Source: Weissella halotolerans DSM 20190
Lineage (GTDB): Bacteria > Bacillota > Bacilli > Lactobacillales > Lactobacillaceae
Assembly: GCF_000420365.1 (NCBI RefSeq)
Contig: NZ_ATUU01000002.1
Span: 124,001 to 188,000, forward strand
Reading direction: 5' to 3'
DNA length: 64,000 nt
Both the position numbers and the translations under genes were made by a program. Each line of letters opens with the position of its first letter. Position 1 is the stretch's first letter. The notes beneath the pieces were generated by a model that saw nothing but the letters and a program-made list of their open reading frames with translations, had not been told where the DNA came from and ran no database searches. Below, in pieces: positions 1 to 64,000 of the stretch.

Positions 1-1257
1 ATCTTCACCGGCCATCCATTCTTTTTCAGAGTCCGTTAATGTGTCCTTACCAGGCAAGTCAAAGAAGACTGGCTTTACTAAGGGGACAATCTGTGAGGTA
101 TAGGAAACGCCATCCATGTAAACGTTGATAACTGTCCGCAACCACTGTACCTTCTCACGGGTCAACTCATCAGCAGTAACAAGGTCAGACTTTACTAACT
201 GTTGGAGCATCTTGTCAAAGACCATATTTTGATCAGCATTCTTAATCCATTGGTTATTGACCCAGGCAAGTTTCTTATTATCAAACTTGGCTGGTGACTT
301 TGACAGCCGCTTTTCATCAAAACGCTTGACCAATTGCTTCTTGTTAAAGATTTCATCCTCACCAACTGGTGACCAGCCGAGGAGGGCAATAAAGTTTAAC
401 ATTGCTTCAGGTAAGTACCCCAGCTCACGGTATTGCTCAATAAATTGCAAAATGGTTTCATCACGTTTAGATAGCTTCTTACCTGTGTCAGCATTAATAA
501 TTAATGACATATGGCCGAACTCAGGTGCTTCCCAACCAAAGGCTTCATAAATCATCAATTGCTTAGGTGTATTCGATACATGGTCATCCCCACGTAGCAC
601 CTGGGTAATTTCCATCATGTGGTCATCTACCACCACCGCAAAGTTATAGGTTGGCATGCCGTCAGCCTTTTGAATGACCCAATCACCACCTAGGGTATTA
701 GCGTTAATTGAGATGTGGCCCTTGACGATATCATCCCAAGCATAGGTCTTATCAGGAACCCGAAAACGCACCACATAAGGTAATTCTTTGGCTTCAGCAT
801 CAGCTTGGAAAGCAGCAATTTCTTCGTCTGACATGCCTTCATATTCGTAGACATAGTGTGGGGCCTCATCGGCAGCGATTTGCGCCTCACGTTCAGCCTG
901 CAATTGTTCTGAAGTCTTATAAGATTTGTAGGCTAAGCCCTTAGCCAACAATTCCTGTACAAGTGGTTGGTAAATAGACAAACGCTCTGATTGACGGTAA
1001 GGTCCGTACTTACCTGGATTAGCAGGTGACTCATCCCAGTCTAAACCTAACCAAGCCAAGTTATCCAATTGGGAACGTTCACCATCAGCAACGTTACGCG
1101 CCTGGTCCGTATCTTCAATCCGGATAATAAACTCACCATTATAATGGCGGGCATATAACCAATTAAAGAGTGCCGTCCGGGCATTCCCAATATGCAAGTG
1201 TCCGGTTGGTGATGGTGCATACCGGACACGAATCTTCTTTTCAGCTTGCTCAGTCAT
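1..1257 (-). CDS. gltX: Glutamate--tRNA ligase (3' part cut by window edge)
   Basis: Class I aminoacyl-tRNA synthetase that charges tRNA-Glu (in many Gram-positives also tRNA-Gln) in the cytoplasm. The HIGH signature appears as GHLHIGN at residues 19-25, just after the APSPTG motif, and the KMSKS loop as KKLSKRDE near residue 262. The ATG at 1255-1257 gives a standard N-terminus. The reading frame is open for 419 codons to the left edge, so roughly the last 70-80 residues of the anticodon-binding domain lie outside. It heads the block gltX, yacL, radA, dut in reverse order, a conserved neighbourhood in Lactobacillales. No T-box leader is visible upstream. Confidence 0.95.
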
Positions 1258-1325
1258 TTGATACTCCCTCTTTTTTCTAAATCTGTCTCTTCTAATATAC
1301 CGCGCCCATGGTTGGGTTTCAATCA

Positions 1326-2438
1326 CTAATCAGCAATCACCCTGGCAAAAATCATACGCCCTGCATCTGTTTGAATTGTAGATGTCACTTCTACCTTTAC
1401 TTTCTCCTGCAAATGGTTACGGCCCTCTTCGGCCACCACCATGGTTCCATCATCCAAATACCCGACCGCCTGTTGCCGTTCAGTTCCCTTCTTAACTAAC
1501 TTCACTTCGAACTGTTGACCAACCATTACCCGCGGACGAAGCGCCCCGGCCAGTGCATTGATGTTTAATACCTCAATATTTTGAAACTGGGTCACCTTAT
1601 TCAAGTTATAGTCATTTGTAATAAGAATTCCATTTACATCCCGGGCTAGTTGAATTAATTTTTCATCAACCTCCTTGATGCCATCGTAGTCACCCTCCCA
1701 CATTTCTAGGGGGACTGAATCCGTTTCACGAAGTTCATTTAGCATATCTAGACCGCGACGACCCCGGACACGTTTTAAATCATCCCCTTGATCCGCAATG
1801 TATTGCAATTCATAGAGGACAAAATTAGGGACTAAGAGCGTTCCTTCTATAAAACCAGTCTTAACAATATCGACAATCCGACCGTCAATCAAAATATTCG
1901 TATCCAGAATCTTATAATGATGATAATTCGTTTCTTCATCCGTCAGTACATCACTTTGATTATCGGCACTTTTTTTCCTAATCCGTGTCCGACGCCCCCT
2001 TGTATTTAGGTTAGCTAAAATTGACCGCCATTCATCTAAGCGTGTCGTCCCCAAACGAAAACCTAAGTAACCCATGACCAGCATGGTTAAAACAGGAACG
2101 ACTGCATTTAACAAAAAATTATCAGCCCGTTGCAGCGGCGTTGTAATAACCACTGCCAGCACCAAGCCAATTAAGGTCGTTAAAGAGCCAATCAGCAGGG
2201 CCAATGGAGACTGCTTAAAAAGATAATTTTCTAGCCGTTTGATCTGTTGATCAACCAGCTGCCAGGTTGGTATGCTCAAAATAAAGAAGATGAGTGCACC
2301 AATAATAAAATTTACCAGCCCGTTATCTAACCACTTAAAGTTGCCATCACCTACTAGGCGCCACACATAGGGTAACAAGGTCAAGGCCAAGGCACCACCG
2401 AAAAGCGCATAAGCTAATTGAATAATTTTTTTACGCAT
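1326..2438 (-). CDS. yacL: PIN/TRAM domain membrane protein (YacL family)
   Basis: Integral membrane protein of the YacL family, 370 residues. Four hydrophobic helices lie in about the first 125 residues. A cytoplasmic PIN-type nuclease domain follows (acidic pattern in [14 protein letters not shown] near 177-190, then the LITNDYNL segment), and a C-terminal TRAM domain probably binds RNA. The precise RNA substrate of the family is not settled; nuclease activity is inferred from the conserved acidic residues. A good Shine-Dalgarno (AAGGAGG) precedes the ATG. The gene sits 14 bp downstream of radA and probably shares its transcript. Confidence 0.9.
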
Positions 2439-2452
2439 GTTAACCCTCCTTC

Positions 2453-3826
2453 CTATGCTAGAGCCTGCTCTAATGCTTCACTCAATGTTTTAACGCCAAC
2501 CAAGTCTATCGACAAACCCTTAAAACTGGCATCAAGGGCTTGCTTAGGTAAAAACACCCGCTTAAAGCCTAATTTTTGTGCTTCTAAAACGCGATCTTTA
2601 ATGCGTGGTACCCGTCGCAACTCGCCGGTCAACCCAATTTCACCAATGAAGGCATCGGTAGGTCGCGTACCTTGATCACGATAACTAGAGGCAATCGCCA
2701 CCGCCAAGGCTAAATCAAGGGCAGGTTCATCAAGCTTAACCCCACCTGCTGCACGGACATAAGCATCCTGATTTTGTAAGAGTAAGTTAGCTCGTTTTTC
2801 TAGTACGGCCATCAAGACAGAGACCCGATTACGATCAATACCGGCAGCCGTGCGTTGCGCATTACCAAAAACAGTTGGCGTCACCAAGGCTTGAATTTCT
2901 ACCAAGACAGGCCGCGTCCCTTCTAAGGCCACCACAACAGCCGACCCACTCGCATCCGCTAACCGCTCTTCCAAAAACATTTCGGATGGATTGGTGACTT
3001 CAGCTAAGCCTTCATGCACCATTTCAAAAACACCTAGTTCATTGGTTGACCCAAACCGGTTTTTCTCCGCCCGCAAAAGCCGAAAACTACGCTGATTATC
3101 GCCTTCAAAGTAAAGAACAGTATCTACCATATGCTCTAGAATTTTAGGCCCAGCGATAGTGCCTTCCTTGGTAACATGCCCCACAATGAAAATCGTAATG
3201 TTATTAGTTTTAGCAATTTGTAACAGATCGGCCGTGGTTTCTCTAATTTGCGCTACTGACCCAACGGCAGATTGTACATCTGGCTGCTGCATCGTTTGAA
3301 TTGAATCAATCACAACTAAATCCGGTTGCGCTTCGTCAATTGCCTTGCGGATTTGACCCATATCCGTTTCTGGGTAAAGATAAAATTCGGACTCTCCGTC
3401 AACCCCTAAACGTTCTGCACGGAGTTTGATCTGCGCAGCACTCTCCTCCCCGGAGACATACAAAATACGGCGGCCCTGTTTAGACAAGGCACCTGAAACT
3501 TGCAAGAGCAAGGTAGACTTACCAATACCAGGATCGCCACCAATCAAGACTAACGAACCAGGGACGATGCCGCCCCCTAGTACCCGGTCGAATTCTGCTA
3601 ACTGGGTTGCAATCCGAGGGGTTTCAGCCAAGTCAACCTCGTTTAGCCGCTCAACCTTTGCCATTTGGCCTGCTAGATTCACACGTGATTTCCGATCAGC
3701 TTTTTCAGGTCGTTGGACCTCTTCGACTAAAGTTCCCCAAGCCCCACAATTGGGACAGCGGCCCATATATCGCTGTGAAATTGCACCACAATTTGAACAT
3801 ACAAATTGGGTCTTTGTTTTCGCCAT
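2453..3826 (-). CDS. radA: DNA repair protein RadA
   Basis: RadA/Sms, 457 residues, a RecA-related ATPase that drives branch migration during recombinational repair and natural transformation. An N-terminal C4 zinc finger uses Cys10, Cys13, Cys24 and Cys27. The Walker A is [10 protein letters not shown] near residue 95, the RadA-specific KNRFG motif is in the AEKNRFGS segment, and a Lon-like C-terminal domain follows ([14 protein letters not shown], then [12 protein letters not shown]). Length and domain order are those of the family. It lies between dut and yacL. Its role in transformation is relevant to the competence-like regulators at 34-35.4 kb, though no direct link is visible. Confidence 0.95.
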
Positions 3827-3838
3827 TATGCTACCTCA

Positions 3839-4381
3839 TCATTTCATTCCCGAACTACCAAAACCACCAGTTCGCTCAGCCTTTTCTGTCTTCTCGTCAT
3901 CGTCAGTTAAGAGATAGGGCATAAAAATTCCTTGACCAATCCGCTCGCCCTTTTTAATCAGGCGGTCATGTAGCCCAAAATTAATCATTTGAATAAAAAT
4001 TTCGCCCTCATTCGCCGCGTTATCAACATAGTCAGCATCAATAATGCCCACCCCATTAGGCAAATAAAGCCCACGTTTTAAGGGATTTGATGAACGATTG
4101 GCAATTAAAAGAAACTCCTGCGGCTCCATATAAACTTTAATGCCGGTCGGTACCAAAAGTGGTTTTAAAACTAAATCAGCCGCTTGATAATCACTGGCCA
4201 CCACTGTTTCAGCCTGTCTTAACCGTTTTAAAATTTTTAGAAAGGGTAACCGCCAAATTGATGGCAATAGGAAATCTTCTGCCGCCTGAAAATCATATCC
4301 GGCTGCAGCCTTGGTGGCACGTTTTGGCAACTCAAGCGTCCTTGCATCATATTTACTTACGCGTGCAAATTTTCTGGTCAT
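3839..4381 (-). CDS. dut: dUTP diphosphatase
   Basis: Trimeric-type dUTPase, 180 residues, hydrolysing dUTP to dUMP and diphosphate and so limiting uracil in DNA. Recognisable motifs are the substrate-binding NRSSNPLKRGL, the GVGIIDADYVDNA segment with the catalytic-site aspartate and the GERIGQGIF strand. The glycine-rich C-terminal arm (RTGGFGSSG) closes over the active site in this family. An insert of about 25 residues (IWRLPFLKILKRLRQ and following) makes it longer than the usual 145-150 residues; such inserts are seen in some LAB homologues. It is 12 bp upstream of radA, as is common in the order dut-radA. Confidence 0.93.
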   Translation of the reverse strand: MTRKFARVSKYDARTLELPKRATKAAAGYDFQAAEDFLLPSIWRLPFLKILKRLRQAETVVASDYQAADLVLKPLLVPTGIKVYMEPQEFLLIANRSSNPLKRGLYLPNGVGIIDADYVDNAANEGEIFIQMINFGLHDRLIKKGERIGQGIFMPYLLTDDDEKTEKAERTGGFGSSGMK

Positions 4382-4462
4382 GTTGTTATACTCCTCAATT
4401 TGGGTCTCCCTCCGATTATAACGAACTTCTATCCAATTAAAAAGAGTCCTTAATCAGAAAAG

Positions 4463-4500
4463 CACCCATAAAGATTCCCTAGCGGACTTTATGGGTGACC
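4463..4500 (-). terminator. Probable intrinsic terminator after the GNAT gene
   Basis: A perfect 11-bp inverted repeat (CACCCATAAAG at 4463-4473 and CTTTATGGGTG at 4487-4497) with a 13-base loop. It lies just past the stop of the acetyltransferase gene. In the minus-strand transcript a short CUUUUCU tract follows the stem, so termination may be only partial. Confidence 0.6.
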
Positions 4501-4531
4501 ATTAACTTAGCTTATATCTATCTATCCTTAA

Positions 4532-4813
4532 CTAGACATCACGCCGCTCGAGGGCCTGATAGTCAGGATGCCGAAGGAAGGCCTCACGCGCATATGAACA
4601 TACTGGCTTGAGTTGCACACCAGCCTGCTGAGCTCGTTCTACCACTTCAGCTAACATTTGTCCCGCAACACCCTGTCCGCGCAAGGCTGGATTAACGTAG
4701 GTATGGTTAATGGACCAAACCCGACCGTTATCAATTGCCGGAAACAAAATTTCGGCTAATACCTGTCCATCTTGCTCGTAAAACAAGCGCCCTGGCTCAA
4801 ACGTAAATTGCAT
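4532..4813 (-). CDS. Small GNAT-like N-acetyltransferase (YjdJ type)
   Basis: A 93-residue protein of the short acetyltransferase family typified by YjdJ. The acetyl-CoA-binding pattern VNPALRGQGVAGQMLAEVV is clear, and a C-terminal PVCSYAREAFLRHPDYQAL segment is typical of this subgroup. Substrate unknown. I chose the ATG at 4811-4813 because AAGGGGGGG lies directly upstream. A longer frame to 4870 would overlap the preceding gene and lacks a ribosome binding site. It follows the NlpC-like gene by 13 bp, so the two are probably co-transcribed. Confidence 0.8.
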   Translation of the reverse strand: MQFTFEPGRLFYEQDGQVLAEILFPAIDNGRVWSINHTYVNPALRGQGVAGQMLAEVVERAQQAGVQLKPVCSYAREAFLRHPDYQALERRDV

Positions 4814-4826
4814 CTTGACCCCCCCT

Positions 4827-5369
4827 TTAACGTAGCGAACCCACATAATTAGGCATCCAAGCGGACCCAATTTCCTTGACCTGCACCTGACCAGCTAAAA
4901 CATCAACTGTTAAATAACGGCCACCGCCCAAATAGATACCAGCATTCGTGATTAAACGATTGTTCACCCAAAATACAATATCCCCTGGCATGACTTGATC
5001 AACCGGTACTAATTGTACAGCGTGCATCTGTTGTTTTAAGTTTGCCGGAAAGGCGACCCCATAAATTTTATTATAGATATACTGAATTAGGCCTGCTAGA
5101 TCAAAGCCATTGGTTGGTTGCCGCCCTTGAAGCTGATAGGGTTTACCCTCAACTTCTGCAACCACGTCCCAAAGGGCAGCATGCATACTATTCATGATCA
5201 TTTTCATGAGTACCCGTTGGATAAAACCAGCATTGGCCCCCTGCTTAATAGTTGCCGATACAATCTGAAAAGGGGTCTCCCCGCTCGCCGGAGTAAAAAC
5301 AATTTCACTATCTACCTCACCATAGTCATCTGTATGGGTGACTCGGCCGTCCTCTAAATGATAAGGCAT
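4827..5369 (-). CDS. NlpC/P60-like protein lacking the catalytic Cys and His
   Basis: A 180-residue protein whose C-terminal half follows the NlpC/P60 peptidase fold, with QPTNGFDLAGLIQYIYNKI at 84-102, VMPGDIVFWV at 127-135 and NAGIYLGGGRYL at 142-153. In active members these read FDCSG, PGDLVFF and HVGIYLG. Here the catalytic Cys is Leu91, the His is Asn142 and no third-site His is evident, so peptidase activity is not expected. There is no signal peptide, so it is probably cytoplasmic. The N-terminal 80 residues are unassigned. GGAGGAG precedes the ATG. It is downstream of the secreted LysM-CHAP gene but separated by a terminator. Confidence 0.75.
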   Translation of the reverse strand: MPYHLEDGRVTHTDDYGEVDSEIVFTPASGETPFQIVSATIKQGANAGFIQRVLMKMIMNSMHAALWDVVAEVEGKPYQLQGRQPTNGFDLAGLIQYIYNKIYGVAFPANLKQQMHAVQLVPVDQVMPGDIVFWVNNRLITNAGIYLGGGRYLTVDVLAGQVQVKEIGSAWMPNYVGSLR

Positions 5370-5383
5370 AACGCTCCTCCTTT

Positions 5384-5419
5384 AAAAAAAGAGGGACCCG
5401 AAATATTCGAGTCCCTCTT
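5384..5419 (-). terminator. Intrinsic terminator of the LysM-CHAP gene
   Basis: GAGGGACTCGAA and its complement form a stem on the minus strand, followed by a run of seven T. It begins 15 bases past the stop codon of the LysM-CHAP gene. Confidence 0.85.
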
Positions 5420-5433
5420 GGTAGGTTTCAATC

Positions 5434-6072
5434 TTAATGAATGAAAGTCAAACCAGCTGCAGATACTGTCCGCTCATGGAACATTAGACCAGCATAGTTA
5501 CCTTCTGAAATGTTGATTGTACCGTTAGCATTTACAGATTCAACAACGCCCACATGACCAAAGGCACCGGCACCACCGACACCAGGTCCAAAGACAACAA
5601 CTGAACCTGCGGCAGGTGTTCCGTTAACAACACGACCAGCAGCAGCGGCTGAAGCACCCCAACCAGCAGCATTACCCCAGTTGTTACCTACCCAACCCAA
5701 GGCATTCTTTACATACCAAGTGCACTGTCCGGCTGGGTATGTGTTAGGTGTGTTAGCTTGTGAACTAGCAGTTGCAACTGGTTGTGCAGCAGGTGCAGTA
5801 GCTTCAGTAGTTTGTGCTTCGGCTTGCGTATCAGCTGATGCTGCTTGCCCGTCTAATTCAAGTTGGTCACCAACAAAAATCAAATCCGCATTATCTAACT
5901 TGTTGGCCGCCACAATAGCGTCAACTGTAGTGTTATTTGCAGAAGCAATTGATGACAATGTATCCCCAGCTTTAACCGTTACAGAATCAGCTGACGCAGC
6001 AACCGTTGTGCCCCCAAAGACGGCAACCGCACCAGCAGCTGCTAATAGTGTACTTTTAGTCGTGTTTTTCAT
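5434..6072 (-). CDS. Secreted LysM-CHAP peptidoglycan hydrolase
   Basis: A 212-residue exported cell-wall protein. An N-terminal signal peptide (MKNTTKSTLLAAAGAVAVFG, cleavage likely after AASA) is followed by one LysM domain (VKAGDTLSSIASANNTTVDA to FVGDQL) that binds glycan strands. An Ala/Thr/Gln linker leads to a C-terminal CHAP amidase/endopeptidase domain with catalytic Cys in PAGQCTWYV and His in AFGHVGVVE. I chose the ATG at 6070-6072 because GGGGGAGAAAG sits at Shine-Dalgarno distance; an upstream in-frame ATG would place that site inside the gene. It is flanked by terminators, so probably monocistronic. Likely role in cell separation or wall turnover. Confidence 0.9.
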   Translation of the reverse strand: MKNTTKSTLLAAAGAVAVFGGTTVAASADSVTVKAGDTLSSIASANNTTVDAIVAANKLDNADLIFVGDQLELDGQAASADTQAEAQTTEATAPAAQPVATASSQANTPNTYPAGQCTWYVKNALGWVGNNWGNAAGWGASAAAAGRVVNGTPAAGSVVVFGPGVGGAGAFGHVGVVESVNANGTINISEGNYAGLMFHERTVSAAGLTFIH

Positions 6073-6230
6073 GCTAACTTTCTCCCCCATTGAACTCATT
6101 TATTGATGATTTAATAGTCTTTAATTTATTACAAGCCTTAGTGTACCGCTTTGAGGTTTCAGATAGGTTTTCTTAATATTTAATTAAGGTTACATTTGTG
6201 TTACGTTGAGCAACCTTCCTATACCAAACA

Positions 6231-6264
6231 AAAAAGCTGCCGCTAAAACTCGCGACAGCCTTTA
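6231..6264 (-). terminator. Intrinsic terminator of the clpE-like gene
   Basis: GGCTGTCGC pairs with GCGGCAGC around a short loop on the minus strand, followed by six T, about 40 bases after the stop codon. Confidence 0.8.
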
Positions 6265-6301
6265 TTTTACCTTAAAAGCAATAGCTTGACAATGACAATC
6301 T

Positions 6302-8458
6302 TTAGTTGCCCTTCGTTAAGTCACGTGCTTCCTTGGCGTCTTTATCATCTGCTTTAATTTGTGCTTCTTCTTTGGCATCCTTTTCTTCAGCCTCATCCTC
6401 AGCATCTTCTTGCTTTGGATCAGAATCAGCCACAACCTTAATTTCACCCTTACGAACTTCAGCCCGGAGATCCTTAACACTAGGATTATCGAGGTAGAAG
6501 TCAGCGATTTGGTTCTCTAACTGATCTTGGATAACTCGACGTAGTGGACGAGCACCCATGTCTGGATCATAACCAAGTTCAACTAACTTACGCTTTGTAG
6601 CGTCAGTTACATCGATGTGCAAGCCCTTTTGTGAAATGGTCAAGTTCATGTCATCTAACATCAAATCAACAATTTTTAGCAAGTCCTTCTTGCTCAAAGA
6701 ATTGAACTCAACGATGGCATCAAACCGGTTCAAGAATTCTGGACGGAAGTATGGGGCCAAACGTTGCATCAATGCTGGCTTCTTACCATCTTCATCAGCC
6801 GGAACACCTTGTCCAGCGTTAGAAGTCATGATAATAACAGTATCCTTGAAGGACACAACATGTCCCTGGGCATCCGTCAAACGACCATCATCAAGAATTT
6901 GCAAGAACATATTCAAGACATCAGGATGTGCCTTTTCAATTTCATCAAGCAAAATCAATGAATATGGATGACGACGAACAGCCTCAGTCAATTGACCAGC
7001 TTCATCGTAGCCAACGTAACCAGCTGGAGCACCAATCAACTTAGATACGGAATGCTTCTCCATGTACTCTGACATATCAAAGCGAATCATACTCTCTTCA
7101 GTACCAAAGAGCTCCTTGGCTAATTGCTTAGCAGTCTCAGTCTTACCAACCCCAGTAGGACCAGCAAAGAGGAAACTACCGATTGGACGACTTTCCTTGG
7201 TAAAGCCAACCCGGTTACGACGGACAGCTTGGGCAACCGTGTTTGTGGCCTCATCTTGACCAATAACGTGCTTGGCCAAATCTTCGCCCAAGTTCTTAAG
7301 TTGTGTTTGCTCAGACTCAGCTAACTCACCAACGGGAATACCAGTCTTCTTCTCAACAACCTTTTCAATATCCCGCTTGGTAACCGTTTGGGCAGCCTCA
7401 TTTTGAGGCTTTTGTTCCTTAACTGCTTGTAGCTGTAAGGTCAACTGGTTAACTTGATCACGCCAGTATCCAGCTTTTTCGAAGTCTTCAGCATCAGCGG
7501 CCGCCTTCTTTTGCTTTTCAGCGTCATCAATCTTCTTTTGAATTTCCTTTGGATCACCGACCTTCAAAGAAAGATTCTTAACTGAACCAGCCTCATCAAT
7601 TAAGTCAATGGCCTTATCAGGTAGGAAGCGCTCTTGGATGTAACGATTTGAAAGGTTAACAGCAGCTTCTAAGGCACCCTCAGAATACTTTACCTTATGG
7701 TAATCAGCATAACGTGGGGCAATACCCTTAATGATTTCCAATGCTTCTTCAGTCGTTGGCTCATCAACCATAACTGGTTGGAGACGACGGGCCATAGCAC
7801 CGTCCTTCTCAATCTGACGGTATTCGTTTAAGGTCGTAGCACCAATCAATTGGAAATCACCACGAGCCAAAGCAGGCTTCAAGATGTTACCAGCATCCAT
7901 TGACCCTTCACCAGTACCACCAGCACCCATGATTTCATGAATTTCATCAATGAATAAGATAACATCCTTACGCTTAGTTACCTCATCCATCAACTTTTGC
8001 ATCCGCTCTTCAAACTCACCACGGACACCAGTTCCCTGTACTAGCGAAACGACATCCAAACGAATTACTTCTTTATTTTGTAGCTTTGCGGGTACCTTGG
8101 CGTTAACAATTGCCTGGGCCAAGCCTTCAACAATCGCTGTCTTACCAACACCAGGTTCTCCAATCAAAACTGGATTATTCTTGTTTCGACGGTTCAACAC
8201 TTCTACTGTTTGGTCAACTTCTTCATCACGACCAATGACAGGATCAAACTTACCCCGGCGGGCCAAGTCGGTCATGTTAATACCGTATTGTGACAACAAA
8301 CTCTTTTCTTGTTGCTGTCCTTGTTGTTGTCCACGCATTTGACGTGGGTCTTGTCCTTGTTGTGCACGACGAGGATCACGCTGCATCCGAGCAGCATCAT
8401 TATTCATCATACGAAAAATATCATCAAAATCTGAAAATCCAAATGAATCTTGTGCCAT
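6302..8458 (-). CDS. clpE: ClpE-like ATP-dependent Clp protease ATPase subunit
   Basis: HSP100 unfoldase, 718 residues, feeding substrates to ClpP (clpP is at 11.05 kb). It has two AAA+ modules: the first has Walker A GEPGVGKT at 100-107, the second GPTGVGKT in the middle of the protein. A short UVR-like coiled segment lies between them ([16 protein letters not shown]). [20 protein letters not shown] is closer to ClpE than to ClpC or ClpB. Oddly, the N-terminal zinc finger of classical ClpE is absent and replaced by a Gln/Arg-rich stretch at about 25-50. The last 40 residues are a charged Asp/Glu/Lys tail. A CIRCE operator lies in its promoter, implying HrcA heat-shock control. Confidence 0.88.
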
Positions 8459-8579
8459 GATTAACTATCCTCCTACAGTTTACGTTTTTACTATCTACTA
8501 ATTCTTCATATTACTTTTTGCTTCCAAAGTAGAAGGTATCGTCGTTTGCAAGTACTCATACTCCCAAACTCCACCTTCT

Positions 8580-8609
8580 ATATTAGCACTCTATCTACGA
8601 GAGTGCAAG
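8580..8609 (-). promoter_or_regulatory. Heat-shock promoter with CIRCE (HrcA) operator upstream of clpE
   Basis: TTAGCACTC (8583-8591), nine bases, GAGTGCAAG (8601-8609): the CIRCE inverted repeat with N9 spacing and two changes in the right arm. On the minus strand, -35 TTGCAC (8603-8608) and -10 TAATAT (8580-8585) are 17 bp apart and overlap the CIRCE, so HrcA would block RNA polymerase directly. An 8-bp inverted repeat (TAGAAGGT and ACCTTCTA) also lies in the 5' UTR. Confidence 0.85.
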
Positions 8610-8700
8610 CTTATTTTGAAATAATTTTAATCTTATTGTAACATTACGAAAAACCGCGATTTCTTTAAACTAGGAAGCCATTACCAGCTAGGGGCAGCTC

Positions 8701-9678
<978 letters not shown>

Positions 9679-9770
9679 CTACATTAACGATTTACAGTCA
9701 CATTATACCATAATTAAGGGCTTACAACCGCACCCACCAGTTCAATCTACCTTTACTGGCAAAACCCACA

Positions 9771-9803
9771 AAAAAAAGACAGGTACTAGAATAGTACCTG
9801 CCT
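9771..9803 (-). terminator. Intrinsic terminator after tRNA-Gln
   Basis: GGCAGGTACTA pairs with TAGTACCTGTC on the minus strand and is followed by seven T. It lies about 15 bases after the 3' end of the tRNA. Confidence 0.88.
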
Positions 9804-9817
9804 TTGCTTATAACCAT

Positions 9818-9888
9818 TGGGCATGCTGGATTCGAACCAGCGCATGACGGCACCAGAAACCGTTGCCTTACCGCTTGGCTAATGCCCA
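9818..9888 (-). tRNA. tRNA-Gln, anticodon CUG
   Basis: A 71-nt cloverleaf on the minus strand. The 7-bp acceptor stem (TGGGCAT with ATGCCCA) is perfect. The D-arm includes AGCCAAGCGGTAAGGC, and the T-arm carries the canonical GGTTCGAATCC. The anticodon stem ACGGT/GCCGT holds the loop TTCTGGT, giving anticodon CUG, which reads the CAG codon. The CCA end is not encoded. A terminator follows at once, so it is a single-tRNA unit. Confidence 0.93.
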
Positions 9889-9951
9889 AAAATCAACTTT
9901 CTTATCATACAACAACCGATAGAGAGTTGACAAGGGGTTTTTCCATTTTTT

Positions 9952-10422
9952 CTAAATCAAACCTCGGGCCTTGGCACGTGACTTTGATACCACTTTTTCA
10001 TCAAAGCGTTGAATAAATTGCAAGATGTCACGTGCACGTTCCTCACCAAAGGCTTCAACCCAGCCATCAAAACGATCCGTTACTCTTTGTGTGACAATCT
10101 CTTCAATGGCCAACCCACCTTCAGTTAAATGTAACAACATCCGGCGACGGTCCTTGGCGTCCGCCTCCTGATAAACATATTCCTTTTTCAATAACATCTT
10201 AATCTGTCTTGATACCGCAGCCCGGGTAACGTGGCGCGAGGCTACTATATCAGTCAAGGTAATCCCATCACATTCAGCAATGCTATGCATAATGAGGTAC
10301 TGCTCAAAGGATAAGCCGTACTCGTCAGCTGGTTCTGAAATCACCTCATCCAAATATTTGAGCGTGGCTAAGTAAGCATTAATATATTCATTAAGTAAGG
10401 TAACACTTTCCTTATTCTTCAT
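9952..10422 (-). CDS. MarR family transcriptional regulator
   Basis: A 156-residue winged-helix regulator. The HTH is GITLTDIVASRHVTRAAVSRQIKMLLKKEYVYQ followed by the wing KDRRRMLLHLTEGG, the hallmark of MarR proteins, with helices at both ends for dimerisation. Ligand and targets cannot be told from sequence. It stands alone between tRNA-Gln and rpmF, with no divergently transcribed efflux or stress gene next to it. Confidence 0.88.
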   Translation of the reverse strand: MKNKESVTLLNEYINAYLATLKYLDEVISEPADEYGLSFEQYLIMHSIAECDGITLTDIVASRHVTRAAVSRQIKMLLKKEYVYQEADAKDRRRMLLHLTEGGLAIEEIVTQRVTDRFDGWVEAFGEERARDILQFIQRFDEKVVSKSRAKARGLI

Positions 10423-10666
10423 TGTTCTCTATCTCCACCTTAGTAATTCCTAACGTCATTAACCATGGTCCCCATTGTGTTAATTAGGCATGCCCCCACA
10501 CGCCCTGTGCTTAAACATTACGACCATTAACAAATAATAGTTAAGCACTCTTAAATTATGGCCTTGCCCCCAGTGTTTGTAAATATAAAATCCACCTATT
10601 TCCCTATTAACTTACCTATTTTATAGTAAGAAGACCTTGATTTATTTCTTTTTGTTAGTGTTTACC
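10423..10666. other. Non-coding stretch upstream of MarR and rpmF
   Basis: This holds the 5' region of the MarR gene and AT-rich sequence. I see no open frame with a ribosome binding site and no clear RNA structure before the rpmF promoter starts at 10667. Confidence 0.5.
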
Positions 10667-10695
10667 TTGACAAACGGCCAAAATTCAGGTAATTT
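10667..10695 (+). promoter_or_regulatory. Promoter of rpmF
   Basis: A perfect -35 TTGACA (10667-10672) and -10 TAATTT (10690-10695) separated by exactly 17 bp. They direct transcription into the 75-nt leader of rpmF. Confidence 0.7.
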
Positions 10696-10726
10696 AGAAC
10701 AGTTGAAAATAATCGATTATTAATAA

Positions 10727-10755
10727 ACACTGCCTTCTTTCGAACACGGCGGTGT
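10727..10755 (+). promoter_or_regulatory. Leader hairpin of rpmF
   Basis: ACACTGCC (10727-10734) pairs with GGCGGTGT (10748-10755) over 8 bp with one G-U. It ends just before the Shine-Dalgarno AAGGGAGGA. Its placement suggests a translational control element, but I know of no named L32 leader motif that it matches. Confidence 0.4.
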
Positions 10756-10772
10756 AAGGGAGGATATTACTT

Positions 10773-10943
10773 ATGGCAGTTCCTGCACGTAAAGTTTCAA
10801 AGATGAAGAAGCGTTCACGTCGTGGTGGTCAAGGTGGTCTAAAGACCCCTGCTATTCACAAGAATGAAAATGGTGTTTACGTACGTAACCATCACGTAGC
10901 TTCTGATGGTACTTACAAGGGCCAACAAGTTACTTCAAAGTAA
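10773..10943 (+). CDS. rpmF: 50S ribosomal protein L32
   Basis: A 56-residue basic protein starting MAVPARKVSKMKKRSRR, the standard L32 N-terminus. It has no Cys-X-X-Cys pair, so it is of the zinc-independent type. The middle and C-terminal part (GGQGGLKTPAIHKNENGVYV) is more diverged than in most Firmicutes L32 proteins, but length and the N-terminal signature support the call. AAGGGAGGA is well placed before the ATG. It stands alone with its own promoter and terminator, unlike the common yceD-rpmF pairing. Confidence 0.85.
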   Translation: MAVPARKVSKMKKRSRRGGQGGLKTPAIHKNENGVYVRNHHVASDGTYKGQQVTSK

Positions 10944-10950
10944 GTTTAAT

Positions 10951-10986
10951 AAAAAGCGCTGGAACATTTTTGTTCCAGCGCTTTTT
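10951..10986 (+). terminator. Intrinsic terminator of rpmF
   Basis: AAAAAGCGCTGGAACA and its complement flank a short loop, ending in a T run. The stem is about 15 bp and begins 8 bases after the stop codon. Confidence 0.92.
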
Positions 10987-10999
10987 GTGTATATCTATA

Positions 11000-11047
11000 A
11001 AAAAAGAAGGCCAGCAGTCTTTAAGGACCAACAGCCATCTTTTTTTG
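11000..11047 (-). terminator. Possible weak terminator of clpP
   Basis: An imperfect inverted repeat (GAAGGCC..AGTC against GACC..GCCATC) between two runs of seven A/T lies just beyond the clpP stop. Pairing is interrupted, so this is only a candidate. Confidence 0.4.
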
Positions 11048-11050
11048 CTA

Positions 11051-11659
11051 TTAAGCTTTCTTTTTTGGATCACGCTCATCAACATTCGTCATGATTTGAT
11101 CAACCAAACCATAATCTAGGGATTGTTGAGCATCCAACCAGTGATCACGTTCCGTGTCACGTTCAACTCGTTCTAACTTTTGACCGGTATTCTTTGCTAA
11201 GATATCATTTAACCGCTTACGGGTCTTCATGATTTCTTCAGCAGCAATCGCGATTTCAGTTTGTTGTCCTTGGGCGCCCCCAGAAGGTTGATGAATCATA
11301 AACTGAGAATTAGGCAAGATGAATCGCTTCCCTTTAGCTCCAGATGAAGCCAAGACGGAGGCCATTGATGCGGCTAGCCCAATGGTAATCGTTTGCACAT
11401 CAGCATGAATGAAATTCATAGTATCATAAATTGCTAAGCCGGCAATCACTTCCCCACCAGGTGAGTTGATATACATATAAATGTCTTTATCTGGATCTTG
11501 TGCATCCAAAAAAAGTAATTGAGCAATAATCGAAGTTGACATTTGTGAATTAATTTCACCAGTCACCATGATAATACGATCAATCAGTAAGCGCGAAAAA
11601 ATATCGTAGGACCGCTCACCGCGTGATGATTGCTCAATCACGTATGGAATTGGTAACAT
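11051..11659 (-). CDS. clpP: ATP-dependent Clp protease proteolytic subunit
   Basis: Serine protease forming the tetradecameric barrel that degrades proteins handed over by Clp ATPases such as the ClpE-like protein at 6.3 kb. It has 202 residues, with the catalytic Ser in [14 protein letters not shown], His in FMIHQPSGG and Asp in the [10 protein letters not shown] helix. The N-terminus [20 protein letters not shown] is typical. No CIRCE is visible upstream. whiA lies further upstream on the same strand. Confidence 0.95.
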
Positions 11660-11733
11660 AATACGTCCTCCTTTTTAATAACACATAGCTTATGCCATCT
11701 CAAACTATTAGTCAAGCATAGTCAAAGCAAAGC

Positions 11734-12693
11734 TTATTTTTCGAACTGCTTGGGTAAATGCCCGGTTTGCCGGATTTCGTCTGCTAATTTGGTTAATTTT
11801 CGAAGCCGATGGTTCACACCTGATTTTGAAATCGGTCCCGAAGGTACATACTGACCAAGTTCTGATAACGGTGCTTCGCGATGTTGCAGACGCACCTGAG
11901 CTATTTCGCGCAGCTTTTCAGGAAGACGGTGCAAACCCAATTCTTCATCTAAGAAATGAATATCATCAATTTGTTTTTGACTAGCCGTTACCGTTTTATC
12001 GATATTGGCATTCTCGGCATTCACAAGCCGATTAACTGAATTGCGCATGTCACGCATGATGCGCACATCCTCCAGTTTCAACATCGCCGTCGTGGCCCCC
12101 ATTAAATTGAGCATATCAGCAATCTTTTCACCTTCTTTAAGATAGACAATGTAACCAGCCCGCCGTTCTACCGTTTTGGCCTTTAAGTCAAAACGATTCA
12201 TTAAGCGCTCAATTTGTTGTGCCTGTTCTTCATATAAGGAATAAATTTCCAAATGGTAGCGACTCGTTTCAGGATTATTAACTGAACCAGCTGCCAAAAA
12301 GGCGCCCCGTAAGTACGACCGGGCCATGCCTTCATCTGCCAACCAATCCTCAGGTAAAGTTGGTACCATTTCACCATGCTCAATAATATGTAAATCATCC
12401 AGTAACTGCCGAACATCCTGCAAAATACGAACCACATAAAGGTTGTGCTTTTGTAATTTCATTTGCCGCCGCACCGAAATTTCAGCCGGCAACTGATAAA
12501 ACTGTTGAAGTAGGTTTAAGATGCGCCGAGCTGTGGCTGCATTTTCCGTTTGCACATTCAAGGTAAACCCTTGTGGTGCCAACCCTAATGACCCATTCAT
12601 ACGCAACAAGGCTGCTAATTCTGCACGCGCATTATCAGGATTGGTAATTTCCAAGGTAGTTAATTCTTTTTTTACATCACTAGCAAAAGACAT
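11734..12693 (-). CDS. whiA: DNA-binding protein WhiA
   Basis: A 319-residue WhiA homologue, with an N-terminal LAGLIDADG-like fold and a C-terminal helix-turn-helix ([22 protein letters not shown]). In Gram-positives it affects division and metabolism. I start at the second of two adjacent ATG codons (12691-12693) because it lies better behind GGAGGAGA and gives the family-typical [12 protein letters not shown]. The stop of yvcK overlaps this start region, as in the conserved rapZ-yvcK-whiA operon. Confidence 0.92.
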
Positions 12694-13718
12694 CATTCTC
12701 CTCCAGCATCGTCAGCTGGTGTGCCAGCAATCTGCATAATTAATTTAGCCACCAGGTCGCCATCATGAAAGGCCCCATTCTCACGCAAGGCTAGGAAGTC
12801 ACCTAAGATGGGGACTGCCCCCTCTTTTCGTACTTGATCAGGATCGAACCGCACCTGATGCGAAACCTCATTCCAACGATGCCAATCAATATAATCCTCG
12901 GGTACAACCCCTGTATTCATCAAAACAGCATCAACCACCTGTGCTCCCAAATGTTCATTAATAACCCGCACGTGGTCCGCCTCTGAATAACCATCAGTTT
13001 CCCCCTTTTGCGTCATAATATTGGCAATATACGTTACTTTAGCCCGGGTCATCTTCATCGCGGCCGCCACGTTAGGTACAACTAAATTAGGCAATATACT
13101 CGTGTAAAGGCTGCCTGGCCCTAAGACAATCTCATCGGCTGCCAAAATCGCGTCAACCACGGCTGTGGGTGCTTGCGCCACTTGATTAGCAGAATCAGCC
13201 TGCGGAGTGACCCAAATGCGGTCAATAGCATTATGTGCCGCCGTAATTTCAGCCTCCCCTGATAATTCACTGCCATCCTTAAACCGCGCGTGTAAGACCA
13301 AGGGTTCCTTAGCAACTGGGTAGACATGTCCATCCACCTGCATTAGCTGACAAAGCTGTTGCACACCTCCGTAAATGTCCTGTTTCTTCTCCGCAATCGC
13401 CGCAATAATCAAATTGCCTAAGGCATGTCCGGCTAACATTTCATCTTCTTTTTTAAACCGATATTGAAAAAGATCAATCAAATCGCTTGATACATCCGCT
13501 AATACAGCAATGACATTTCGAATATCACCAGGCGGAATAATGTTGAGATAGTCCCGCAACGTACCAGATGAGCCCCCATCATCGGCCACCGTAATAATAG
13601 CTGTTAAATCAGCCTGATAAGACTTTAACCCCTTTAAGATAACCGGTTGACCAGAACCACCACCAATCACTACAATTTTAGGGCCTTGGGCTGGCGTACT
13701 TTCTGCTAGTTCAATCAT
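12693..13718 (-). CDS. yvcK: YvcK family gluconeogenesis factor / UDP-sugar-binding protein
   Basis: A 341-residue CofD-like protein. The N-terminal nucleotide-binding loop is [17 protein letters not shown], followed by [13 protein letters not shown] and PPGDIRN, all conserved in YvcK/CofD-like proteins. In Bacillus the protein binds UDP-GlcNAc and is needed for growth on gluconeogenic carbon. I chose the ATG at 13716-13718, with AAAGGAT upstream, rather than a longer frame that runs into rapZ. It is the middle gene of rapZ-yvcK-whiA. Confidence 0.9.
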
Positions 13719-13722
13719 TAGC

Positions 13723-14604
13723 TTATCCTTTCCGACGGTCACTGTCCCGGTGATATTCATTAACGTGCCAGTTGGCTGCTTTTAAATCCGTCGCTAACCG
13801 ATGGGCAAACGCTACTGACCGATGTTGACCACCTGTACAACCAAAGGCAATCGTCAAAGTTGTTTTTCCCTCTGCCTTATAGCGAGGCAATAACCAGGTA
13901 ATGGTTTGGTAGACCTGCTGGTAATAGTCATTGGCATCCGCATTTTGCCAAACATAGTCAGCCACAGCTTGATCTAAACCAGTTTGGGGCTGTAATTCAG
14001 GCACATAATAAGGGTTTTTCAAAAAACGGACATCCATTACTAAGTCCGCATCGGCCGGCAACCCGTATTTAAAACCAAAGCTCATCACTTGGACAGAAAA
14101 AATAGCCTGTTGGTCACTCTTAGAACCAAACTGTTCAAAAAGATAATTCCGTAATTGCTTACTGGTAAATTCATCCGTTCGGATAACCTGATTAGCCATC
14201 CCCCGCATATCAGTCAATAACTGGCGTTCCTTTTGAATGCCGGCTAAGGTACCATGTTCACCTGCTAGCGGATGAGAACGCCGCGTCTCTTTATAGCGCG
14301 CAACCAATTCATGATCCGAAGCATCTAAAAAGATAATGCGCAACTGATAATCACCAGTGTTCCTGGCCTTCATCTGTGACAACTGATCATCCAGGTCAGC
14401 AAAAAAGTCTCCTGACCGGCTATCAATCATAATCGCCGCCCGTTCGATATTGGGCTCTTCAGAAATTAATTCCCAAACCCGGGGTAACATTTCGGCCGGC
14501 AAATTTTGTGCGGTAAAATATCCTAGATCCTCAAAGGCACTCATGGCTACCGTTTTACCAGCCCCACTCATGCCAGTTAAGATTACTAACTCTTTCTTTG
14601 CCAT
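13723..14604 (-). CDS. rapZ: RNase adapter/nucleotide-binding protein RapZ
   Basis: A 293-residue P-loop protein of the RapZ/YvcJ family. Walker A is GMSGAGKT near the N-terminus, with conserved DSRSGDFF and the C-terminal FGCTGGQHRSVAFAHRL signature. In Enterobacteria RapZ guides RNase E to GlmZ. In Firmicutes YvcJ is a GTPase/ATPase linked to competence expression. It is the first gene of the three-gene operon. Confidence 0.93.
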   Translation of the reverse strand: MAKKELVILTGMSGAGKTVAMSAFEDLGYFTAQNLPAEMLPRVWELISEEPNIERAAIMIDSRSGDFFADLDDQLSQMKARNTGDYQLRIIFLDASDHELVARYKETRRSHPLAGEHGTLAGIQKERQLLTDMRGMANQVIRTDEFTSKQLRNYLFEQFGSKSDQQAIFSVQVMSFGFKYGLPADADLVMDVRFLKNPYYVPELQPQTGLDQAVADYVWQNADANDYYQQVYQTITWLLPRYKAEGKTTLTIAFGCTGGQHRSVAFAHRLATDLKAANWHVNEYHRDSDRRKG

Positions 14605-14693
14605 CTATCCGCCCTCTTTCAAACATTTCATATCATGCGTCATTATATCATTTTTTACTGGTTAGCCGCGGACTTCCCATCTATAATTTTCCA

Positions 14694-14728
14694 CAAAAAA
14701 AGACAACCCGCTAAAGCGAATTGTCTAC
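14694..14728 (-). terminator. Intrinsic terminator of the 38-residue protein gene
   Basis: AGACAATTCGC and GCGGGTTGTCT form a stem on the minus strand, with a following run of seven T. It is placed about 10 bases after the stop. Confidence 0.85.
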
Positions 14729-14737
14729 TTCTATGCG

Positions 14738-14854
14738 CTACTTGCCACCTTGACGCTTTAAGTCATGCAAGGCCTTCAAAGCCCGCTTCCGGGTCTTGAT
14801 GTTAGGACTGTGCATCTTACGTCGTGCAGAAGCTAAATCTAGTTTTTCAGCCAT
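14738..14854 (-). CDS. Small basic protein, possibly the LAB 'putative metal homeostasis' family
   Basis: A 38-residue gene. The product begins MAEKLDLASARRKMHSPN and continues with IKTRKRALKALHDLKRQGGK. GAGGG precedes the ATG and a strong terminator follows. The SPNIKTRKRAL core resembles a family of 35-40-residue proteins in Lactobacillales annotated as putative metal homeostasis proteins; I make that link from memory and function is unproven. The very basic composition (about one third Lys/Arg) would also suit an RNA- or ribosome-associated peptide. It stands alone between uvrA and rapZ. Confidence 0.65.
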   Translation of the reverse strand: MAEKLDLASARRKMHSPNIKTRKRALKALHDLKRQGGK

Positions 14855-14934
14855 CATATCCCTCATTTCATTTAATATGCTCAATGCTATAAGTTACTAA
14901 AAGTAAGTATAACGCTTGTTCGCTGTTTTGGCAA

Positions 14935-17784
14935 CTATTCTTCTTTGTTGACCGCCCGCTGACGATCTCGGTCCATAATATCTTTCAAATAGTGCCCTGT
15001 ATAAGACTGTGCCGTCGCCGCAATTTCTTCCGGTGTGCCCGTCGCAATCACTTGTCCACCACCTTCACCACCTTCTGGTCCCATATCAATCAGCCAATCA
15101 GCTGTTTTTATGACATCAAGGTTATGTTCAATCAGCAAAACCGTATTACCACCATCAACAAGACGTTCTAACACCTCCAAGAGGCGTTTAATATCATCCA
15201 CATGTAAGCCTGTCGTTGGCTCATCAAGGATATAGAAGGTCTTCCCAGTCGAGCGCCGTTGTAGTTCGGCCGCCAACTTCATTCGTTGGGCTTCACCACC
15301 GGATAGCGTCGTCGCTGACTGCCCTAACTTAACATAACCTAGACCCACATCAACAATTGTCTGAAGCTTACGTCGAATTTTAGGAATCGGCGCAAAGAAG
15401 TCGACTGCCTCTTCTGCTGTTAGGTTTAAGACATCTGCAATGGTCAGCCCACGGTACTTAACTTCTAAGGTTTCAGAATTATACCGGGTTCCCCCACACA
15501 CTTCACAGGTTACAAAGACATCTGGCAGAAAATTCATTTCAATTTTAAGGACCCCGTCCCCCTTGCAGGCCTCACAGCGTCCGCCCTTGGTATTGAAAGA
15601 GAACCGCCCCTTGGCATAACCACGTAGTTTGGCCTCATTCGTCTGAGCAAAAAGCGTTCGAATGTCATCAAACACGCCAGTATAGGTGGCCGGGTTAGAG
15701 CGCGGAGTCCGTCCAATTGGACTTTGGTCAATATCCACAACTTTATCAATATTATCGACCCCGGTTATCTTTTTAAAACGACCCGGTTTCTCCGAATTAT
15801 GATTAAGTTCGGCCTTTAAAGCCCGCTTTAATATCGTATTGACTAAGGTAGATTTACCCGAGCCAGACACTCCGGTTACAACAATAAAATCACCCAGTGG
15901 GAAGTTAACCGTGATATCTTTCAAATTATTCTCTTGCGCCCCAAAAACGGTAATCGCCTGACCGTTGCCGGTTCGACGACTGGTGGGTACTGGAATAAAT
16001 TTTTTACCCGCCAAATATTGACCAGTCAAGGAAACAGGATTGGCCTCGATATCTGCTGGACTACCAACAGCCATTATTTGCCCACCATGGGCTCCTGCTC
16101 CCGGACCAACATCGACAATGTAATCAGCAGCTCGCATCGTATCCTCGTCATGTTCGACCACAATCAGCGTATTACCTAAATCACGCATGGCTTTGAGGGA
16201 ATGAATCAATCGGTCATTATCGCGTTGATGAAGACCAATTGAGGGCTCATCAAGCACATACATGACTCCTGATAGATTAGACCCAATTTGGGTGGCTAAC
16301 CGAATCCGTTGTGCCTCACCACCCGAAAGCGTCCGGGCCGAACGCGCCAAGGTCAAGTAGTCCAGCCCTACGTTCTTCAAAAACCGTAACCGGTCTGTAA
16401 TTTCTTTTACAATCGGTTGCGCAATTTGACCGTCCTGTTCACCAAATGACAACCCTTCAAAAAATGCTAATTCCTGATCAACAGGCCATTCAACAATTTC
16501 ACCAATATTGTGGCCGCCCACTTTAACCGACAAAGCTGCCGGACTCAGCCGATAGCCATGACAGGCCGAACAGGTTAACTCATCCATATAGGATCGCATC
16601 TGTTCACGCGTAAAATCAGAATTAGATTCTTTATAGCGCCGGTTAATATTGGTAACCACACCCTCAAAGGTTGTATCAACATCCCTTACGCCACCGAAGT
16701 CATTTTCATAGTGAAAATGAAAGGGTTCATCTGAACCATGCAGAATGACTTCCTGTTGTTCTGCTGACAAGTCCTCAAAGGGCTTATCCATCGGAATGCC
16801 TGCCTGTTCACAAAATTGACGTAGCAACTCTGGATAGTATTGAGAGGAGATTGGGTTCCAGGCCGCAATCGCCCCCTGGGCCAAGGTCTTTGTTTTATCG
16901 GGCACCACCCGGTCAATATCCACCTCTAAGGTTAACCCAAGGCCACCACAGACAGGGCAGGCCCCTTCTGGAGAATTAAAAGAAAACAGCTGAGGCTCTA
17001 AATGGCCCACAGCGTAGTGCTTCAAGGCCCCCGTATAATGGTCAGAAAAAGTCAATGCACCGCCATGGATGTCATCCAGCGTTACCAATCCATCTGCCAT
17101 CCGCAGGGCTGTTTCCATTGCTTCATATAGACGGGCCCGTGAACCCTCCTTCAAGATAATCCGGTCAACCACAACGCTTACATCATGATACTTATTTTTA
17201 TTTAACTTTAGCTCATCAGATACTTCATGTAATTCGCCATCAACCATCATCCGAACAAAGCCTTCTTTTCGGATACGGTCGAAGATAGTCGCATGCGAGC
17301 CCCTTTTATGACGCACAATTGGTGCTAGTACTTGTAACCGCGTCCCTTCCGGCAACTCTTCATCCACATAATTCAACATTTGATCAATGGATGGCTGTAC
17401 AATAGTGCCATCTTTGGGGGCGTCAGGTTGGCCCACTCTGGCAAATAAAAGACGATAATAATCATTAATTTCAGTTACCGTACCCACCGTTGACCGGGGG
17501 TTTTTTGACGTCGTCTTTTGATCAATTGAGATGGCCGGACTTAACCCCTCAATAGAATCAACATCCGGTTTGTCCATTTGTCCCAGAAATTGGCGAGCAT
17601 AGGCTGACAAGCTCTCAACATAACGGCGTTGCCCTTCAGCGTAGAGCGTATCAAAGGCGAGCGAGCTCTTACCCGACCCCGACAAGCCGGTCACAACCAC
17701 AAACTGATCACGTGGTATATCGACGTCAATGTTTTTTAAATTATGTGCACGTGCACCACGGATTTTTATCCAATCATTTGGCAT
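14935..17784 (-). CDS. uvrA: Excinuclease ABC subunit A
   Basis: A 949-residue UvrA, the damage-sensing ATPase of nucleotide excision repair, working with UvrB and UvrC. It has two ABC modules, with Walker A GLSGSGKSSLAFDTL near 33 and GVSGSGKSTLVNTIL in the second half. Two zinc-finger Cys clusters are visible (CPVCGGLG with CSACHGYR; CEACKGDG with CEVCGGTRYN). ABC signatures LSGGEAQR occur twice. Length is normal. The reverse-strand start ATG is preceded by AAAGGGGGC. uvrB is not in this window. Confidence 0.96.
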   Translation of the reverse strand: MPNDWIKIRGARAHNLKNIDVDIPRDQFVVVTGLSGSGKSSLAFDTLYAEGQRRYVESLSAYARQFLGQMDKPDVDSIEGLSPAISIDQKTTSKNPRSTVGTVTEINDYYRLLFARVGQPDAPKDGTIVQPSIDQMLNYVDEELPEGTRLQVLAPIVRHKRGSHATIFDRIRKEGFVRMMVDGELHEVSDELKLNKNKYHDVSVVVDRIILKEGSRARLYEAMETALRMADGLVTLDDIHGGALTFSDHYTGALKHYAVGHLEPQLFSFNSPEGACPVCGGLGLTLEVDIDRVVPDKTKTLAQGAIAAWNPISSQYYPELLRQFCEQAGIPMDKPFEDLSAEQQEVILHGSDEPFHFHYENDFGGVRDVDTTFEGVVTNINRRYKESNSDFTREQMRSYMDELTCSACHGYRLSPAALSVKVGGHNIGEIVEWPVDQELAFFEGLSFGEQDGQIAQPIVKEITDRLRFLKNVGLDYLTLARSARTLSGGEAQRIRLATQIGSNLSGVMYVLDEPSIGLHQRDNDRLIHSLKAMRDLGNTLIVVEHDEDTMRAADYIVDVGPGAGAHGGQIMAVGSPADIEANPVSLTGQYLAGKKFIPVPTSRRTGNGQAITVFGAQENNLKDITVNFPLGDFIVVTGVSGSGKSTLVNTILKRALKAELNHNSEKPGRFKKITGVDNIDKVVDIDQSPIGRTPRSNPATYTGVFDDIRTLFAQTNEAKLRGYAKGRFSFNTKGGRCEACKGDGVLKIEMNFLPDVFVTCEVCGGTRYNSETLEVKYRGLTIADVLNLTAEEAVDFFAPIPKIRRKLQTIVDVGLGYVKLGQSATTLSGGEAQRMKLAAELQRRSTGKTFYILDEPTTGLHVDDIKRLLEVLERLVDGGNTVLLIEHNLDVIKTADWLIDMGPEGGEGGGQVIATGTPEEIAATAQSYTGHYLKDIMDRDRQRAVNKEE

Positions 17785-17906
17785 GCTAGCTGCCCCCTTT
17801 ACTGCTTATTCATAGTCACTATTATACACGTTTGTGTCAACATAAGTTAGTTAAAACTTAACACTGGCCTTTTATGGTTAAATTACGGTTAATGTTCCTA
17901 GGTAAT

Positions 17907-17936
17907 TTGAGTAAATTCCATTAGATTGGTTATAAT
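17907..17936 (+). promoter_or_regulatory. Promoter of the small membrane protein and LacI genes
   Basis: -35 TTGAGT (17907-17912), 18-bp spacer, perfect -10 TATAAT (17931-17936). It lies 45 bp before the start codon of the 98-residue membrane protein. Confidence 0.65.
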
Positions 17937-17981
17937 AGGGCTTAAGAACCATATTTGACTCAGGAACTGTGAGGAAATCTC

Positions 17982-18278
17982 ATGCAAAATATTAAAACTA
18001 AACCCTGGACCTGGCGGTGGCTGAGCCAGCACTTAGCCTCCTTCTTACTCCTGTTGGTTGTAATTGTCGTTGCCACAGCAACCCTTACCGCCTTAATCAT
18101 TGGTGTAGAAGAAGCTCTAGTCTTGCTAGTAGCTCACCGTCCCATTAACACCTATGCCAATGCATATGGAAATGCCTTTCAAACGGTCCTCTGGCACTTT
18201 TTACTTGTTTTTACGGTGGTTGCCTATTGGGCTTTATTAGACACTTTTACTCCTGAGCCAAAAAACACTGAAATCTGA
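17982..18278 (+). CDS. Small membrane protein, two predicted helices
   Basis: A 98-residue protein I do not recognise. Two hydrophobic helices are evident at about 21-42 (LLLLVVIVVATATLTALII) and 70-87 (FLLVFTVVAYWALL), with a Trp-rich basic N-terminus (KPWTWRWLSQ) and an acidic tail. GAGGAAA is well placed before the ATG and a good promoter is 45 bp upstream, so expression is likely. It precedes the LacI regulator by 49 bp on the same strand and may share its transcript. Confidence 0.7.
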   Translation: MQNIKTKPWTWRWLSQHLASFLLLLVVIVVATATLTALIIGVEEALVLLVAHRPINTYANAYGNAFQTVLWHFLLVFTVVAYWALLDTFTPEPKNTEI

Positions 18279-18327
18279 CCACTAAGTCCTTAGCTGGTCA
18301 CCTTGGCAAAGAACTGGGAGCCTTAAT

Positions 18328-19311
18328 ATGGATAAAGTTACAATTATGGACGTCGCCAATGAGGTTGGGGTCTCTAAAACAACCATTTCGCGCTATTTAA
18401 ATGGACATTTTGATCGCATCAATGCCCACACACGAGAAAAGATTAAACAAGCTATCGATGAAATGGGCTACGTGCCTAACCAACAGGCCCGCACCCTCAA
18501 AGCTAAACATTCCCACTTAATTGGGTTAGTCGTCGCGGATATGGCTAATCTTTACTCATCCTTTTTAATCCGTGGTATTCAAAACGTGCTACGTGAACAT
18601 GATTACAGCTTGCTCATCGTAGATTCAGCGAACAGCCTCACTAATGAAAAGAAGGCGCTAACCCAGCTCATGGCTTCTAATGTTGACGGCATTATTTTGC
18701 AACCGCTATCCGTTAACAGCCAGGACTACCAGTTTCTAGTGGAAAGCAACACTAACGTCGTCCTCGTCGATCGCCAGACTCGGCCAACCGTTTGGAGTAG
18801 TGTAACAGCTGATAACTTCAGTGCCTCACGGGAAATGGCCCTGGCACTAGCTAAGCAAAAGTATCAACGTATTATTTTTATTTCGTTAGCCAGTGATAGC
18901 TCGACCACCCACGCCCTGCGTTACGAGGGCCTCCAAAAGGTAGCCCAGCAAAAGTCGATACTCTTAGATGCTTTAGAGGTAACAGATAATGATTTAACTG
19001 ATTTAGATCGTCTTCTGAAAGCAACACCGCACACAAAAACCGCCCTATTTGCCGTCAATGGTCAACTCTTGATTGCTTGTCTGCAATGGCTACAAGAACA
19101 CCACTATGTCATTCCTAATGACATCGGCATTACTGGCTATGATGATTCTGAACTAGGGGCTGTCTTAAGCCCAGGCATTAGCACCATTGATCAGAATCCT
19201 CAAGAAATTGGCCAGGCAACTGCCCGTTTACTCTTTGAGTATATTGGTGGTAAACGTGGGCACGAGGATGCGGAAGTTGCTAGCAAGTTAACATTACGCC
19301 ATTCCTTCTAG
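18328..19311 (+). CDS. LacI family transcriptional regulator
   Basis: A 327-residue repressor. The LacI HTH VTIMDVANEVGVSKTTISRYLNG is at the N-terminus, with the hinge helix YVPNQQARTLK and a periplasmic-binding-protein-like sensor domain (LIGLVVADMANLYSSFLI, then DIGITGYDDSELGAVLSPGIST). The sugar effector cannot be read from sequence. The GntP permease at 20.6 kb is the nearest transport gene on the same strand and is a plausible target, but the two are separated by a convergent oxidoreductase gene. Confidence 0.9.
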   Translation: MDKVTIMDVANEVGVSKTTISRYLNGHFDRINAHTREKIKQAIDEMGYVPNQQARTLKAKHSHLIGLVVADMANLYSSFLIRGIQNVLREHDYSLLIVDSANSLTNEKKALTQLMASNVDGIILQPLSVNSQDYQFLVESNTNVVLVDRQTRPTVWSSVTADNFSASREMALALAKQKYQRIIFISLASDSSTTHALRYEGLQKVAQQKSILLDALEVTDNDLTDLDRLLKATPHTKTALFAVNGQLLIACLQWLQEHHYVIPNDIGITGYDDSELGAVLSPGISTIDQNPQEIGQATARLLFEYIGGKRGHEDAEVASKLTLRHSF

Positions 19312-19317
19312 CAACTT

Positions 19318-19353
19318 TAAAAGCATGACCAGTTACAACTGGTCATGCTTTTT
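19318..19353. terminator. Bidirectional intrinsic terminator
   Basis: AAAAGCATGACCAGTT and its near-perfect complement give a 15-bp stem with T runs on both strands. It serves the convergent LacI and oxidoreductase genes. Confidence 0.92.
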
Positions 19354-19360
19354 TGAATCC

Positions 19361-20350
19361 TTAAATATCGTTGACCTTAACCAGAAAGCGGCCAAAATGG
19401 GTCTGCTTGTTAAATCGAGCCAGCATTGCTGATAAGTCAGCTAAGGCCACTTCCTGCACATAGGGATAGTTGACTTGGCCCCAAATTTGGCCAATTGCTG
19501 TCCAAGCGGCCACACGTTCAACCATTGGAAGGTTCACAACATCTATTCCAGCTACAGAAATCCCCCGTAAAATAAAGGGCAACACCGTAGTCGGCAACTC
19601 ATTACTAGCTGCATTCCCTACTAAGGCAGCTAACCCCCGTGGCTTTAATTGCGCCAATGCTTGGCCCGTTAACTTTCCACCTATGGTGTCAATCAGAGCT
19701 TGGTAACGTCCCGTCAAAAGCGGTTTAGCTGGTAAAGCTTGCCATTGATTAGCATCGATCAATTCCGTGGCCCCCAAATTGGTCAACTGTTCATCTAACT
19801 TGGTCTGCCGGGTTAAGGCTGTATTATCTTGGTAGCCCAAGGCACTCAGAAAGGCTAAGGCCAGCGATCCGACGCCCCCACTAGCACCTGTCACTAAGAG
19901 TGGTGCCTGATGATCAAGCACACCCTGATTGCTAATTGCATCTACCGCCAACCAGGCTGCCAAACCAGCTGTTCCAACGACCATCGCCGTCCGCAAGGTT
20001 AGCCCATCTGGAAGTGCTAAGACTCGTCTTGCCTCAATGACCACTTCCGTTTGATAGCCACCTGGTTCACTAACTCCAAATTCGTAACCAGAAATTAAGA
20101 CCTGATCACCAACATGAAAGTGCGGATCAGCAGTCTCAATCACTACCCCACTAGCATCAATTCCAGGTACCATTGGATAATGCCGGATAACCCCACCCTG
20201 GTATTGGCAGGCCAAATAATCCTTAAAATTAATCGACGAATAAGCCACCGCAATCCGGACTTGACCCGGCAGCAAAGGGCGTGGCGCTAGGTCCACTAAC
20301 CGTGTAATAACTGCTTGATCCACCAATTGGACCTGGAGCGCTTTTGGCAT
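19361..20350 (-). CDS. YhdH/AcuI-type zinc-independent MDR oxidoreductase
   Basis: A medium-chain reductase of 329 residues from the YhdH/YhfP quinone-oxidoreductase-like group; characterised relatives reduce acrylyl-CoA with NADPH. Conserved features are the N-terminal SSINFKDYLAC, the PGIDASGVV strand and the NADPH-binding LLVTGASGGVGSLA. The start at 20348-20350 (MPKALQVQLV) matches the family's usual N-terminus and length; an upstream GTG start would add 16 residues without support. It is convergent with the LacI gene and has no obvious operon partner. Physiological substrate unknown. Confidence 0.82.
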   Translation of the reverse strand: MPKALQVQLVDQAVITRLVDLAPRPLLPGQVRIAVAYSSINFKDYLACQYQGGVIRHYPMVPGIDASGVVIETADPHFHVGDQVLISGYEFGVSEPGGYQTEVVIEARRVLALPDGLTLRTAMVVGTAGLAAWLAVDAISNQGVLDHQAPLLVTGASGGVGSLALAFLSALGYQDNTALTRQTKLDEQLTNLGATELIDANQWQALPAKPLLTGRYQALIDTIGGKLTGQALAQLKPRGLAALVGNAASNELPTTVLPFILRGISVAGIDVVNLPMVERVAAWTAIGQIWGQVNYPYVQEVALADLSAMLARFNKQTHFGRFLVKVNDI

Positions 20351-20577
20351 CTGTTTACCCACTTTCTCATAAAAGATTCCATTCTCAGTCTTCACCACTA
20401 TTATAACCCATCCATCTTCATTACAATCCCTGCACCCTAGAACTAGTTATGGAGATTTAGCTAGCACAACTTCCATAACTCCCCTCCCTAATCAGTTGTC
20501 TTATCCGACCTACCTTTAAATTTTATTAAGAATAGCTAAATTAGTTCAGAATGTCACATTTTCTCAGAGCCAGCGTT

Positions 20578-20583
20578 TATAAT
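20578..20583 (+). promoter_or_regulatory. -10 element of the gntP promoter
   Basis: TATAAT at 20578-20583 lies 32 bp before the start codon. No convincing -35 hexamer is present at the right distance, which suits a regulated promoter. No clear operator was seen. Confidence 0.45.
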
Positions 20584-20615
20584 TGAACAGTTATTTTCTT
20601 TTTTTAGGAGGCATT

Positions 20616-22001
20616 ATGGAATTTTTAATGTTAGCACTAGCAATCGGGGTCCTGTTACTTCTGATTGTTAAGTTCAAAGTCAATACCTTCGTGTCATTGA
20701 TTATTACTGCGTTTGTCTTGGCCTTATTACTAGGAATGAATCCGATGGACATCCCCAACGCCGTTTTGGGTGACCAAGGGGTTGGAAACATCCTCGGATC
20801 AAACTCCGTTATCTTTATTTTTGGTGGTATGATTGGCCGTTTGGTGGCTGATGCTGGTGGTTCATACAAGATTGCCCATACCTTAATTGATTGGTTTGGT
20901 CTTAAGCGTTTACAATGGGCCGTTTTGATTGCTTCTTTCGTCATTGGGATTTCCATGATCTTTGGCGTAGGTATGATCTTATTGATCCCCATTGTGTTCG
21001 CCGTTGCGCTTGAAGCCAAGGTACCCTTGCTCTACCTTGGTATCTCAATGACCGCTGCGCTTTCCTCGGCCCAAGGGTTCTTACCACCACAGCCTGCGCC
21101 TACAGCGGTTGCTACCGCCTTAGGTGCCAACATTGGATTAAACTTGATTCTAGGTTTGATTGTCTCAATTATTACCGCAGTGGTGGCCGGTCCACTATTC
21201 ACTAGGTTGGCCCAAAAGTATGCCCCAGATGCTTTTCAATTTAAAACTGAATTACCAGCAGTGGGTACTGTCAAAGAGTATGACTTAGACAAAGCTCCTT
21301 CTTTCTGGCTTTCAGTCTTAACCTCTGTTTTCCCACTAATCTTTATGATTATCGCGACAATCTACAAGATGGTTTATACAGGTGGTGTTACACCCAAAAA
21401 CCCATCCATGTTAGATTCTGTCATTGAATTCATGGCCAACCCAGCGGTAGCCATGACCATCTCTTTGATTTTTGCAATCTTTTCGATGGGTGTCTTCCAA
21501 AAGCGGACGATGGCCCAAGTTAATGAGTCAATGACTGAAGCAATTAACGCCGTTGCTGGAATCTTGTTAATTGTTGGTGGTGGTGGTGCCCTGCGTGGTG
21601 TCCTGGTAACCAGTGGTTTCTCTGACACAGTTGCAAAGCTCTTTAGTGCCAACGGTGCTATGTCCCCCGTAACGCTAATCCTCTTTGCCTGGTTCGTAAC
21701 TGCCATCTTGCGTGTGTCTGTTGGTTCTGCTACCGTGGCTGGTATTACGGCTGCCGGAATCTTTACCGCCGTCGTTGCTAGCCAAGCTGGTTCTGATCCT
21801 ATTCTACCAGTGTTGGTTGCGCTTGCCATCGGTGCGGGTTCCTTAGTCTTCTCGCATGTCAATGACGCTGGTTTCTGGATTTTCAAAGAATTCTTTGATC
21901 TATCCATCAAACAAACGTTCCAAATCTGGACCGTTATGGAAACATTACTGTCCTTCACTGGTCTGTTAGTCGTTGTTATTATGGCCATTGTCTTACTTTA
22001 A
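20616..22001 (+). CDS. gntP: GntP family gluconate:H+ symporter
   Basis: A 461-residue polytopic membrane transporter (about 12 helices) of the GntP family, importing gluconate or a related sugar acid with protons. Recognisable are the GGMIGRLVADAGG segment, FLPPQPAPTAVA, GGGGALRGVLVTSGF and the C-terminal SHVNDAGFWIFKEFF, all characteristic of GntP. I start at the ATG 20616-20618 because AGGAGG lies 5 bases upstream; a longer frame would include that site. No gluconate kinase is adjacent, although an FGGY kinase exists at 44.2 kb in a different unit. Confidence 0.9.
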   Translation: MEFLMLALAIGVLLLLIVKFKVNTFVSLIITAFVLALLLGMNPMDIPNAVLGDQGVGNILGSNSVIFIFGGMIGRLVADAGGSYKIAHTLIDWFGLKRLQWAVLIASFVIGISMIFGVGMILLIPIVFAVALEAKVPLLYLGISMTAALSSAQGFLPPQPAPTAVATALGANIGLNLILGLIVSIITAVVAGPLFTRLAQKYAPDAFQFKTELPAVGTVKEYDLDKAPSFWLSVLTSVFPLIFMIIATIYKMVYTGGVTPKNPSMLDSVIEFMANPAVAMTISLIFAIFSMGVFQKRTMAQVNESMTEAINAVAGILLIVGGGGALRGVLVTSGFSDTVAKLFSANGAMSPVTLILFAWFVTAILRVSVGSATVAGITAAGIFTAVVASQAGSDPILPVLVALAIGAGSLVFSHVNDAGFWIFKEFFDLSIKQTFQIWTVMETLLSFTGLLVVVIMAIVLL

Positions 22002-22017
22002 CCATTAAAATCATTAA

Positions 22018-22086
22018 AAACCGCAGCCTTTACAGTGTACTCTAAGTTATCATAACTTGAGGTCCACACCGTAGGACTGCGGTTTT
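22018..22086. terminator. Terminator between gntP and the bacteriocin ABC genes
   Basis: AAAAACCGCAG and CTGCGGTTTTTT bracket a long, partly paired stem with an inner AAGTTATCATAACTT hairpin. A and T runs on each side suggest bidirectional action for the convergent genes. Confidence 0.75.
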
Positions 22087-22704
22087 TTATCTTATTATTT
22101 GTTCATCTTGAATAGTGACTACCTCATCAACCGCTTGATACACGGCTGGGTCATGACTAGCAATAATCAAGACTGTACTTGGTGATACTAATTTCAACAA
22201 AATGCTAATGATATCAGCCCCAGTTCGACTATCCAGGGCCCCGGTAGGTTCATCAGCTAAAATAACCTTGGGCTTTTTTAACATTAGGCGCGCAATGGCT
22301 ACCCGTTGCGCTTCGCCCCCCGATAATTCGTATACGTACCGTTTCAAATAGGACGCATTTAACCCTACTTGTTCAAGAATAGTCACATCCTTAGCTTGAA
22401 AACCAGCAATCTTTAAATTAGCTTGAACCGTTTGGTTTTCCAATAAAGCATAATTTTGAAATACATAACCTAGGTACCGACGAAAATACATGCTCTCTTT
22501 TAAGTGCCAAATATCCTGGCCCTCAATCAGCACTTGTCCAACATCTGGTCGTTCTAAACGGCCTAGCATGTTAAGCAAGGTAGTTTTGCCACTTCCTGAA
22601 GGTCCTGTAAGGGCGTAACTCCGTTGGCGTTCAAAACAAGTTGAAAAATTTTGATAAAGTGCTTTCCCAGCAAAAGATTTACTCACATTTTTTAGTTCAA
22701 TCAT
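22087..22704 (-). CDS. ABC transporter ATPase, lactococcin 972 type
   Basis: A 205-residue ATP-binding protein. Walker A is [14 protein letters not shown], the Q-loop [12 protein letters not shown], the ABC signature [14 protein letters not shown] and Walker [13 protein letters not shown]. Short length and the MacB/LolD-like sequence match the ATPase that accompanies lactococcin-972-like bacteriocins, involved in export or self-immunity. Its start overlaps the stop of the large permease gene by 4 bp, so the two are translationally coupled. It is the last gene of the bacteriocin operon. Confidence 0.85.
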
Positions 22705-24680
22705 AAAATATCATTGTTTCCTTTTAATACGGTGGTCAACTGCTGGCTAAAACGCCAATGAACCAGTAATAGTAAGCTTACCGTCATTAGGCCATATATT
22801 CCGCCCAAGGCTAACAGCAGCCACTGATTAAGCCCTTGATGATGAGCTAAGAGAAACAACATGCCTAATCCAGTTAGTAAGGGTGCCACTAATTTCAATA
22901 GTGGTTGCTTGCTACTTGCCCTAAACAGACGGTACAACATGATGGCACGTAGTTGTACTTCGTATCGACAGCCCAGATAGTGGTAAAGGGTAAAGGCTTG
23001 AATTATAAATAAGATTATCCCAGCCATTTGGATACCAACTAAGCGATTCTTAGCATGTTGTAGGGCTAGCTCAGCAGTCTGCGCTACATTTTCATAATCA
23101 GTCATATCACGATCTAATCCGCTTCGTGACCCATGCTTCTGAATGAGAGCCTGCTTAAAAAGGGCTTGCTGTGACACTGTTGATCCTAACGTGGTCCCTT
23201 CTGCAAATCGGTCTAATTTCTCAAAATGCAAAAGAACAAAAATCGGATTCTTTATGATTGAGCTCCTTTGTCCCGATGTTTCTTGATTAGCCTGATTGAA
23301 GGTAAAGAGTTTTCGTTTCTCCTTCAATACAACTACTTGGAAATCACTTGACCGTAATCCAGTATGACTAAACCATTCAGTTAGGACCAGATCTTTAATC
23401 ATATCTTCCTGATAGCGCACATCTGCTGGTAAGTAAATGGTAATGGGCGCTGACCCGGTTACTTTAGGGTAGGTATACTGTTGCCCTAGCCGGCTATTTT
23501 TTATTTGGAACCCCCGATTGCCATAGATAAGGCGCTTAGCCAGTCTCAGCTCTTCCTTGGACTGTTGTTTTGGATCTGGTACCAATGCCAAGCGACTAGC
23601 ACTAGCATAAACTAGTTCGTCACCAGTGAAACGCTTTAAAAACCGCCAATGCTGGTGTTCATTCGTTTTTACGAACTGAGCATCAATTTCATGACTATTA
23701 GCGTCCATGTGGGTACTTTCTCGGTCTCGCCAGGTGATTTTAGCAAAATTCGCAACCTGACGCCAACAGCTTAATTCTTGTAGTTGTCTCGTCACCTGCT
23801 GTCCCGTATTCAAGCCTGCCTCGGCTGCAACTAAAACTAGAAAACTGGCAACTAGAATTCCTAAAAGCCAAGTATTGCCCAACAGTGCAGAATAGGTGCG
23901 GTTCTTCATAACAGCCACTGGTTTTAAGACTTTAATAACCGCAGTAAAAAAGACATTAACCATGATAATGATGACCGCTAACAGACCAGTCAACACTAGC
24001 TCTTGTAAGGCAAAGGCTTTCCCCAATAAGGTCCACTGTCCACCATCCACTCCTAGGACCACGATGGCCAGACAGCCGCTTGTTGCTACAAGTAAAAAGC
24101 CAAGCTCCTGCCCTAAGTTCATCCAACTATGCCGTGCTAGGCCCCCAAGACTACGGGCTAACATAGCTGCCTTAAGTTGTCGTACTTTTAAAGCCAGTAG
24201 AGACAAGGCAAAGGTAAGTAAGAGAGCCCAGACGGCTACAGAGCGTTCGTTCCCAAATAAAAAATCTGCCACAATTAACTGCCATGGTAAGGCGGCTACC
24301 TTAACATCTAAGCCAAGCTGCTGCAGTTGTTTTGCAAATGATGGGCCGGGAAGTTTGGTCAGATAATACATCCCATTTACTGAACTTGTTACTAAGGCTG
24401 CTGGCACTTGCTGACTAAGAACCGTCTTAGACAGACAGGGATAGGTTAGCTTCCCCTTGGTATCAATGACGGGCTTATAAATAGCTAAGTGGTGTTGCTT
24501 GGCCAACCTACCTAATTGCTGATAAAGCGCTACTTTAGACTGGTGCTTAGTTACCTGACTGACATTCATGGCAGCCTCAGCCGGTACCTTCACGTCACTG
24601 CCAAATTCCTTAACCTCACTTAAGCCTAGGCCGGAAAACAATATGACCATGACCGTAATTAACAGACCTTTAACTTTCAT
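22701..24680 (-). CDS. Bacteriocin-associated integral membrane protein (DUF1430-like permease)
   Basis: A 659-residue membrane protein with one N-terminal helix, a cluster of helices at about 150-295, a large extracytoplasmic region (about 300-540) and a further set of helices at the C-terminus. This arrangement, and its place between a lactococcin-972-like peptide and a short ABC ATPase, fit the bacteriocin-associated putative immunity membrane proteins with a DUF1430 region. It would act as permease partner of the ATPase, giving export or immunity. Domain assignment is by context and topology more than by a clear motif. It starts 31 bp after the bacteriocin stop. Confidence 0.8.
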   Translation of the reverse strand: MKVKGLLITVMVILFSGLGLSEVKEFGSDVKVPAEAAMNVSQVTKHQSKVALYQQLGRLAKQHHLAIYKPVIDTKGKLTYPCLSKTVLSQQVPAALVTSSVNGMYYLTKLPGPSFAKQLQQLGLDVKVAALPWQLIVADFLFGNERSVAVWALLLTFALSLLALKVRQLKAAMLARSLGGLARHSWMNLGQELGFLLVATSGCLAIVVLGVDGGQWTLLGKAFALQELVLTGLLAVIIIMVNVFFTAVIKVLKPVAVMKNRTYSALLGNTWLLGILVASFLVLVAAEAGLNTGQQVTRQLQELSCWRQVANFAKITWRDRESTHMDANSHEIDAQFVKTNEHQHWRFLKRFTGDELVYASASRLALVPDPKQQSKEELRLAKRLIYGNRGFQIKNSRLGQQYTYPKVTGSAPITIYLPADVRYQEDMIKDLVLTEWFSHTGLRSSDFQVVVLKEKRKLFTFNQANQETSGQRSSIIKNPIFVLLHFEKLDRFAEGTTLGSTVSQQALFKQALIQKHGSRSGLDRDMTDYENVAQTAELALQHAKNRLVGIQMAGIILFIIQAFTLYHYLGCRYEVQLRAIMLYRLFRASSKQPLLKLVAPLLTGLGMLFLLAHHQGLNQWLLLALGGIYGLMTVSLLLLVHWRFSQQLTTVLKGNNDIL

Positions 24681-24711
24681 AAGTTACCATTTTTCTTCAC
24701 TTTTCCCCACT

Positions 24712-25035
24712 TTAAAATCGATACCAACCATAAAAGGCTTTGGCAGTTCCCCAATACCATTTCTTTTGGGCTCCTGCGTAGGCCCAGCCATAGTTGGCAC
24801 GGTCTTTGGCTTTCAGATTACCCCAAGCATCCGTAATTGAGGCTGAACTTCCTAGGCGAATGGGCGCTTTTAACCAATACTGTGAATAGGCATACCCCCG
24901 CTTCGTAATGCCATATTTCCAAATATCAGGAAAGGTTGGATGGGGGTGTCGAACAGCCGCTTGCATAGCCGGAGCGACTAGTCCCGTGGTCGTCATGACA
25001 ATGGCCAATCCCAGTACTAGCTTACCTTTGTTCAT
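24712..25035 (-). CDS. Lactococcin 972-like bacteriocin precursor
   Basis: A 107-residue secreted peptide. A Sec signal (MNKGKLVLGLAIVMTTTG, cleavage likely after PAMQA) precedes an aromatic-rich mature part of about 80 residues. The mature part has the family pattern of W-x-YG near its start, YSQYW, SSASITDAWG, a GWAYAGAQKKW repeat-like segment and a terminal aromatic tail FYGWYRF. Lactococcin 972 blocks septum formation by binding lipid II, and activity here is inferred from family. The AAAGGAGG ribosome binding site is strong. ABC permease and ATPase genes follow directly. The mature peptide has no Cys, so no disulfides or lanthionines. Confidence 0.85.
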   Translation of the reverse strand: MNKGKLVLGLAIVMTTTGLVAPAMQAAVRHPHPTFPDIWKYGITKRGYAYSQYWLKAPIRLGSSASITDAWGNLKAKDRANYGWAYAGAQKKWYWGTAKAFYGWYRF

Positions 25036-25130
25036 CCTATTACCTCCTTTGATTTACCTAGAGACAGTCGTTAACCCTGCAGTGTCAACTGACTATTATC
25101 TTAGCAGGTCAGCGCGCCAGTTTTTGCCAC

Positions 25131-25160
25131 AAAAAAAGGCAAACCCCCATCGTGTTTGCC
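25131..25160 (-). terminator. Intrinsic terminator of the XRE gene
   Basis: GGGCAAACACG and its complement with a seven-T run on the minus strand, right after the regulator stop. It isolates the regulator from the bacteriocin operon. Confidence 0.85.
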
Positions 25161-25166
25161 CTAATT

Positions 25167-25937
25167 TCAATCATCTTCATTTGTACCCACTGTACCCACC
25201 ATTAACCCAGTTAACGTTAAGGTCGCTAAATGATCGTACAATCCCTGCACTTCTTTCAGGGTGGCTAGATAAGTACCACCAAACCAATTTGCTAACAGCG
25301 TTTTTAACAGTGCAGTTAAAAAAAGAAGTTGCCACCGTTGTGCCAATTCACCTTGGTTAGCTGATAAACAGAAGTTGGCCCACTGTTGACAAGCTTGACC
25401 AATAAACTGGGACCATTCAGGCTCTAACTCATGTTCTAAATAAAAAAACTGCAAAAGGCGCCCATGACCGCAGACCACCGGCAAAAACACATCCCGGATC
25501 CTATTTTGTCCCGCCGTAGTGGCTACCAGGTCACGATCAATACGCCCTTTTGTTTCTTCCATCAACCTCCGCCAAAAGTGGTGATGATCATCTAATGGGC
25601 GTTGGGCCAGTACCGGCTCATGCTGACTAGCCCACTGATGGATAGCCGTCTGCGTTGGGCGTACCTTTTCATGTATAAGCAACTGCATGAAACCTTCCCA
25701 ATACAAATGGTTTACCTTCCCTTGGCTAAGGGAAGAACCACCATGTGATTCTTGAATAAGTGTCGTTAAATCAATCCCAAAACGTTCCGTTAGCCTTAAA
25801 AGGAAGGCTAAATCTGGCGCTCTTAAATCCCGTTCATAATTGGAGATAACTTGTCGACTGACAAAGAGTTCGTCGGCAAAGGCCGCCTGACTCATTCCTA
25901 ATGATGACCGCAGTTTTTTAATTTGTTTACCCAACAT
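25167..25937 (-). CDS. XRE family regulator with long C-terminal domain
   Basis: A 256-residue protein. The N-terminal XRE HTH is KQIKKLRSSLGMSQAAFADELFVSRQVISNYERDLRAP. The remaining 190 residues are helical and rich in Trp, Gln and His, and I do not recognise them. Lying just upstream of the lactococcin-972-like operon on the same strand, it may control that operon; this is inference, and a terminator separates them. The overall plan (HTH plus helical sensor) is shared with Rgg-type regulators, but the C-terminal part shows no evident match. Confidence 0.8.
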   Translation of the reverse strand: MLGKQIKKLRSSLGMSQAAFADELFVSRQVISNYERDLRAPDLAFLLRLTERFGIDLTTLIQESHGGSSLSQGKVNHLYWEGFMQLLIHEKVRPTQTAIHQWASQHEPVLAQRPLDDHHHFWRRLMEETKGRIDRDLVATTAGQNRIRDVFLPVVCGHGRLLQFFYLEHELEPEWSQFIGQACQQWANFCLSANQGELAQRWQLLFLTALLKTLLANWFGGTYLATLKEVQGLYDHLATLTLTGLMVGTVGTNEDD

Positions 25938-26180
25938 CCCTTTTAGTTCCTTATCTCTAACTTGTTTTTTAGCCTAGCAAATGAACATCCACACAACAAG
26001 TCTGCACATCAAACTAACCAACCTTAATGAAAGCCGCTGACCTAACTTTTTACGTACTAGCCTTTACTAATCACTTCAGTCGCCTAAGCCACCCCACTAA
26101 TAAAGACTCTTTACTGACCGAACCTTATTCTATTAGTGACATGATGACTATTCTTACCGGCCTTAATAGTTAACACTACA
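25938..26180. other. Intergenic stretch without recognised features
   Basis: Upstream region of the XRE gene. No open frame with a ribosome binding site, and no repeat or strong hairpin before the hsp20 terminator. Confidence 0.5.
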
Positions 26181-26210
26181 AAAAAAGGACTAACGTCACC
26201 GTTAGTCCTT
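26181..26210 (-). terminator. Intrinsic terminator of hsp20
   Basis: AAAGGACTAACGGTGACGTT continues to its complement (stem AGGACTAACG/CGTTAGTCCT) with a following T run on the minus strand, about 25 bases after the stop codon. Confidence 0.88.
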
Positions 26211-26235
26211 TACTTTCGTAGATCCACGTTTAGTC

Positions 26236-26664
26236 TTACTGGATATCGATATTATTTACTTGTGCTTCGTCAGCCTTAGGCAAGGTAACGGTTAAAATAC
26301 CGTTCTCATAAGAAGCCTTAATGTCATCAATCGCCACATGTGGTAGAACGTAAGAACGACTCATAGCACCATAATAGCGCTCTGACAGTACTGCCTTACC
26401 ATCATCATCCTTTGTTTCCTCTTGACTCTCCCGCTTAACGGCGATGCTCAATGTGTCATCTTGGTACTTCAACCCAATATCACTCTTTTGTAGACCGGGC
26501 AACTCAGCCGTTACCACATAATCGTTATCAGTTTCTTTAATATCGGTCTTAAAAGACATATTCGAATCACCAGCCACGTTAGTCACTGGCTCAAAGAAAG
26601 CCTCACTTAAAGCATCCAACAAAGGTGCACGTCCACCACGATAAAAATTCATTTCATTAGCCAT
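26236..26664 (-). CDS. hsp20: Hsp20 family small heat-shock protein
   Basis: A 142-residue alpha-crystallin-domain chaperone that holds unfolding proteins. The domain runs from about residue 40: KETDNDYVVTAELPGLQKSD, then RYYGAMSRSYVLP and the closing YENGILTVTLPK, the signature of the family. The C-terminal I-x-I anchor is present as NIDIQ. Control by HrcA is indicated by a near-perfect CIRCE over the promoter. Confidence 0.93.
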   Translation of the reverse strand: MANEMNFYRGGRAPLLDALSEAFFEPVTNVAGDSNMSFKTDIKETDNDYVVTAELPGLQKSDIGLKYQDDTLSIAVKRESQEETKDDDGKAVLSERYYGAMSRSYVLPHVAIDDIKASYENGILTVTLPKADEAQVNNIDIQ

Positions 26665-26779
26665 AATTAACTACCTTCCCTTCATAAATATTACTAAGTA
26701 ACAATCCAATTCAGGGGGTGAGGAGGAAAGCAACCTATCGCTTACTTTCCTTTAGTTCCCTCATCTCTTTACAATTCTT

Positions 26780-26820
26780 ATTGTAGCATATAATTAGCAC
26801 TTGTCAAGTTAGAGTGCTAA
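26780..26820 (-). promoter_or_regulatory. hsp20 promoter with CIRCE operator
   Basis: TTAGCACTT (26794-26802), nine bases, GAGTGCTAA (26812-26820): CIRCE with one mismatch. On the minus strand, -35 TTGACA (26802-26807) and an extended -10, TGC then TACAAT (26780-26785), are 16 bp apart. The CIRCE therefore covers the -35 box. Confidence 0.9.
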
Positions 26821-26822
26821 TA

Positions 26823-26927
26823 TCAATCATTTAATTTGGCCATGTAGTTTTCTAGCAGGCAAAGACCCGCTATACCCAATAGGGTTAGGCCTAACAGTCC
26901 TTTTAAAATGGGATGGGTTCTTTTCAT
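26823..26927 (-). CDS. 34-residue single-helix membrane peptide
   Basis: Short open frame with a proper AAAGGAGA site 9 bases before the ATG at 26925-26927. The product starts MKRTHPILKGLLGLTLLGIA, continues GLCLLENYMAKLND, and has one hydrophobic helix of about 18 residues with a basic N-terminus. It begins 17 bp after the oleate hydratase stop on the same strand and ends 3 bp before the hsp20 CIRCE. No family recognised. Reality rests on the ribosome binding site and membrane-like composition. Confidence 0.5.
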   Translation of the reverse strand: MKRTHPILKGLLGLTLLGIAGLCLLENYMAKLND

Positions 26928-26943
26928 CAGTCCAGTCTCCTTT

Positions 26944-28617
26944 TTACCTAAACATCGTCTTAGTGGCTCGCAAAAGGACCCGCGGATCCTTTTCATAATG
27001 GTGAACGGGGGTCATTTCACTCAGTGGAATGCCTAAGAAGGTATACACAGCCCGCTGAGCAGCTCGTATTGAATACTGTTCCGTGAAGACCATATCAAAG
27101 GATTGTTCAGCAAATTGACTGACAAAGGCCAAATTACGACTATGGTCAGGCACTACCTTTGGTCGATCACCAACAGCGCGTTGATTAAACAATGCAGAGG
27201 CATAAGGCATCCAGACTGGCACTACATTGACGACCGAATCCATTATTTCGTCATGGTGGTTAGCGACATTATCATTGCTTTGGTCGGTTTGCGCTAGGTG
27301 ACCCAAAAATTCCTCGAGGATTTCTCGGCCTGTCATATCTTTAATCGGCTTATCGACATAATCACCATTGCGGCGTGGATACATAAAATAGCCCCAGAAA
27401 ATTGTTTCATTTGGCTTTTGCACATGGAAATGTGGCTGATGGGCTACTACGATTGACATCAGCCCCCGACTGTCAATCCAAGTATTTAATGCATTCCCGG
27501 GTGCTTGTTGGGTAATGCGGGCAATTTGATCAAGCAAGTAATGATTATCTAAAGTAACGGTGAAACTCATCCACTCACTTTGCGAACGATCACCAAAGAA
27601 CTTATCAGGATGTCCTAAATCATAAAAACGACTCGCTGCTTGTTTCCAGAGTTGAGCACTAGGCGCATACTCCATATTTTCAGTAATTGGCGTATCTAAA
27701 TCACCAATAGAAGATGAATCCGTAATGGCACCGTTTGTATCAAAGACCAAGTCATCTGGACGTAAATCTAAGTGTCCTTTGGTTCCCGTTTTAACATCTT
27801 CATAATGTAGGCCTGTCACGATAATGTCATCTTGCAAAGGCGTTTGATCAAAATCGAACGCCGTCACCTTACGATTATTAATAAAGTGAACACCAAGGTT
27901 TGCCAGATGCTGTCGTAGGGGCAAAATTAGACTCTCATACTGATTGTAGGTGGTACGTGTGACGCCAGCTAAGGTTTGAATTCGACTAAACTCTAAAATC
28001 ATCCGATTCATGTACCGTCGTAATTCCATGGCACTGCTAGCCCGCTTAAAGGCAAAGGTAGTTTGCCACATATACCAAAAGTTAGTCGTAAAGAAGTGGG
28101 GACTATTCTTAAACCACTCTTCAATGCTCATATCATTCAGCGTTTGTTCATCTTTTTCAGGTAGCAACATCAATTTAGTTAATAGAGCGCGATCCTTATT
28201 TGAAAATTGCATGTGGCGATAATTATTAGCATTCGGTCCAATCCGAGGGCCCTGTCGATCAATTAACCGTGCCACATCATGTGTTGGATGAGCATGATCA
28301 AAGTCCAAAATTTCCTCAGTCACACTCTTATCCGGGCTATCCAAAGAAGGCACATCAGCAAAAAGATCCCACAAATTTTCATATGTCTCTTCATTGAGCA
28401 TTCGACCACCCTTGGTTAAATAACCCCGGTGGTTGGCTAATTCAGCATTAGCATATTCCTTCTGGTAATCCGCCACTGGTGCACCATCATTAGCGCCATG
28501 CGTGTCTAGACCCATAATGGTAATCTGATCACCTGACCAGCCCCCATCACGAATGAGATATAGAGCAGCGGCTAAATTACCGATACCAGCACCAATCATA
28601 TACGCTTGTTGTTTCAT
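26944..28617 (-). CDS. Oleate hydratase (10-hydroxystearate-forming)
   Basis: FAD-dependent fatty-acid hydratase of the MCRA family, 557 residues, adding water to the cis-9 double bond of oleic and linoleic acid, thought to detoxify unsaturated fatty acids. The FAD-binding motif GAGIGNLAAALYLIRDGG is at the N-terminus. Also typical are GGRMLNEETYENLWDLF, the WMWQTTFAFKRASSAMELRRYMNRM segment (split over the central domain) and the C-terminal FTEQYSIRAAQRAVY. I start at the ATG 28615-28617 behind AAAGGAGG, removing ten residues of a longer frame. A cre-like site lies upstream, suggesting catabolite control. Confidence 0.9.
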   Translation of the reverse strand: MKQQAYMIGAGIGNLAAALYLIRDGGWSGDQITIMGLDTHGANDGAPVADYQKEYANAELANHRGYLTKGGRMLNEETYENLWDLFADVPSLDSPDKSVTEEILDFDHAHPTHDVARLIDRQGPRIGPNANNYRHMQFSNKDRALLTKLMLLPEKDEQTLNDMSIEEWFKNSPHFFTTNFWYMWQTTFAFKRASSAMELRRYMNRMILEFSRIQTLAGVTRTTYNQYESLILPLRQHLANLGVHFINNRKVTAFDFDQTPLQDDIIVTGLHYEDVKTGTKGHLDLRPDDLVFDTNGAITDSSSIGDLDTPITENMEYAPSAQLWKQAASRFYDLGHPDKFFGDRSQSEWMSFTVTLDNHYLLDQIARITQQAPGNALNTWIDSRGLMSIVVAHQPHFHVQKPNETIFWGYFMYPRRNGDYVDKPIKDMTGREILEEFLGHLAQTDQSNDNVANHHDEIMDSVVNVVPVWMPYASALFNQRAVGDRPKVVPDHSRNLAFVSQFAEQSFDMVFTEQYSIRAAQRAVYTFLGIPLSEMTPVHHYEKDPRVLLRATKTMFR

Positions 28618-28684
28618 ATGGGCCTCCTTTGACCTTGACCATGACAACTTTTACATGTCAAAGATAACGCCAAAGGATAAATAA

Positions 28685-28698
28685 TGCAAGCGCTTTAA
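28685..28698 (-). promoter_or_regulatory. cre-like site upstream of oleate hydratase
   Basis: TGCAAGCGCTTTAA matches the catabolite-responsive element consensus TGNAARCGNWWWCA at all but one position. It lies about 70 bp before the oleate hydratase start. Confidence 0.45.
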
Positions 28699-28747
28699 AC
28701 GCCTTTATATCAATGGTTTAAGCCGTTAACAAACCTCCTTCTTAAGC

Positions 28748-29452
28748 CTAGTGAACTCGTGGTCCATCAAAAGCAGGATTATAAGCGTGATAGTGTTCGC
28801 CTAGCAAAGGAAGGATGGTTTTGGGCACTGATTCGGCTTTAATAAGGCGTGCCCGATGAACATAAGAACCCTTATGTTCTAACACCAGATAACGGTCTGT
28901 TTTTGTTGGAATCATACCAATCGCCACCTTAATCCATTCCCCACCCCCAAAACGGTCCTCTGGCACCCAAACATCCACTGGTTGTGGAACCTGTCGTTGA
29001 CTGGTGTGCTTGCCATTTTGAGACCGGACTATTTCTTTTTTGGTTGGCACTTTTGCTGGTACCCGGGCATAACTGATTTGCGTGCTAAGAAAGGGATTAA
29101 CGCGATTAAGAACATCAATCTGGTGCGCCCGGCCATAAGCAAACACACTAGCCCCCATTCCGCCAATCACGACTAGCACTAAAACAATCCTTAACCCCCA
29201 CTTACTCAAGCGTTCCCATTTGACGGCATGATCTAGGTGATCTACCAACTGATAGTCATTTTCCTTTAGCAGTTCACTAAGTGATAACCCGTACAAGTCT
29301 GCCAAATCCATTAACGTCGTCACACTAGGATAAACATTATTGTTCTCCCAACGAGAAACGGCCTGCCGACTGACATGTAAGGCTAGTGCGAGATCCGCTT
29401 GCGAATACTTATGGGCTAAGCGAAGCCGCTTTAACTGTTCACCAATATCCAT
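28748..29452 (-). CDS. XRE family regulator with transmembrane helix
   Basis: A 234-residue protein with an N-terminal HTH (GEQLKRLRLAHKYSQADLALALHVSRQAVSRWENNNVYPS), a single transmembrane helix at about 84-108 (LRIVLVLVVIGGMGASVFAYG) and a 120-residue extracytoplasmic part I do not recognise. This membrane-bound XRE layout is common in Lactobacillales. Its position upstream of oleate hydratase on the same strand hints at a link, but none is shown. Confidence 0.82.
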   Translation of the reverse strand: MDIGEQLKRLRLAHKYSQADLALALHVSRQAVSRWENNNVYPSVTTLMDLADLYGLSLSELLKENDYQLVDHLDHAVKWERLSKWGLRIVLVLVVIGGMGASVFAYGRAHQIDVLNRVNPFLSTQISYARVPAKVPTKKEIVRSQNGKHTSQRQVPQPVDVWVPEDRFGGGEWIKVAIGMIPTKTDRYLVLEHKGSYVHRARLIKAESVPKTILPLLGEHYHAYNPAFDGPRVH

Positions 29453-29551
29453 GTTTACTAACTCCTTCTTATCTTTGCTCTTAGCCTAACCAATTTGCCC
29501 TTGAGCAGCAAGCAACTAAAGTGTTACATGCCCTTCATCACAGGTGGACAA

Positions 29552-29580
29552 GAAAAAAGCACTCAATTACTTGAGTGCTT
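29552..29580 (-). terminator. Intrinsic terminator of the aldo/keto reductase gene
   Basis: AAGCACTCAAG and its complement with a following T run on the minus strand, 15 bases after the reductase stop. Confidence 0.88.
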
Positions 29581-29594
29581 CTGGTTTATTTCAC

Positions 29595-30506
29595 TTAATC
29601 TGCATAATTTTCGGGTGAATCAGGCCAAGTATCAACTGAATCCTTAAAGCCATGACCGTCTGCATTATGCCAGGCAAAATCACTGTACCACAAATCCCGC
29701 TTAGCCTCATCAAGCTCATTAATAGCCTGCATCTCTTCAGCTGATAAGCTAAAGTCAAAGATATCGGCGTTTTCCTTAATCCGTTCAATATGGCTTGACT
29801 TAGGAATTGCTACCACCCCACGTTGCCAGTCCCAGCGAATGATCACTTGGGCGGCTGACTTTCCATGTCGCTGTGCAATCGTCTGAATAGTCTCATTGTT
29901 TAAGGCTGCTCCACCACCAAGCGGTGACCATGCTTCTAGGACCGTCCCCGTCAACTTAGCAAAGGCCAAGACATCGGCCTCCTGGTTCAAGGGGTTAAAT
30001 TCCATTTGGTTAATAACTGGCGTTACGTTCGCATATTCCAAAAGTTCCTGGGTCCGTTCAACATCAAAATTCGAAATGCCAATGGCCCGCACCTTACCAG
30101 CATAATAGAGTTCTTCTAAGGCCTTCCATGTGTCCACAAATTTACCATCAACCGGCCAGTGAACTAAGTAGAGGTCAAGATACGTTAGTCCCAACCGTTC
30201 TAGGCTGCCATTGATAGCTGCCAATGTACTTTCATAACCCTGATCACCATTAAAGACCTTGGTGGTCACAAAAAGGTCCTTACGGTTCAAACCGGTCTTT
30301 TCCAGTCCTTCAAGAATTCCTGCACCAACGCCAGTTTCATTACCATACTGCTTGGCAGTATCAATCAAACGATACCCAGCTTGGATCGCTGCGCTCACTG
30401 ATTTAGCGGCACTTGCATTGTCCGTTTTCCAAACCCCTAATCCTAAGCGAGGCATCTTGACACCATTATTTAATGTAACGGTACTAGCTAAACTTTCTGT
30501 CGTCAT
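29595..30506 (-). CDS. Aldo/keto reductase
   Basis: A 303-residue NADPH-dependent TIM-barrel reductase. The catalytic tetrad is visible: Asp and Tyr in RLIDTAKQYGNE, Lys in FVTTKVFN and His in YLVHWPVDG. Also present are the cofactor-binding GISNFDVE and the C-terminal IPKSSHIERIKENADIFDF. It resembles the 2,5-diketo-D-gluconate reductase group, but substrates of such enzymes are broad. I begin at the ATG 30504-30506 with GGAGG upstream. Monocistronic between the rpiA terminator and the XRE-TM gene. Confidence 0.9.
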   Translation of the reverse strand: MTTESLASTVTLNNGVKMPRLGLGVWKTDNASAAKSVSAAIQAGYRLIDTAKQYGNETGVGAGILEGLEKTGLNRKDLFVTTKVFNGDQGYESTLAAINGSLERLGLTYLDLYLVHWPVDGKFVDTWKALEELYYAGKVRAIGISNFDVERTQELLEYANVTPVINQMEFNPLNQEADVLAFAKLTGTVLEAWSPLGGGAALNNETIQTIAQRHGKSAAQVIIRWDWQRGVVAIPKSSHIERIKENADIFDFSLSAEEMQAINELDEAKRDLWYSDFAWHNADGHGFKDSVDTWPDSPENYAD

Positions 30507-30688
30507 TCGTACACCTCCGTAACCCATTGTGTTGTGACATCAGCAATCCAACTTCCTAATAACATCGATGCTATATGAATACCCCCGGTCTTCTTAAGAG
30601 TTGAATTAACTGTAAGACGACTTCAGTATAACACTAAGCAACGAACTCTTACAAATTGATAGTGTTTTTCAAGACCAGGCTTGCCAAC

Positions 30689-30730
30689 TAAAAAACTAGT
30701 CCATCTCAAACGAGACGCGACTAGTTTTTT
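30689..30730 (-). terminator. Intrinsic terminator of the ribose operon
   Basis: AAAAAACTAGTC and GACTAGTTTTTT flank an inner stem CTCGTTTGAG. A T run follows on the minus strand, directly after the rpiA stop. Confidence 0.88.
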
Positions 30731-30735
30731 TGCCC

Positions 30736-31434
30736 TTACCGGGTCAATGTCTTCACGGTACCATCGGCATGACCGATGATTACCTGATCACAAATATTTA
30801 AGAAGAGCCCCTGCTCAACAACGCCTACCTTCATCTCTAAAGCCGCGGCTAATTCAGTCAAGGAAGCTTCTGCTGGAATCTTAATGTCAATAATATAGTT
30901 ACCGGAATCCGTAACCAGTTTTGTCTCATTTTCAGTCAAACGGAAATGTGGCGCCAAACCTTCGGCAGCTAATTCCTTGCAGAGATGTTCACTACCAAAT
31001 TGAATCACTTCAACTGGCAAGGAATAACCATTTAACTTTGGCTGATACTTACTTTCGTCCGTAATCCAGATATTACGCTTCGAATTATGGGCGACGACCT
31101 TCTCATGCAAGAGAGCGGCCCCACCACCCTTAATACCATTCAAGGCTGGGTCAACTTGATCAGCCCCATCAACCGTTACGTCAATCGTTGCTACTTGTTC
31201 AAGAGGATAAACGGGTAATCCTAAGCTTTGGGCCAAAGCAGTAGTCCGGTTAGAGGTCGTCGTGCACGTTAGGTGCAGACCCTCTGCTTGCACCCGGTCA
31301 CTAAGGGCTCGTACAAAGTGAGCGGCTGTGCTTCCCGTTCCCAGGCCAACTACATCCCCATCTTGAATATACTGGACAGCCGTCTGAGCGGCCAATTGCT
31401 TTTGTTGATCCTGTGTTAATACATGCTCAGTCAT
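30736..31434 (-). CDS. rpiA: Ribose-5-phosphate isomerase A
   Basis: A 232-residue enzyme interconverting ribose 5-phosphate and ribulose 5-phosphate. Conserved motifs: GLGTGSTAAHFVRAL at about 31-45, TTSNRTTALAQSLG, the active-site DVTVDGADQVDPALNGIKGGGAAL (split over residues near 84-107) and ITDESKYQPKL. It is the last gene of the ribose operon, 2 bp from rbsK. This feeds ribose carbon into the pentose phosphate/phosphoketolase route of heterofermenters. Confidence 0.95.
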   Translation of the reverse strand: MTEHVLTQDQQKQLAAQTAVQYIQDGDVVGLGTGSTAAHFVRALSDRVQAEGLHLTCTTTSNRTTALAQSLGLPVYPLEQVATIDVTVDGADQVDPALNGIKGGGAALLHEKVVAHNSKRNIWITDESKYQPKLNGYSLPVEVIQFGSEHLCKELAAEGLAPHFRLTENETKLVTDSGNYIIDIKIPAEASLTELAAALEMKVGVVEQGLFLNICDQVIIGHADGTVKTLTR

Positions 31435-31436
31435 GA

Positions 31437-32369
31437 TTAATTCATCTCCCCATAAACAGCTTCAATTTGAGCAGTAGTTGGAATTGAGTTCTGTGCCCCT
31501 TGCGTTTGAATGGTTAGTGCCGATGCCTTACTTGCATAGGCCATCGCCGTCGTCAAATTACTTAGGTCATCGGCTAAGCGCGTGCTTAAGGCACCAATAA
31601 AGGTGTCCCCAGCCGCCGTGGTATCAACTACATTGGTGACCTTTTGTGGCTTCACAATCCCATGGTCATCTGCGCTAGCATAGAACGATCCCTTATCACC
31701 TAAAGTAATAATGACCGATTGAATACCCTTATCAAAGAAGTAGTGGGCATTATCCATAAGACTTTGTTCGTCCGTAACTTCAATCCCAGACAACAAGGCA
31801 GCCTCAGTCTCATTAGGTACAATAATGTCCGTCAAAACAATCAATTGCTCTGGTAATTGCTTAGCTGGGGCTGGGTTCAAGATGGTCTTCACACCGTGCT
31901 CACGGGCAATGCGAAAGGCTTCGATAATGGTATCAGTTGGAATCTCTAATTGTGCAATAATCGTGTCTGCTTGCCCAATCACTTCACCAAGTTGATCAAC
32001 ATCAGCTGGGGTCATCGCCATATTTGCACCACCATAAACATAAATCGTATTTTGGCCACTAGCCTCAACTGTGATATAGGCTTGACCAGTTTCATACTTA
32101 TCCGTCCAGATTAGAGAATCCGTGTTGATGCCGTCTTCCTTGAAGCCTTCCACCATGAAGTCAGCATTTCCTTCTGTACCTAACTTAGAAATGAAAGTCG
32201 TTTGCGCGCCCGACCGCGCAGCTGCAATGGCTTGGTTAGCCCCTTTACCACCACCTTTAACTCCTTGTGGGGCATCAACAGACAAGGTCTCACCAGGTTG
32301 GGCATACCGTTCAACATTTAAGACTTTATCCACGTTTGTTGAGCCAATTACTACAATATTCTTTGTCAT
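31437..32369 (-). CDS. rbsK: Ribokinase
   Basis: A 310-residue PfkB-family kinase phosphorylating ribose at O5. The N-terminal GSTNVDKVLNVERYAQPGET with KGGGKGANQAIAAAR binds sugar, and the C-terminal DTTAAGDTFIGAL holds the catalytic Asp and anion hole. Length is normal. It sits between rbsD and rpiA in one operon. Confidence 0.95.
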   Translation of the reverse strand: MTKNIVVIGSTNVDKVLNVERYAQPGETLSVDAPQGVKGGGKGANQAIAAARSGAQTTFISKLGTEGNADFMVEGFKEDGINTDSLIWTDKYETGQAYITVEASGQNTIYVYGGANMAMTPADVDQLGEVIGQADTIIAQLEIPTDTIIEAFRIAREHGVKTILNPAPAKQLPEQLIVLTDIIVPNETEAALLSGIEVTDEQSLMDNAHYFFDKGIQSVIITLGDKGSFYASADDHGIVKPQKVTNVVDTTAAGDTFIGALSTRLADDLSNLTTAMAYASKASALTIQTQGAQNSIPTTAQIEAVYGEMN

Positions 32370-32398
32370 GATGTGTTCCTTCCTTTAATAGACCTTCG

Positions 32399-32803
32399 TT
32401 AAAAGGTAACTGTTGATTCTAAAGCAATATTTGAGTAGGGGGTAATTTCACCCGTCCGGATGTTCCCTTTATTCTTTGGGTTATTCAAGTTAGCCTTTAA
32501 TTCTTCATGTGGCATATAGACAATCTCAACAGCTGGTCCAATTAAGCCCTTGATGGCTGCCAGTTGATCAGGGTTTTCAGTTTTAATCTCTTCAGCCAAG
32601 TAAACCCGTTGGATGGCTACTTCTGATAAGACGTTAGCTAAAACATCGATGAATTTTGGTAGCTCCTTGGTCACCGCTAAATCAATGCGACGCTCATTAT
32701 TTGGAATAGGCATCCCCGCATCATTAATGGTAATTTGATCAAAATGGCCCAAAGTCGCAATAGCGGCTGACACATGACTATTTAAAACTGCAGATTTTTT
32801 CAT
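32399..32803 (-). CDS. rbsD: D-ribose pyranase
   Basis: A 134-residue mutarotase converting beta-ribopyranose to the furanose form used by ribokinase. The N-terminal pattern [24 protein letters not shown] contains the catalytic His, and the [17 protein letters not shown] and [16 protein letters not shown] segments are family signatures. In operon order rbsU-rbsD-rbsK-rpiA. Confidence 0.95.
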
Positions 32804-32850
32804 AATAATCTCCTTTTAGGATATGATAGATGGTTCCTAGCTAACCCGAT

Positions 32851-33729
32851 TTACAAGAAGGCGGTGACTGTGGCAGCCGCCAAGATAAGCACCAGCCCAA
32901 TCATGGTAACAACCATTTCCTTCTTGGTCTTGGTTTGATGCAACCAGTAAATACCGGTCAATGTTGCCAAGATAACCGATGTCTGGGACAAGACGAAACC
33001 AGTTGCCAGACCATTCATATTAGGTTGAGCTGAAATCAAGTAGGTCAATGCGGCAAAGGCAAAGAAGAATCCCGAAATAATTTGCTTATATGAAACGGCT
33101 TGCGTAAAGGCATTCCCGTTTTGCCGATTGAAGAGGCAATAAACTGCAGCCGTTAAGACCATTCCGATTGCCTGTGGTAAGAAGGCATGCATTCCATCGA
33201 TGGACCCTGCTTGGGGGGCAGCTGAATACAACCAGTACCCAATTTCACCAACTGCTAAAATCCCTACGGCCCGCTTTAAGTGACTCGCATCAGCTGGTTT
33301 CTTATCCTGTGACCATACGGTAAAGTAAGCCCCCAGAATAATGACAGCCAAGGCAACGAAACCAATAATCTTATTGGTAAGACCAGGCCAATTTCCTAAT
33401 ACGAAGACTCCCCAAAGGGATGCTCCCAGCAATTGAAAGGCTGTCGTCACTGGCATTGCCCGTGATGAACCCACCAACTCAAAGGCTTTAAAGGTCAAAA
33501 TTTGAGCAGCAGCCCAACCAATTCCAGAAATCAACGCGTAAACAAAATTCATTCCCGTTGGTATCTTCAGTCCCATCACTAAGACAAGCACTAAGGCAAA
33601 GATCAAAGTACCAATCGTTGAACCCAAAATTTGATTGGTAGGCTTACCACCAAACTTAGAGGCAATCGTAGGATAAAGTCCCCAACCTAACAGGGGCCCT
33701 AAACCAATTAACAAGGCAGTCATATTCAT
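32851..33729 (-). CDS. rbsU: Ribose uptake protein, GRP/RbsU family
   Basis: A 292-residue membrane protein with about ten helices of the glucose/ribose porter family (GRP; RbsU, GlcU). The N-terminal ALLIGLGPLLGWGLYPTIASKFGGKP and the internal repeat FVLSQTSVILATLTGIYWLHQTK are typical. As first gene of the ribose operon it most likely imports ribose by proton symport. The Shine-Dalgarno GGAGG precedes the ATG. Confidence 0.88.
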   Translation of the reverse strand: MNMTALLIGLGPLLGWGLYPTIASKFGGKPTNQILGSTIGTLIFALVLVLVMGLKIPTGMNFVYALISGIGWAAAQILTFKAFELVGSSRAMPVTTAFQLLGASLWGVFVLGNWPGLTNKIIGFVALAVIILGAYFTVWSQDKKPADASHLKRAVGILAVGEIGYWLYSAAPQAGSIDGMHAFLPQAIGMVLTAAVYCLFNRQNGNAFTQAVSYKQIISGFFFAFAALTYLISAQPNMNGLATGFVLSQTSVILATLTGIYWLHQTKTKKEMVVTMIGLVLILAAATVTAFL

Positions 33730-33771
33730 CGTATACTCCTCCAGTATATGTCCATTTTAACAGCTAGTGTA

Positions 33772-33785
33772 AGAAAGCGGTTTCT
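33772..33785 (-). promoter_or_regulatory. cre-like element near the ribose promoter
   Basis: AGAAAGCGGTTTCT on the plus strand (AGAAACCGCTTTCT on minus) keeps the central AARCG core of a cre but differs at both ends. It lies just downstream of the -10 box. Weak candidate. Confidence 0.3.
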
Positions 33786-33794
33786 ACATTCTTT

Positions 33795-33823
33795 ATAGTA
33801 AAACGTTTTACTTCACATTGCAA
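33795..33823 (-). promoter_or_regulatory. Ribose operon promoter with embedded LacI-type operator
   Basis: -35 TTGCAA (33818-33823) and -10 TACTAT (33795-33800) are 17 bp apart on the minus strand. A perfect 16-bp palindrome AGTAAAACGTTTTACT (33797-33812) with a central CG fills the spacer and overlaps the -10. That geometry is typical of RbsR/LacI-family repression, but no rbsR gene is next to the operon. Confidence 0.75.
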
Positions 33824-33975
33824 GCTTTATTTTCTAAGCATTTTATGAGGTCACATACTATAAACCTGTAATTAATATGGAAAAACCGCAGTGTTATCGC
33901 TTTCAATGCTCTTGTTGCTTCATTAAAAAAAGAGATAAATTTCACAATGTTTCTATCTGACCTTGGCTTTACCCT

Positions 33976-34470
33976 TTAATTACCTTCCCTGTCCGTTAGT
34001 ATGATTTGCTGGCGCATTCGCTTTAGGCATCGATGCAACGTCGTGCGATGGATCCCTAAGTGTTGGCAATACGCTCGTTGACTGAGTCCTGGTTGCTGTA
34101 AATAAAGTTGATAAACTCGCGCTGCAGTTGAATTTGGCGTTAACTTTTTGGCTAACCCCTCAATTAACAGGTAACAGTCAAGTCGCTGCCTGGGATCAAC
34201 TACTCCATCTAAATCCCCTTTATCAGTCAAGCAACTATGCGTCTGGTGACGCCAAGTCTGCCGTTGCTTATCTCGTAACCGCCACAAGAGCCAGCGAAAA
34301 AGGGCTGGGTTATTAACCGGCGCTAAATCTTCACCTGCTTTTAACCTTTGCCAAATTAAAAGATAAAGTTCCTGACGATAGTCTTCATACTGTACGTCAC
34401 AGGGACTTAGACCAGCAGCCTTTAAGACACCGCCAATCAAGGGATTAAATACTTGTAAATCTGTCTGCAT
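33976..34470 (-). CDS. Probable alternative sigma factor, ComX/SigH-like
   Basis: A 164-residue protein with the plan of short sigma-70-like factors. A region-2-like helix (CDVQYEDYRQELYLLIWQRL) and a Trp-rich stretch (FRWLLWRLRDKQRQTW) lie in the first half. A region-4-like HTH ends the protein (PGLSQRAYCQHLGIHRTTLHRCLKRM). Such proteins in Lactobacillales are the competence sigma factor ComX or its SigH relatives. AGGAGG precedes the ATG. It lies downstream of a ComK-like gene on the same strand, which strengthens a competence role. A plain transposon or phage HTH protein is the alternative. Confidence 0.6.
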   Translation of the reverse strand: MQTDLQVFNPLIGGVLKAAGLSPCDVQYEDYRQELYLLIWQRLKAGEDLAPVNNPALFRWLLWRLRDKQRQTWRHQTHSCLTDKGDLDGVVDPRQRLDCYLLIEGLAKKLTPNSTAARVYQLYLQQPGLSQRAYCQHLGIHRTTLHRCLKRMRQQIILTDREGN

Positions 34471-34494
34471 AGACTTCCACCTCCTTAGAGGCGA

Positions 34495-34629
34495 TTAAAG
34501 CATACCTCTAAAGCGTGTCCCGTCATCTTTATCAGCTGTAAGGCCAGACTTAGTTCCGGCTGTACGCCAGGCCGCCTTCCCTTCCTCACTGGCCCAGCCA
34601 TAATAATACAGACTTAACTTAGTAGACAT
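34495..34629 (-). CDS. Possible 44-residue protein between the two competence-like genes
   Basis: An open frame starting MSTKLSLYYYGWASEEGKAA and ending TRFRGML, unrecognised. The ribosome binding site is poor (no GGAGG-type sequence before the ATG at 34627-34629). It could be a remnant or a leader segment of the sigma gene's transcript. Included because it fills the gap between the ComK-like and sigma genes on the same strand. Confidence 0.25.
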   Translation of the reverse strand: MSTKLSLYYYGWASEEGKAAWRTAGTKSGLTADKDDGTRFRGML

Positions 34630-34692
34630 ACTACGACATGCATTGGTGCTTAGCCCTTAGCTTTTATTTGCATCGTGACCTGCTGGCTATAT

Positions 34693-35439
34693 TCATTGCC
34701 ACCACCAATCTGGCTGGATACGTTGACTATATTCAGGTTCACTGGCAGTAGCTACAAAAGCTGCTGCCTCTCGGATTTCTTTGCCCCCGTCTCTGGTCTG
34801 CGCAAAGTGGCCCAACTCTACTAGCAGTTGGTACCGGCGCAGCAGCGCTGGCTCTATACTACCAGGTTCACCCGCTGGATAAGGCAGCCAGGGTAACACT
34901 TCTTGCGCCGGTGCGGCCCTTAACCAATGGTAGCGGTGTAGTAACTGCATTTGCCAGCTAACCACCTTTAGTCGCGCCAACTGCCTTTTCACCTGATTAC
35001 TCGAACGCGGTAAATAGTAGGGGCGGCCAGCCACTAAAAGCTGGCTACCGCTGCCATACTGATCGACCCCATCTAAGTAAGCAATATTCACCCAGGCTAC
35101 AGCTCCTGCTAAATTAGATGCCACCGGCCAAAAACCATCCTGGCCCTGAAGCCATGGAAATGGCCCCTGCCGTTGGTCCATGGCCCAATAATAGGGAAGA
35201 ACATCCCGTTCAATAAACCACTGATGACGTTTAGCCAGCGTCTTTATCCAGTGATTCGTTGAGCGGGCAACTAAGACGGGTTTCCCATCATTATGAGCTG
35301 CATAAACAGCCGTCGCCTGCTCCTTATTCATAACGCGGACTGGCCGAATTAATTCTGTTTCAGTTAGTGATAAATCAATTGATCCTAGTAGATCGAAAAC
35401 TGGTTTAATCCGCTTTAGCCCTTGTGCTAAATTTTCCAT
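34693..35439 (-). CDS. ComK-like competence transcription factor
   Basis: A 248-residue protein resembling ComK of Bacillus in order and spacing of key residues. GKPVLVARST (about 52-61) aligns with the ComK segment around DRSC. GFWPVASNLAGAVAWVNIAY (102-121) aligns with ComK's FPTLSS..CGW region. LLVAGRPYYLPRSSNQVKRQ (134-153) aligns with its SNGK..LPIS..ENQ stretch. The C-terminal 90 residues are diverged. ComK activates DNA-uptake genes in Bacillus; a similar role here is inference. Start at ATG 35437-35439, with AAGGAGGG upstream. A sigma-like gene follows. Confidence 0.6.
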   Translation of the reverse strand: MENLAQGLKRIKPVFDLLGSIDLSLTETELIRPVRVMNKEQATAVYAAHNDGKPVLVARSTNHWIKTLAKRHQWFIERDVLPYYWAMDQRQGPFPWLQGQDGFWPVASNLAGAVAWVNIAYLDGVDQYGSGSQLLVAGRPYYLPRSSNQVKRQLARLKVVSWQMQLLHRYHWLRAAPAQEVLPWLPYPAGEPGSIEPALLRRYQLLVELGHFAQTRDGGKEIREAAAFVATASEPEYSQRIQPDWWWQ

Positions 35440-35471
35440 AAAGCCCTCCTTAGTGTTAACCAAGCCAGCAT

Positions 35472-35504
35472 AAAAAAAGAACTGGTCCCATTAAGACCAG
35501 TTCT
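35472..35504 (-). terminator. Intrinsic terminator of the acetoin reductase gene
   Basis: AGAACTGGTC and GACCAGTTCT form a stem followed by seven T on the minus strand, between the reductase stop and the ComK-like gene. Confidence 0.9.
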
Positions 35505-35530
35505 AGTTTAAAAGATAATATACAACCTGT

Positions 35531-36304
35531 TTAGTGGAAGACCATGCCACCATCGACGACCAAGGTTTGACCAGTCATGTAGTTGGAGTCAGGTCCGGCA
35601 AGGAAGGCTACACCAGCTGCAACATCCTCGGGACTAGATAGATAGCCCAGCGCAATTCCATCAGAGAATTGGGCCATCCCCCATTCATCATCTTGGCCAG
35701 CATTTTGAGCTACCTCATGCGCGATGTCATACATCATTGGTGTTTTTACGATACCAGGGGCAAAGGCGTTTACCGTAATACCCTTAGGCGCCAATTCCTT
35801 CGCTGTTGTTTGAGTAATCCCACGGATAGCAAACTTAGTTGACCCATAAACAGTTAACTCTGGGTTACCCTCAATCCCTGCCTGAGACGTAGCATTGATA
35901 ATCTTGCCGCCATGACCGGCTTGTTCAAAAGCTTGCACCGCTGCTTGGATTCCCCAAACCGTTCCATTGACATTAATGGCCTGGGCCCACTGTAAGGTCT
36001 CTTCATCCACTTCCATAATTGGTGTCGTTGGTGCTACGCCAGCATTATTAACCATAACTGTTAAATCACCAAAACGATCCACAGTGGCTGCTACGGCAGC
36101 AAAAACTTCATCGCGCTTGGCCACATCAGCTTTGAGTGCCAGTGCCTGATCAGGATGGCTAGCATTGATTTCACCAGCTACTTTCTCTACCTTGCTTAAA
36201 GTCCGACCTAAGACTGCTACGGCAAATCCATCATCGGCTAAGCGTTTGGCAATGGCGGCGCCAATTCCCTGACCCGCCCCGGTAATTAAGGCAACTTGTT
36301 TCAT
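35531..36304 (-). CDS. butA: Diacetyl/acetoin reductase (SDR)
   Basis: A 257-residue short-chain dehydrogenase. The NAD-binding GAGQGIGAAIAKRL is at the N-terminus, NNAGVAP in the middle, the catalytic Ser in NATSQAGIEGN and Tyr/Lys in YGSTKFAIRG. The closing TGQTLVVDGGMVFH and length are those of meso-2,3-butanediol dehydrogenase/(S)-acetoin-forming diacetyl reductase of LAB, which reduces diacetyl and acetoin with NADH. Monocistronic between the terminator at 35472 and the CRISPR array. Confidence 0.9.
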   Translation of the reverse strand: MKQVALITGAGQGIGAAIAKRLADDGFAVAVLGRTLSKVEKVAGEINASHPDQALALKADVAKRDEVFAAVAATVDRFGDLTVMVNNAGVAPTTPIMEVDEETLQWAQAINVNGTVWGIQAAVQAFEQAGHGGKIINATSQAGIEGNPELTVYGSTKFAIRGITQTTAKELAPKGITVNAFAPGIVKTPMMYDIAHEVAQNAGQDDEWGMAQFSDGIALGYLSSPEDVAAGVAFLAGPDSNYMTGQTLVVDGGMVFH

Positions 36305-36398
36305 GTGTTATCTCCTCATGTTTGACTTTGATTTGTGAAAAAATTAACTTACTTTATTTTACTAAATCTAGTCTAGGGCTTCAAGCAACTTTGAAGAG

Positions 36399-36434
36399 AA
36401 AAGAAAAATCGCTGCACCTAAGTACAGCGATTTT
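36399..36434 (-). terminator. Intrinsic terminator of the CRISPR array transcript
   Basis: AAAATCGCTG and CAGCGATTTT form a 10-bp stem with a following TTTTTCTTTTC tract on the minus strand. It lies 25 bases beyond the degenerate terminal repeat and would end the pre-crRNA. Confidence 0.8.
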
Positions 36435-36459
36435 CGGTTTTAGTTGGCCTACTTGCTTA

Positions 36460-37024
36460 ATGAAAGGTAACCTTAATCTGACATACATCTAAAGCTCACA
36501 CGTTTTGAACAGAAGAACGGACATGGGAATAAACCCCATTAATCTGACATACATCTAAAGCTCTTCTGACGATGGTCAGGCAGGTTTGCCTAGGAATAAA
36601 CCCCATTAATCTGACATACATCTAAAGCCCTTAATGCTACACACGCTTCTCTTCTTTGGGAATAAACCCCATTAATCTGACATACATCTAAAGCCAACAG
36701 GTTTGTCAGCATCTTCAATGTCTGGGAATAAACCCCATTAATCTGACATACATCTAAAGCGGTAAAGCTATTGGTAATTTTGTTAAAGGTGGAATAAACC
36801 CCATTAATCTGACATACATCTAAAGCAAGTGCCTTAGGAGCTACTTCGCTATACCTGGAATAAACCCCATTAATCTGACATACATCTAAAGCTTTAAGCA
36901 TTTTCCATAGCTCATGCCACCAGGAATAAACCCCATTAATCTGACATACATCTAAAGCGATTTTGGGTGCGCTAGGTTTGCTATATAAGGAATAAACCCC
37001 ATTAATCTGACATACATCTAAAGC
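36460..37024 (-). CRISPR. Type II-A CRISPR array, 9 repeats and 8 spacers
   Basis: Eight identical 36-bp repeats start at 36526, 36593, 36659, 36725, 36791, 36857, 36923 and 36989. A ninth, degenerate copy at 36460-36495 keeps only 23 bp (36473-36495). In crRNA orientation (minus strand) the repeat begins GCTTTAGATGTATGTCAG and ends GGGGTTTATTCC. Spacers are 30 bp, except one of 31 bp (36562-36592). The damaged repeat at the left marks the trailer end, so new spacers would enter at the right, next to csn2. Identical repeats suggest an active or recently active array. No spacer target was identified by eye. Confidence 0.97.
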
Positions 37025-37051
37025 CGATAGCTTTGTTGTTCTATCGCGATT
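37025..37051 (-). promoter_or_regulatory. Very short CRISPR leader with hairpin
   Basis: Only 27 bp separate the csn2 stop from the first repeat. They contain a perfect 6-bp inverted repeat (CGATAG at 37025-37030, CTATCG at 37041-37046). No -10/-35 pair fits here, so the array is probably read from a promoter inside csn2 or from the cas operon. Confidence 0.6.
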
Positions 37052-37720
37052 TTACGAAAAAACAACATAATCATTATCAATGAAATAGGCCGTAAATGTG
37101 TCATTTGCATGTGGTTTATCCTCAACCAGATCTAAATCTAACAACACTAAATCTTCAGCTAAAAGAATTTGGTGCAGTTGTTGTAATTCTGAAAAAGTAC
37201 AATAGAGATGTAAATTTGTCATAATCAGTAAACGGCTCTCTGACATTAAAGCCATCACTTCTATTATACTTACTATTTTATCAAAAATAGAGGTTACTTG
37301 CACTGTTTCTATTGCCATGACTTGCCCTTTTAAAAACTGATTCAAATCCCAGGTATTTACCAACGAAAAAGGTAAATTAGCATCAATAATGACTTCTTCT
37401 ATTTTAGTCTGTAATTGCTGGTTCAACTGGTAAAAGATAGCTAAGTCTTCTTCCGTCAAGGCCGCCTGAAAGGCTTTCATTACCTGGCGCGCGTAGAAAT
37501 CTGCTACATTAAAGCTACCAAGGGCATCCCCGATAAAAATGCTTCCATTACTAAAGGACACGACCTTCAAATCCTCACTATAAACAATTTCTGGATAATT
37601 GGCTTGAATACCAGTCACCGTCCTAAAAAATAAAGAAGCATTTTGCAAGGCAATAACATTTAAACCAGCAGTTAATGTGAAGGTTGCAATTCCCTCAATC
37701 GTTATTTTCCGTTCAGTCAT
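37052..37720 (-). CDS. csn2: CRISPR-associated protein Csn2
   Basis: A 222-residue protein of the short Csn2 form, the ring-shaped DNA-end-binding factor needed for spacer acquisition and diagnostic of subtype II-A. The N-terminal ITIEGIATFTLTAGLNVIAL, the middle VSFSNGSIFIGDALGSFNVADFYARQ (split at about 55-80) and a helical C-terminal half fit the family. Its start overlaps the cas2 stop by 4 bp. Last gene of the cas operon, directly followed by the array. Confidence 0.9.
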   Translation of the reverse strand: MTERKITIEGIATFTLTAGLNVIALQNASLFFRTVTGIQANYPEIVYSEDLKVVSFSNGSIFIGDALGSFNVADFYARQVMKAFQAALTEEDLAIFYQLNQQLQTKIEEVIIDANLPFSLVNTWDLNQFLKGQVMAIETVQVTSIFDKIVSIIEVMALMSESRLLIMTNLHLYCTFSELQQLHQILLAEDLVLLDLDLVEDKPHANDTFTAYFIDNDYVVFS

Positions 37721-38037
37721 ATAACAACCACCTTATCATCTCGATTTTTAATGTCTGTTTTTGGACTCCCTACTAAGAAATGCATGCTATTATACTGCTT
37801 TTCAGTGGTTAATAGGGTTTGTATCAAACCTGTAGATGGCAAAGCATGCCGAATTCGTTCTTCCAGTAAGGCTGCTGACTGACGGTTAGTTGTAATTCGT
37901 ACGTAAATGCTTTCCTGCATCATTAAAAAGCCTTCATTTAATAAGCATTTACGAAATAATCGATATTGTCTGCGCTGTTCAGCTGTTTCCACCGGTAAAT
38001 CAAACATCACAATTAAACGCATTACTCGGTACCGCAT
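37717..38037 (-). CDS. cas2: CRISPR-associated endonuclease Cas2
   Basis: A 106-residue Cas2, the dimeric partner bridging two Cas1 dimers in the integrase. It has the ferredoxin-like N-terminus RLIVMFDLPVETAEQRRQYR with the conserved Asp, followed by RKCLLNEGFLMMQESIYVRI. It overlaps cas1 by 16 bp and csn2 by 4 bp, consistent with translational coupling. Confidence 0.95.
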   Translation of the reverse strand: MRYRVMRLIVMFDLPVETAEQRRQYRLFRKCLLNEGFLMMQESIYVRITTNRQSAALLEERIRHALPSTGLIQTLLTTEKQYNSMHFLVGSPKTDIKNRDDKVVVI

Positions 38038-38909
38038 CCTTCAAACTCCATTTCTGTCACTACTTTTGTATCACCATTAAGATAGTTAAGACAGTCCCTT
38101 ACATATCGTTGGACCGCCTGCGTTAAATCCATTTGCATCCCTTGATAGGTAATCACTTGGTCCAATACACCTATTAGGTTTAATTTAGTCTCTAACGTTA
38201 GCGGCTGATCCTTCTGCTTAAGAACACAGGCATCGACAAAAGGACGAAAGGGTTCCATAAGATCCGATGCCAGATTAAAGGCGTTTTCCCAACCTGTATG
38301 ATGAATGCCAAGTTGAGTTAAATAGCCATTGGCTACGATCTCTCTACTAAAGGTAGCCAATAATAAACTATAACCATAGTTAAGGTGCCCATTAATTGCT
38401 TGCCGCTCGTCACTACGAACAACCCCCTTTCCAAACAGACGGGGAAAATACAAACGCGCCGCTTGCGCTTCACGATTATGCTCATCACCTAACTCTACTT
38501 CTCCCGCTAGACGCATTAATTCAGGATAAGCTTCTACTAATTCATGGTTAAGAACCCGATCTTGGTTCAAAATCTTAGTCTTAACAATCTGTTGCCAGAT
38601 GCGATCACGATGGGCTTGATCCCATAATAATTGCTTAGCAATATTCTTGTTTTGTGCTCCATTTCCCCGGTAAGGCATTAATTCTCCCGCAGGCATCCCC
38701 CGCTCATCACAAAAAATTACCTTCACTCCCCGCCGACTTAACTCATTCATGGCATAGGCAGTAATAACCGCCCGCGTGGTAGCGATGATTAAAACCTTAA
38801 TATCATCAATGGGGATTTGTTCAGCTCCATGGTCCGTTTGAACCTTCAAGTCATTCATTCGGTAATTTAATTTAGCATGCGAAGTAATCACTACTGTTCT
38901 CCAAGCCAT
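38022..38909 (-). CDS. cas1: CRISPR-associated integrase Cas1
   Basis: A 295-residue Cas1 of the type II group, catalysing spacer integration. The N-terminal beta domain starts WRTVVITSHAKLNYRMNDLK. The catalytic acid/His pattern is in the helical domain (NGHLNYGYSLLLATFSREIV, then GIHHTGWENAFNLASDLMEPFRP, where the metal-binding His and Glu/Asp lie). Length is typical. Transcribed with cas2 and csn2, and separated from cas9 by the tracrRNA region. Confidence 0.95.
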   Translation of the reverse strand: MAWRTVVITSHAKLNYRMNDLKVQTDHGAEQIPIDDIKVLIIATTRAVITAYAMNELSRRGVKVIFCDERGMPAGELMPYRGNGAQNKNIAKQLLWDQAHRDRIWQQIVKTKILNQDRVLNHELVEAYPELMRLAGEVELGDEHNREAQAARLYFPRLFGKGVVRSDERQAINGHLNYGYSLLLATFSREIVANGYLTQLGIHHTGWENAFNLASDLMEPFRPFVDACVLKQKDQPLTLETKLNLIGVLDQVITYQGMQMDLTQAVQRYVRDCLNYLNGDTKVVTEMEFEGCGTE

Positions 38910-38935
38910 TCCTCTTCCCCTTCTCCCAACTAGTA

Positions 38936-38944
38936 TGTTATACT
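38936..38944 (+). promoter_or_regulatory. Extended -10 promoter of the tracrRNA
   Basis: TG at 38936-38937 and TATACT at 38939-38944 form an extended -10 element on the plus strand, about 6-12 bases before the predicted tracrRNA start. No -35 box is apparent, as expected for this promoter class. Confidence 0.5.
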
Positions 38945-38949
38945 TAACT

Positions 38950-39066
38950 CGTGGTTAGCTACCACGGGAATAAACCCATTAATCTGACATGCATAAATTA
39001 AAGTAACGCAAGATTCTTTGAATCAAGCTTCAATATCTTTTAGACGGCCTTATGGCCTTTTTTATT
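38950..39066 (+). ncRNA. tracrRNA for Cas9
   Basis: Plus-strand RNA between cas1 and cas9. The anti-repeat (38967-39004) complements the crRNA repeat over most of its length, with one deleted C and one G-U. The lower stem TAAAGT (38999-39004) pairs with GCUUUA, and an AAAT bulge (38995-38998) faces G/GA as in other II-A duplexes. A nexus-like hairpin GATTC-TTT-GAATC follows at about 39012-39024. A GGCC-TTAT-GGCC hairpin with six T (39046-39063) ends it. A palindrome CGTGGTTAGCTACCACG (38950-38966) lies at the presumed 5' end. Exact ends are inferred. Confidence 0.85.
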
Positions 39067-39072
39067 TGGCCA

Positions 39073-39111
39073 AAAAGCGGCGGTGTTTGTTATTCAAACA
39101 TCGCCGCTTTT
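39073..39111. terminator. Strong bidirectional terminator at the cas9 3' end
   Basis: AAAAGCGGCGGTGTTTG (39073-39089) pairs with its complement (39095-39111) over 17 bp with one G-U, around the loop TTATT. T tracts lie on both strands. It would end cas9 mRNA and back up the tracrRNA terminator. Confidence 0.93.
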
Positions 39112-39115
39112 CTTT

Positions 39116-42100
39116 TTACAGCAAATCCTGAACGCGGCGTCGCTTTTCAAACAAACCACTTGGTGATTGATAAATAAGTTCTGCTTGATCTGTTAATTTA
39201 ATGCCACCTTCCTTCTGAAGTTTTGTCCACATGCGTACTTTTAATCCTATTTCCTTAAAGTACTGCTTAATTGGATCTCGCCAACCAGCATTATCGTGAA
39301 GCTCATACAACACATCCTTCAACACCTTTAATTGCGTTGCCTTAGCTAAGTCTTGAAAGCCAGCACGATTGTCCCTAAGTAATTCAAGATCCCGCTGATA
39401 AAACTTAAAATGGTGGATAGTAGCCGAACTAGTCAAAGCATCAAAAACAGTCAAAAAATCCTCAACTGGACTTTCAGCAGTTAAACGTTTATAAGTTGTC
39501 ACCACCTTTTGATCCAGCCAGAGCTGCTTAGCATTGTGTTTCATTTCATTGGTTGCAAGATAAAAACGTTGACCCTCATCTTCTACGAGTTGCCCTAATG
39601 AAATCTTGGGTAACAGAATTCGCTCAAACTTTTTTACCTTTGCTTGCACATAGTCGTCTAACTTTCGTTGGCCACTATGAATTTCATTAGCAATCCGTAC
39701 CGGAATCTTTACCAACTGATTTTTCCCACCAGCCCGAACTAAAGACATATAGGCCGAACTTTCCTTAGTGTAGCCACCATAAATAGTTGGATCCTGCCGT
39801 TCCTTACTGGCCCCTACCAAGCGTTTCTTAGGGTCAGCCGCGATTAAAGTCTCCTTATATAGGGCGCCTTCTGGTCCTACTGGTTTCCGAGTCATTAGCA
39901 TGGTCTTGTACTGCATAACTTTTCGCAGATAATTTAAATTATCTGGTGTCCAATCTTCATTACCTTTGCTCATTGTACCGACTACAAAGCTGTAAGGATG
40001 CCGGCGGCGGTTCTCTCCCTGATTCTTGAGCCAGTGCTGGGTGTAATAATCAAACTCATTATAAATAAACCGGGCATCTCGTTTAGGAAAATGACGGTGC
40101 AGGTAAGTTCCTGCTGTCGCTACTAGCAGAGCATCCTGGGCATGGTGATAATCATTAATATCCCGGTCCTTCTTAATTTGCGTCAACTGTCGCAGTTCAC
40201 CAGTCACTTCAGCCCGAATGGCGACCGCCTGGGTTTGACTAAAATGGCCTTCTATCAAAGCCGCCACATTTTTAATAATTTGGCGGGTTTCAACTAACTG
40301 TCGAGCAATAAACCGCTCGCGTTCCATCTCTGTAAAATCGCCAGTTCGTGTTAGAAGCCTAAATTTTTTAGCCGAAATGAGTCCTAATTTTTTTAACTGT
40401 TGCCAAAGCGGAAAAGCCTTAGCCTTAACATCGGCCGTAAAGGTGGCTGAATCTGTCTTCCGTGCATTATCAGTTCGATTAACTAAGACCTTGTTTTCCA
40501 AGGAATCATCCTTGATGAAAGCACGGGGCACGATATGATCAATATCATAGTGACTTGACAGCTGATCAATACTGATACTTTGACCGGTATACATGTCACG
40601 ACCCAACTGCGCATAATACAGGTATAACCGGTCATCTTGCATTCGGTCATCTGATTCTTCGGCCAGTGCTTCTTTAATAGCCTTGAATTCAGTCTTCAAA
40701 GCTGCATTTTTATATAGGGTCTCCAGTCGCTTCTTACGTGAAACCGTTCGTCTTGATGCCTGTTTTTCGCGGGCAAATTCCAGATAGACGTAAGCTGGTT
40801 CCTCCCCCATCGCTTGAGTAATATCGTCCAAGACATTAAAGGCTTGCTTAATTCCCCGTTTATTAGCTGGTGAGGTGGTTAATTCATCAATTCGCATTTG
40901 AATATCTTTTTGGTCATCAATCATATTTTGACTTTTTAGCCATTCCTCTACCCCATATTCTGAATCATGTAGGATTTCCATGAAATTTTTATTCGTTGTA
41001 TAGAGTAAGTCCATGATTGAAACTGGCTCTTCAGGCCGTTCTGGATCGTGAATAAAGGAAGTGTCTAATAACTTACGTGACAAATTACCCCAGCCGGTAT
41101 AGTGCTTTTTAGCCAGGCGGGGAATAAGTTTTTGCTCTAAGCCTAACTTGCCTAATTCACGCTCTGCAATGTCACTATCTTCAAAGACTGTCTGAATTTC
41201 AACTATCTTTTCCAACAGTGAATGATTTTGAGGATTAGTTATAAAATCAGTCCCTAGCAGGCCCTGCAAGTCATGATAACTGGTCAAACTACTAGTAAAG
41301 CGGCTTTCATCTGCCAAACCCGTTAACTCGACCTCACGTTTTCCAAAGCTTGCAAAATAATCTTGAAGGCGTTTCTTAGTGACTAATCGATATTTTTTGA
41401 AAAGGTCCTCCACAATGGCTTGTTTCGTTTCCACCGGTAACCGTTTACCATCAATCCGAATATTATTCAGCTCATTCAAAACCGTAAATGTTTCATACGT
41501 CAGTGAATGCCGGGGAAGAGTTGGTTCACCAATTAAATAGGTATCGGTGCCCGTTAATCGGTCAATAAAACTTTTAGCTGCCCGATCACGATTAAAAACT
41601 TGATCAAAGTTCCATGGTGTCACCGACACTTTCGTTTGGCCATCATTTTTTTCTACCCAATGATTTTCGGCATTCCCGGCTGTTTCAGACTTCGGTACCA
41701 TCGGACCCACATAATATGGAACTCGAAACTGAACTAATTCCTCGATCTTATTTACGGACTGGCCCTGTTTAGCAAAGGTATCCAGTAAAAATGGATAATA
41801 CTGACCCTGCTTAGCTAGAATTTTCTTTAGTTCAGCCAAATGCAACTGATAAGGAATCAATCCATTAGCTTTAGTCCTTTGCTTAGGGGCAAACTGGTCA
41901 TTCGCAATGCGATCCAACATCGTTGCTTTGTCTTGCTCACTGGCATCGCTAGCTTCGATCAATTGAGCTAGCTCCTTAGCCCCCCGTTTATGTTTTTTAT
42001 CGTCTACACTTAAGTAGTTTGTATAGCCTTCAGATAAAGCTTGTCGATTCTGCGGTGTTCGCACTTGTGTTTTTAAAAAAGTTAAATCCCGTCGATGATC

Positions 42101-43075
42101 TTCATAGGCTTTAATCATAGCTGATGACAGTGATTGCTCATCTCCCAAAAAACGCATCAAAGCAATCCCATCATATGCTCGTTTAATGGCCAAAAAGAAT
42201 TCTGTTTCATCCTGGCTAAGTCGTTCTAAGATTGGCAAGGCCTGCTCATCAAAGTCTTCTTCAGAAAGTTTCATTTTCCATTGCTTTCGTTCTTCCTGAT
42301 CCCAATCAGCTGAATCAACATTCACAAAGAGTTTAGTAAAGTCAATTTGGTTACCACTAAGTCCCTTCAGCATTTCCTTGATGGCAGCTCGATCCACTTT
42401 AGTATCAAAGCTAAAGGCTTCTATGGCGGCATCTACCCGGGCACTATTACTCAAGCCAGTCGCTAATTCAGCCTCCAAGAAACGTATTGGAGCTTCCAAG
42501 GCCCAGCTTAATGCCTGATGATCCGCAAAACGAGCTAATGCCTGAGCAAAATCAGTAACATCAAACTGTTGATCAATATCCAAGGAGGATTGAGGATTCA
42601 AAAAGTTACCCCGGTATTTCACAATATGATGGATTGCCAGATATACCTCCCGCAAATCATGTTTTTGGTCATCTTCCATTAATCTCTTTCTCAAGTGATA
42701 AATAGTTGGATACGCTTGATGATATGCTTGATCCGCTGCGGTACTCCCAAATACGTAACCACCATAATAATGGTCCTGTTGCCCCTGGTCCTTTTTATTG
42801 ACATAGCTATATTTCAAACGAGCTAAGAAATTAGGATCAACCGCTTGTAAGGGTTTTGCAAAGATGTCATCTAACAAGCGTAGTCGCCAACGTCGGCGCT
42901 GCAAACGCCGCCGATTAGTCCTATGCCCCCTTCGTTCTGCTGCCGAGTCTGCCTCATCAAATAGGCGCACCCCAATCACATTTTTACCCTTCGTTCTAAC
43001 TAGGTTGTATTGATTATCAATCCCAGCAAAGCCAACTGAACCCACACCAATGTCAAGACCTACACTATATGCCAT
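39116..43075 (-). CDS. cas9: CRISPR-associated endonuclease Cas9 (type II-A)
   Basis: A 1319-residue RNA-guided DNA endonuclease. All nuclease residues are present: RuvC-I Asp8 in GLDIGVGSVG, the arginine-rich bridge helix (about 49-68, RRGHRTNRRRLQRRRWRLRL), RuvC-II Glu766 in YLEFARE, HNH His847 in DIDHIVP with Asn870, and RuvC-III His977/His978 and Asp981 in HHAQDA. The C-terminal 300 residues should read the PAM; its sequence cannot be told from here. GGGGAAGG is only about one base before the ATG, an unusually tight Shine-Dalgarno. cas9 is transcribed ahead of cas1-cas2-csn2 but probably as a separate unit because of the terminator at 39073. Confidence 0.97.
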   Translation of the reverse strand: MAYSVGLDIGVGSVGFAGIDNQYNLVRTKGKNVIGVRLFDEADSAAERRGHRTNRRRLQRRRWRLRLLDDIFAKPLQAVDPNFLARLKYSYVNKKDQGQQDHYYGGYVFGSTAADQAYHQAYPTIYHLRKRLMEDDQKHDLREVYLAIHHIVKYRGNFLNPQSSLDIDQQFDVTDFAQALARFADHQALSWALEAPIRFLEAELATGLSNSARVDAAIEAFSFDTKVDRAAIKEMLKGLSGNQIDFTKLFVNVDSADWDQEERKQWKMKLSEEDFDEQALPILERLSQDETEFFLAIKRAYDGIALMRFLGDEQSLSSAMIKAYEDHRRDLTFLKTQVRTPQNRQALSEGYTNYLSVDDKKHKRGAKELAQLIEASDASEQDKATMLDRIANDQFAPKQRTKANGLIPYQLHLAELKKILAKQGQYYPFLLDTFAKQGQSVNKIEELVQFRVPYYVGPMVPKSETAGNAENHWVEKNDGQTKVSVTPWNFDQVFNRDRAAKSFIDRLTGTDTYLIGEPTLPRHSLTYETFTVLNELNNIRIDGKRLPVETKQAIVEDLFKKYRLVTKKRLQDYFASFGKREVELTGLADESRFTSSLTSYHDLQGLLGTDFITNPQNHSLLEKIVEIQTVFEDSDIAERELGKLGLEQKLIPRLAKKHYTGWGNLSRKLLDTSFIHDPERPEEPVSIMDLLYTTNKNFMEILHDSEYGVEEWLKSQNMIDDQKDIQMRIDELTTSPANKRGIKQAFNVLDDITQAMGEEPAYVYLEFAREKQASRRTVSRKKRLETLYKNAALKTEFKAIKEALAEESDDRMQDDRLYLYYAQLGRDMYTGQSISIDQLSSHYDIDHIVPRAFIKDDSLENKVLVNRTDNARKTDSATFTADVKAKAFPLWQQLKKLGLISAKKFRLLTRTGDFTEMERERFIARQLVETRQIIKNVAALIEGHFSQTQAVAIRAEVTGELRQLTQIKKDRDINDYHHAQDALLVATAGTYLHRHFPKRDARFIYNEFDYYTQHWLKNQGENRRRHPYSFVVGTMSKGNEDWTPDNLNYLRKVMQYKTMLMTRKPVGPEGALYKETLIAADPKKRLVGASKERQDPTIYGGYTKESSAYMSLVRAGGKNQLVKIPVRIANEIHSGQRKLDDYVQAKVKKFERILLPKISLGQLVEDEGQRFYLATNEMKHNAKQLWLDQKVVTTYKRLTAESPVEDFLTVFDALTSSATIHHFKFYQRDLELLRDNRAGFQDLAKATQLKVLKDVLYELHDNAGWRDPIKQYFKEIGLKVRMWTKLQKEGGIKLTDQAELIYQSPSGLFEKRRRVQDLL

Positions 43076-43197
43076 ACCTTCCCCGCTTTCTTACTAAGCC
43101 TTAAAAATAGTAGTTCATCAAGTTTAACAGCAAACTCATTCTTATTTTATCAAATGTAAGCGATTTATCACATCGATATTTCTTTCATTCAACACAG

Positions 43198-43234
43198 AAA
43201 AAGGCAGGCCCGCAACAAAGCGTTCCTGCCTTTT
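43198..43234 (-). terminator. Intrinsic terminator of the SorC-kinase-transporter operon
   Basis: AAAAGGCAGG..CGC and GCG..CCTGCCTTTTT form an interrupted stem on the minus strand with a terminal T run, 15 bases past the regulator stop. Confidence 0.8.
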
Positions 43235-43248
43235 AGTTATATTATTAT

Positions 43249-44175
43249 TTAGACCGATCCCTCTAGCTCTAACAATGCTTGAGCCGATTGCTGGTCAATG
43301 AATACATCTGTTATGACCTGCCGTTTTAAAAGGGCTGCCAAGCCATTAACTGCCTTTAAATCACTAACCAAAACCATAACATGATCCTTGTACTGCAAGT
43401 TCTTAAATGAAACGGTAGCCGTTCTTTGGTCTAAGGATTGATCAACCACTTGCCCCTCCTGGTCAATAAAATGAGCCAGCACCTCGGCAACACCCCTATC
43501 AGCCAACAGCTTTTTTTCATCTTCACCTAGATAGTGTCCGCTCTGATAAAGAGCACTTTTTTCTATCGCCTCCACCGAAAAGACCACCACATTAGCTAAC
43601 CGCCCCAGCTTCTTTAAATAACGCACATAGGGTTCTTTTTCGAGCGCTTCCTTAGCCGTTAACTCCGTAAAAACTACTGGTAAAGGTAATGAACGAGGTT
43701 CAGCCTGGTAAGCCTGAGCAAAGTTTGCCACAATTTTGGCCTGATAAGTTGGCAAGTCGACATTGTCACACAAACCCACTAAGGGAAGCACTTCCACATC
43801 GGTAACCATTTTGTGCTCTAGTTGTTCCGCAACCGATTTAACAGTCTGGCCCGTTCCAACGCCAATAATATCACCACTCTTAATGATGGTTTGCAAGTCC
43901 TTGGCCAGCGCCGCACCGACTTTCGTTATTTTGGTCTTTTGATCATCTTGGGCGGTGGATACTACCGTAAAGGCAACGGTTGGATAGGTTTGAGCTAAGG
44001 CTTCCTTTAATACTTGACCATCACGCAAATCATCATTAACGGTAATGGACACAAAACCCTGTTCCCGGGCTAAGGCTAAGAGACGGGATACCGTTGGTCG
44101 GGATACCTGCTCACGCTTAGCGATTTCTCCCTGTTCAAGGCCATCAATGTAATATAGTCGCGCCACACGCAACAT
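43249..44175 (-). CDS. SorC/DeoR family sugar-binding transcriptional regulator
   Basis: A 308-residue regulator. The N-terminal HTH is GLEQGEIAKREQVSRPTVSRLLALAREQGFV, and the C-terminal domain is the SorC-type phosphosugar sensor (GDIIGVGTGQTVKSVAEQL, VLPLVGLCDN). The ATG at 44173-44175 gives a short N-terminus. In-frame codons upstream still encode family-like residues (TNRREQ before MLRVARLYY), but the only candidate starts there are ATT or ATA, so the true start is uncertain. It is last in the operon with an FGGY kinase and a FucP-like transporter and probably controls them. Confidence 0.88.
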   Translation of the reverse strand: MLRVARLYYIDGLEQGEIAKREQVSRPTVSRLLALAREQGFVSITVNDDLRDGQVLKEALAQTYPTVAFTVVSTAQDDQKTKITKVGAALAKDLQTIIKSGDIIGVGTGQTVKSVAEQLEHKMVTDVEVLPLVGLCDNVDLPTYQAKIVANFAQAYQAEPRSLPLPVVFTELTAKEALEKEPYVRYLKKLGRLANVVVFSVEAIEKSALYQSGHYLGEDEKKLLADRGVAEVLAHFIDQEGQVVDQSLDQRTATVSFKNLQYKDHVMVLVSDLKAVNGLAALLKRQVITDVFIDQQSAQALLELEGSV

Positions 44176-44213
44176 TTGTTCTCTACGGTTAGTATTAATG
44201 GGTCTATCCTCTT

Positions 44214-45734
44214 CTATGACAATGATTGACTAGCATTTACCATACTAAATTCATGATAAAAATCCTTTATATCATTATAGGCCTTTTTGTACATTTTAAA
44301 ATAGGCATCATAGGTTGCCCTAAGCTCAGGGTTGGGACTAACCTGTTGATCAATTTTAATCCACTGAGATACATCCGCCGGATCAACCAAATCAAGCCCA
44401 ATACCGGCTAGGATGGCACTCCCCAGATTAGCTTCACCACCGGATTCCGTAGTCAAAACAGTTTTACCGGTCACATCAGCAATCAACTGAACCATTTTAC
44501 TTGAAGCACTAACTCCACCAACTAAGGTAATGGTATCGCCAATTTCAGTACCAAATTGTTCGATACTCTGGCGTACTGAATACGCAATCGCCTCCTGAAA
44601 GGCATTATAGACCTCTGCTCGGGTCGTCTTTAGTGACAGACCAAAGATTGTCCCCCGCACAGTTGAATCCCAGAGGGGACTGCGTTCACCCATAAAGTAA
44701 GGCAGTACCAAAAGACCATTGCTACCAGCTGGGACTTGTTGACTCAAAACATCTAGCTCAGCTGGCCCCGTCTCCTTACTGAACTCATTGGCAAACTCCT
44801 CGACAAACCAGGCAATAATGGCACCAGCTGTATTAGCGCCAGCAAAATTATAAAAATATTCAGCGGGCTTGTAAGCATAGGGCCAAACAATCAAATCTTT
44901 ATCACGGGCTGGTTCCTTCGTTACCAAAGCCGCATTCATTGACGTCCCTAGGGCTACTGTCACCTTGCCAGGGGCCAAGACTCCGGTGCCCACTGTCGCT
45001 GGTCCAACATCAACCCCGGTATTAAAGACGGGTGTGCCTGCCTTTAAACCTAGTCGTTCCGCCCAGGACTCCAAGACATAACCCGCTGGTTCCGTACTAG
45101 TGACAAAGGTTTGAGGTAACTTATCAATATCCAGCCCTAACCTGTCTGCCATTGCTTTCGACCAGGTACCATGATTAATATCATAAACACCGCCTAAGTT
45201 ACCAGCCGCTGAATAGTTAATGCTGGTTTGCCCTGTTAGTTTGGCAATAACGTAAGACTCAGGTGGTAAAAAGGTTTTCGTTGTCTGGTAAAGTTCAGGT
45301 CGATGCTTCTTCAACCACATCAACTTTGTATAGCCATAGTAGGGGTCAGCCAAGTTCGCAGTTGTTTCCATCAGGTCTGCCGCGGCTACTTCTTTTTTCA
45401 CCTGTTCGGTCTCCTTGGTGGCTCGCCGATCCATCCAAATTAAAGCCGGTCCGATTGCCTCACCCATTTCATTCACCGGAATCCCAGACCCGCCATAGAG
45501 GCCGTCGATGCCAATGCCGACAATATCGTCATCATCAACATGTGCAGATAGCGTCCTAATCAGGGAAGTCACGGCGTTTAACCAATCTTCAGCTTTAGCC
45601 TCTGCCCACCCAGGATGTGGAGTTGCAAAACCATAGGTATCCTTCTTTTGTGCTATCACTTCACCAGTTGTGGTTAAGAGCATGGCCTTGGTACCCGATG
45701 TCCCAATATCAATTCCTAAAATATACTTTGTCAT
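44214..45734 (-). CDS. FGGY family carbohydrate kinase
   Basis: A 506-residue sugar kinase. The N-terminal phosphate loop is GIDIGTSGTKAMLL, the catalytic-loop Asp is in GIGIDGLYGGSG, and the ATPase-fold motifs TGVDVGPATVG, VALGTSMNAALV and ITLVGGVSASSKM are clear. It belongs with xylulokinase/gluconokinase/fuculokinase-like enzymes; the exact sugar cannot be fixed. The neighbouring FucP-like symporter suggests an imported free sugar or polyol. Its stop codon lies just upstream of the SorC gene. Confidence 0.87.
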   Translation of the reverse strand: MTKYILGIDIGTSGTKAMLLTTTGEVIAQKKDTYGFATPHPGWAEAKAEDWLNAVTSLIRTLSAHVDDDDIVGIGIDGLYGGSGIPVNEMGEAIGPALIWMDRRATKETEQVKKEVAAADLMETTANLADPYYGYTKLMWLKKHRPELYQTTKTFLPPESYVIAKLTGQTSINYSAAGNLGGVYDINHGTWSKAMADRLGLDIDKLPQTFVTSTEPAGYVLESWAERLGLKAGTPVFNTGVDVGPATVGTGVLAPGKVTVALGTSMNAALVTKEPARDKDLIVWPYAYKPAEYFYNFAGANTAGAIIAWFVEEFANEFSKETGPAELDVLSQQVPAGSNGLLVLPYFMGERSPLWDSTVRGTIFGLSLKTTRAEVYNAFQEAIAYSVRQSIEQFGTEIGDTITLVGGVSASSKMVQLIADVTGKTVLTTESGGEANLGSAILAGIGLDLVDPADVSQWIKIDQQVSPNPELRATYDAYFKMYKKAYNDIKDFYHEFSMVNASQSLS

Positions 45735-45764
45735 GGTTGTAATCCTCTCTTATCTACTTTTAGC

Positions 45765-47099
45765 TCAGTCTTTAACGGGAAACCTCAGGTAGCGATAGGC
45801 AAAGGCTGCAATCGCACCAAAGGTCAATAGATGCACTGCAAAGGACAGTGACATTGAACCGGTCACATCCGCCAACCAGCCTTGCACCAAGGGCCAAAAA
45901 GCACCCCCGCTTACCATCATAACGAGCATAGCTCCCGCCGTTTCGGTATGTTGTGGATTTTTAACAAAACTCAGCGTTTCGGTGTAAATCGTGGCAAATC
46001 CCGGACCCATCAAACCAGAAACCAAGATGGCCACATAGACGCCATTAAAGCTGTGATCAATTAGCATATAAACAATCGCTAAAAATCCCAGACTAGCGTA
46101 GGCCAGTAAAACCTTCAAATGAGGAATAGTCCGCATCAAATAATCTGCTAATACCCGGCCCAAGAAGAAGGCAATGTAGCTATAAATCACAAAGTTCGAT
46201 GCACTACGCTCATTCAAAGCTGGATTCAGACTAAGGGCTAATTGAATTGTGAAGGACCAAACCGACACCTGTAAACCAACATACATAAACTGTGTGAATA
46301 AGCCATAACGGTAATTTTTATTTTTCAACAAGTCCTGGATGGTCTGCCAAAGACTATCTTTGTGGGTACTAGCTGCAATAACAGGCTTACACTTTGGAAA
46401 CTGGACGACTAAGAAAATAATCATCATCACTACCAAGGCCATAATCATATAGCGGTAAGGTAGCAAGGTCTGTTGCAAAGCTTGCTCACCAAAATGGATG
46501 CGCTCACTGGCATTCAACCCGGCGAGCTGGGTTTTTAAATTGTCTCCGTCAGTAAAAATTAGGTACTTCCCTAGTAAAATTCCCACAATAGAACCAACCG
46601 GCAAGAAGGTCTGCGAAATGTTCAAACGCAGAGTGCGTCCCCGCTCAGGTCCCAACAAGGCTGAATAGGTATCAGCAGACGTCTCAATCAAACTCAACCC
46701 CGTTGCCAACACAAAAAGCGCCAGTAGAAAGAAACCATAAGTTGCTGCAGCCGAAGCCGGAAAGAACAAGGCACTTCCCACTAAGTACAGGGCTAAACCG
46801 ACCACAATGGTAAAACGATAGGATGTACGCTTAATCAGATAAGAAGCCGGAATAGCCATCACAAAGTAGCCTAGAAAAAAGGCACTTTGTACATAGGCCG
46901 ACGCAAAGTTACTTAAGTTAAAAATCGTCTTGAATTGGGTAATCAAAATATCGTTTAAGCTTGCCGCCGCTCCCCACATGGGAAACAACAGCGAAACCAA
47001 AATAAATTGAAGCTTTGGTGTTTGACTAATATAGCCATCCGATAGTTCACGCCCCCTAAACTTGATCCAACCAAATCGTCTTTTTCCTGTCTCTTCCAT
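45765..47099 (-). CDS. MFS sugar:H+ symporter, FucP family
   Basis: A 444-residue major facilitator with about 12 helices. FPMWGAAASLNDILITQFK near the N-terminus and the FFLGYFVMAIPASYLIKR segment match the FucP/GluP group (L-fucose or glucose/galactose symporters). The substrate here is unknown. It is the first gene of the operon with the kinase and SorC regulator, with a cre site 35 bp upstream. Confidence 0.87.
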   Translation of the reverse strand: MEETGKRRFGWIKFRGRELSDGYISQTPKLQFILVSLLFPMWGAAASLNDILITQFKTIFNLSNFASAYVQSAFFLGYFVMAIPASYLIKRTSYRFTIVVGLALYLVGSALFFPASAAATYGFFLLALFVLATGLSLIETSADTYSALLGPERGRTLRLNISQTFLPVGSIVGILLGKYLIFTDGDNLKTQLAGLNASERIHFGEQALQQTLLPYRYMIMALVVMMIIFLVVQFPKCKPVIAASTHKDSLWQTIQDLLKNKNYRYGLFTQFMYVGLQVSVWSFTIQLALSLNPALNERSASNFVIYSYIAFFLGRVLADYLMRTIPHLKVLLAYASLGFLAIVYMLIDHSFNGVYVAILVSGLMGPGFATIYTETLSFVKNPQHTETAGAMLVMMVSGGAFWPLVQGWLADVTGSMSLSFAVHLLTFGAIAAFAYRYLRFPVKD

Positions 47100-47133
47100 T
47101 ATGACATCACTCCATTCATCCTTGATTTTATCG

Positions 47134-47147
47134 TGTTAGCGCTTTCA
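47134..47147 (-). promoter_or_regulatory. cre site upstream of the FucP-like operon
   Basis: TGTTAGCGCTTTCA fits the catabolite-responsive element consensus with one deviation. It lies downstream of a candidate -10 (TATAAC on the minus strand), so CcpA binding would block transcription in the presence of preferred sugar. Confidence 0.65.
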
Positions 47148-47223
47148 TCACATATATGTTATACCACCTTACTGAACATATGTACATAGCCAAGGAGAAA
47201 ACATTTTCATGTTTTTAATAATA

Positions 47224-47256
47224 AAAAAGCCTTTCTATTTAATTATAGAAAGACTT
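47224..47256 (-). terminator. Intrinsic terminator of the GntR-ABC operon
   Basis: AGTCTTTCTAT and ATAGAAAGGCT pair on the minus strand, followed by six T, just past the ABC permease stop. Confidence 0.85.
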
Positions 47257-47264
47257 TGAATACT

Positions 47265-48002
47265 TTAATTAGCGGTATTCCATTTTGTGAAAAGTAGGTA
47301 AGTTAAGGCTATTATCACCATATCGCCAATAAAATCAATCAATATCGTGATTAAGAGAGAATCACCACCATATGATAGTTGGGGACTAGCCAATACTATA
47401 ACCACACCTAGTAATACAATGATAAAAATCAAGCTCTGCACCAGCTTCGATGAAGTCCCCAAAAGTTGTCGAACCCCTAGAGCAACCGCATAGCCAACGA
47501 AATTGATAAACAAAAAGAGACCTATCGATGAATCAGTGAACATTACAAAATTATATCCTAGTTGTGACCAAATTAAGCTTAGATTAGTCATCTCAACAAA
47601 AATTTGAATTGATTTTCCATCGTGCCTACCAGCATAACCACCACTAAGAATAATAGCTGATATTAATAGTAAATTGGAAAAGAAGACTAGCCAACGGACA
47701 AATAGATTCACTGTGAACAATCTAAAACGAGATACCGGCAATAAAACAAATTGTGATGCTTGCCAGGATGTCACTACTTGTTTTATTGCCATTACTATAT
47801 AGAGAAAGGTGGCTAAAAAAAGAAGGGTGCAAGTAGTTATTAGCCAAGCATCTAATATGCTATTTCCCCCTTTGTCCCATTGACTATGAAACACAATAAC
47901 AGTAGCTATCACCAAAATCAAACTAAAAATTTTTACCATCTGCCAAAGCGGACGATAGCTGTCACGCCCAATTAATTGAATCAATTTTTTATTAGATATC
48001 AT
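47265..48002 (-). CDS. ABC transporter permease (ABC-2-like)
   Basis: A 245-residue protein with six evident hydrophobic helices and no enzymatic motif. It overlaps the upstream ATPase gene by 4 bp, so the two form an exporter. Together with the YtrA-type GntR gene this matches the GntR-regulated ABC units that respond to cell-wall-active peptides in Firmicutes. Substrate unknown. Confidence 0.8.
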   Translation of the reverse strand: MISNKKLIQLIGRDSYRPLWQMVKIFSLILVIATVIVFHSQWDKGGNSILDAWLITTCTLLFLATFLYIVMAIKQVVTSWQASQFVLLPVSRFRLFTVNLFVRWLVFFSNLLLISAIILSGGYAGRHDGKSIQIFVEMTNLSLIWSQLGYNFVMFTDSSIGLFLFINFVGYAVALGVRQLLGTSSKLVQSLIFIIVLLGVVIVLASPQLSYGGDSLLITILIDFIGDMVIIALTYLLFTKWNTAN

Positions 48003-48721
48003 GCTTCTACTCCCTTCCGATTCATAGCATGCTGTTTCATAAAATACTGTTCCAAAGTCATTTGATACTGTTCACGAATAACTTCAATTTCTTTATCTGC
48101 AACTAAACAACCATGTTTTAAAATGATTGCCCGATCAATGACAGGTTCAATCTCACTTATTTCATGAGTTGACATCAATACCATTGCCCCATCAGGTAAC
48201 CATCGTAAAAGACTTTGCAATAATTTCCGTCGCGTCATCACATCCACACCACCAAATGGTTCATCCAATAAAAATAGGCTAGCATCGCGTGAAACTGTTA
48301 AGGCGAAGACTAGTCGCTCACGCTGACCCTTTGATAGATGGCCTACTTTGTCCTTACTATTAATTTGTAATTCTTCAGCAATCTCCTGCCACCGATTTTG
48401 GTTGAAATCAGGATATCCCGCTTGATAAAAGCTGACGACATTCCAAATTGTCATTCCTTGACTCGCCCAGTTCAAATTGGGGACAAATGCTGTATGCGCT
48501 AAAATAGAACCCCAATCCCTGTGTCCATCAAGGGATATTTGTGTCTCCTTGGAAGCGATAACCAACCCCGTTAACGCTCGCATTAATGTCGTTTTTCCAA
48601 CACCATTCTCACCTAATAAACCAATAAATTCACCAGTCTCCACTTGAAAACTAATATCCGATAATATTCTTTTCATCCCCTGTCGATAGCTTAAGTTTTT
48701 TACGGTTAACATCCTACTCAT
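47999..48721 (-). CDS. ABC transporter ATP-binding protein
   Basis: A 240-residue ATPase with Walker A GENGVGKTTLMRAL, signature LSKGQRERLVFAL and Walker B LFLLDEPFGGVD, then the H-loop MSTHEISE. The LSKGQ variant of the signature is typical of YtrB/antimicrobial-peptide-type exporters. Middle gene of GntR-ATPase-permease, overlapping both neighbours. Confidence 0.9.
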   Translation of the reverse strand: MSRMLTVKNLSYRQGMKRILSDISFQVETGEFIGLLGENGVGKTTLMRALTGLVIASKETQISLDGHRDWGSILAHTAFVPNLNWASQGMTIWNVVSFYQAGYPDFNQNRWQEIAEELQINSKDKVGHLSKGQRERLVFALTVSRDASLFLLDEPFGGVDVMTRRKLLQSLLRWLPDGAMVLMSTHEISEIEPVIDRAIILKHGCLVADKEIEVIREQYQMTLEQYFMKQHAMNRKGVEA

Positions 48722-49082
48722 CTCCTTTACTTTGCTCTAGAGCACTAAGAAAAATGCGGCTAAGCTCTGCACTAGATACTAAGGTCAAACTCTCTTCAAT
48801 AAAGCTTTGCGTCATTTTTTCGATTTTTTGATGCTTGATTTCATTAAATCTTGCTTTATCAGTAATTACAAAATTTCCCAACCCACGTTTTGTTTCAAGT
48901 AATCCCTCATCAACAAGTTTGTTTAGTGCACTTTGCACTGTACGCCCATTAATCACTAAATCAGCTGATAGTTCACGGACACCTGGAATCTTTGTCCCTA
49001 AAGGATACTTATCACTAAAAATTTCTCCCTCTAAATACTTTGCTACCTGAATATACAAGGGCTCTGTGCCTTTAAATTCCAT
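48714..49082 (-). CDS. GntR family regulator, YtrA subfamily
   Basis: A 122-residue winged-helix repressor. The GntR HTH is YIQVAKYLEGEIFSDKYPLGTKIPGVRELSADLVINGRTVQSALNKLVDEGLLE (first 60 residues) with the short C-terminal helices of the YtrA group. I use the ATG ending at 49082 with GGAGGAAG upstream; a longer frame runs through the operator. It heads the ABC operon and likely autoregulates via the inverted repeat at 49101. Confidence 0.88.
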   Translation of the reverse strand: MEFKGTEPLYIQVAKYLEGEIFSDKYPLGTKIPGVRELSADLVINGRTVQSALNKLVDEGLLETKRGLGNFVITDKARFNEIKHQKIEKMTQSFIEESLTLVSSAELSRIFLSALEQSKGDE

Positions 49083-49100
49083 ATGACTTCCTCCTGATAT

Positions 49101-49124
49101 AGTGTAGTATAACACTACTACACT
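49101..49124 (-). promoter_or_regulatory. Probable YtrA-type operator
   Basis: AGTGTA (49101-49106), 12 bases, TACACT (49119-49124). This inverted repeat is close to the YtrA operator known in Bacillus and lies 19 bp upstream of the GntR start, over the promoter region. Confidence 0.6.
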
Positions 49125-49648
49125 TAAAACACATCTATATTTACAAAATAAACATTGAAAATACATTACTCAGATTAATTAGTATCCTACTTTAACAAAG
49201 ATGATTTTTATTCTTTCCTAACAATATTGGAAAGGCAACCATTCCCAATTAACCTGAATGATTACTCAATTTGCGACCTTGAATTATTTAATATTTGTTT
49301 TCTGTTAATTTTTTAGTCATAAGAAAAACCCCGAAAGTTAATTTAGCTTTCGGGGCACAATTCGCCGTAAAAAATACATTTTGTAAGAACAATCAGCAAT
49401 AATTATAAGCGAGTGGATTTCACTTTGCTTTGGTAACGGCTGCCACAAAGCAATAAGGCTGCTTAAAAACATTGTTCAATGATATTGAGAACACTTTAAT
49501 TTCAAGAACCCAAAACCATTAATTTAACGATTTTTAAATTTTGTATATTACTTTTTCTTGTATTATCTAATAAACTTAGCTTTAAGGTTAATTTTATCCT
49601 TATTTCAAAGCTTGAATCAGGTGTAAATTAATTTATATTTAAATGCTC
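49125..49648. other. AT-rich intergenic region at the island's left edge
   Basis: About 520 bp with no credible gene. It holds the GntR upstream region, an orphan terminator at 49323 and AT-rich sequence before the methyltransferase promoter. Translations of 49360-49600 on the minus strand are broken by stops. Confidence 0.5.
49323..49357 (-). terminator. Orphan intrinsic terminator
   Basis: CCCCGAAAG and CTTTCGGGG form a 9-bp stem, with TTTTTC on the minus-strand side. No minus-strand gene lies directly upstream of it (49358-49700), so it may end a small RNA or be left over from a lost gene. Confidence 0.7.
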
Positions 49649-49677
49649 TTGATCTTTAGTTTGAAAGAGGCTATAAT
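49649..49677 (+). promoter_or_regulatory. Promoter of the DNA methyltransferase gene
   Basis: -35 TTGATC (49649-49654), 17-bp spacer, perfect -10 TATAAT (49672-49677), 47 bp before the start codon. Confidence 0.75.
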
Positions 49678-49724
49678 AAACTAGTTACTTTTAAAAGCGT
49701 AAAACATGAAAGGAAGCTAATTTT

Positions 49725-51035
49725 ATGCAAAAGCGTGTTGCTGAAATGTTCGCTGGAGTGGGTGGTTTCCGAGTAGGGCTAGAAGCCCTTAATTCAGGAT
49801 GGGATACTATCTGGGCTAACCAATGGGAGCCTGGTAAAAAGGCTCAACATGCTTATGATGCGTATATTTACCATTTTGGTGCTAACGAAAATTACTCTAA
49901 TAAGGACATCAGCACCATTGTTAAGTCACAAGTTCCTGATTTTGAACTACTAGTCGGTGGCTTTCCTTGCCAAGATTATTCTGTAGCCCAATCCGGAGCA
50001 CAGGGAATTACAGGCAAAAAAGGTGCCTTATGGTGGGACATTCGAGACATGATAAAAGAAAAGTTTCCTCCTTTTATCTTTCTTGAAAACGTTGATCGTC
50101 TACTTCACTCTCCAGGTGTTAAACAACGAGGTAGAGATTTTGGTATGATTCTCTATACATTACAGCAGTTAGGTTATGGGGTTCAATGGCGTGTTATAAA
50201 TGCAGCTGATTATGGCTTTCCACAAAGGCGACGGCGAGTATTTATATTTGCATATAGAAAGGACACTAACTACTACAGTAAAATTCAGAATTCTGAAAAC
50301 CTCAAAGCAGCAGTCTTAAACTTGGCTCCTTACAACAAGAAGTTGCCTATTCAACCAGTTCTTAAAGAGGAAATCACCGGTTCTTTAAATGGTTTTAAAA
50401 ATATTGTTGATTTTTCTGATAACTTTTCATTTGACTTTAAAAATGCTGGTATAATGCATGATAATGTAATTTATTCAGCGAAGTATGAACCAAATTACAA
50501 AGGGCAAAAGACAACAATTGGCGATATTTTACTACCTCATATTGAAGATGAAAGTTTATATATTGATACTAAACCTGAGCGCTTAAAAAAATTTGAATAT
50601 TTAAAAGGTTCAAAAAAGATTAATCGTAAAAGTGCTGATGGTCACGAGTATGTTTATTCTGAAGGTGGAATGGCATTCCCCGACCCTTGGGACCGGCCAG
50701 GAAGAACAATGCTAACGTCAGAGAAAAGCACCAATCGTTCTACTCATGTCGTAAGGGATAAAGAAACCGGACGACTTCGTTTCCTCGCTCCAATTGAAGC
50801 TGAACGTTTAAACATGTTCCCTGATAATTGGACAAACACAGGCATGCCTAATAACTTTCGCTACTTCACCATGGGAAATGCATTAGTTGTAGGTGTAGTT
50901 TCAGCAATTGGCTCTGGCATAGATGACATTATTTCAATCGAAAAAACACTACCCTTAGGTAAAAATTATGCTCACGGCCATATTGATGAGATAGAACATT
51001 CTACGTTCAATCAACAAACAAGCCTTGATATTTAA
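49725..51035 (+). CDS. DNA (cytosine-5-)-methyltransferase
   Basis: A 436-residue C5 methyltransferase. Motif I is EMFAGVGGFRVGLE, motif IV with the catalytic Cys is GGFPCQDYSVA, motif VI is FLENVDR, motif VIII is QRRRRVFIF and motif X is MGNALVVGV. The target-recognition region lies at about 190-330. Because the convergent neighbour is a Sau3AI-family endonuclease, the likely target is GATC, with methylation on the cytosine; that specificity is inference. All motifs are intact. AAAGGAAG precedes the ATG. Confidence 0.93.
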   Translation: MQKRVAEMFAGVGGFRVGLEALNSGWDTIWANQWEPGKKAQHAYDAYIYHFGANENYSNKDISTIVKSQVPDFELLVGGFPCQDYSVAQSGAQGITGKKGALWWDIRDMIKEKFPPFIFLENVDRLLHSPGVKQRGRDFGMILYTLQQLGYGVQWRVINAADYGFPQRRRRVFIFAYRKDTNYYSKIQNSENLKAAVLNLAPYNKKLPIQPVLKEEITGSLNGFKNIVDFSDNFSFDFKNAGIMHDNVIYSAKYEPNYKGQKTTIGDILLPHIEDESLYIDTKPERLKKFEYLKGSKKINRKSADGHEYVYSEGGMAFPDPWDRPGRTMLTSEKSTNRSTHVVRDKETGRLRFLAPIEAERLNMFPDNWTNTGMPNNFRYFTMGNALVVGVVSAIGSGIDDIISIEKTLPLGKNYAHGHIDEIEHSTFNQQTSLDI

Positions 51036-51042
51036 AAGTAAG

Positions 51043-51078
51043 CAAAGCACCCGAGTTAAAATTAACTCGGGTGCTTTG
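51043..51078. terminator. Bidirectional terminator between methylase and endonuclease genes
   Basis: CAAAGCACCCGAGTTAA and its perfect complement make a 17-bp stem serving both convergent genes. Confidence 0.9.
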
Positions 51079-51096
51079 TTGATTATAATTAGACTT

Positions 51097-52569
51097 CTAC
51101 ATTAAATCTGCCACCTGTTGATACATGTAATCAGGATTCAACCAAAAAGCTTGCTTAGTCATCCAGTTATTACTTAATTCATTAATTAGATGTTTAGGTC
51201 TATTTTTCCACTTCACTGGGGCAGGTAAAGGTAGTGAATTTACATCGCCAACTTTGTAGGATGATTTCTTTGCATCCGGTCTCACATGCAAAACATTGTG
51301 GTCTGATGCAGCGGGTAAGTTGTTTAAAATCCTATAACCATTAGCATTGTTATATGGTATATATGATAACGTAACACCTTCTCTTAAAATGTGACGCGTT
51401 CTTTCCCATACATACTTAATAGGACCATCTAAATCTTCTAATGGCACTTGCCAGAATTTAGCCCCTTTAAATATTTGATCATCGCCAGTATCTTCAAAAA
51501 GGACCAATAAAAATTTAGTGTCAAATAAGTAAGTTCTCAAATCTGATTCTTCCCATGTTTCATTTAAAATCTTTCCAAAATCAAAATAGTTCTGAATTTT
51601 TAATGACCCTTTTGTCCTTTGATGATGCGTATTAACTGAGCCGACATTATCACTCTTGACAGTCAAAACCTTTACTGCAATATTCGCTTTTTGAAATTCT
51701 GCTGAATTTTGTATATCCGTATTCAACCTCAACATTTTTCTTGCAAGTGTTGAATTAACTGCTTTAGGATTTTTTTCAGGAATAGAAACTTTAAATTGCC
51801 TACAAAGTTCGCTTCTATATAAACCAACATAGGGCCTAAATAGCCCCATCACGCTCTGCTCAACAGTCTGGGTTTGTTCATCTTCTTTAAGAATTGGTTC
51901 AAACGATTCACCAAAAAATTGCCTTACAATAACATTAAAATATTTTTGTGATAAGGCAATTCTTGGATTAGTTTCTTTGGCTACTACTTCAAGATATCCC
52001 AATCCCCTAAGAGCATTTCGTGCTTCTTCACTCTTATAATCGTCTTGATATCGAGTATAAATTTCTTTTATTTTTTCCCATTCGCGCTGTATCTCTAATT
52101 GATCATTTTTAGAAAAAGAAAAAAATTGGTAGTCTTGAATTATAAAGTTTTTATATTAAATCGCAGGAACCGGCTTCACTGAATCATATAGGTAGTAAAC
52201 AAACAACAAGTAACTTGCTTTACTCCAAAAATGTGAAGTTTCAAAAGATTCATCTACAATGTTTTTGGGTGAAACAGCGGTTATAGTCAATCTCTCTTTA
52301 GCTCCGTAATATGGTGGCCTTTTCGTTCTTTTTATCCCTGTAGTTTTAAGTTCAACTTTTATACCATCAACTAATAAATCTGGATTTTGATCAGAATTGC
52401 TGGGATAACCCAAAACAGACTGCTCTATAACATTGCCTGCAATACCATTAACCCGCTTAACTTTTGTTTCCTGAAAAACACCGTTCTTATCAACTGTGCC
52501 TAGTGATTTTCCTTTTACATTGGCCAAAATTTTATTTAATGTTTCTTTTGTATATTCGTGCTTTAGCAT
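51097..52569 (-). pseudogene. Sau3AI-family type II restriction endonuclease, interrupted by an in-frame stop
   Basis: The frame spans 490 codons, matching Sau3AI in length, but codon 138 is TAA (52156-52158). The first part (137 codons) carries the catalytic D..ExK pattern in DLLVDGIKVELKTTG. The second part continues in the same frame without a proper start and holds the C-terminal effector domain, ending HVRPDAKKSSY, NNWMTKQAFWLNPDYMYQQV; Sau3AI ends in a very similar WMTKQSFW...DYIKKQVEDLL. Between stop and the next open stretch the residues still fit the family. A one-base substitution would restore it. Probably inactive unless the stop is read through or the halves associate. Confidence 0.88.
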
Positions 52570-52679
52570 AAATTACTACTTTCTATAAAAAGATTCTTTA
52601 TTTTAATATTCAATTTAAAAAATTGGCTTAAAAACTTATGACTATATTGTTTTAATCAGCATCTAGATTGTTTAAAATC

Positions 52680-54417
52680 TCAAACTCTCAAATCTAATTT
52701 TTTTAGTTTTTCTCTAAGATTATCATCATCTGCGTATATATATAACCCCTTAACTCCTCGTGTCATTAAAACATTTACGATATTTTTTAAATTTTTTTCA
52801 ATATCTTTCTCTGTCCATTCAATTGCAGACTTTGGTTTTATATGTGCACTCGAGTCTTTTGATTTTGATATATCAATTTCAAGAGAATTATTTTTTTCAT
52901 CGTATATGATAGAAGGTCCCAAAATCACTCCCACATAATTTAAATCCGCACCCTGCACAGTATAATTAGAACCCACTTCATAGAGGGAACTCGGGATAGA
53001 TTGCCAAGGATTACCTGCTTTTTGTGCTTGCTTTACTTCAGGCAATTGTAAATTCCAAGGCAGCTGTAACCCATCTTTCGTTTTAACCATCCAGTACTTA
53101 CTTTCATTCTTTGGATGATTTCCTTGAGAATATGGCCAATCATAAGTTGCCACTAACCGTGATAATCCAAATTCATTATCACTTTGTTTAATTTTAGAAA
53201 ACATATCAGATGCAGAATTAAAAATTTTTATTTCATAATTTTCATCAAAAGGGGGGTGAACTATTGAATTGTGTGAAAATTGAGCCAAATTAATTATATA
53301 TTTTCTAGTCTCCTCTGATGCTTGAATGCGCCATTGCTGCTTTAACTGTACACCTTCTGCATCATTAAGTTCTTCCTTCACTCGTTCTGGTAAATAAGAT
53401 TTAGATGAAACTACTTGATTTGGATCATAAATTAATACAACTACTTTTGCTAGTCGCTTAATTGCTTCTAAGTCAGGCTGCCATTTATCTTTTTTTACGC
53501 GCCCATAATTACCAGTCCATAACAAATGAGCTTCATCAACTAGAACAACATCATATTCTTTTTTATTTGAAATAAATCCAGGCACATCAAACACAGTTTC
53601 TCTCATATTTAATTTATTTGCAATTTGTTTATATGTTCGTAACTGTTGTTCGTGTCTTACCAATAAGGCGACACTTGAATCATGTTGCATACCATTTTCT
53701 TGTACTAAATGTTCATTTTTAAAAAGATCCCAAAATATATTAGAAAGTAATATTGTCTTACCTGTTCCTGCTACACCTGTAATCTTGAGAATCACTGCGT
53801 CATTTGACTTTGATTTCAACTTTTTGTCTATGCTCATTATGATTTGTTCTTTGGCCTCTAGCTGTGCATTTGATAAGCTTTTAAATGGTGAGTTAGCAAA
53901 TAATGTTGAGTTTTTCACCACTTCCTCAGAGGATACAATATCTAGTTCATGTAATTCATTCCAAATAGTTGGGAAAATATCTTTTTCGTAAACCTCACGT
54001 TTGTAGAAATTGGGTTGCACATTAGACCTTCCATTATTAATCCCTGAAAACTTCGGGTCTCCTAATAGATAATCCATAAATTTTTGTTCGATTAACAATC
54101 GTTGCACTTTTATTGAAAAGTTTGTGAGCAATTATATATAATAATACTTGTCCTTTCTTACTAAGCTGATTTAATTTATCTTCATTTGTACTTTTCAAGT
54201 GCTCAAGTGTACGCTGTACAATCCAATTTGTTTCACCTACATAAGCCTCTTTCAAATTGCTATCACGTGAATTTCTTCCATTCCTCACTTCGCCTATATA
54301 AACTGATGGAAATTCAACAGGAAATCTTTCCTCTTTGTCTTTCCTTAATATTTCCTCTTTAAATCTCTTAATCGCCGCTTCATTATAATCTATCTTTCCA
54401 ATATATAAATCCGTCAT
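52680..54417 (-). pseudogene. GIY-YIG nuclease-DUF2075 helicase, split by a frameshift
   Basis: Two overlapping frames together make one protein. The first (54417-54037, 126 codons) has the GIY-YIG core: SVYIGEVRNGRN, then AYVGETN and QRTLEHLKS. The second (54131-52680) has a DUF2075 ATPase with Walker A GVAGTGKTILL and Walker B VLVDEAHLLW. Removing one base near 54099 joins HKLFNKSAT to LLIEQKFMDYLLGDPKFSG, which restores the usual GIY-YIG to helicase linker. I therefore read it as a single gene broken by +1. Proteins of this layout occur in defence islands; their role is not established. AT content is high. Confidence 0.75.
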
Positions 54418-54475
54418 TATACAATTCCACCTTTCTCTGCTTTATGAAATTTTTCATAATGAGTTGAATAACATC

Positions 54476-55075
54476 TTATTCGAGACTACTTAACTCATTA
54501 TGCGTATCCAGATAGGTCTCCCCATCCTCCTCTATTTGGTCTAAACTAATTTTCGACATCTTACCTGTATTACTATCTTAGTTCAACAATGTCCCCTTAT
54601 TATCTAATGGCCCCACTGTCATTTCACAACGGGATTTGATAATGTACCGTAAGCATTCATTTACTCATAATAAGTAGCTTGGGCTTGATTACCCCGCACA
54701 GAAAATTCGAAGAGACGCTTATCAAACTGTTATGGCTGCGGTTTTTTATCAATAAAGGCTTTCATAGATACAGCGTATGCTACTATTTTTTGTTTCAGTG
54801 CATTGCTCAATGTATCCAGGTCAAATGTATTTGTTCTAACATCATCAACATTTGATTGACTTGAAACTGATGTTAAACTAACTTTACTGTCAGCTTTAAC
54901 CTTATGACTAATCGTCTTTTTCGTTACTAATGATGATTCATTTTCTTTTGTTGATTTAACACTTAGTGCTCAAATCTGTAGAATCCAATCACTACTAGCA
55001 CTAAAAGTACGATTATGCCTAAACTAAGGAAAATTAAGTTCCTTTTTCTTACTTATGTTTATCGCTTCGCATCCC
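54476..55075 (-). pseudogene. Remnant of a membrane-anchored extracytoplasmic protein
   Basis: No intact frame, but pieces in two or three frames read as one protein on the minus strand. They are a transmembrane helix (LIFLSLGIIVLLVLVVIGFY), then a Ser/Thr/Lys-rich stretch (SVKSTKENESSLVTKKTISH), then QFDKRLFEFSVRGNQAQATY, then SKISLDQIEEDGETYLDT to the final stop. At least two frameshifts and three or more in-frame stops break it. Family unknown. It fills the gap between the helicase gene and the rpsI terminator. Confidence 0.6.
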
Positions 55076-55247
55076 ATCACTACTCCTTTACTTCCCTTCA
55101 CTTCATGTAATACTTACTCATCTAATATATTATCACAATCAAGTACAAGATTTAGTCTATTTGATATCTATGGACGTATTCTTAACTAAGCGTCTTTTAA
55201 ACTATCCTAAAATGAGGTCTTCATCTCTTTTAAAATCAATCTTGCAC

Positions 55248-55286
55248 AAAAAAAGCACCTACCACCGAAGTGATAGGTGCTTTTGA
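55248..55286 (-). terminator. Intrinsic terminator of the rplM-rpsI operon
   Basis: AAAAGCACCTATCAC and its complement around TTCGG, with seven T following on the minus strand, about 80 bases after the rpsI stop. Confidence 0.92.
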
Positions 55287-55363
55287 CTTTAACTTGCTAA
55301 TAGACTAGGCAGCTTACACCGCCAAGTCCAGCCAATTTTCGAAACGGTAATAGCAAAGAGATA

Positions 55364-55756
55364 TTAACGCTTTGAGAATTGTGAAGCCTTACGGGCTTTC
55401 TTAAGACCGGGCTTCTTACGTTCCTTCATACGTGAGTCACGCGTCAACAAACCAGCTGACTTCAAGGCTGCACGGAAGTCGGGATCAACTTGCAACAAGG
55501 CACGGGCGATACCGTGACGGATGGCACCAGCTTGACCTGAGAAACCACCACCGTTAACGTTAACCAAGACATCGTATTGACCCAATGTTTCAGTAGCGTT
55601 AAAGGGTTGCACCATAACCTCACGCAAATTAGCGAAAGGAATGTAATCTTCAGCAGAACGACCGTTAATTGTAATGGTACCGTTACCAGGTACTAAACGC
55701 ACACGAGCAACAGAGTCCTTACGACGACCAGTTCCGTAATATTGTACAGTAGCCAT
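55364..55756 (-). CDS. rpsI: 30S ribosomal protein S9
   Basis: A 130-residue S9. [21 protein letters not shown] at the start, [20 protein letters not shown] in the middle and the C-terminal [14 protein letters not shown] tail that reaches the ribosomal P site are all present. It follows rplM by 25 bp in the universal rplM-rpsI operon. Confidence 0.98.
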
Positions 55757-55781
55757 ATTAAACTATTCTCCTTTCGTTAAT

Positions 55782-56225
55782 TTAGATTAAGCTGTTGATG
55801 TCCAACAACTCAGGCTTTTGGGCCTCGTGGTTATGCTCTGAGCCAGCAAATACATGCAACTTCAAAGCTTGTTGGTGACCGAGCGTTCCCTTTGGCAACA
55901 TACCTTGAACTGAAAGTTCAATCAAACGTTGTGGGTTCTTCTCGCGCAAATCACCAGCAGCACGTTCCTTCAAACCACCAGGATGGTTTGAGTGGTGGTA
56001 GTAAATCTTGTTCTTGTCTTTGTGACCAGTCAAGGCTACCTTACCTGCATTGATAACGATTACGTTGTCGCCAGTGTCTACATTAGGCGTAAAAGTAGGC
56101 TTATTCTTACCACGCAAGATTGAAGCCACGACCGTTGATAAACGACCCAATGGGACATCAGTTGCGTCAAGAATATACCACTTACGCTCGATCTCACCTG
56201 GCTTTGCCATATAAGTTGTACGCAT
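55782..56225 (-). CDS. rplM: 50S ribosomal protein L13
   Basis: A 147-residue L13 with the N-terminus [37 protein letters not shown] and the C-terminal [25 protein letters not shown] precedes the ATG. First gene of rplM-rpsI, driven by its own promoter between truA and rplM. Confidence 0.98.
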
Positions 56226-56321
56226 GGAATATTTCCTCCGATAATTCTGTTTGTTTACTTTACCAAAATGTTCAATAGTCGTACCAGGACAATTCCCAAT
56301 TGCGGTTGGTAAACAATACCG
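56226..56321 (-). promoter_or_regulatory. rplM 5' leader, candidate L13 autoregulatory leader
   Basis: A roughly 95-nt untranslated leader with the motif GGTATTGTTTACCAACCGCA and paired segments (CAATTGGGAATTGTCC). Firmicutes have a known L13 leader upstream of rplM, and this resembles what I recall of it. A covariance-model match would decide. Confidence 0.45.
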
Positions 56322-56327
56322 ACTTTT

Positions 56328-56356
56328 ATAATACCGCTTATTTAGCTGTCCGTCAA
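56328..56356 (-). promoter_or_regulatory. Promoter of rplM-rpsI
   Basis: -35 TTGACG (56351-56356), 17-bp spacer and -10 TATTAT (56328-56333) on the minus strand, about 100 bp before rplM. Confidence 0.75.
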
Positions 56357-56396
56357 TGAAAACCTAGCCGGGAATGTCCTCTTTACCAAAAGTTAG

Positions 56397-57146
56397 TTAA
56401 TAGTCTACCGACATCAAATATAGTCCTTGCGCAGGTGCGGTAAAACAGGCCTGTTGCCGGTCCTTAACGGCAAACAAACGTGGAATGTCATCGACCGGCC
56501 GGGCACCATTACCAATTTCCAAAAGTACGCCCACCATAATCCGAATCTGATTATATAAAAAGCCGTTGCCAGAAAACTCAAACCAAATTTCATCATCAGC
56601 TGGCTTTTCCCACATTTGAGCTCGGTAAACTGTTCGGACAGTGGTCTTTTGTTGATAACCGGAGGCCACGAAACTTAACCAATCATGCTCACCCAGATAA
56701 TCACCGATAGCAGCCTGCATTAAGGCCGGATCTAAGCGCCGGTGCCAATGACCAGTATAGTTACGTTTAAAGGGATCAATAAACTCAGTCGTTGAGAGCC
56801 GATAACGGTAGGTTTTATGATGGGCAGAATATTGAGCATGGAAGGTTTCAGGTACAATTTCAACCTGTTTAATACCAATATCATAGGGCAACATAGTCGA
56901 TAAGCCCTTTCTTACAGCATCTGCTGGAATATCAAATGGCAAGTCAAAATGAGCGACCTGACCAACTGCATGTACCCGGGCATCGGTCCGGCCCGAGCCC
57001 TGCACGCGAATATGTTCAGCTGGATGCTTAGCCATTTGATTGACCGCCTTCTCCAGTTCTAACTGGACCGTCCGCATTCCTGGTTGAACCTGCCAACCAT
57101 AAAAATCCGTTCCATCATAGGCAATGGTTGCCTTATACCGTGGCAT
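56397..57146 (-). CDS. truA: tRNA pseudouridine synthase A
   Basis: A 249-residue enzyme forming pseudouridine at positions 38-40 of tRNA anticodon stems. The catalytic Asp is in VQGSGRTDARVHAVGQVAHF, with ATIAYDGTDFYGWQVQPG at the N-terminus and GNGFLYNQIRIMVGVLLEIG near the C-terminus. I start at the ATG 57144-57146 with AAAGGAG upstream. It follows ecfT, as in most Lactobacillales. Confidence 0.95.
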   Translation of the reverse strand: MPRYKATIAYDGTDFYGWQVQPGMRTVQLELEKAVNQMAKHPAEHIRVQGSGRTDARVHAVGQVAHFDLPFDIPADAVRKGLSTMLPYDIGIKQVEIVPETFHAQYSAHHKTYRYRLSTTEFIDPFKRNYTGHWHRRLDPALMQAAIGDYLGEHDWLSFVASGYQQKTTVRTVYRAQMWEKPADDEIWFEFSGNGFLYNQIRIMVGVLLEIGNGARPVDDIPRLFAVKDRQQACFTAPAQGLYLMSVDY

Positions 57147-57165
57147 AACCTGCTCCTTTCCTGAT

Positions 57166-57203
57166 AAAAGCATCTGTTGGTCATACTAGACCTAGCAGAT
57201 GCT
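57166..57203 (-). terminator. Terminator between ecfT and truA
   Basis: AAGCATCTG and CAGATGCTT pair on the minus strand, followed by a TTTATC tract. It would limit read-through from the ecf genes into truA. Confidence 0.6.
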
Positions 57204-57230
57204 TAGCTTGTTGTAACTTGCTATCTTTGT

Positions 57231-58043
57231 TTAAAAAACCATCCCTGGTAGCCAATGCGTCCCCAGCAACAACAAGACGAAGAGGGCAAAGGCTAAGTAG
57301 GCTATGTAATCTCTAGGTCCAGCTTGCAATTGACGGTACTTCGTACGGTTATCACCACCTCGGTAGCCACGAGCTTCCATGGCATCCCCTAGTTCAATGG
57401 CCCGCTTAATGGCATTGATAAAGAGTGGAATGAGTAAGGGAATATAGGATTTCGCCCGTTGAATAAGGTTACCTTCATTAAAATTCATTCCCCTTGCCCG
57501 TTGTGCATTCATAATCGTCGTCGCCTCATCCATCAGAGTTGGTACAAACCGCAGGGCAATGGAAACCATTAAGGCCAGCTCTCCGACTGGGACCCCAATC
57601 TTAGCTAAGGGCGCCATCAGTGATTCCATGGCATCCGCAATCGCAAGTGGTGGCGTCGTCAGAGTTAAGATCGTTGAAAACATGATAATCAGTACAAACC
57701 GCATAAACATGATACCAGTTGAAAGTAACCCATCCGTGGTAATAGTAAAAATCCACCAGTGCCACAAAACGGTTCCTGTTTGTACAAAAAAAAGCTGCAG
57801 AACGGTGGTAATCAACATCAAGAGTAAGAGTGGTCGTAAGCCCCGCAAGAAGACCCTAAACCCAAGCCCAGTTAGGGCGACCGCCAACAGGGTGAAAATT
57901 GTGGCTAACAGATATCCCCAAACATTGGTTGCTAGAAAAATTGCAAAAATGAAAATTAAACTTAAGACAAATTTTGTACGTGGATCCAAGCGATGAACCC
58001 AGGAATTACCGGGCAGGTATCGACCAATAATTAATTCATTCAT
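57231..58043 (-). CDS. ecfT: Energy-coupling factor transporter transmembrane protein EcfT
   Basis: The 270-residue shared membrane subunit of group II ECF vitamin/metal importers. It has five or six hydrophobic helices, the N-terminal SWVHRLDPRTKFVLSLIFIF and the two coupling-helix motifs AQRARGMNF and AMEARGYRGG that dock on the ATPases. It overlaps ecfA2 by 8 bp. Partner S components are not in this window. Confidence 0.95.
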   Translation of the reverse strand: MNELIIGRYLPGNSWVHRLDPRTKFVLSLIFIFAIFLATNVWGYLLATIFTLLAVALTGLGFRVFLRGLRPLLLLMLITTVLQLFFVQTGTVLWHWWIFTITTDGLLSTGIMFMRFVLIIMFSTILTLTTPPLAIADAMESLMAPLAKIGVPVGELALMVSIALRFVPTLMDEATTIMNAQRARGMNFNEGNLIQRAKSYIPLLIPLFINAIKRAIELGDAMEARGYRGGDNRTKYRQLQAGPRDYIAYLAFALFVLLLLGTHWLPGMVF

Positions 58044-58899
58044 GTGGTCCTCCCTTCAATGCTCGGGCAAGTTGGGCTGTTAACTGATCTAAATCAAGGA
58101 CATGGTCTAGATCCATCCCCTTCGCTGCTAAGGCATCAGCAAATTGTTTAGCTATGGGCAGGTCTAACTGGTGATTCCGTAACCAGTCACTATCGGCAAA
58201 AATACTCTCCGGACTGCCCTCCTTAATGACGGTGCCCTGATCAAAAACCAAAACATGGTCTGCATACTGGCCAACAAAGTCCATTTGGTGCGTAATTAAG
58301 ACCAGCGTCAGATTTCCTTCCGCCTGTAATCGGGCAAAGAGCTGCATAAGTTCTGCCTGTCCTACTGGGTCCAAGCCAGCCGTTGGTTCATCTAAAATGA
58401 GCATTTCCGGCTGCATAGCTAAGACCCCCGCAATCGCAACCCGGCGCATTTGACCACCAGATAGCTCAAAGGGTGAGTGTTGATCAAATTCAGGCCCCAT
58501 CCCAACGGTACGCAAGGCTTGTTGAGCTAAGGCCTGCGCTTCGGTATCGGACTGACCAAAGTTCTTTGGTCCAAACATAACATCCTTCAGCACCGTTTGT
58601 TCAAATAATTGGGCCTCAGGAAACTGAAAGACCATGCCAATATGCTTACGTAATTGATTCAATTCTTTTTTCTTCGTTTTAGGGGTAATCTGCCTATCAC
58701 CAACGGTTATGACACCCTTGGTTGGAACTAATAACCCTTCCAAAAGCTGCACCATCGTTGATTTTCCCGACCCTGTATGCCCAATCACAGCCGTAAATTG
58801 GTGTTCTGGAATGGTAAAATTGACATCATGTAAGGCAGCTGTGGCAAAGGGGCTGTCTGCTTGATAGGTAAAATCTACTGCTTCGAAATGGATTGCCAT
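58036..58899 (-). CDS. ecfA2: Energy-coupling factor transporter ATPase EcfA2
   Basis: A 287-residue ATPase with Walker A GHTGSGKSTMVQLL, Q-loop FQFPEAQLFEQTVLKDV, signature LSGGQMRRVAIAG and Walker B ILDEPTAGLD. The PEAQLFE form of the Q-loop and QMRR signature distinguish EcfA2 from EcfA1. I use the ATG at 58897-58899; an upstream TTG would add two residues. It overlaps ecfA1 by 25 bp and ecfT by 8 bp. Confidence 0.95.
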   Translation of the reverse strand: MAIHFEAVDFTYQADSPFATAALHDVNFTIPEHQFTAVIGHTGSGKSTMVQLLEGLLVPTKGVITVGDRQITPKTKKKELNQLRKHIGMVFQFPEAQLFEQTVLKDVMFGPKNFGQSDTEAQALAQQALRTVGMGPEFDQHSPFELSGGQMRRVAIAGVLAMQPEMLILDEPTAGLDPVGQAELMQLFARLQAEGNLTLVLITHQMDFVGQYADHVLVFDQGTVIKEGSPESIFADSDWLRNHQLDLPIAKQFADALAAKGMDLDHVLDLDQLTAQLARALKGGPHE

Positions 58900-59717
58900 A
58901 TCCAATTAACCATCCCTTCTGTTGTCATGTAGCCCTTGGGAACTGTAATGCCCGCCTGGGCCAGGCTTTGTTTTACTTGTTCAGCAAAAGGAACGGCTAG
59001 GCCTAATTGTGTCAACTTAGCGGCATCCGCAAAAATGTCAGCTGGACGCCCACTTTCTACTAATTGCCCATCATTTAAGACAAGGACCTGGTCAGCCAGG
59101 GCTGCTTCATCAATATCGTGCGTAATTGAGAGCACCGTCAAGTCTTCACCAGCCTGAGCTTTAAGTTCCCTAACTAGGTCTAGCATCTCTTGGCGGCCCT
59201 GTGGATCTAACATCGCAGTTGCTTCATCAAGAATTAAGATTTGTGGCTGAATGGCCAATACCGAGGCAATCGCAACCCGTTGCTTTTGGCCACCTGATAG
59301 ATGGGCTGGCTCACGCTCAGCAAAGGGCGCCATCCGCACCTTTTCCATGGCCGCTTGCACTCGCGGAATCATTTCAGTCCGTGGAACAGCCCGGTTTTCC
59401 AGACCAAACGCAATGTCATCCGCCACGGTGGCCCCTACAAATTGATTATCAGGATTTTGAAAAACCATGCCAATCAAATCACGAATCTGCCAAACATGTT
59501 CCTCATCAACTGGTAGCCCAGCAATTTTGATGGTACCCGCTTGGGCTGGTAATAAATAATTTAATAAGCGGGCTAAGGTCGATTTACCAGAACCATTATG
59601 TCCAATCAAGGCCACCCAGGCTCCTTTTTCAATTGTTAGGCTCAAATTCTTGATGGCTGCTACCTGACCCTCAGGATAGGTATACGATAAATCATTTATT
59701 TCAATGATGGGCGTCAT
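58875..59717 (-). CDS. ecfA1: Energy-coupling factor transporter ATPase EcfA1
   Basis: A 280-residue ATPase with Walker A GHNGSGKSTLARLL, Q-loop FQNPDNQFVGATVADDIAFG, signature LSGGQKQRVAIAS and Walker B LILDEATAMLDP. The QNPDNQF motif marks it as EcfA1. First gene of ecfA1-ecfA2-ecfT. No ribosomal protein gene (usually rplQ) precedes it here; instead the acyltransferase is divergent. Confidence 0.95.
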   Translation of the reverse strand: MTPIIEINDLSYTYPEGQVAAIKNLSLTIEKGAWVALIGHNGSGKSTLARLLNYLLPAQAGTIKIAGLPVDEEHVWQIRDLIGMVFQNPDNQFVGATVADDIAFGLENRAVPRTEMIPRVQAAMEKVRMAPFAEREPAHLSGGQKQRVAIASVLAIQPQILILDEATAMLDPQGRQEMLDLVRELKAQAGEDLTVLSITHDIDEAALADQVLVLNDGQLVESGRPADIFADAAKLTQLGLAVPFAEQVKQSLAQAGITVPKGYMTTEGMVNWIWQSISKQ

Positions 59718-59873
59718 TGGCCACGCCCTCCTTTATTTAACATTTACTTTTAATATTGTTACTATCATACCAAAAAAGCAGACTAATGTTTACTTTATGC
59801 CAGCTTCCCCTTACAAATGAACAAAGAATTAAGCTAAAATACCTTTATAAGATAAAGGCGAAAGGCGGGGTTT

Positions 59874-60896
59874 ATGAAAAAACGCATCACTTGGGTTGAT
59901 TGGGCGAAAGGACTGACCATTTTATTAGTTGTTTGCGGTCATGTCACCATTGGCCTCTTTGACCAGCACTACTACACAGGTTTTAAACAAGACCTGCTCC
60001 TAATCTTAGTTCAGGCTCTCTATGGCTTTCATATGCCGGTCTTCTTTGCCCTGTCTGGCTACTTCTTTAAAACACCAAGCTCCTGGGCAAACTATGGTCA
60101 GCTCATAAAAAAGCGTAGCCTCGCCTTAGGTATCCCCTACCTTTTTTTCAGCATTTTCATCTTTATCCTGATGCTACTTGGTGGTAATCAGGTCCGAACA
60201 CAGGTTTCTTGGACCACCCTCTTTAACATCTGGCAACGGCCACTAGGACTCATGTGGTTTTTGTATGTTCTCTGGGCATTAAATGTTGTGTTCGGAGCCC
60301 TCGCCCTTTGGATTAAAGATATCCGCTGGCTTTTTGCGCTAGCACTGACTGCTAGCCTACTTGCTAATATATGGCCGAGCTCCATTTTCTGCGTCCAGCA
60401 AGTAGCTATTTGGAGCCCCTGCTTCCTTGCGGGAACCCTTTGTCGTCGCTACCCCTTACCGCAAAAGAAAACGATTGCTGGCATGCTAATTATTAGCTAC
60501 TGCCTATTACTCTTCCTTTGGTGGCAAACTAACCCGACTAATCGCATTAGTTACGCCCAACCTGGTTGGCAAACCTGTTTCTTCTTAATTGCCATTCTCA
60601 TCGCATTTACAATTTTCCCCAAAGGCCAGGCCTTTGCTGACCGCCATCCCTACTTCACCAAGGCAGGACAGACATCTTTAGGCATCTACCTCTTTCATGT
60701 ACCAGTAGTTAGTGCCTGTCGCTGGATTTTAAACGCCCTTAACCTGCACCAGTTAGGTATTCAACTTAGCCTTGGCTTGCTTTTGGGCTGGTTTGGCACC
60801 CGCTACCTCGTTCATCTTTGGCAAAAAGTACCATTATTAGCCTGGTTACTCTATCCCTCGTTTTCTCATACTCAGAAAGGAAAACTGCATGACTAA
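59874..60896 (+). CDS. Membrane acyltransferase (acyltransferase 3 family)
   Basis: A 340-residue protein with about ten helices. The N-terminal ITWVDWAKGLTILLVVCGHV contains the conserved Arg/His-region histidine, and FHMPVFFALSGYFFK and the C-terminal SLGIYLFHVPVV are signatures of the family that O-acetylates cell-surface glycans. The target polymer is unknown. Its stop overlaps the start of the SpoU methyltransferase gene by 8 bp, so the two are coupled although functionally unrelated. Confidence 0.88.
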   Translation: MKKRITWVDWAKGLTILLVVCGHVTIGLFDQHYYTGFKQDLLLILVQALYGFHMPVFFALSGYFFKTPSSWANYGQLIKKRSLALGIPYLFFSIFIFILMLLGGNQVRTQVSWTTLFNIWQRPLGLMWFLYVLWALNVVFGALALWIKDIRWLFALALTASLLANIWPSSIFCVQQVAIWSPCFLAGTLCRRYPLPQKKTIAGMLIISYCLLLFLWWQTNPTNRISYAQPGWQTCFFLIAILIAFTIFPKGQAFADRHPYFTKAGQTSLGIYLFHVPVVSACRWILNALNLHQLGIQLSLGLLLGWFGTRYLVHLWQKVPLLAWLLYPSFSHTQKGKLHD

Positions 60897-61491
60897 AATT
60901 GATTTATCCCGTTCCAATGATTACCGTAATGTCACTGACTACTATAAGGGGAAGAGCGATGCTGAAATTCGAGCCGCCCTTGATGCTAAGCGGAGCCCGA
61001 TGGTTGCCATTATGCAAACTTTAAGTCACGATTTTAACAAGGCCTCAGCTGTCCGCAACAGCAATGCTTTTGCCATTCGAAAGCTTATTTTTTTGAATCC
61101 TGAAAATCCTGCCCTCCCAGATGCTCAGAGCGGTATCAAAAAATGGGACCGTCGCGGCGCCTTAGGTACCCAACACTATGAACATATCGAGCACCACCGA
61201 ATCACTGACTATCAAGCCATTTTTGACCAGCTCCACGCTGAAGGCTACACCATTTATGCAGTTGATAATATCAGTGCGTACCAACCCCGTTCTCTCTATG
61301 ATGAAGTTTTACCGGCAAAGTCAGCCTTCTTATTTGGCGAGGAGCAACTGGGCTTAGCCGATGACTTAATTGCGGCCAGTGATGCCATGCTCTACATCCC
61401 CCAATATGGTAGCGTGCGTTCGGTCAACGTCAGTGTTGCTAATGGCATTGTGGCTGCCTTTTATGCTAGCCAACATATGTCTCACCACTAA
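60889..61491 (+). CDS. SpoU/TrmH family RNA methyltransferase
   Basis: A 200-residue SPOUT-fold 2'-O-methyltransferase. The knot motifs are SAFLFGEEQLGL and YIPQYGSVRSVNVSVANGIVAA, with the conserved Asn/Arg in NSNAFAIRKLIF. It resembles TrmL/TrmH-type tRNA or rRNA methylases; the modified position cannot be told. It overlaps the acyltransferase gene. Confidence 0.9.
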   Translation: MTKIDLSRSNDYRNVTDYYKGKSDAEIRAALDAKRSPMVAIMQTLSHDFNKASAVRNSNAFAIRKLIFLNPENPALPDAQSGIKKWDRRGALGTQHYEHIEHHRITDYQAIFDQLHAEGYTIYAVDNISAYQPRSLYDEVLPAKSAFLFGEEQLGLADDLIAASDAMLYIPQYGSVRSVNVSVANGIVAAFYASQHMSHH

Positions 61492-61505
61492 GAGCATAAC
61501 AAACT

Positions 61506-61546
61506 AAAAGCAGTACCTAGCTTGAAGCGCTAGGTACTGCTTTTTT
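61506..61546. terminator. Bidirectional intrinsic terminator
   Basis: AAAAGCAGTACCTAGC and its complement make a long stem with T runs on both sides, between the convergent methyltransferase and MazG-like genes. Confidence 0.92.
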
Positions 61547-61559
61547 CTTACTCTGCAAC

Positions 61560-61895
61560 CTATTCTAAAGGTTCTTCAACTGCTATAAAGCGTTGTGCTA
61601 GCTTTGTCTCACTCTGTTTAATTAAATCAGTGGGTGTCATTCCATACTTAGCCGCTAGAATCAAAACCTGGTCCAAGACATCTGCTAATTCTTCACGGAC
61701 TTGGTTTTCTTTATCAGTTAAGGACCGGCTAGGCTCGCCTGGATGATCACGACCTATTTCGAGGGCCCGCAAAGCCTGTGAAACTTCTCCCACCTCTTCA
61801 CTAAGGAAATTTAACCGAATGGCATAAGACAAGTCATACCACTGCCGGGAACGATAAAAATCAACCAGCCAAGTTTGGTGCTCTCCTATAGTCAT
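61560..61895 (-). CDS. MazG-like nucleotide pyrophosphohydrolase
   Basis: A 111-residue all-alpha NTP pyrophosphohydrolase. The metal-binding EExxE..ExxD pattern is present as LSEEVGEVSQALR and REELADVLDQVL. It probably hydrolyses aberrant (d)NTPs. It stands alone between the terminator at 61506 and the osmolyte transporter. Confidence 0.87.
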   Translation of the reverse strand: MTIGEHQTWLVDFYRSRQWYDLSYAIRLNFLSEEVGEVSQALRALEIGRDHPGEPSRSLTDKENQVREELADVLDQVLILAAKYGMTPTDLIKQSETKLAQRFIAVEEPLE

Positions 61896-61967
61896 CTTGT
61901 TACCTCCACCTACATGTGCTTATACAACGGTTTAACGCATGCCATTTTCTTCGGCCTTAACGATGAT

Positions 61968-63500
61968 TTAATCCCCCGCTTTTACCAAGTGATGCTGAAC
62001 CAAGTAAGCGTGAGCCACCTGAGCAGGCTTGCGGTGCTGAACAGTTACTTGGTAATTCATGTCGATCATCTCTGCCGTTGTAATCCGGTTGGCCAGTCGG
62101 TTCAGGCTGGCCTCAACCCGTGGATATTTCGCCAGCAATTCTGGCCGAACTAAGGGCGCTCCTTGGTAGGGTGGAAAGAAATGCCGGTCATCTTTTAACG
62201 CCACTAAGTGATCAACCTTTAATTGAGGATCAGTCGTATAGGCATCAATCACATCTACCTGTCCCTGCCGCAGGGCATCATATTTCAAACTAGGTTCCAT
62301 CATATTCACCGCCATTAAATTCAACCCATACGCTTTTTTCAAACCTGGATAGCCGTCCGCTGATTGATAAAAGTCTGGATCAAAGGCAGCACTTTCATGA
62401 TGGGCCTGCTGGACTAAGTCTGATACCGTCTGCAGGTGCTGATGTTTAGCCACCTCATCTTTCATAGCCAAGGCATAACCATTCTGATAACGCATAGGTT
62501 TTAAGTAAATAAAACCATCTTGACGGGCTACAATCTGCTTAGCCTTTTGATAAGCCTGCTTAGGGTCATGATTAACGGGCACCTTTTTATGACTAATTGT
62601 TTGTAAGATTGTCCCGGTGAATTCAGGGTAAAGATCGATATCACCACGTTGAAGGGCCTTATAGAGGAAAGTTGTTCCGCCAAAATTTGGCTTTAATTGC
62701 ACTTTCAGTTGGGGCTGGTCTTGTTCAATTAATTCTTTGTACATATTAATTAAAATTTCCGGTTCAGACCCCAGCTTACCGGCAATGACAATCTTTTCAC
62801 TACGCGCCTGTACTGTTTGCCAACCTGCATAGCCTAGGATACCTCCAGTTAGGACTAGTAAAACAAGCAAACCCTGCTTCAATGGTAACTTAGCTAGTCC
62901 ATTCAACCCCCATGAGAAGACGAGGGCTAGTAAGGCGGCTAGCACGGCTCCAATCAATAATTGGGCATTATTATTGGTTTGAATACCTAAGAGAATCAGA
63001 GTGCCAAGCCCACCGGCACCGATTAAAGCGGCTAAGGTTGCCGTACCAATAACCATCACCATGGCAATACGAATGCCCGATAAAATTGCTGGCATAGCCA
63101 GGGGCAATTGAATATGAATTAGTTTAAACCAGTAGGTTAGACCAAATGCATCAGCCGCCTCATCTAAACTTGGGTCAATTCCGATTAAACCTGCATAGGC
63201 ATTTTGATAAATTGGCATTAATGCATATAAAACCAGGGCTATCGTAGCTGGCACCGTCCCAATACCAACCAGCGGAATTAGCACCCCTAAAACAGCCAGG
63301 CTGGGAATGGTTTGAATAATCCCAGCTAGTTGCAAAACGGCATTCCCCAAGCGCCGGTGGCCAAAGAGGGCGATGGCCAGGGAAAGCGCCAAAACTGTCG
63401 CAATCACTACCGATAGCAGGGATAAAAAGATATGTTCCTGTAAGGCCGCCCAAATTTCAGCCTGCCGGGTTTGTAACATGTTCATTAGATTAGTCCACAT
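61968..63500 (-). CDS. OpuC-type osmolyte ABC transporter, permease fused to substrate-binding protein
   Basis: A 510-residue fusion. Residues 1-225 are the ABC permease with six or so helices and the EAA-like loop (DEAADAFGLTYWFKLIHIQLP). Residues 230-510 are a glycine-betaine/carnitine/choline-type binding protein (IVIAGKLGSEPEILINMYKE, GDIDLYPEFTGTILQT, VIDAYTTDPQLK). Such permease-SBP fusions are usual in LAB OpuC/OpuB systems, where the binding domain hangs outside the membrane. It overlaps the ATPase gene stop by 11 bp. Function: uptake of compatible solutes at high osmolarity. Confidence 0.9.
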   Translation of the reverse strand: MWTNLMNMLQTRQAEIWAALQEHIFLSLLSVVIATVLALSLAIALFGHRRLGNAVLQLAGIIQTIPSLAVLGVLIPLVGIGTVPATIALVLYALMPIYQNAYAGLIGIDPSLDEAADAFGLTYWFKLIHIQLPLAMPAILSGIRIAMVMVIGTATLAALIGAGGLGTLILLGIQTNNNAQLLIGAVLAALLALVFSWGLNGLAKLPLKQGLLVLLVLTGGILGYAGWQTVQARSEKIVIAGKLGSEPEILINMYKELIEQDQPQLKVQLKPNFGGTTFLYKALQRGDIDLYPEFTGTILQTISHKKVPVNHDPKQAYQKAKQIVARQDGFIYLKPMRYQNGYALAMKDEVAKHQHLQTVSDLVQQAHHESAAFDPDFYQSADGYPGLKKAYGLNLMAVNMMEPSLKYDALRQGQVDVIDAYTTDPQLKVDHLVALKDDRHFFPPYQGAPLVRPELLAKYPRVEASLNRLANRITTAEMIDMNYQVTVQHRKPAQVAHAYLVQHHLVKAGD

Positions 63501-64000
63501 GGCGGTCCTCCTCTTGACTGGCTAAAAAGGCCATCACATCCGCCTGAGTTAGAACACGATTTCCCTCAACCACGACCTGTGTTTGTTGCTGCAACTTGCT
63601 GGCTAAGGTTGCAAGACTAGCACTAATCGGTAGCTGAGGTTGATGGCCCACTTGATCTGCTCCTACCGCCTGACCAAAGCCAGCCATTACCATTGCTTTA
63701 ACCGCGGGCACCTGTGCTTGAGCCATAAAATCACGCACAAACTCGTTAGCTGGCTGCATTAGGAGGTCACTTGGGCTACCTACTTGTAATAAATGCCCAT
63801 TTTGCATAATTCCGATTCGCTGACCTAAACGAACAGCCTCCGTCATATCATGAGTCACAAAGACGATGGTCATCTTATATTCTTGATGCAGGGTTAGCAC
63901 TAAATCCTGTAACTGACGACGCGATAAGGGGTCTAAGGCACTAAAGGGCTCATCCATGAGCACAATCTGTGGACGGGCGATTAAACCTCGAATAATACCT
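63490..64000 (-). CDS. OpuC-type ABC transporter ATPase (5' part cut by window edge)
   Basis: The C-terminal 169 codons of a glycine-betaine/carnitine-type ATPase. The frame is open to the right edge, with GLIARPQIVLMDEPFSALD (Walker B and D-loop) and the H-loop FVTHDMTEAV, followed by a regulatory tail of about 70 residues that looks like a partial CBS domain. Walker A and the start lie beyond the window. It is translationally linked to the permease-binding-protein fusion. Confidence 0.9.
   Translation of the reverse strand, partial: GIIRGLIARPQIVLMDEPFSALDPLSRRQLQDLVLTLHQEYKMTIVFVTHDMTEAVRLGQRIGIMQNGHLLQVGSPSDLLMQPANEFVRDFMAQAQVPAVKAMVMAGFGQAVGADQVGHQPQLPISASLATLASKLQQQTQVVVEGNRVLTQADVMAFLASQEEDRHVD

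Follow-up and report, generated by a model that had tools for sequence, protein, structure and literature searches.

A ComK-like gene beside a short sigma-70-family factor gene in Weissella halotolerans: a candidate competence-control pair found across Lactobacillales

The systems closest to the locus described here are known competence regulators. ComK of Bacillus and Staphylococcus has a core of about 130-150 columns with a conserved proline and a conserved tryptophan, as does the family studied here, and SigH of Lactobacillus sakei and ComX of streptococci are short sigma-70-family factors. SigH of L. sakei activates competence genes, and the published sigH genes of L. sakei and L. plantarum lie at the cysS-nusG locus (PMC3364868). 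According to the same paper, a homologue of ComK is lacking in Lactobacillales, and the transformation trials of L. sakei that it describes yielded no colonies (PMC3364868). In Staphylococcus aureus, both SigH and ComK1 control the transformation genes (PMC10182052). A 2013 census of regulators in lactic acid bacteria places ComK among four families unique to Lactobacillaceae when compared with Streptococcaceae (PMC3616900); the section of the census that holds this entry names neither its function, nor a sigma partner, nor its spread in other families. For Lactococcus, no early-phase activation mechanism is identified in the account given in PMC11244767, and the "ComK" of an enterococcal proteomics study derives from a YlbF/YmcA annotation and is another protein (PMC9503237). 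Our search of the open-access literature, with subscription journals, preprints and supplements outside its scope, found no description, for Lactobacillales, of a ComK gene with a sigma gene next to it.

We analyzed a stretch of 64,000 nucleotides (the window) from Weissella halotolerans DSM 20190, whose genome comprises 1.36 Mb in 6 contigs. Two open reading frames on the minus strand, at 34693-35439 and 33976-34470, were confirmed where a sequence-only reading had described two neighboring regulators. The first encodes a ComK-like protein, P0001 (248 aa from ATG; with the alternative TTG start at 35463 it would be 256 aa long), which was assigned from its relatives and a profile-profile match with ComK. 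The second encodes P0002 (164 aa), a short, sigma-H/ComX-like member of the sigma-70 family according to family-level matches. On the minus strand, the gene of P0001 precedes that of P0002, and between them lies a 222-bp spacer (34471-34692) in which no terminator-like site was found on that strand. Upstream of the ComK-like gene is an SDR-like gene, and a terminator-like hairpin (35478-35504, minus strand) separates the two, which would make the pair the beginning of a transcription unit of its own. This reading is only suggestive, because the scanned region held 5 terminator-like sites against 2.7 expected from shuffles. The promoter scan of the pair did not rise above chance (5 sites, with 4.3 expected). 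The spacer also holds small open reading frames of 38 and 44 codons (the latter at 34495-34629, minus strand), and one of 30 codons (34650-34742, minus strand) overlaps the end of the ComK-like gene; these may be peptide genes or chance. A type II CRISPR-Cas locus (36459-43075) abuts the pair, with an array at 36459-37036 of 66-nt spacing and reading frames at 37052-43075 which by eye resemble Csn2, Cas2, Cas1 and a 1319-aa Cas9.

The kinship of P0001 with ComK had been proposed from the motif order RST...FWPVAS...W...LPRSSNQ, and this order was found in P0001 as described. As a single sequence, P0001 had no match in Pfam at E<=10 (the PF06338 cut-off is 22.3 bits) and no match in NCBIfam; a search of the genome with PF06338 likewise gave no match at E<=0.001. 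In order to compare families instead of single proteins, we aligned a 14-row profile of P0001 relatives (A1) and a wider set of 24 rows (A4) with 20 ComK proteins collected with PF06338 from the class (A3). In hhalign, A1 matched A3 with an E value of 3.1e-9 over 132 columns, A4 matched it with 2.9e-12, and the 18 non-Weissella members of A4 matched ComK with 3.9e-10. The best of 40 column shuffles reached 0.11 for A1 and 0.029 for A4, the reversed alignment reached 0.14, and unrelated alignments gave 0.4-0.49. P0001 alone against the ComK alignment gave only 0.031. Members of the wider family also matched the Pfam model themselves: at E<=10, PF06338 matched 16 of the 24 sequences of A4 (best 8e-8), and at 0.01 it matched 12 of the 27 members of a further profile, A7. 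Of 10 relatives taken from the family groups f1, f5 and f59, 8 scored above its curated cut-off, one fell just under it and one had no match. The alignment of the family profiles with the ComK core extends over about 130-150 columns, and within A1 only 19-22% is shared between P0001 and the remaining 13 rows. P0001 is also longer than the 20 ComK proteins of A3, which have 160-216 aa. Judging from these profiles, P0001 is a remote, long-form homologue of ComK. The proposed kinship was recovered with the family profiles and missed with P0001 as a single sequence; since P0001 itself fails the curated cut-off, we do not file it as a PF06338 member. The ComK profile against PDB sequences gave just two unrelated matches (E 0.45 and 0.97).

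ComK of B. subtilis carries the motif FMLYPK, which binds MecA. At a position like that of FMLYPK, after the core, a hydrophobic-(W/Y)-P motif is conserved among the Weissella members (residues 183-190 of P0001, with P188 nearly invariant in A1).

The assignment of P0002 to the sigma factors was similarly divided between the single protein and the family. P0002 scored 17 bits against TIGR02937, whose cut-off is 42.9, and in Pfam it matched HTH-type models alone, none above the cut-off. Among the 12 Weissella members, P0002 was the only one to match TIGR02937, and no Pfam sigma model matched any of the 12 at E<=1. In the wider sigma family (A8, 29 members), TIGR02937 was found in 23 members (best E 2.2e-15), PF04542 in 15, PF08281 in 10 and the generic HTH_23 in 16, all at E<=0.1. 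The AlphaFold model of P0002 (pLDDT 80.4, pTM 0.46) resembled ECF sigma factors weakly in fold; of its ten best PDB matches, nine carried the description sigma L, sigma H or RpoE, and the tenth was an initiation-complex chain, with E values of 0.005-0.035, none at or below 0.001, and a TM of about 0.3. Two matches of the Weissella sigma profile (A2) to PDB sequences (E 0.53 and 1.6) were taken as chance. Of 26 candidates in its genome, 11 were scored, and P0002 was the only one of these to match A8 at E<=0.001. At the family level, then, the family of P0002 is assigned to sigma-70, with regions 2 and 4 as proposed, whereas P0002 alone stays under the TIGR02937 cut-off.

We examined how often the two genes occur together. 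In the genus, a sequence search recovered ComK-like relatives from 13 of 28 genomes, with no match in the other 15, and in 12 of the 13 the sigma gene adjoins the ComK-like gene, so that the pairing goes beyond chance; in the thirteenth (G003) the two genes are on different contigs. The same search found relatives in 9 of 301 genomes of the family, one of which (G211) is a stretch with stops. Sigma relatives are present in 26 of the 28 Weissella genomes, and A2 matched 185 of the 301 family genomes at E<=0.01. At 14 further Weissella sigma loci, no neighboring reading frame had a convincing ComK-like profile match; a 625-aa reading frame (L164) that matched the ComK profile with an E value of 0.0033 was taken as chance. 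By eye, the sigma genes in the window and at 14 other Weissella loci have neighbors other than cysS and nusG. The gene of P0002 thus differs in its location from sigH of L. sakei, L. plantarum and B. subtilis, being beside a ComK-like gene; a cysS-nusG location is not required of ComX. In six loci of the W. hellenica/paramesenteroides group (L006, L008-L011 and L013), inspection by eye showed several TATGG-containing repeats in the 150 bp before the sigma gene; these are possible regulator sites.

Beyond Weissella, we fetched the regions around the ComK-like matches in 34 of 45 genomes, covering ten other Lactobacillaceae genera and leaving out 7 Weissella genomes together with G116, G141, G164 and G186. 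The sigma gene, accepted here to an E value of 0.01 (the weakest being L127 with 0.0033 and L144 with 0.0035), was adjacent in 29 of the 34 regions, about 7.5 kb off in one and absent from the fetched stretch in four. By coordinates, it is about 8 kb off in G116, G141 and G164, and G186 has the two genes on separate contigs. Among four Enterococcus records found via the sigma gene, three (L088, L089 and L091) have a divergent ComK-like neighbor and the fourth (L090) has only a weak ComK-like candidate further off. In several of the other Lactobacillaceae genera, small genes near the sigma gene (L150:1935-2404, L138:2565-3063, L127:5557-6025, L137:1129-1341 and L158:603-848) look like DUF2922 and DUF1659, and in L150 a RecX-looking reading frame (4314-5126) comes after the ComK-like gene.

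In the order as a whole, the ComK-like profile A7 matched 147 of 295 genomes and 52 of 74 genera; in group f3, which is probably Streptococcaceae, it matched 0 of 45 genomes, as counted by eye. The survey gives numbered family groups, and the names Lactobacillaceae and Lactobacillales follow from the genus. A7 and A8 include members from the surveyed genomes, so that the best E values are partly self-matches, and the A8 survey scored 11 candidates per genome. The pair counts use the matches listed, which cover 136 of the 147 genomes for the ComK-like gene, 148 of 292 for the sigma gene and 113 genomes for both. Among the matches listed, the two genes lie within 1.5 kb of each other in 93 of the 113 genomes, from six family groups; in the other 20 they are further apart (13) or on different contigs (7). 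Also among the matches listed, 59 of the 93 pairs are divergent, 17 are convergent, 16 are in tandem with the ComK-like gene first and 1 is in tandem with the sigma gene first. A further 23 genomes have a ComK-like gene without a sigma gene among the matches listed, 13 of them in group f60, and if these count as misses the adjacency among the matches listed becomes 93 of 136. Some genomes of groups f4, f5 and f59 (G667, G715, G735, G753, G769, G775 and others) have two ComK-like genes, which is reminiscent of ComK1 and ComK2 in Bacillus cereus and Staphylococcus.

The pair had been regarded as an unusual hybrid switch. This view has to be given up, since the arrangement is common in the order (29 of 34 regions; 93 of 113 genomes among the matches listed) and ComK and SigH have already been described as controlling competence jointly in S. 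aureus (PMC10182052). In both cases a sigma-H-type factor and a ComK-type protein are involved in competence; the adjacency reported here belongs to Lactobacillales.

We think it about an even chance that the locus is a competence-control pair widespread in Lactobacillales, in which the ComK-like protein is the proximal regulator and the sigma factor is the effector that acts on the late operons. That is, the long ComK-family protein would bind DNA and regulate the adjacent sigma gene, probably together with its own gene, and the sigma factor would steer RNA polymerase to a common promoter element of its presumed targets comG and comE. This reading draws on the homology, the conserved adjacency, purifying selection in other Weissella and an element common to comEA and comGA in Weissella. 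As to selection, the dN/dS values between six other Weissella species were 0.07-0.20 over 15 pairs for the ComK-like gene and 0.08-0.29 for the sigma gene (13 of 15 pairs with finite dS); these ratios are rough, with many dS values above 1, and they pertain to species other than that of the window. Purifying selection seems to act on both genes in those six species. The distribution in the genus is also informative: PF00437 (comGA-type) is present in 28 of 28 genomes, the sigma gene in 26 and the ComK-like gene in 13. The sigma gene therefore follows the uptake machinery in its distribution, and the ComK-like gene seems to be optional, which would be expected of an upstream regulator. Since the ComK-like gene is rarer than the sigma gene and the machinery, and the pair stays together in every orientation, the simplest reading is that the ComK-like protein regulates the sigma gene locally and the sigma factor acts on the late promoters. 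Several observations count against this reading: the lack of K-box enrichment between the genes, the 17 convergent pairs, the 20 genomes with non-adjacent genes and the 23 without a sigma gene (all among the matches listed), the 15 Weissella genomes with no ComK-like match, the weak sigma fold matches, and the interrupted comGA and comEC of the present genome.

The main rival to the local-regulator reading is joint action, in which the ComK-like protein and the sigma factor would work together at the same late promoters and their adjacency would only keep them in balance. A precedent exists in S. aureus, where comG needs both ComK1 and SigH while ssb and comC need ComK1 alone (PMC10182052). 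The 17 convergent pairs among the 93 (among the matches listed) are ill-suited to a shared promoter region, and adjacency in any orientation fits co-inheritance instead. Against joint action stands the scarcity of the ComK-like gene in Weissella relative to PF00437 and the sigma gene, from which it seems that the late promoters are probably not all dependent on ComK, although more diverged ComK-like genes could have escaped detection there. Taken together, we consider joint action rather unlikely.

If the sigma factor acts as the effector, its targets may share an upstream element. In many of the Weissella examined, CGTCTTTATTA or a variant of it is found upstream of comEA, directly before the ribosome-binding site (L195-L212), and CGTCTTTATTA-like text is found also upstream of comGA (L175-L193 and L213). 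For this analysis we took the comGA regions of 22 and the comEA regions of 18 of the 28 genomes, with L194 and L200 dropped. When two mismatches were allowed, CGTCTTTATTA occurred in 11 of 18 comEA and 10 of 22 comGA regions, as compared with 4.3% and 5.7%, respectively, in resampled sequence. With a matrix built from the 18 comEA sites, the 22 comGA regions outscored 206 control upstream regions (Mann-Whitney p 1e-7), and a score of at least 9 was reached by 9 of 22 comGA regions and 5.3% of the controls (99th percentile 14.1). In several rows (e.g. L195 and L175) the matcher picked a site other than the one seen by eye, several of the best comGA matrix matches likewise differ from the by-eye site, and in the matrix scan the comGA start was mis-set in L191 and two bases inside the gene in L160. 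Because the element was first spotted by eye in both operons and the controls were mostly from other genera, the evidence for a shared comEA/comGA element in Weissella is suggestive only. We regard it as a candidate site that the competence sigma factor may read. The element was rejected as an autoregulation signal of the pair, not being consistently upstream of it: a matrix score of 14.1 was obtained 193-194 nt upstream of the sigma gene only in the closely related genomes of L003, L004, L005 and L007, and in L002 the region before the ComK-like gene scored 11.5, with low values elsewhere.

The K-box of Bacillus ComK is AAAAN5TTTT. Exact K-boxes numbered 5 in 23 divergent intergenic regions (2.3 expected; 27 of 200 shuffles reached 5) and 1 in 8 tandem intergenic regions (0.8 expected). 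K-boxes are thus not enriched between the paired genes of the relatives. In this respect the locus differs from the described ComK (PF06338), as it does in the position of the gene beside a sigma gene and in the fact that P0001 lies under Pfam detection.

The late competence genes bear on what the pair can still do in this strain. PF03772 (ComEC) is present in 27 of the 28 genus genomes, and an open comEC frame of at least 729 codons was found in 24, among them G008, whose match is under the cut-off. Shorter frames were found in the present genome (485 codons), in G019 (577 codons) and in G012 (two pieces), and G004 had no match. In the present genome both comEC (L159:2763-4979; reading frames 2763-4196 and 4272-4979) and comGA (L160:5179-6060; reading frames 5179-5598 and 5662-6060) contain one in-frame TAG. 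DNA uptake in the strain has therefore probably been lost, unless the two stops are assembly errors, and the output of the switch would probably be dead here. These stops are also an argument for taking the pair of this genome as a relic or as repurposed, its regulators either decaying or controlling something besides DNA uptake, and the mere 19-22% that P0001 shares with its relatives points the same way. We nevertheless consider this unlikely: neither reading frame is interrupted, each retains the residues conserved in its family, and broken com genes stand beside the pair or the sigma gene elsewhere in the genus as well (comEC of G012, and the PF00437 match of G007, which is in two pieces).

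That P0001 is not ComK by descent, having another beta-rich, LytTR-like DNA-binding fold that resembles ComK in a short core, is suggested by its lack of a Pfam match, its E value of 0.03 to the ComK alignment and the LytTR domains that are the best structural matches of its model, but is very improbable in view of family profiles matching ComK over 130-150 columns (E 1e-9 to 1e-12, with controls at 0.029 or weaker), of family members that pass the Pfam ComK cut-off, and of LytTR profile matches that are not significant. The latter gave E values of 0.034-0.09 against A1, A3, A4 and A7 in hhalign, with a LytTR alignment of 22 rows of which at least one (L254) is a wrongly chosen reading frame. 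PF04397 (LytTR) had no match in this genome. The resemblance to ComE, the LytTR response regulator of Streptococcus pneumoniae, is limited to a structural match with the DNA-binding part of ComE, and the profiles are not significantly similar.

The structural matches allow a wider proposal, namely that the pair is the missing proximal switch of the ComX-type sigma factor in Lactobacillales outside the probable Streptococcaceae and that ComK has a LytTR fold. We regard this proposal as doubtful. If it is true, ComK of Bacillus and the pneumococcal step from ComE to ComX would be variants of one ancient arrangement, in which a LytTR-type activator drives a competence sigma factor, and ComK would gain a fold.

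In conclusion, the ComK-like family speaks against the claim that the order lacks ComK. The pair is a testable candidate for the switch of DNA uptake in related lactic acid bacteria. Many lactic acid bacteria carry DNA-uptake genes, and the conserved pair supplies a defined regulator that could be induced or deleted in food bacteria.
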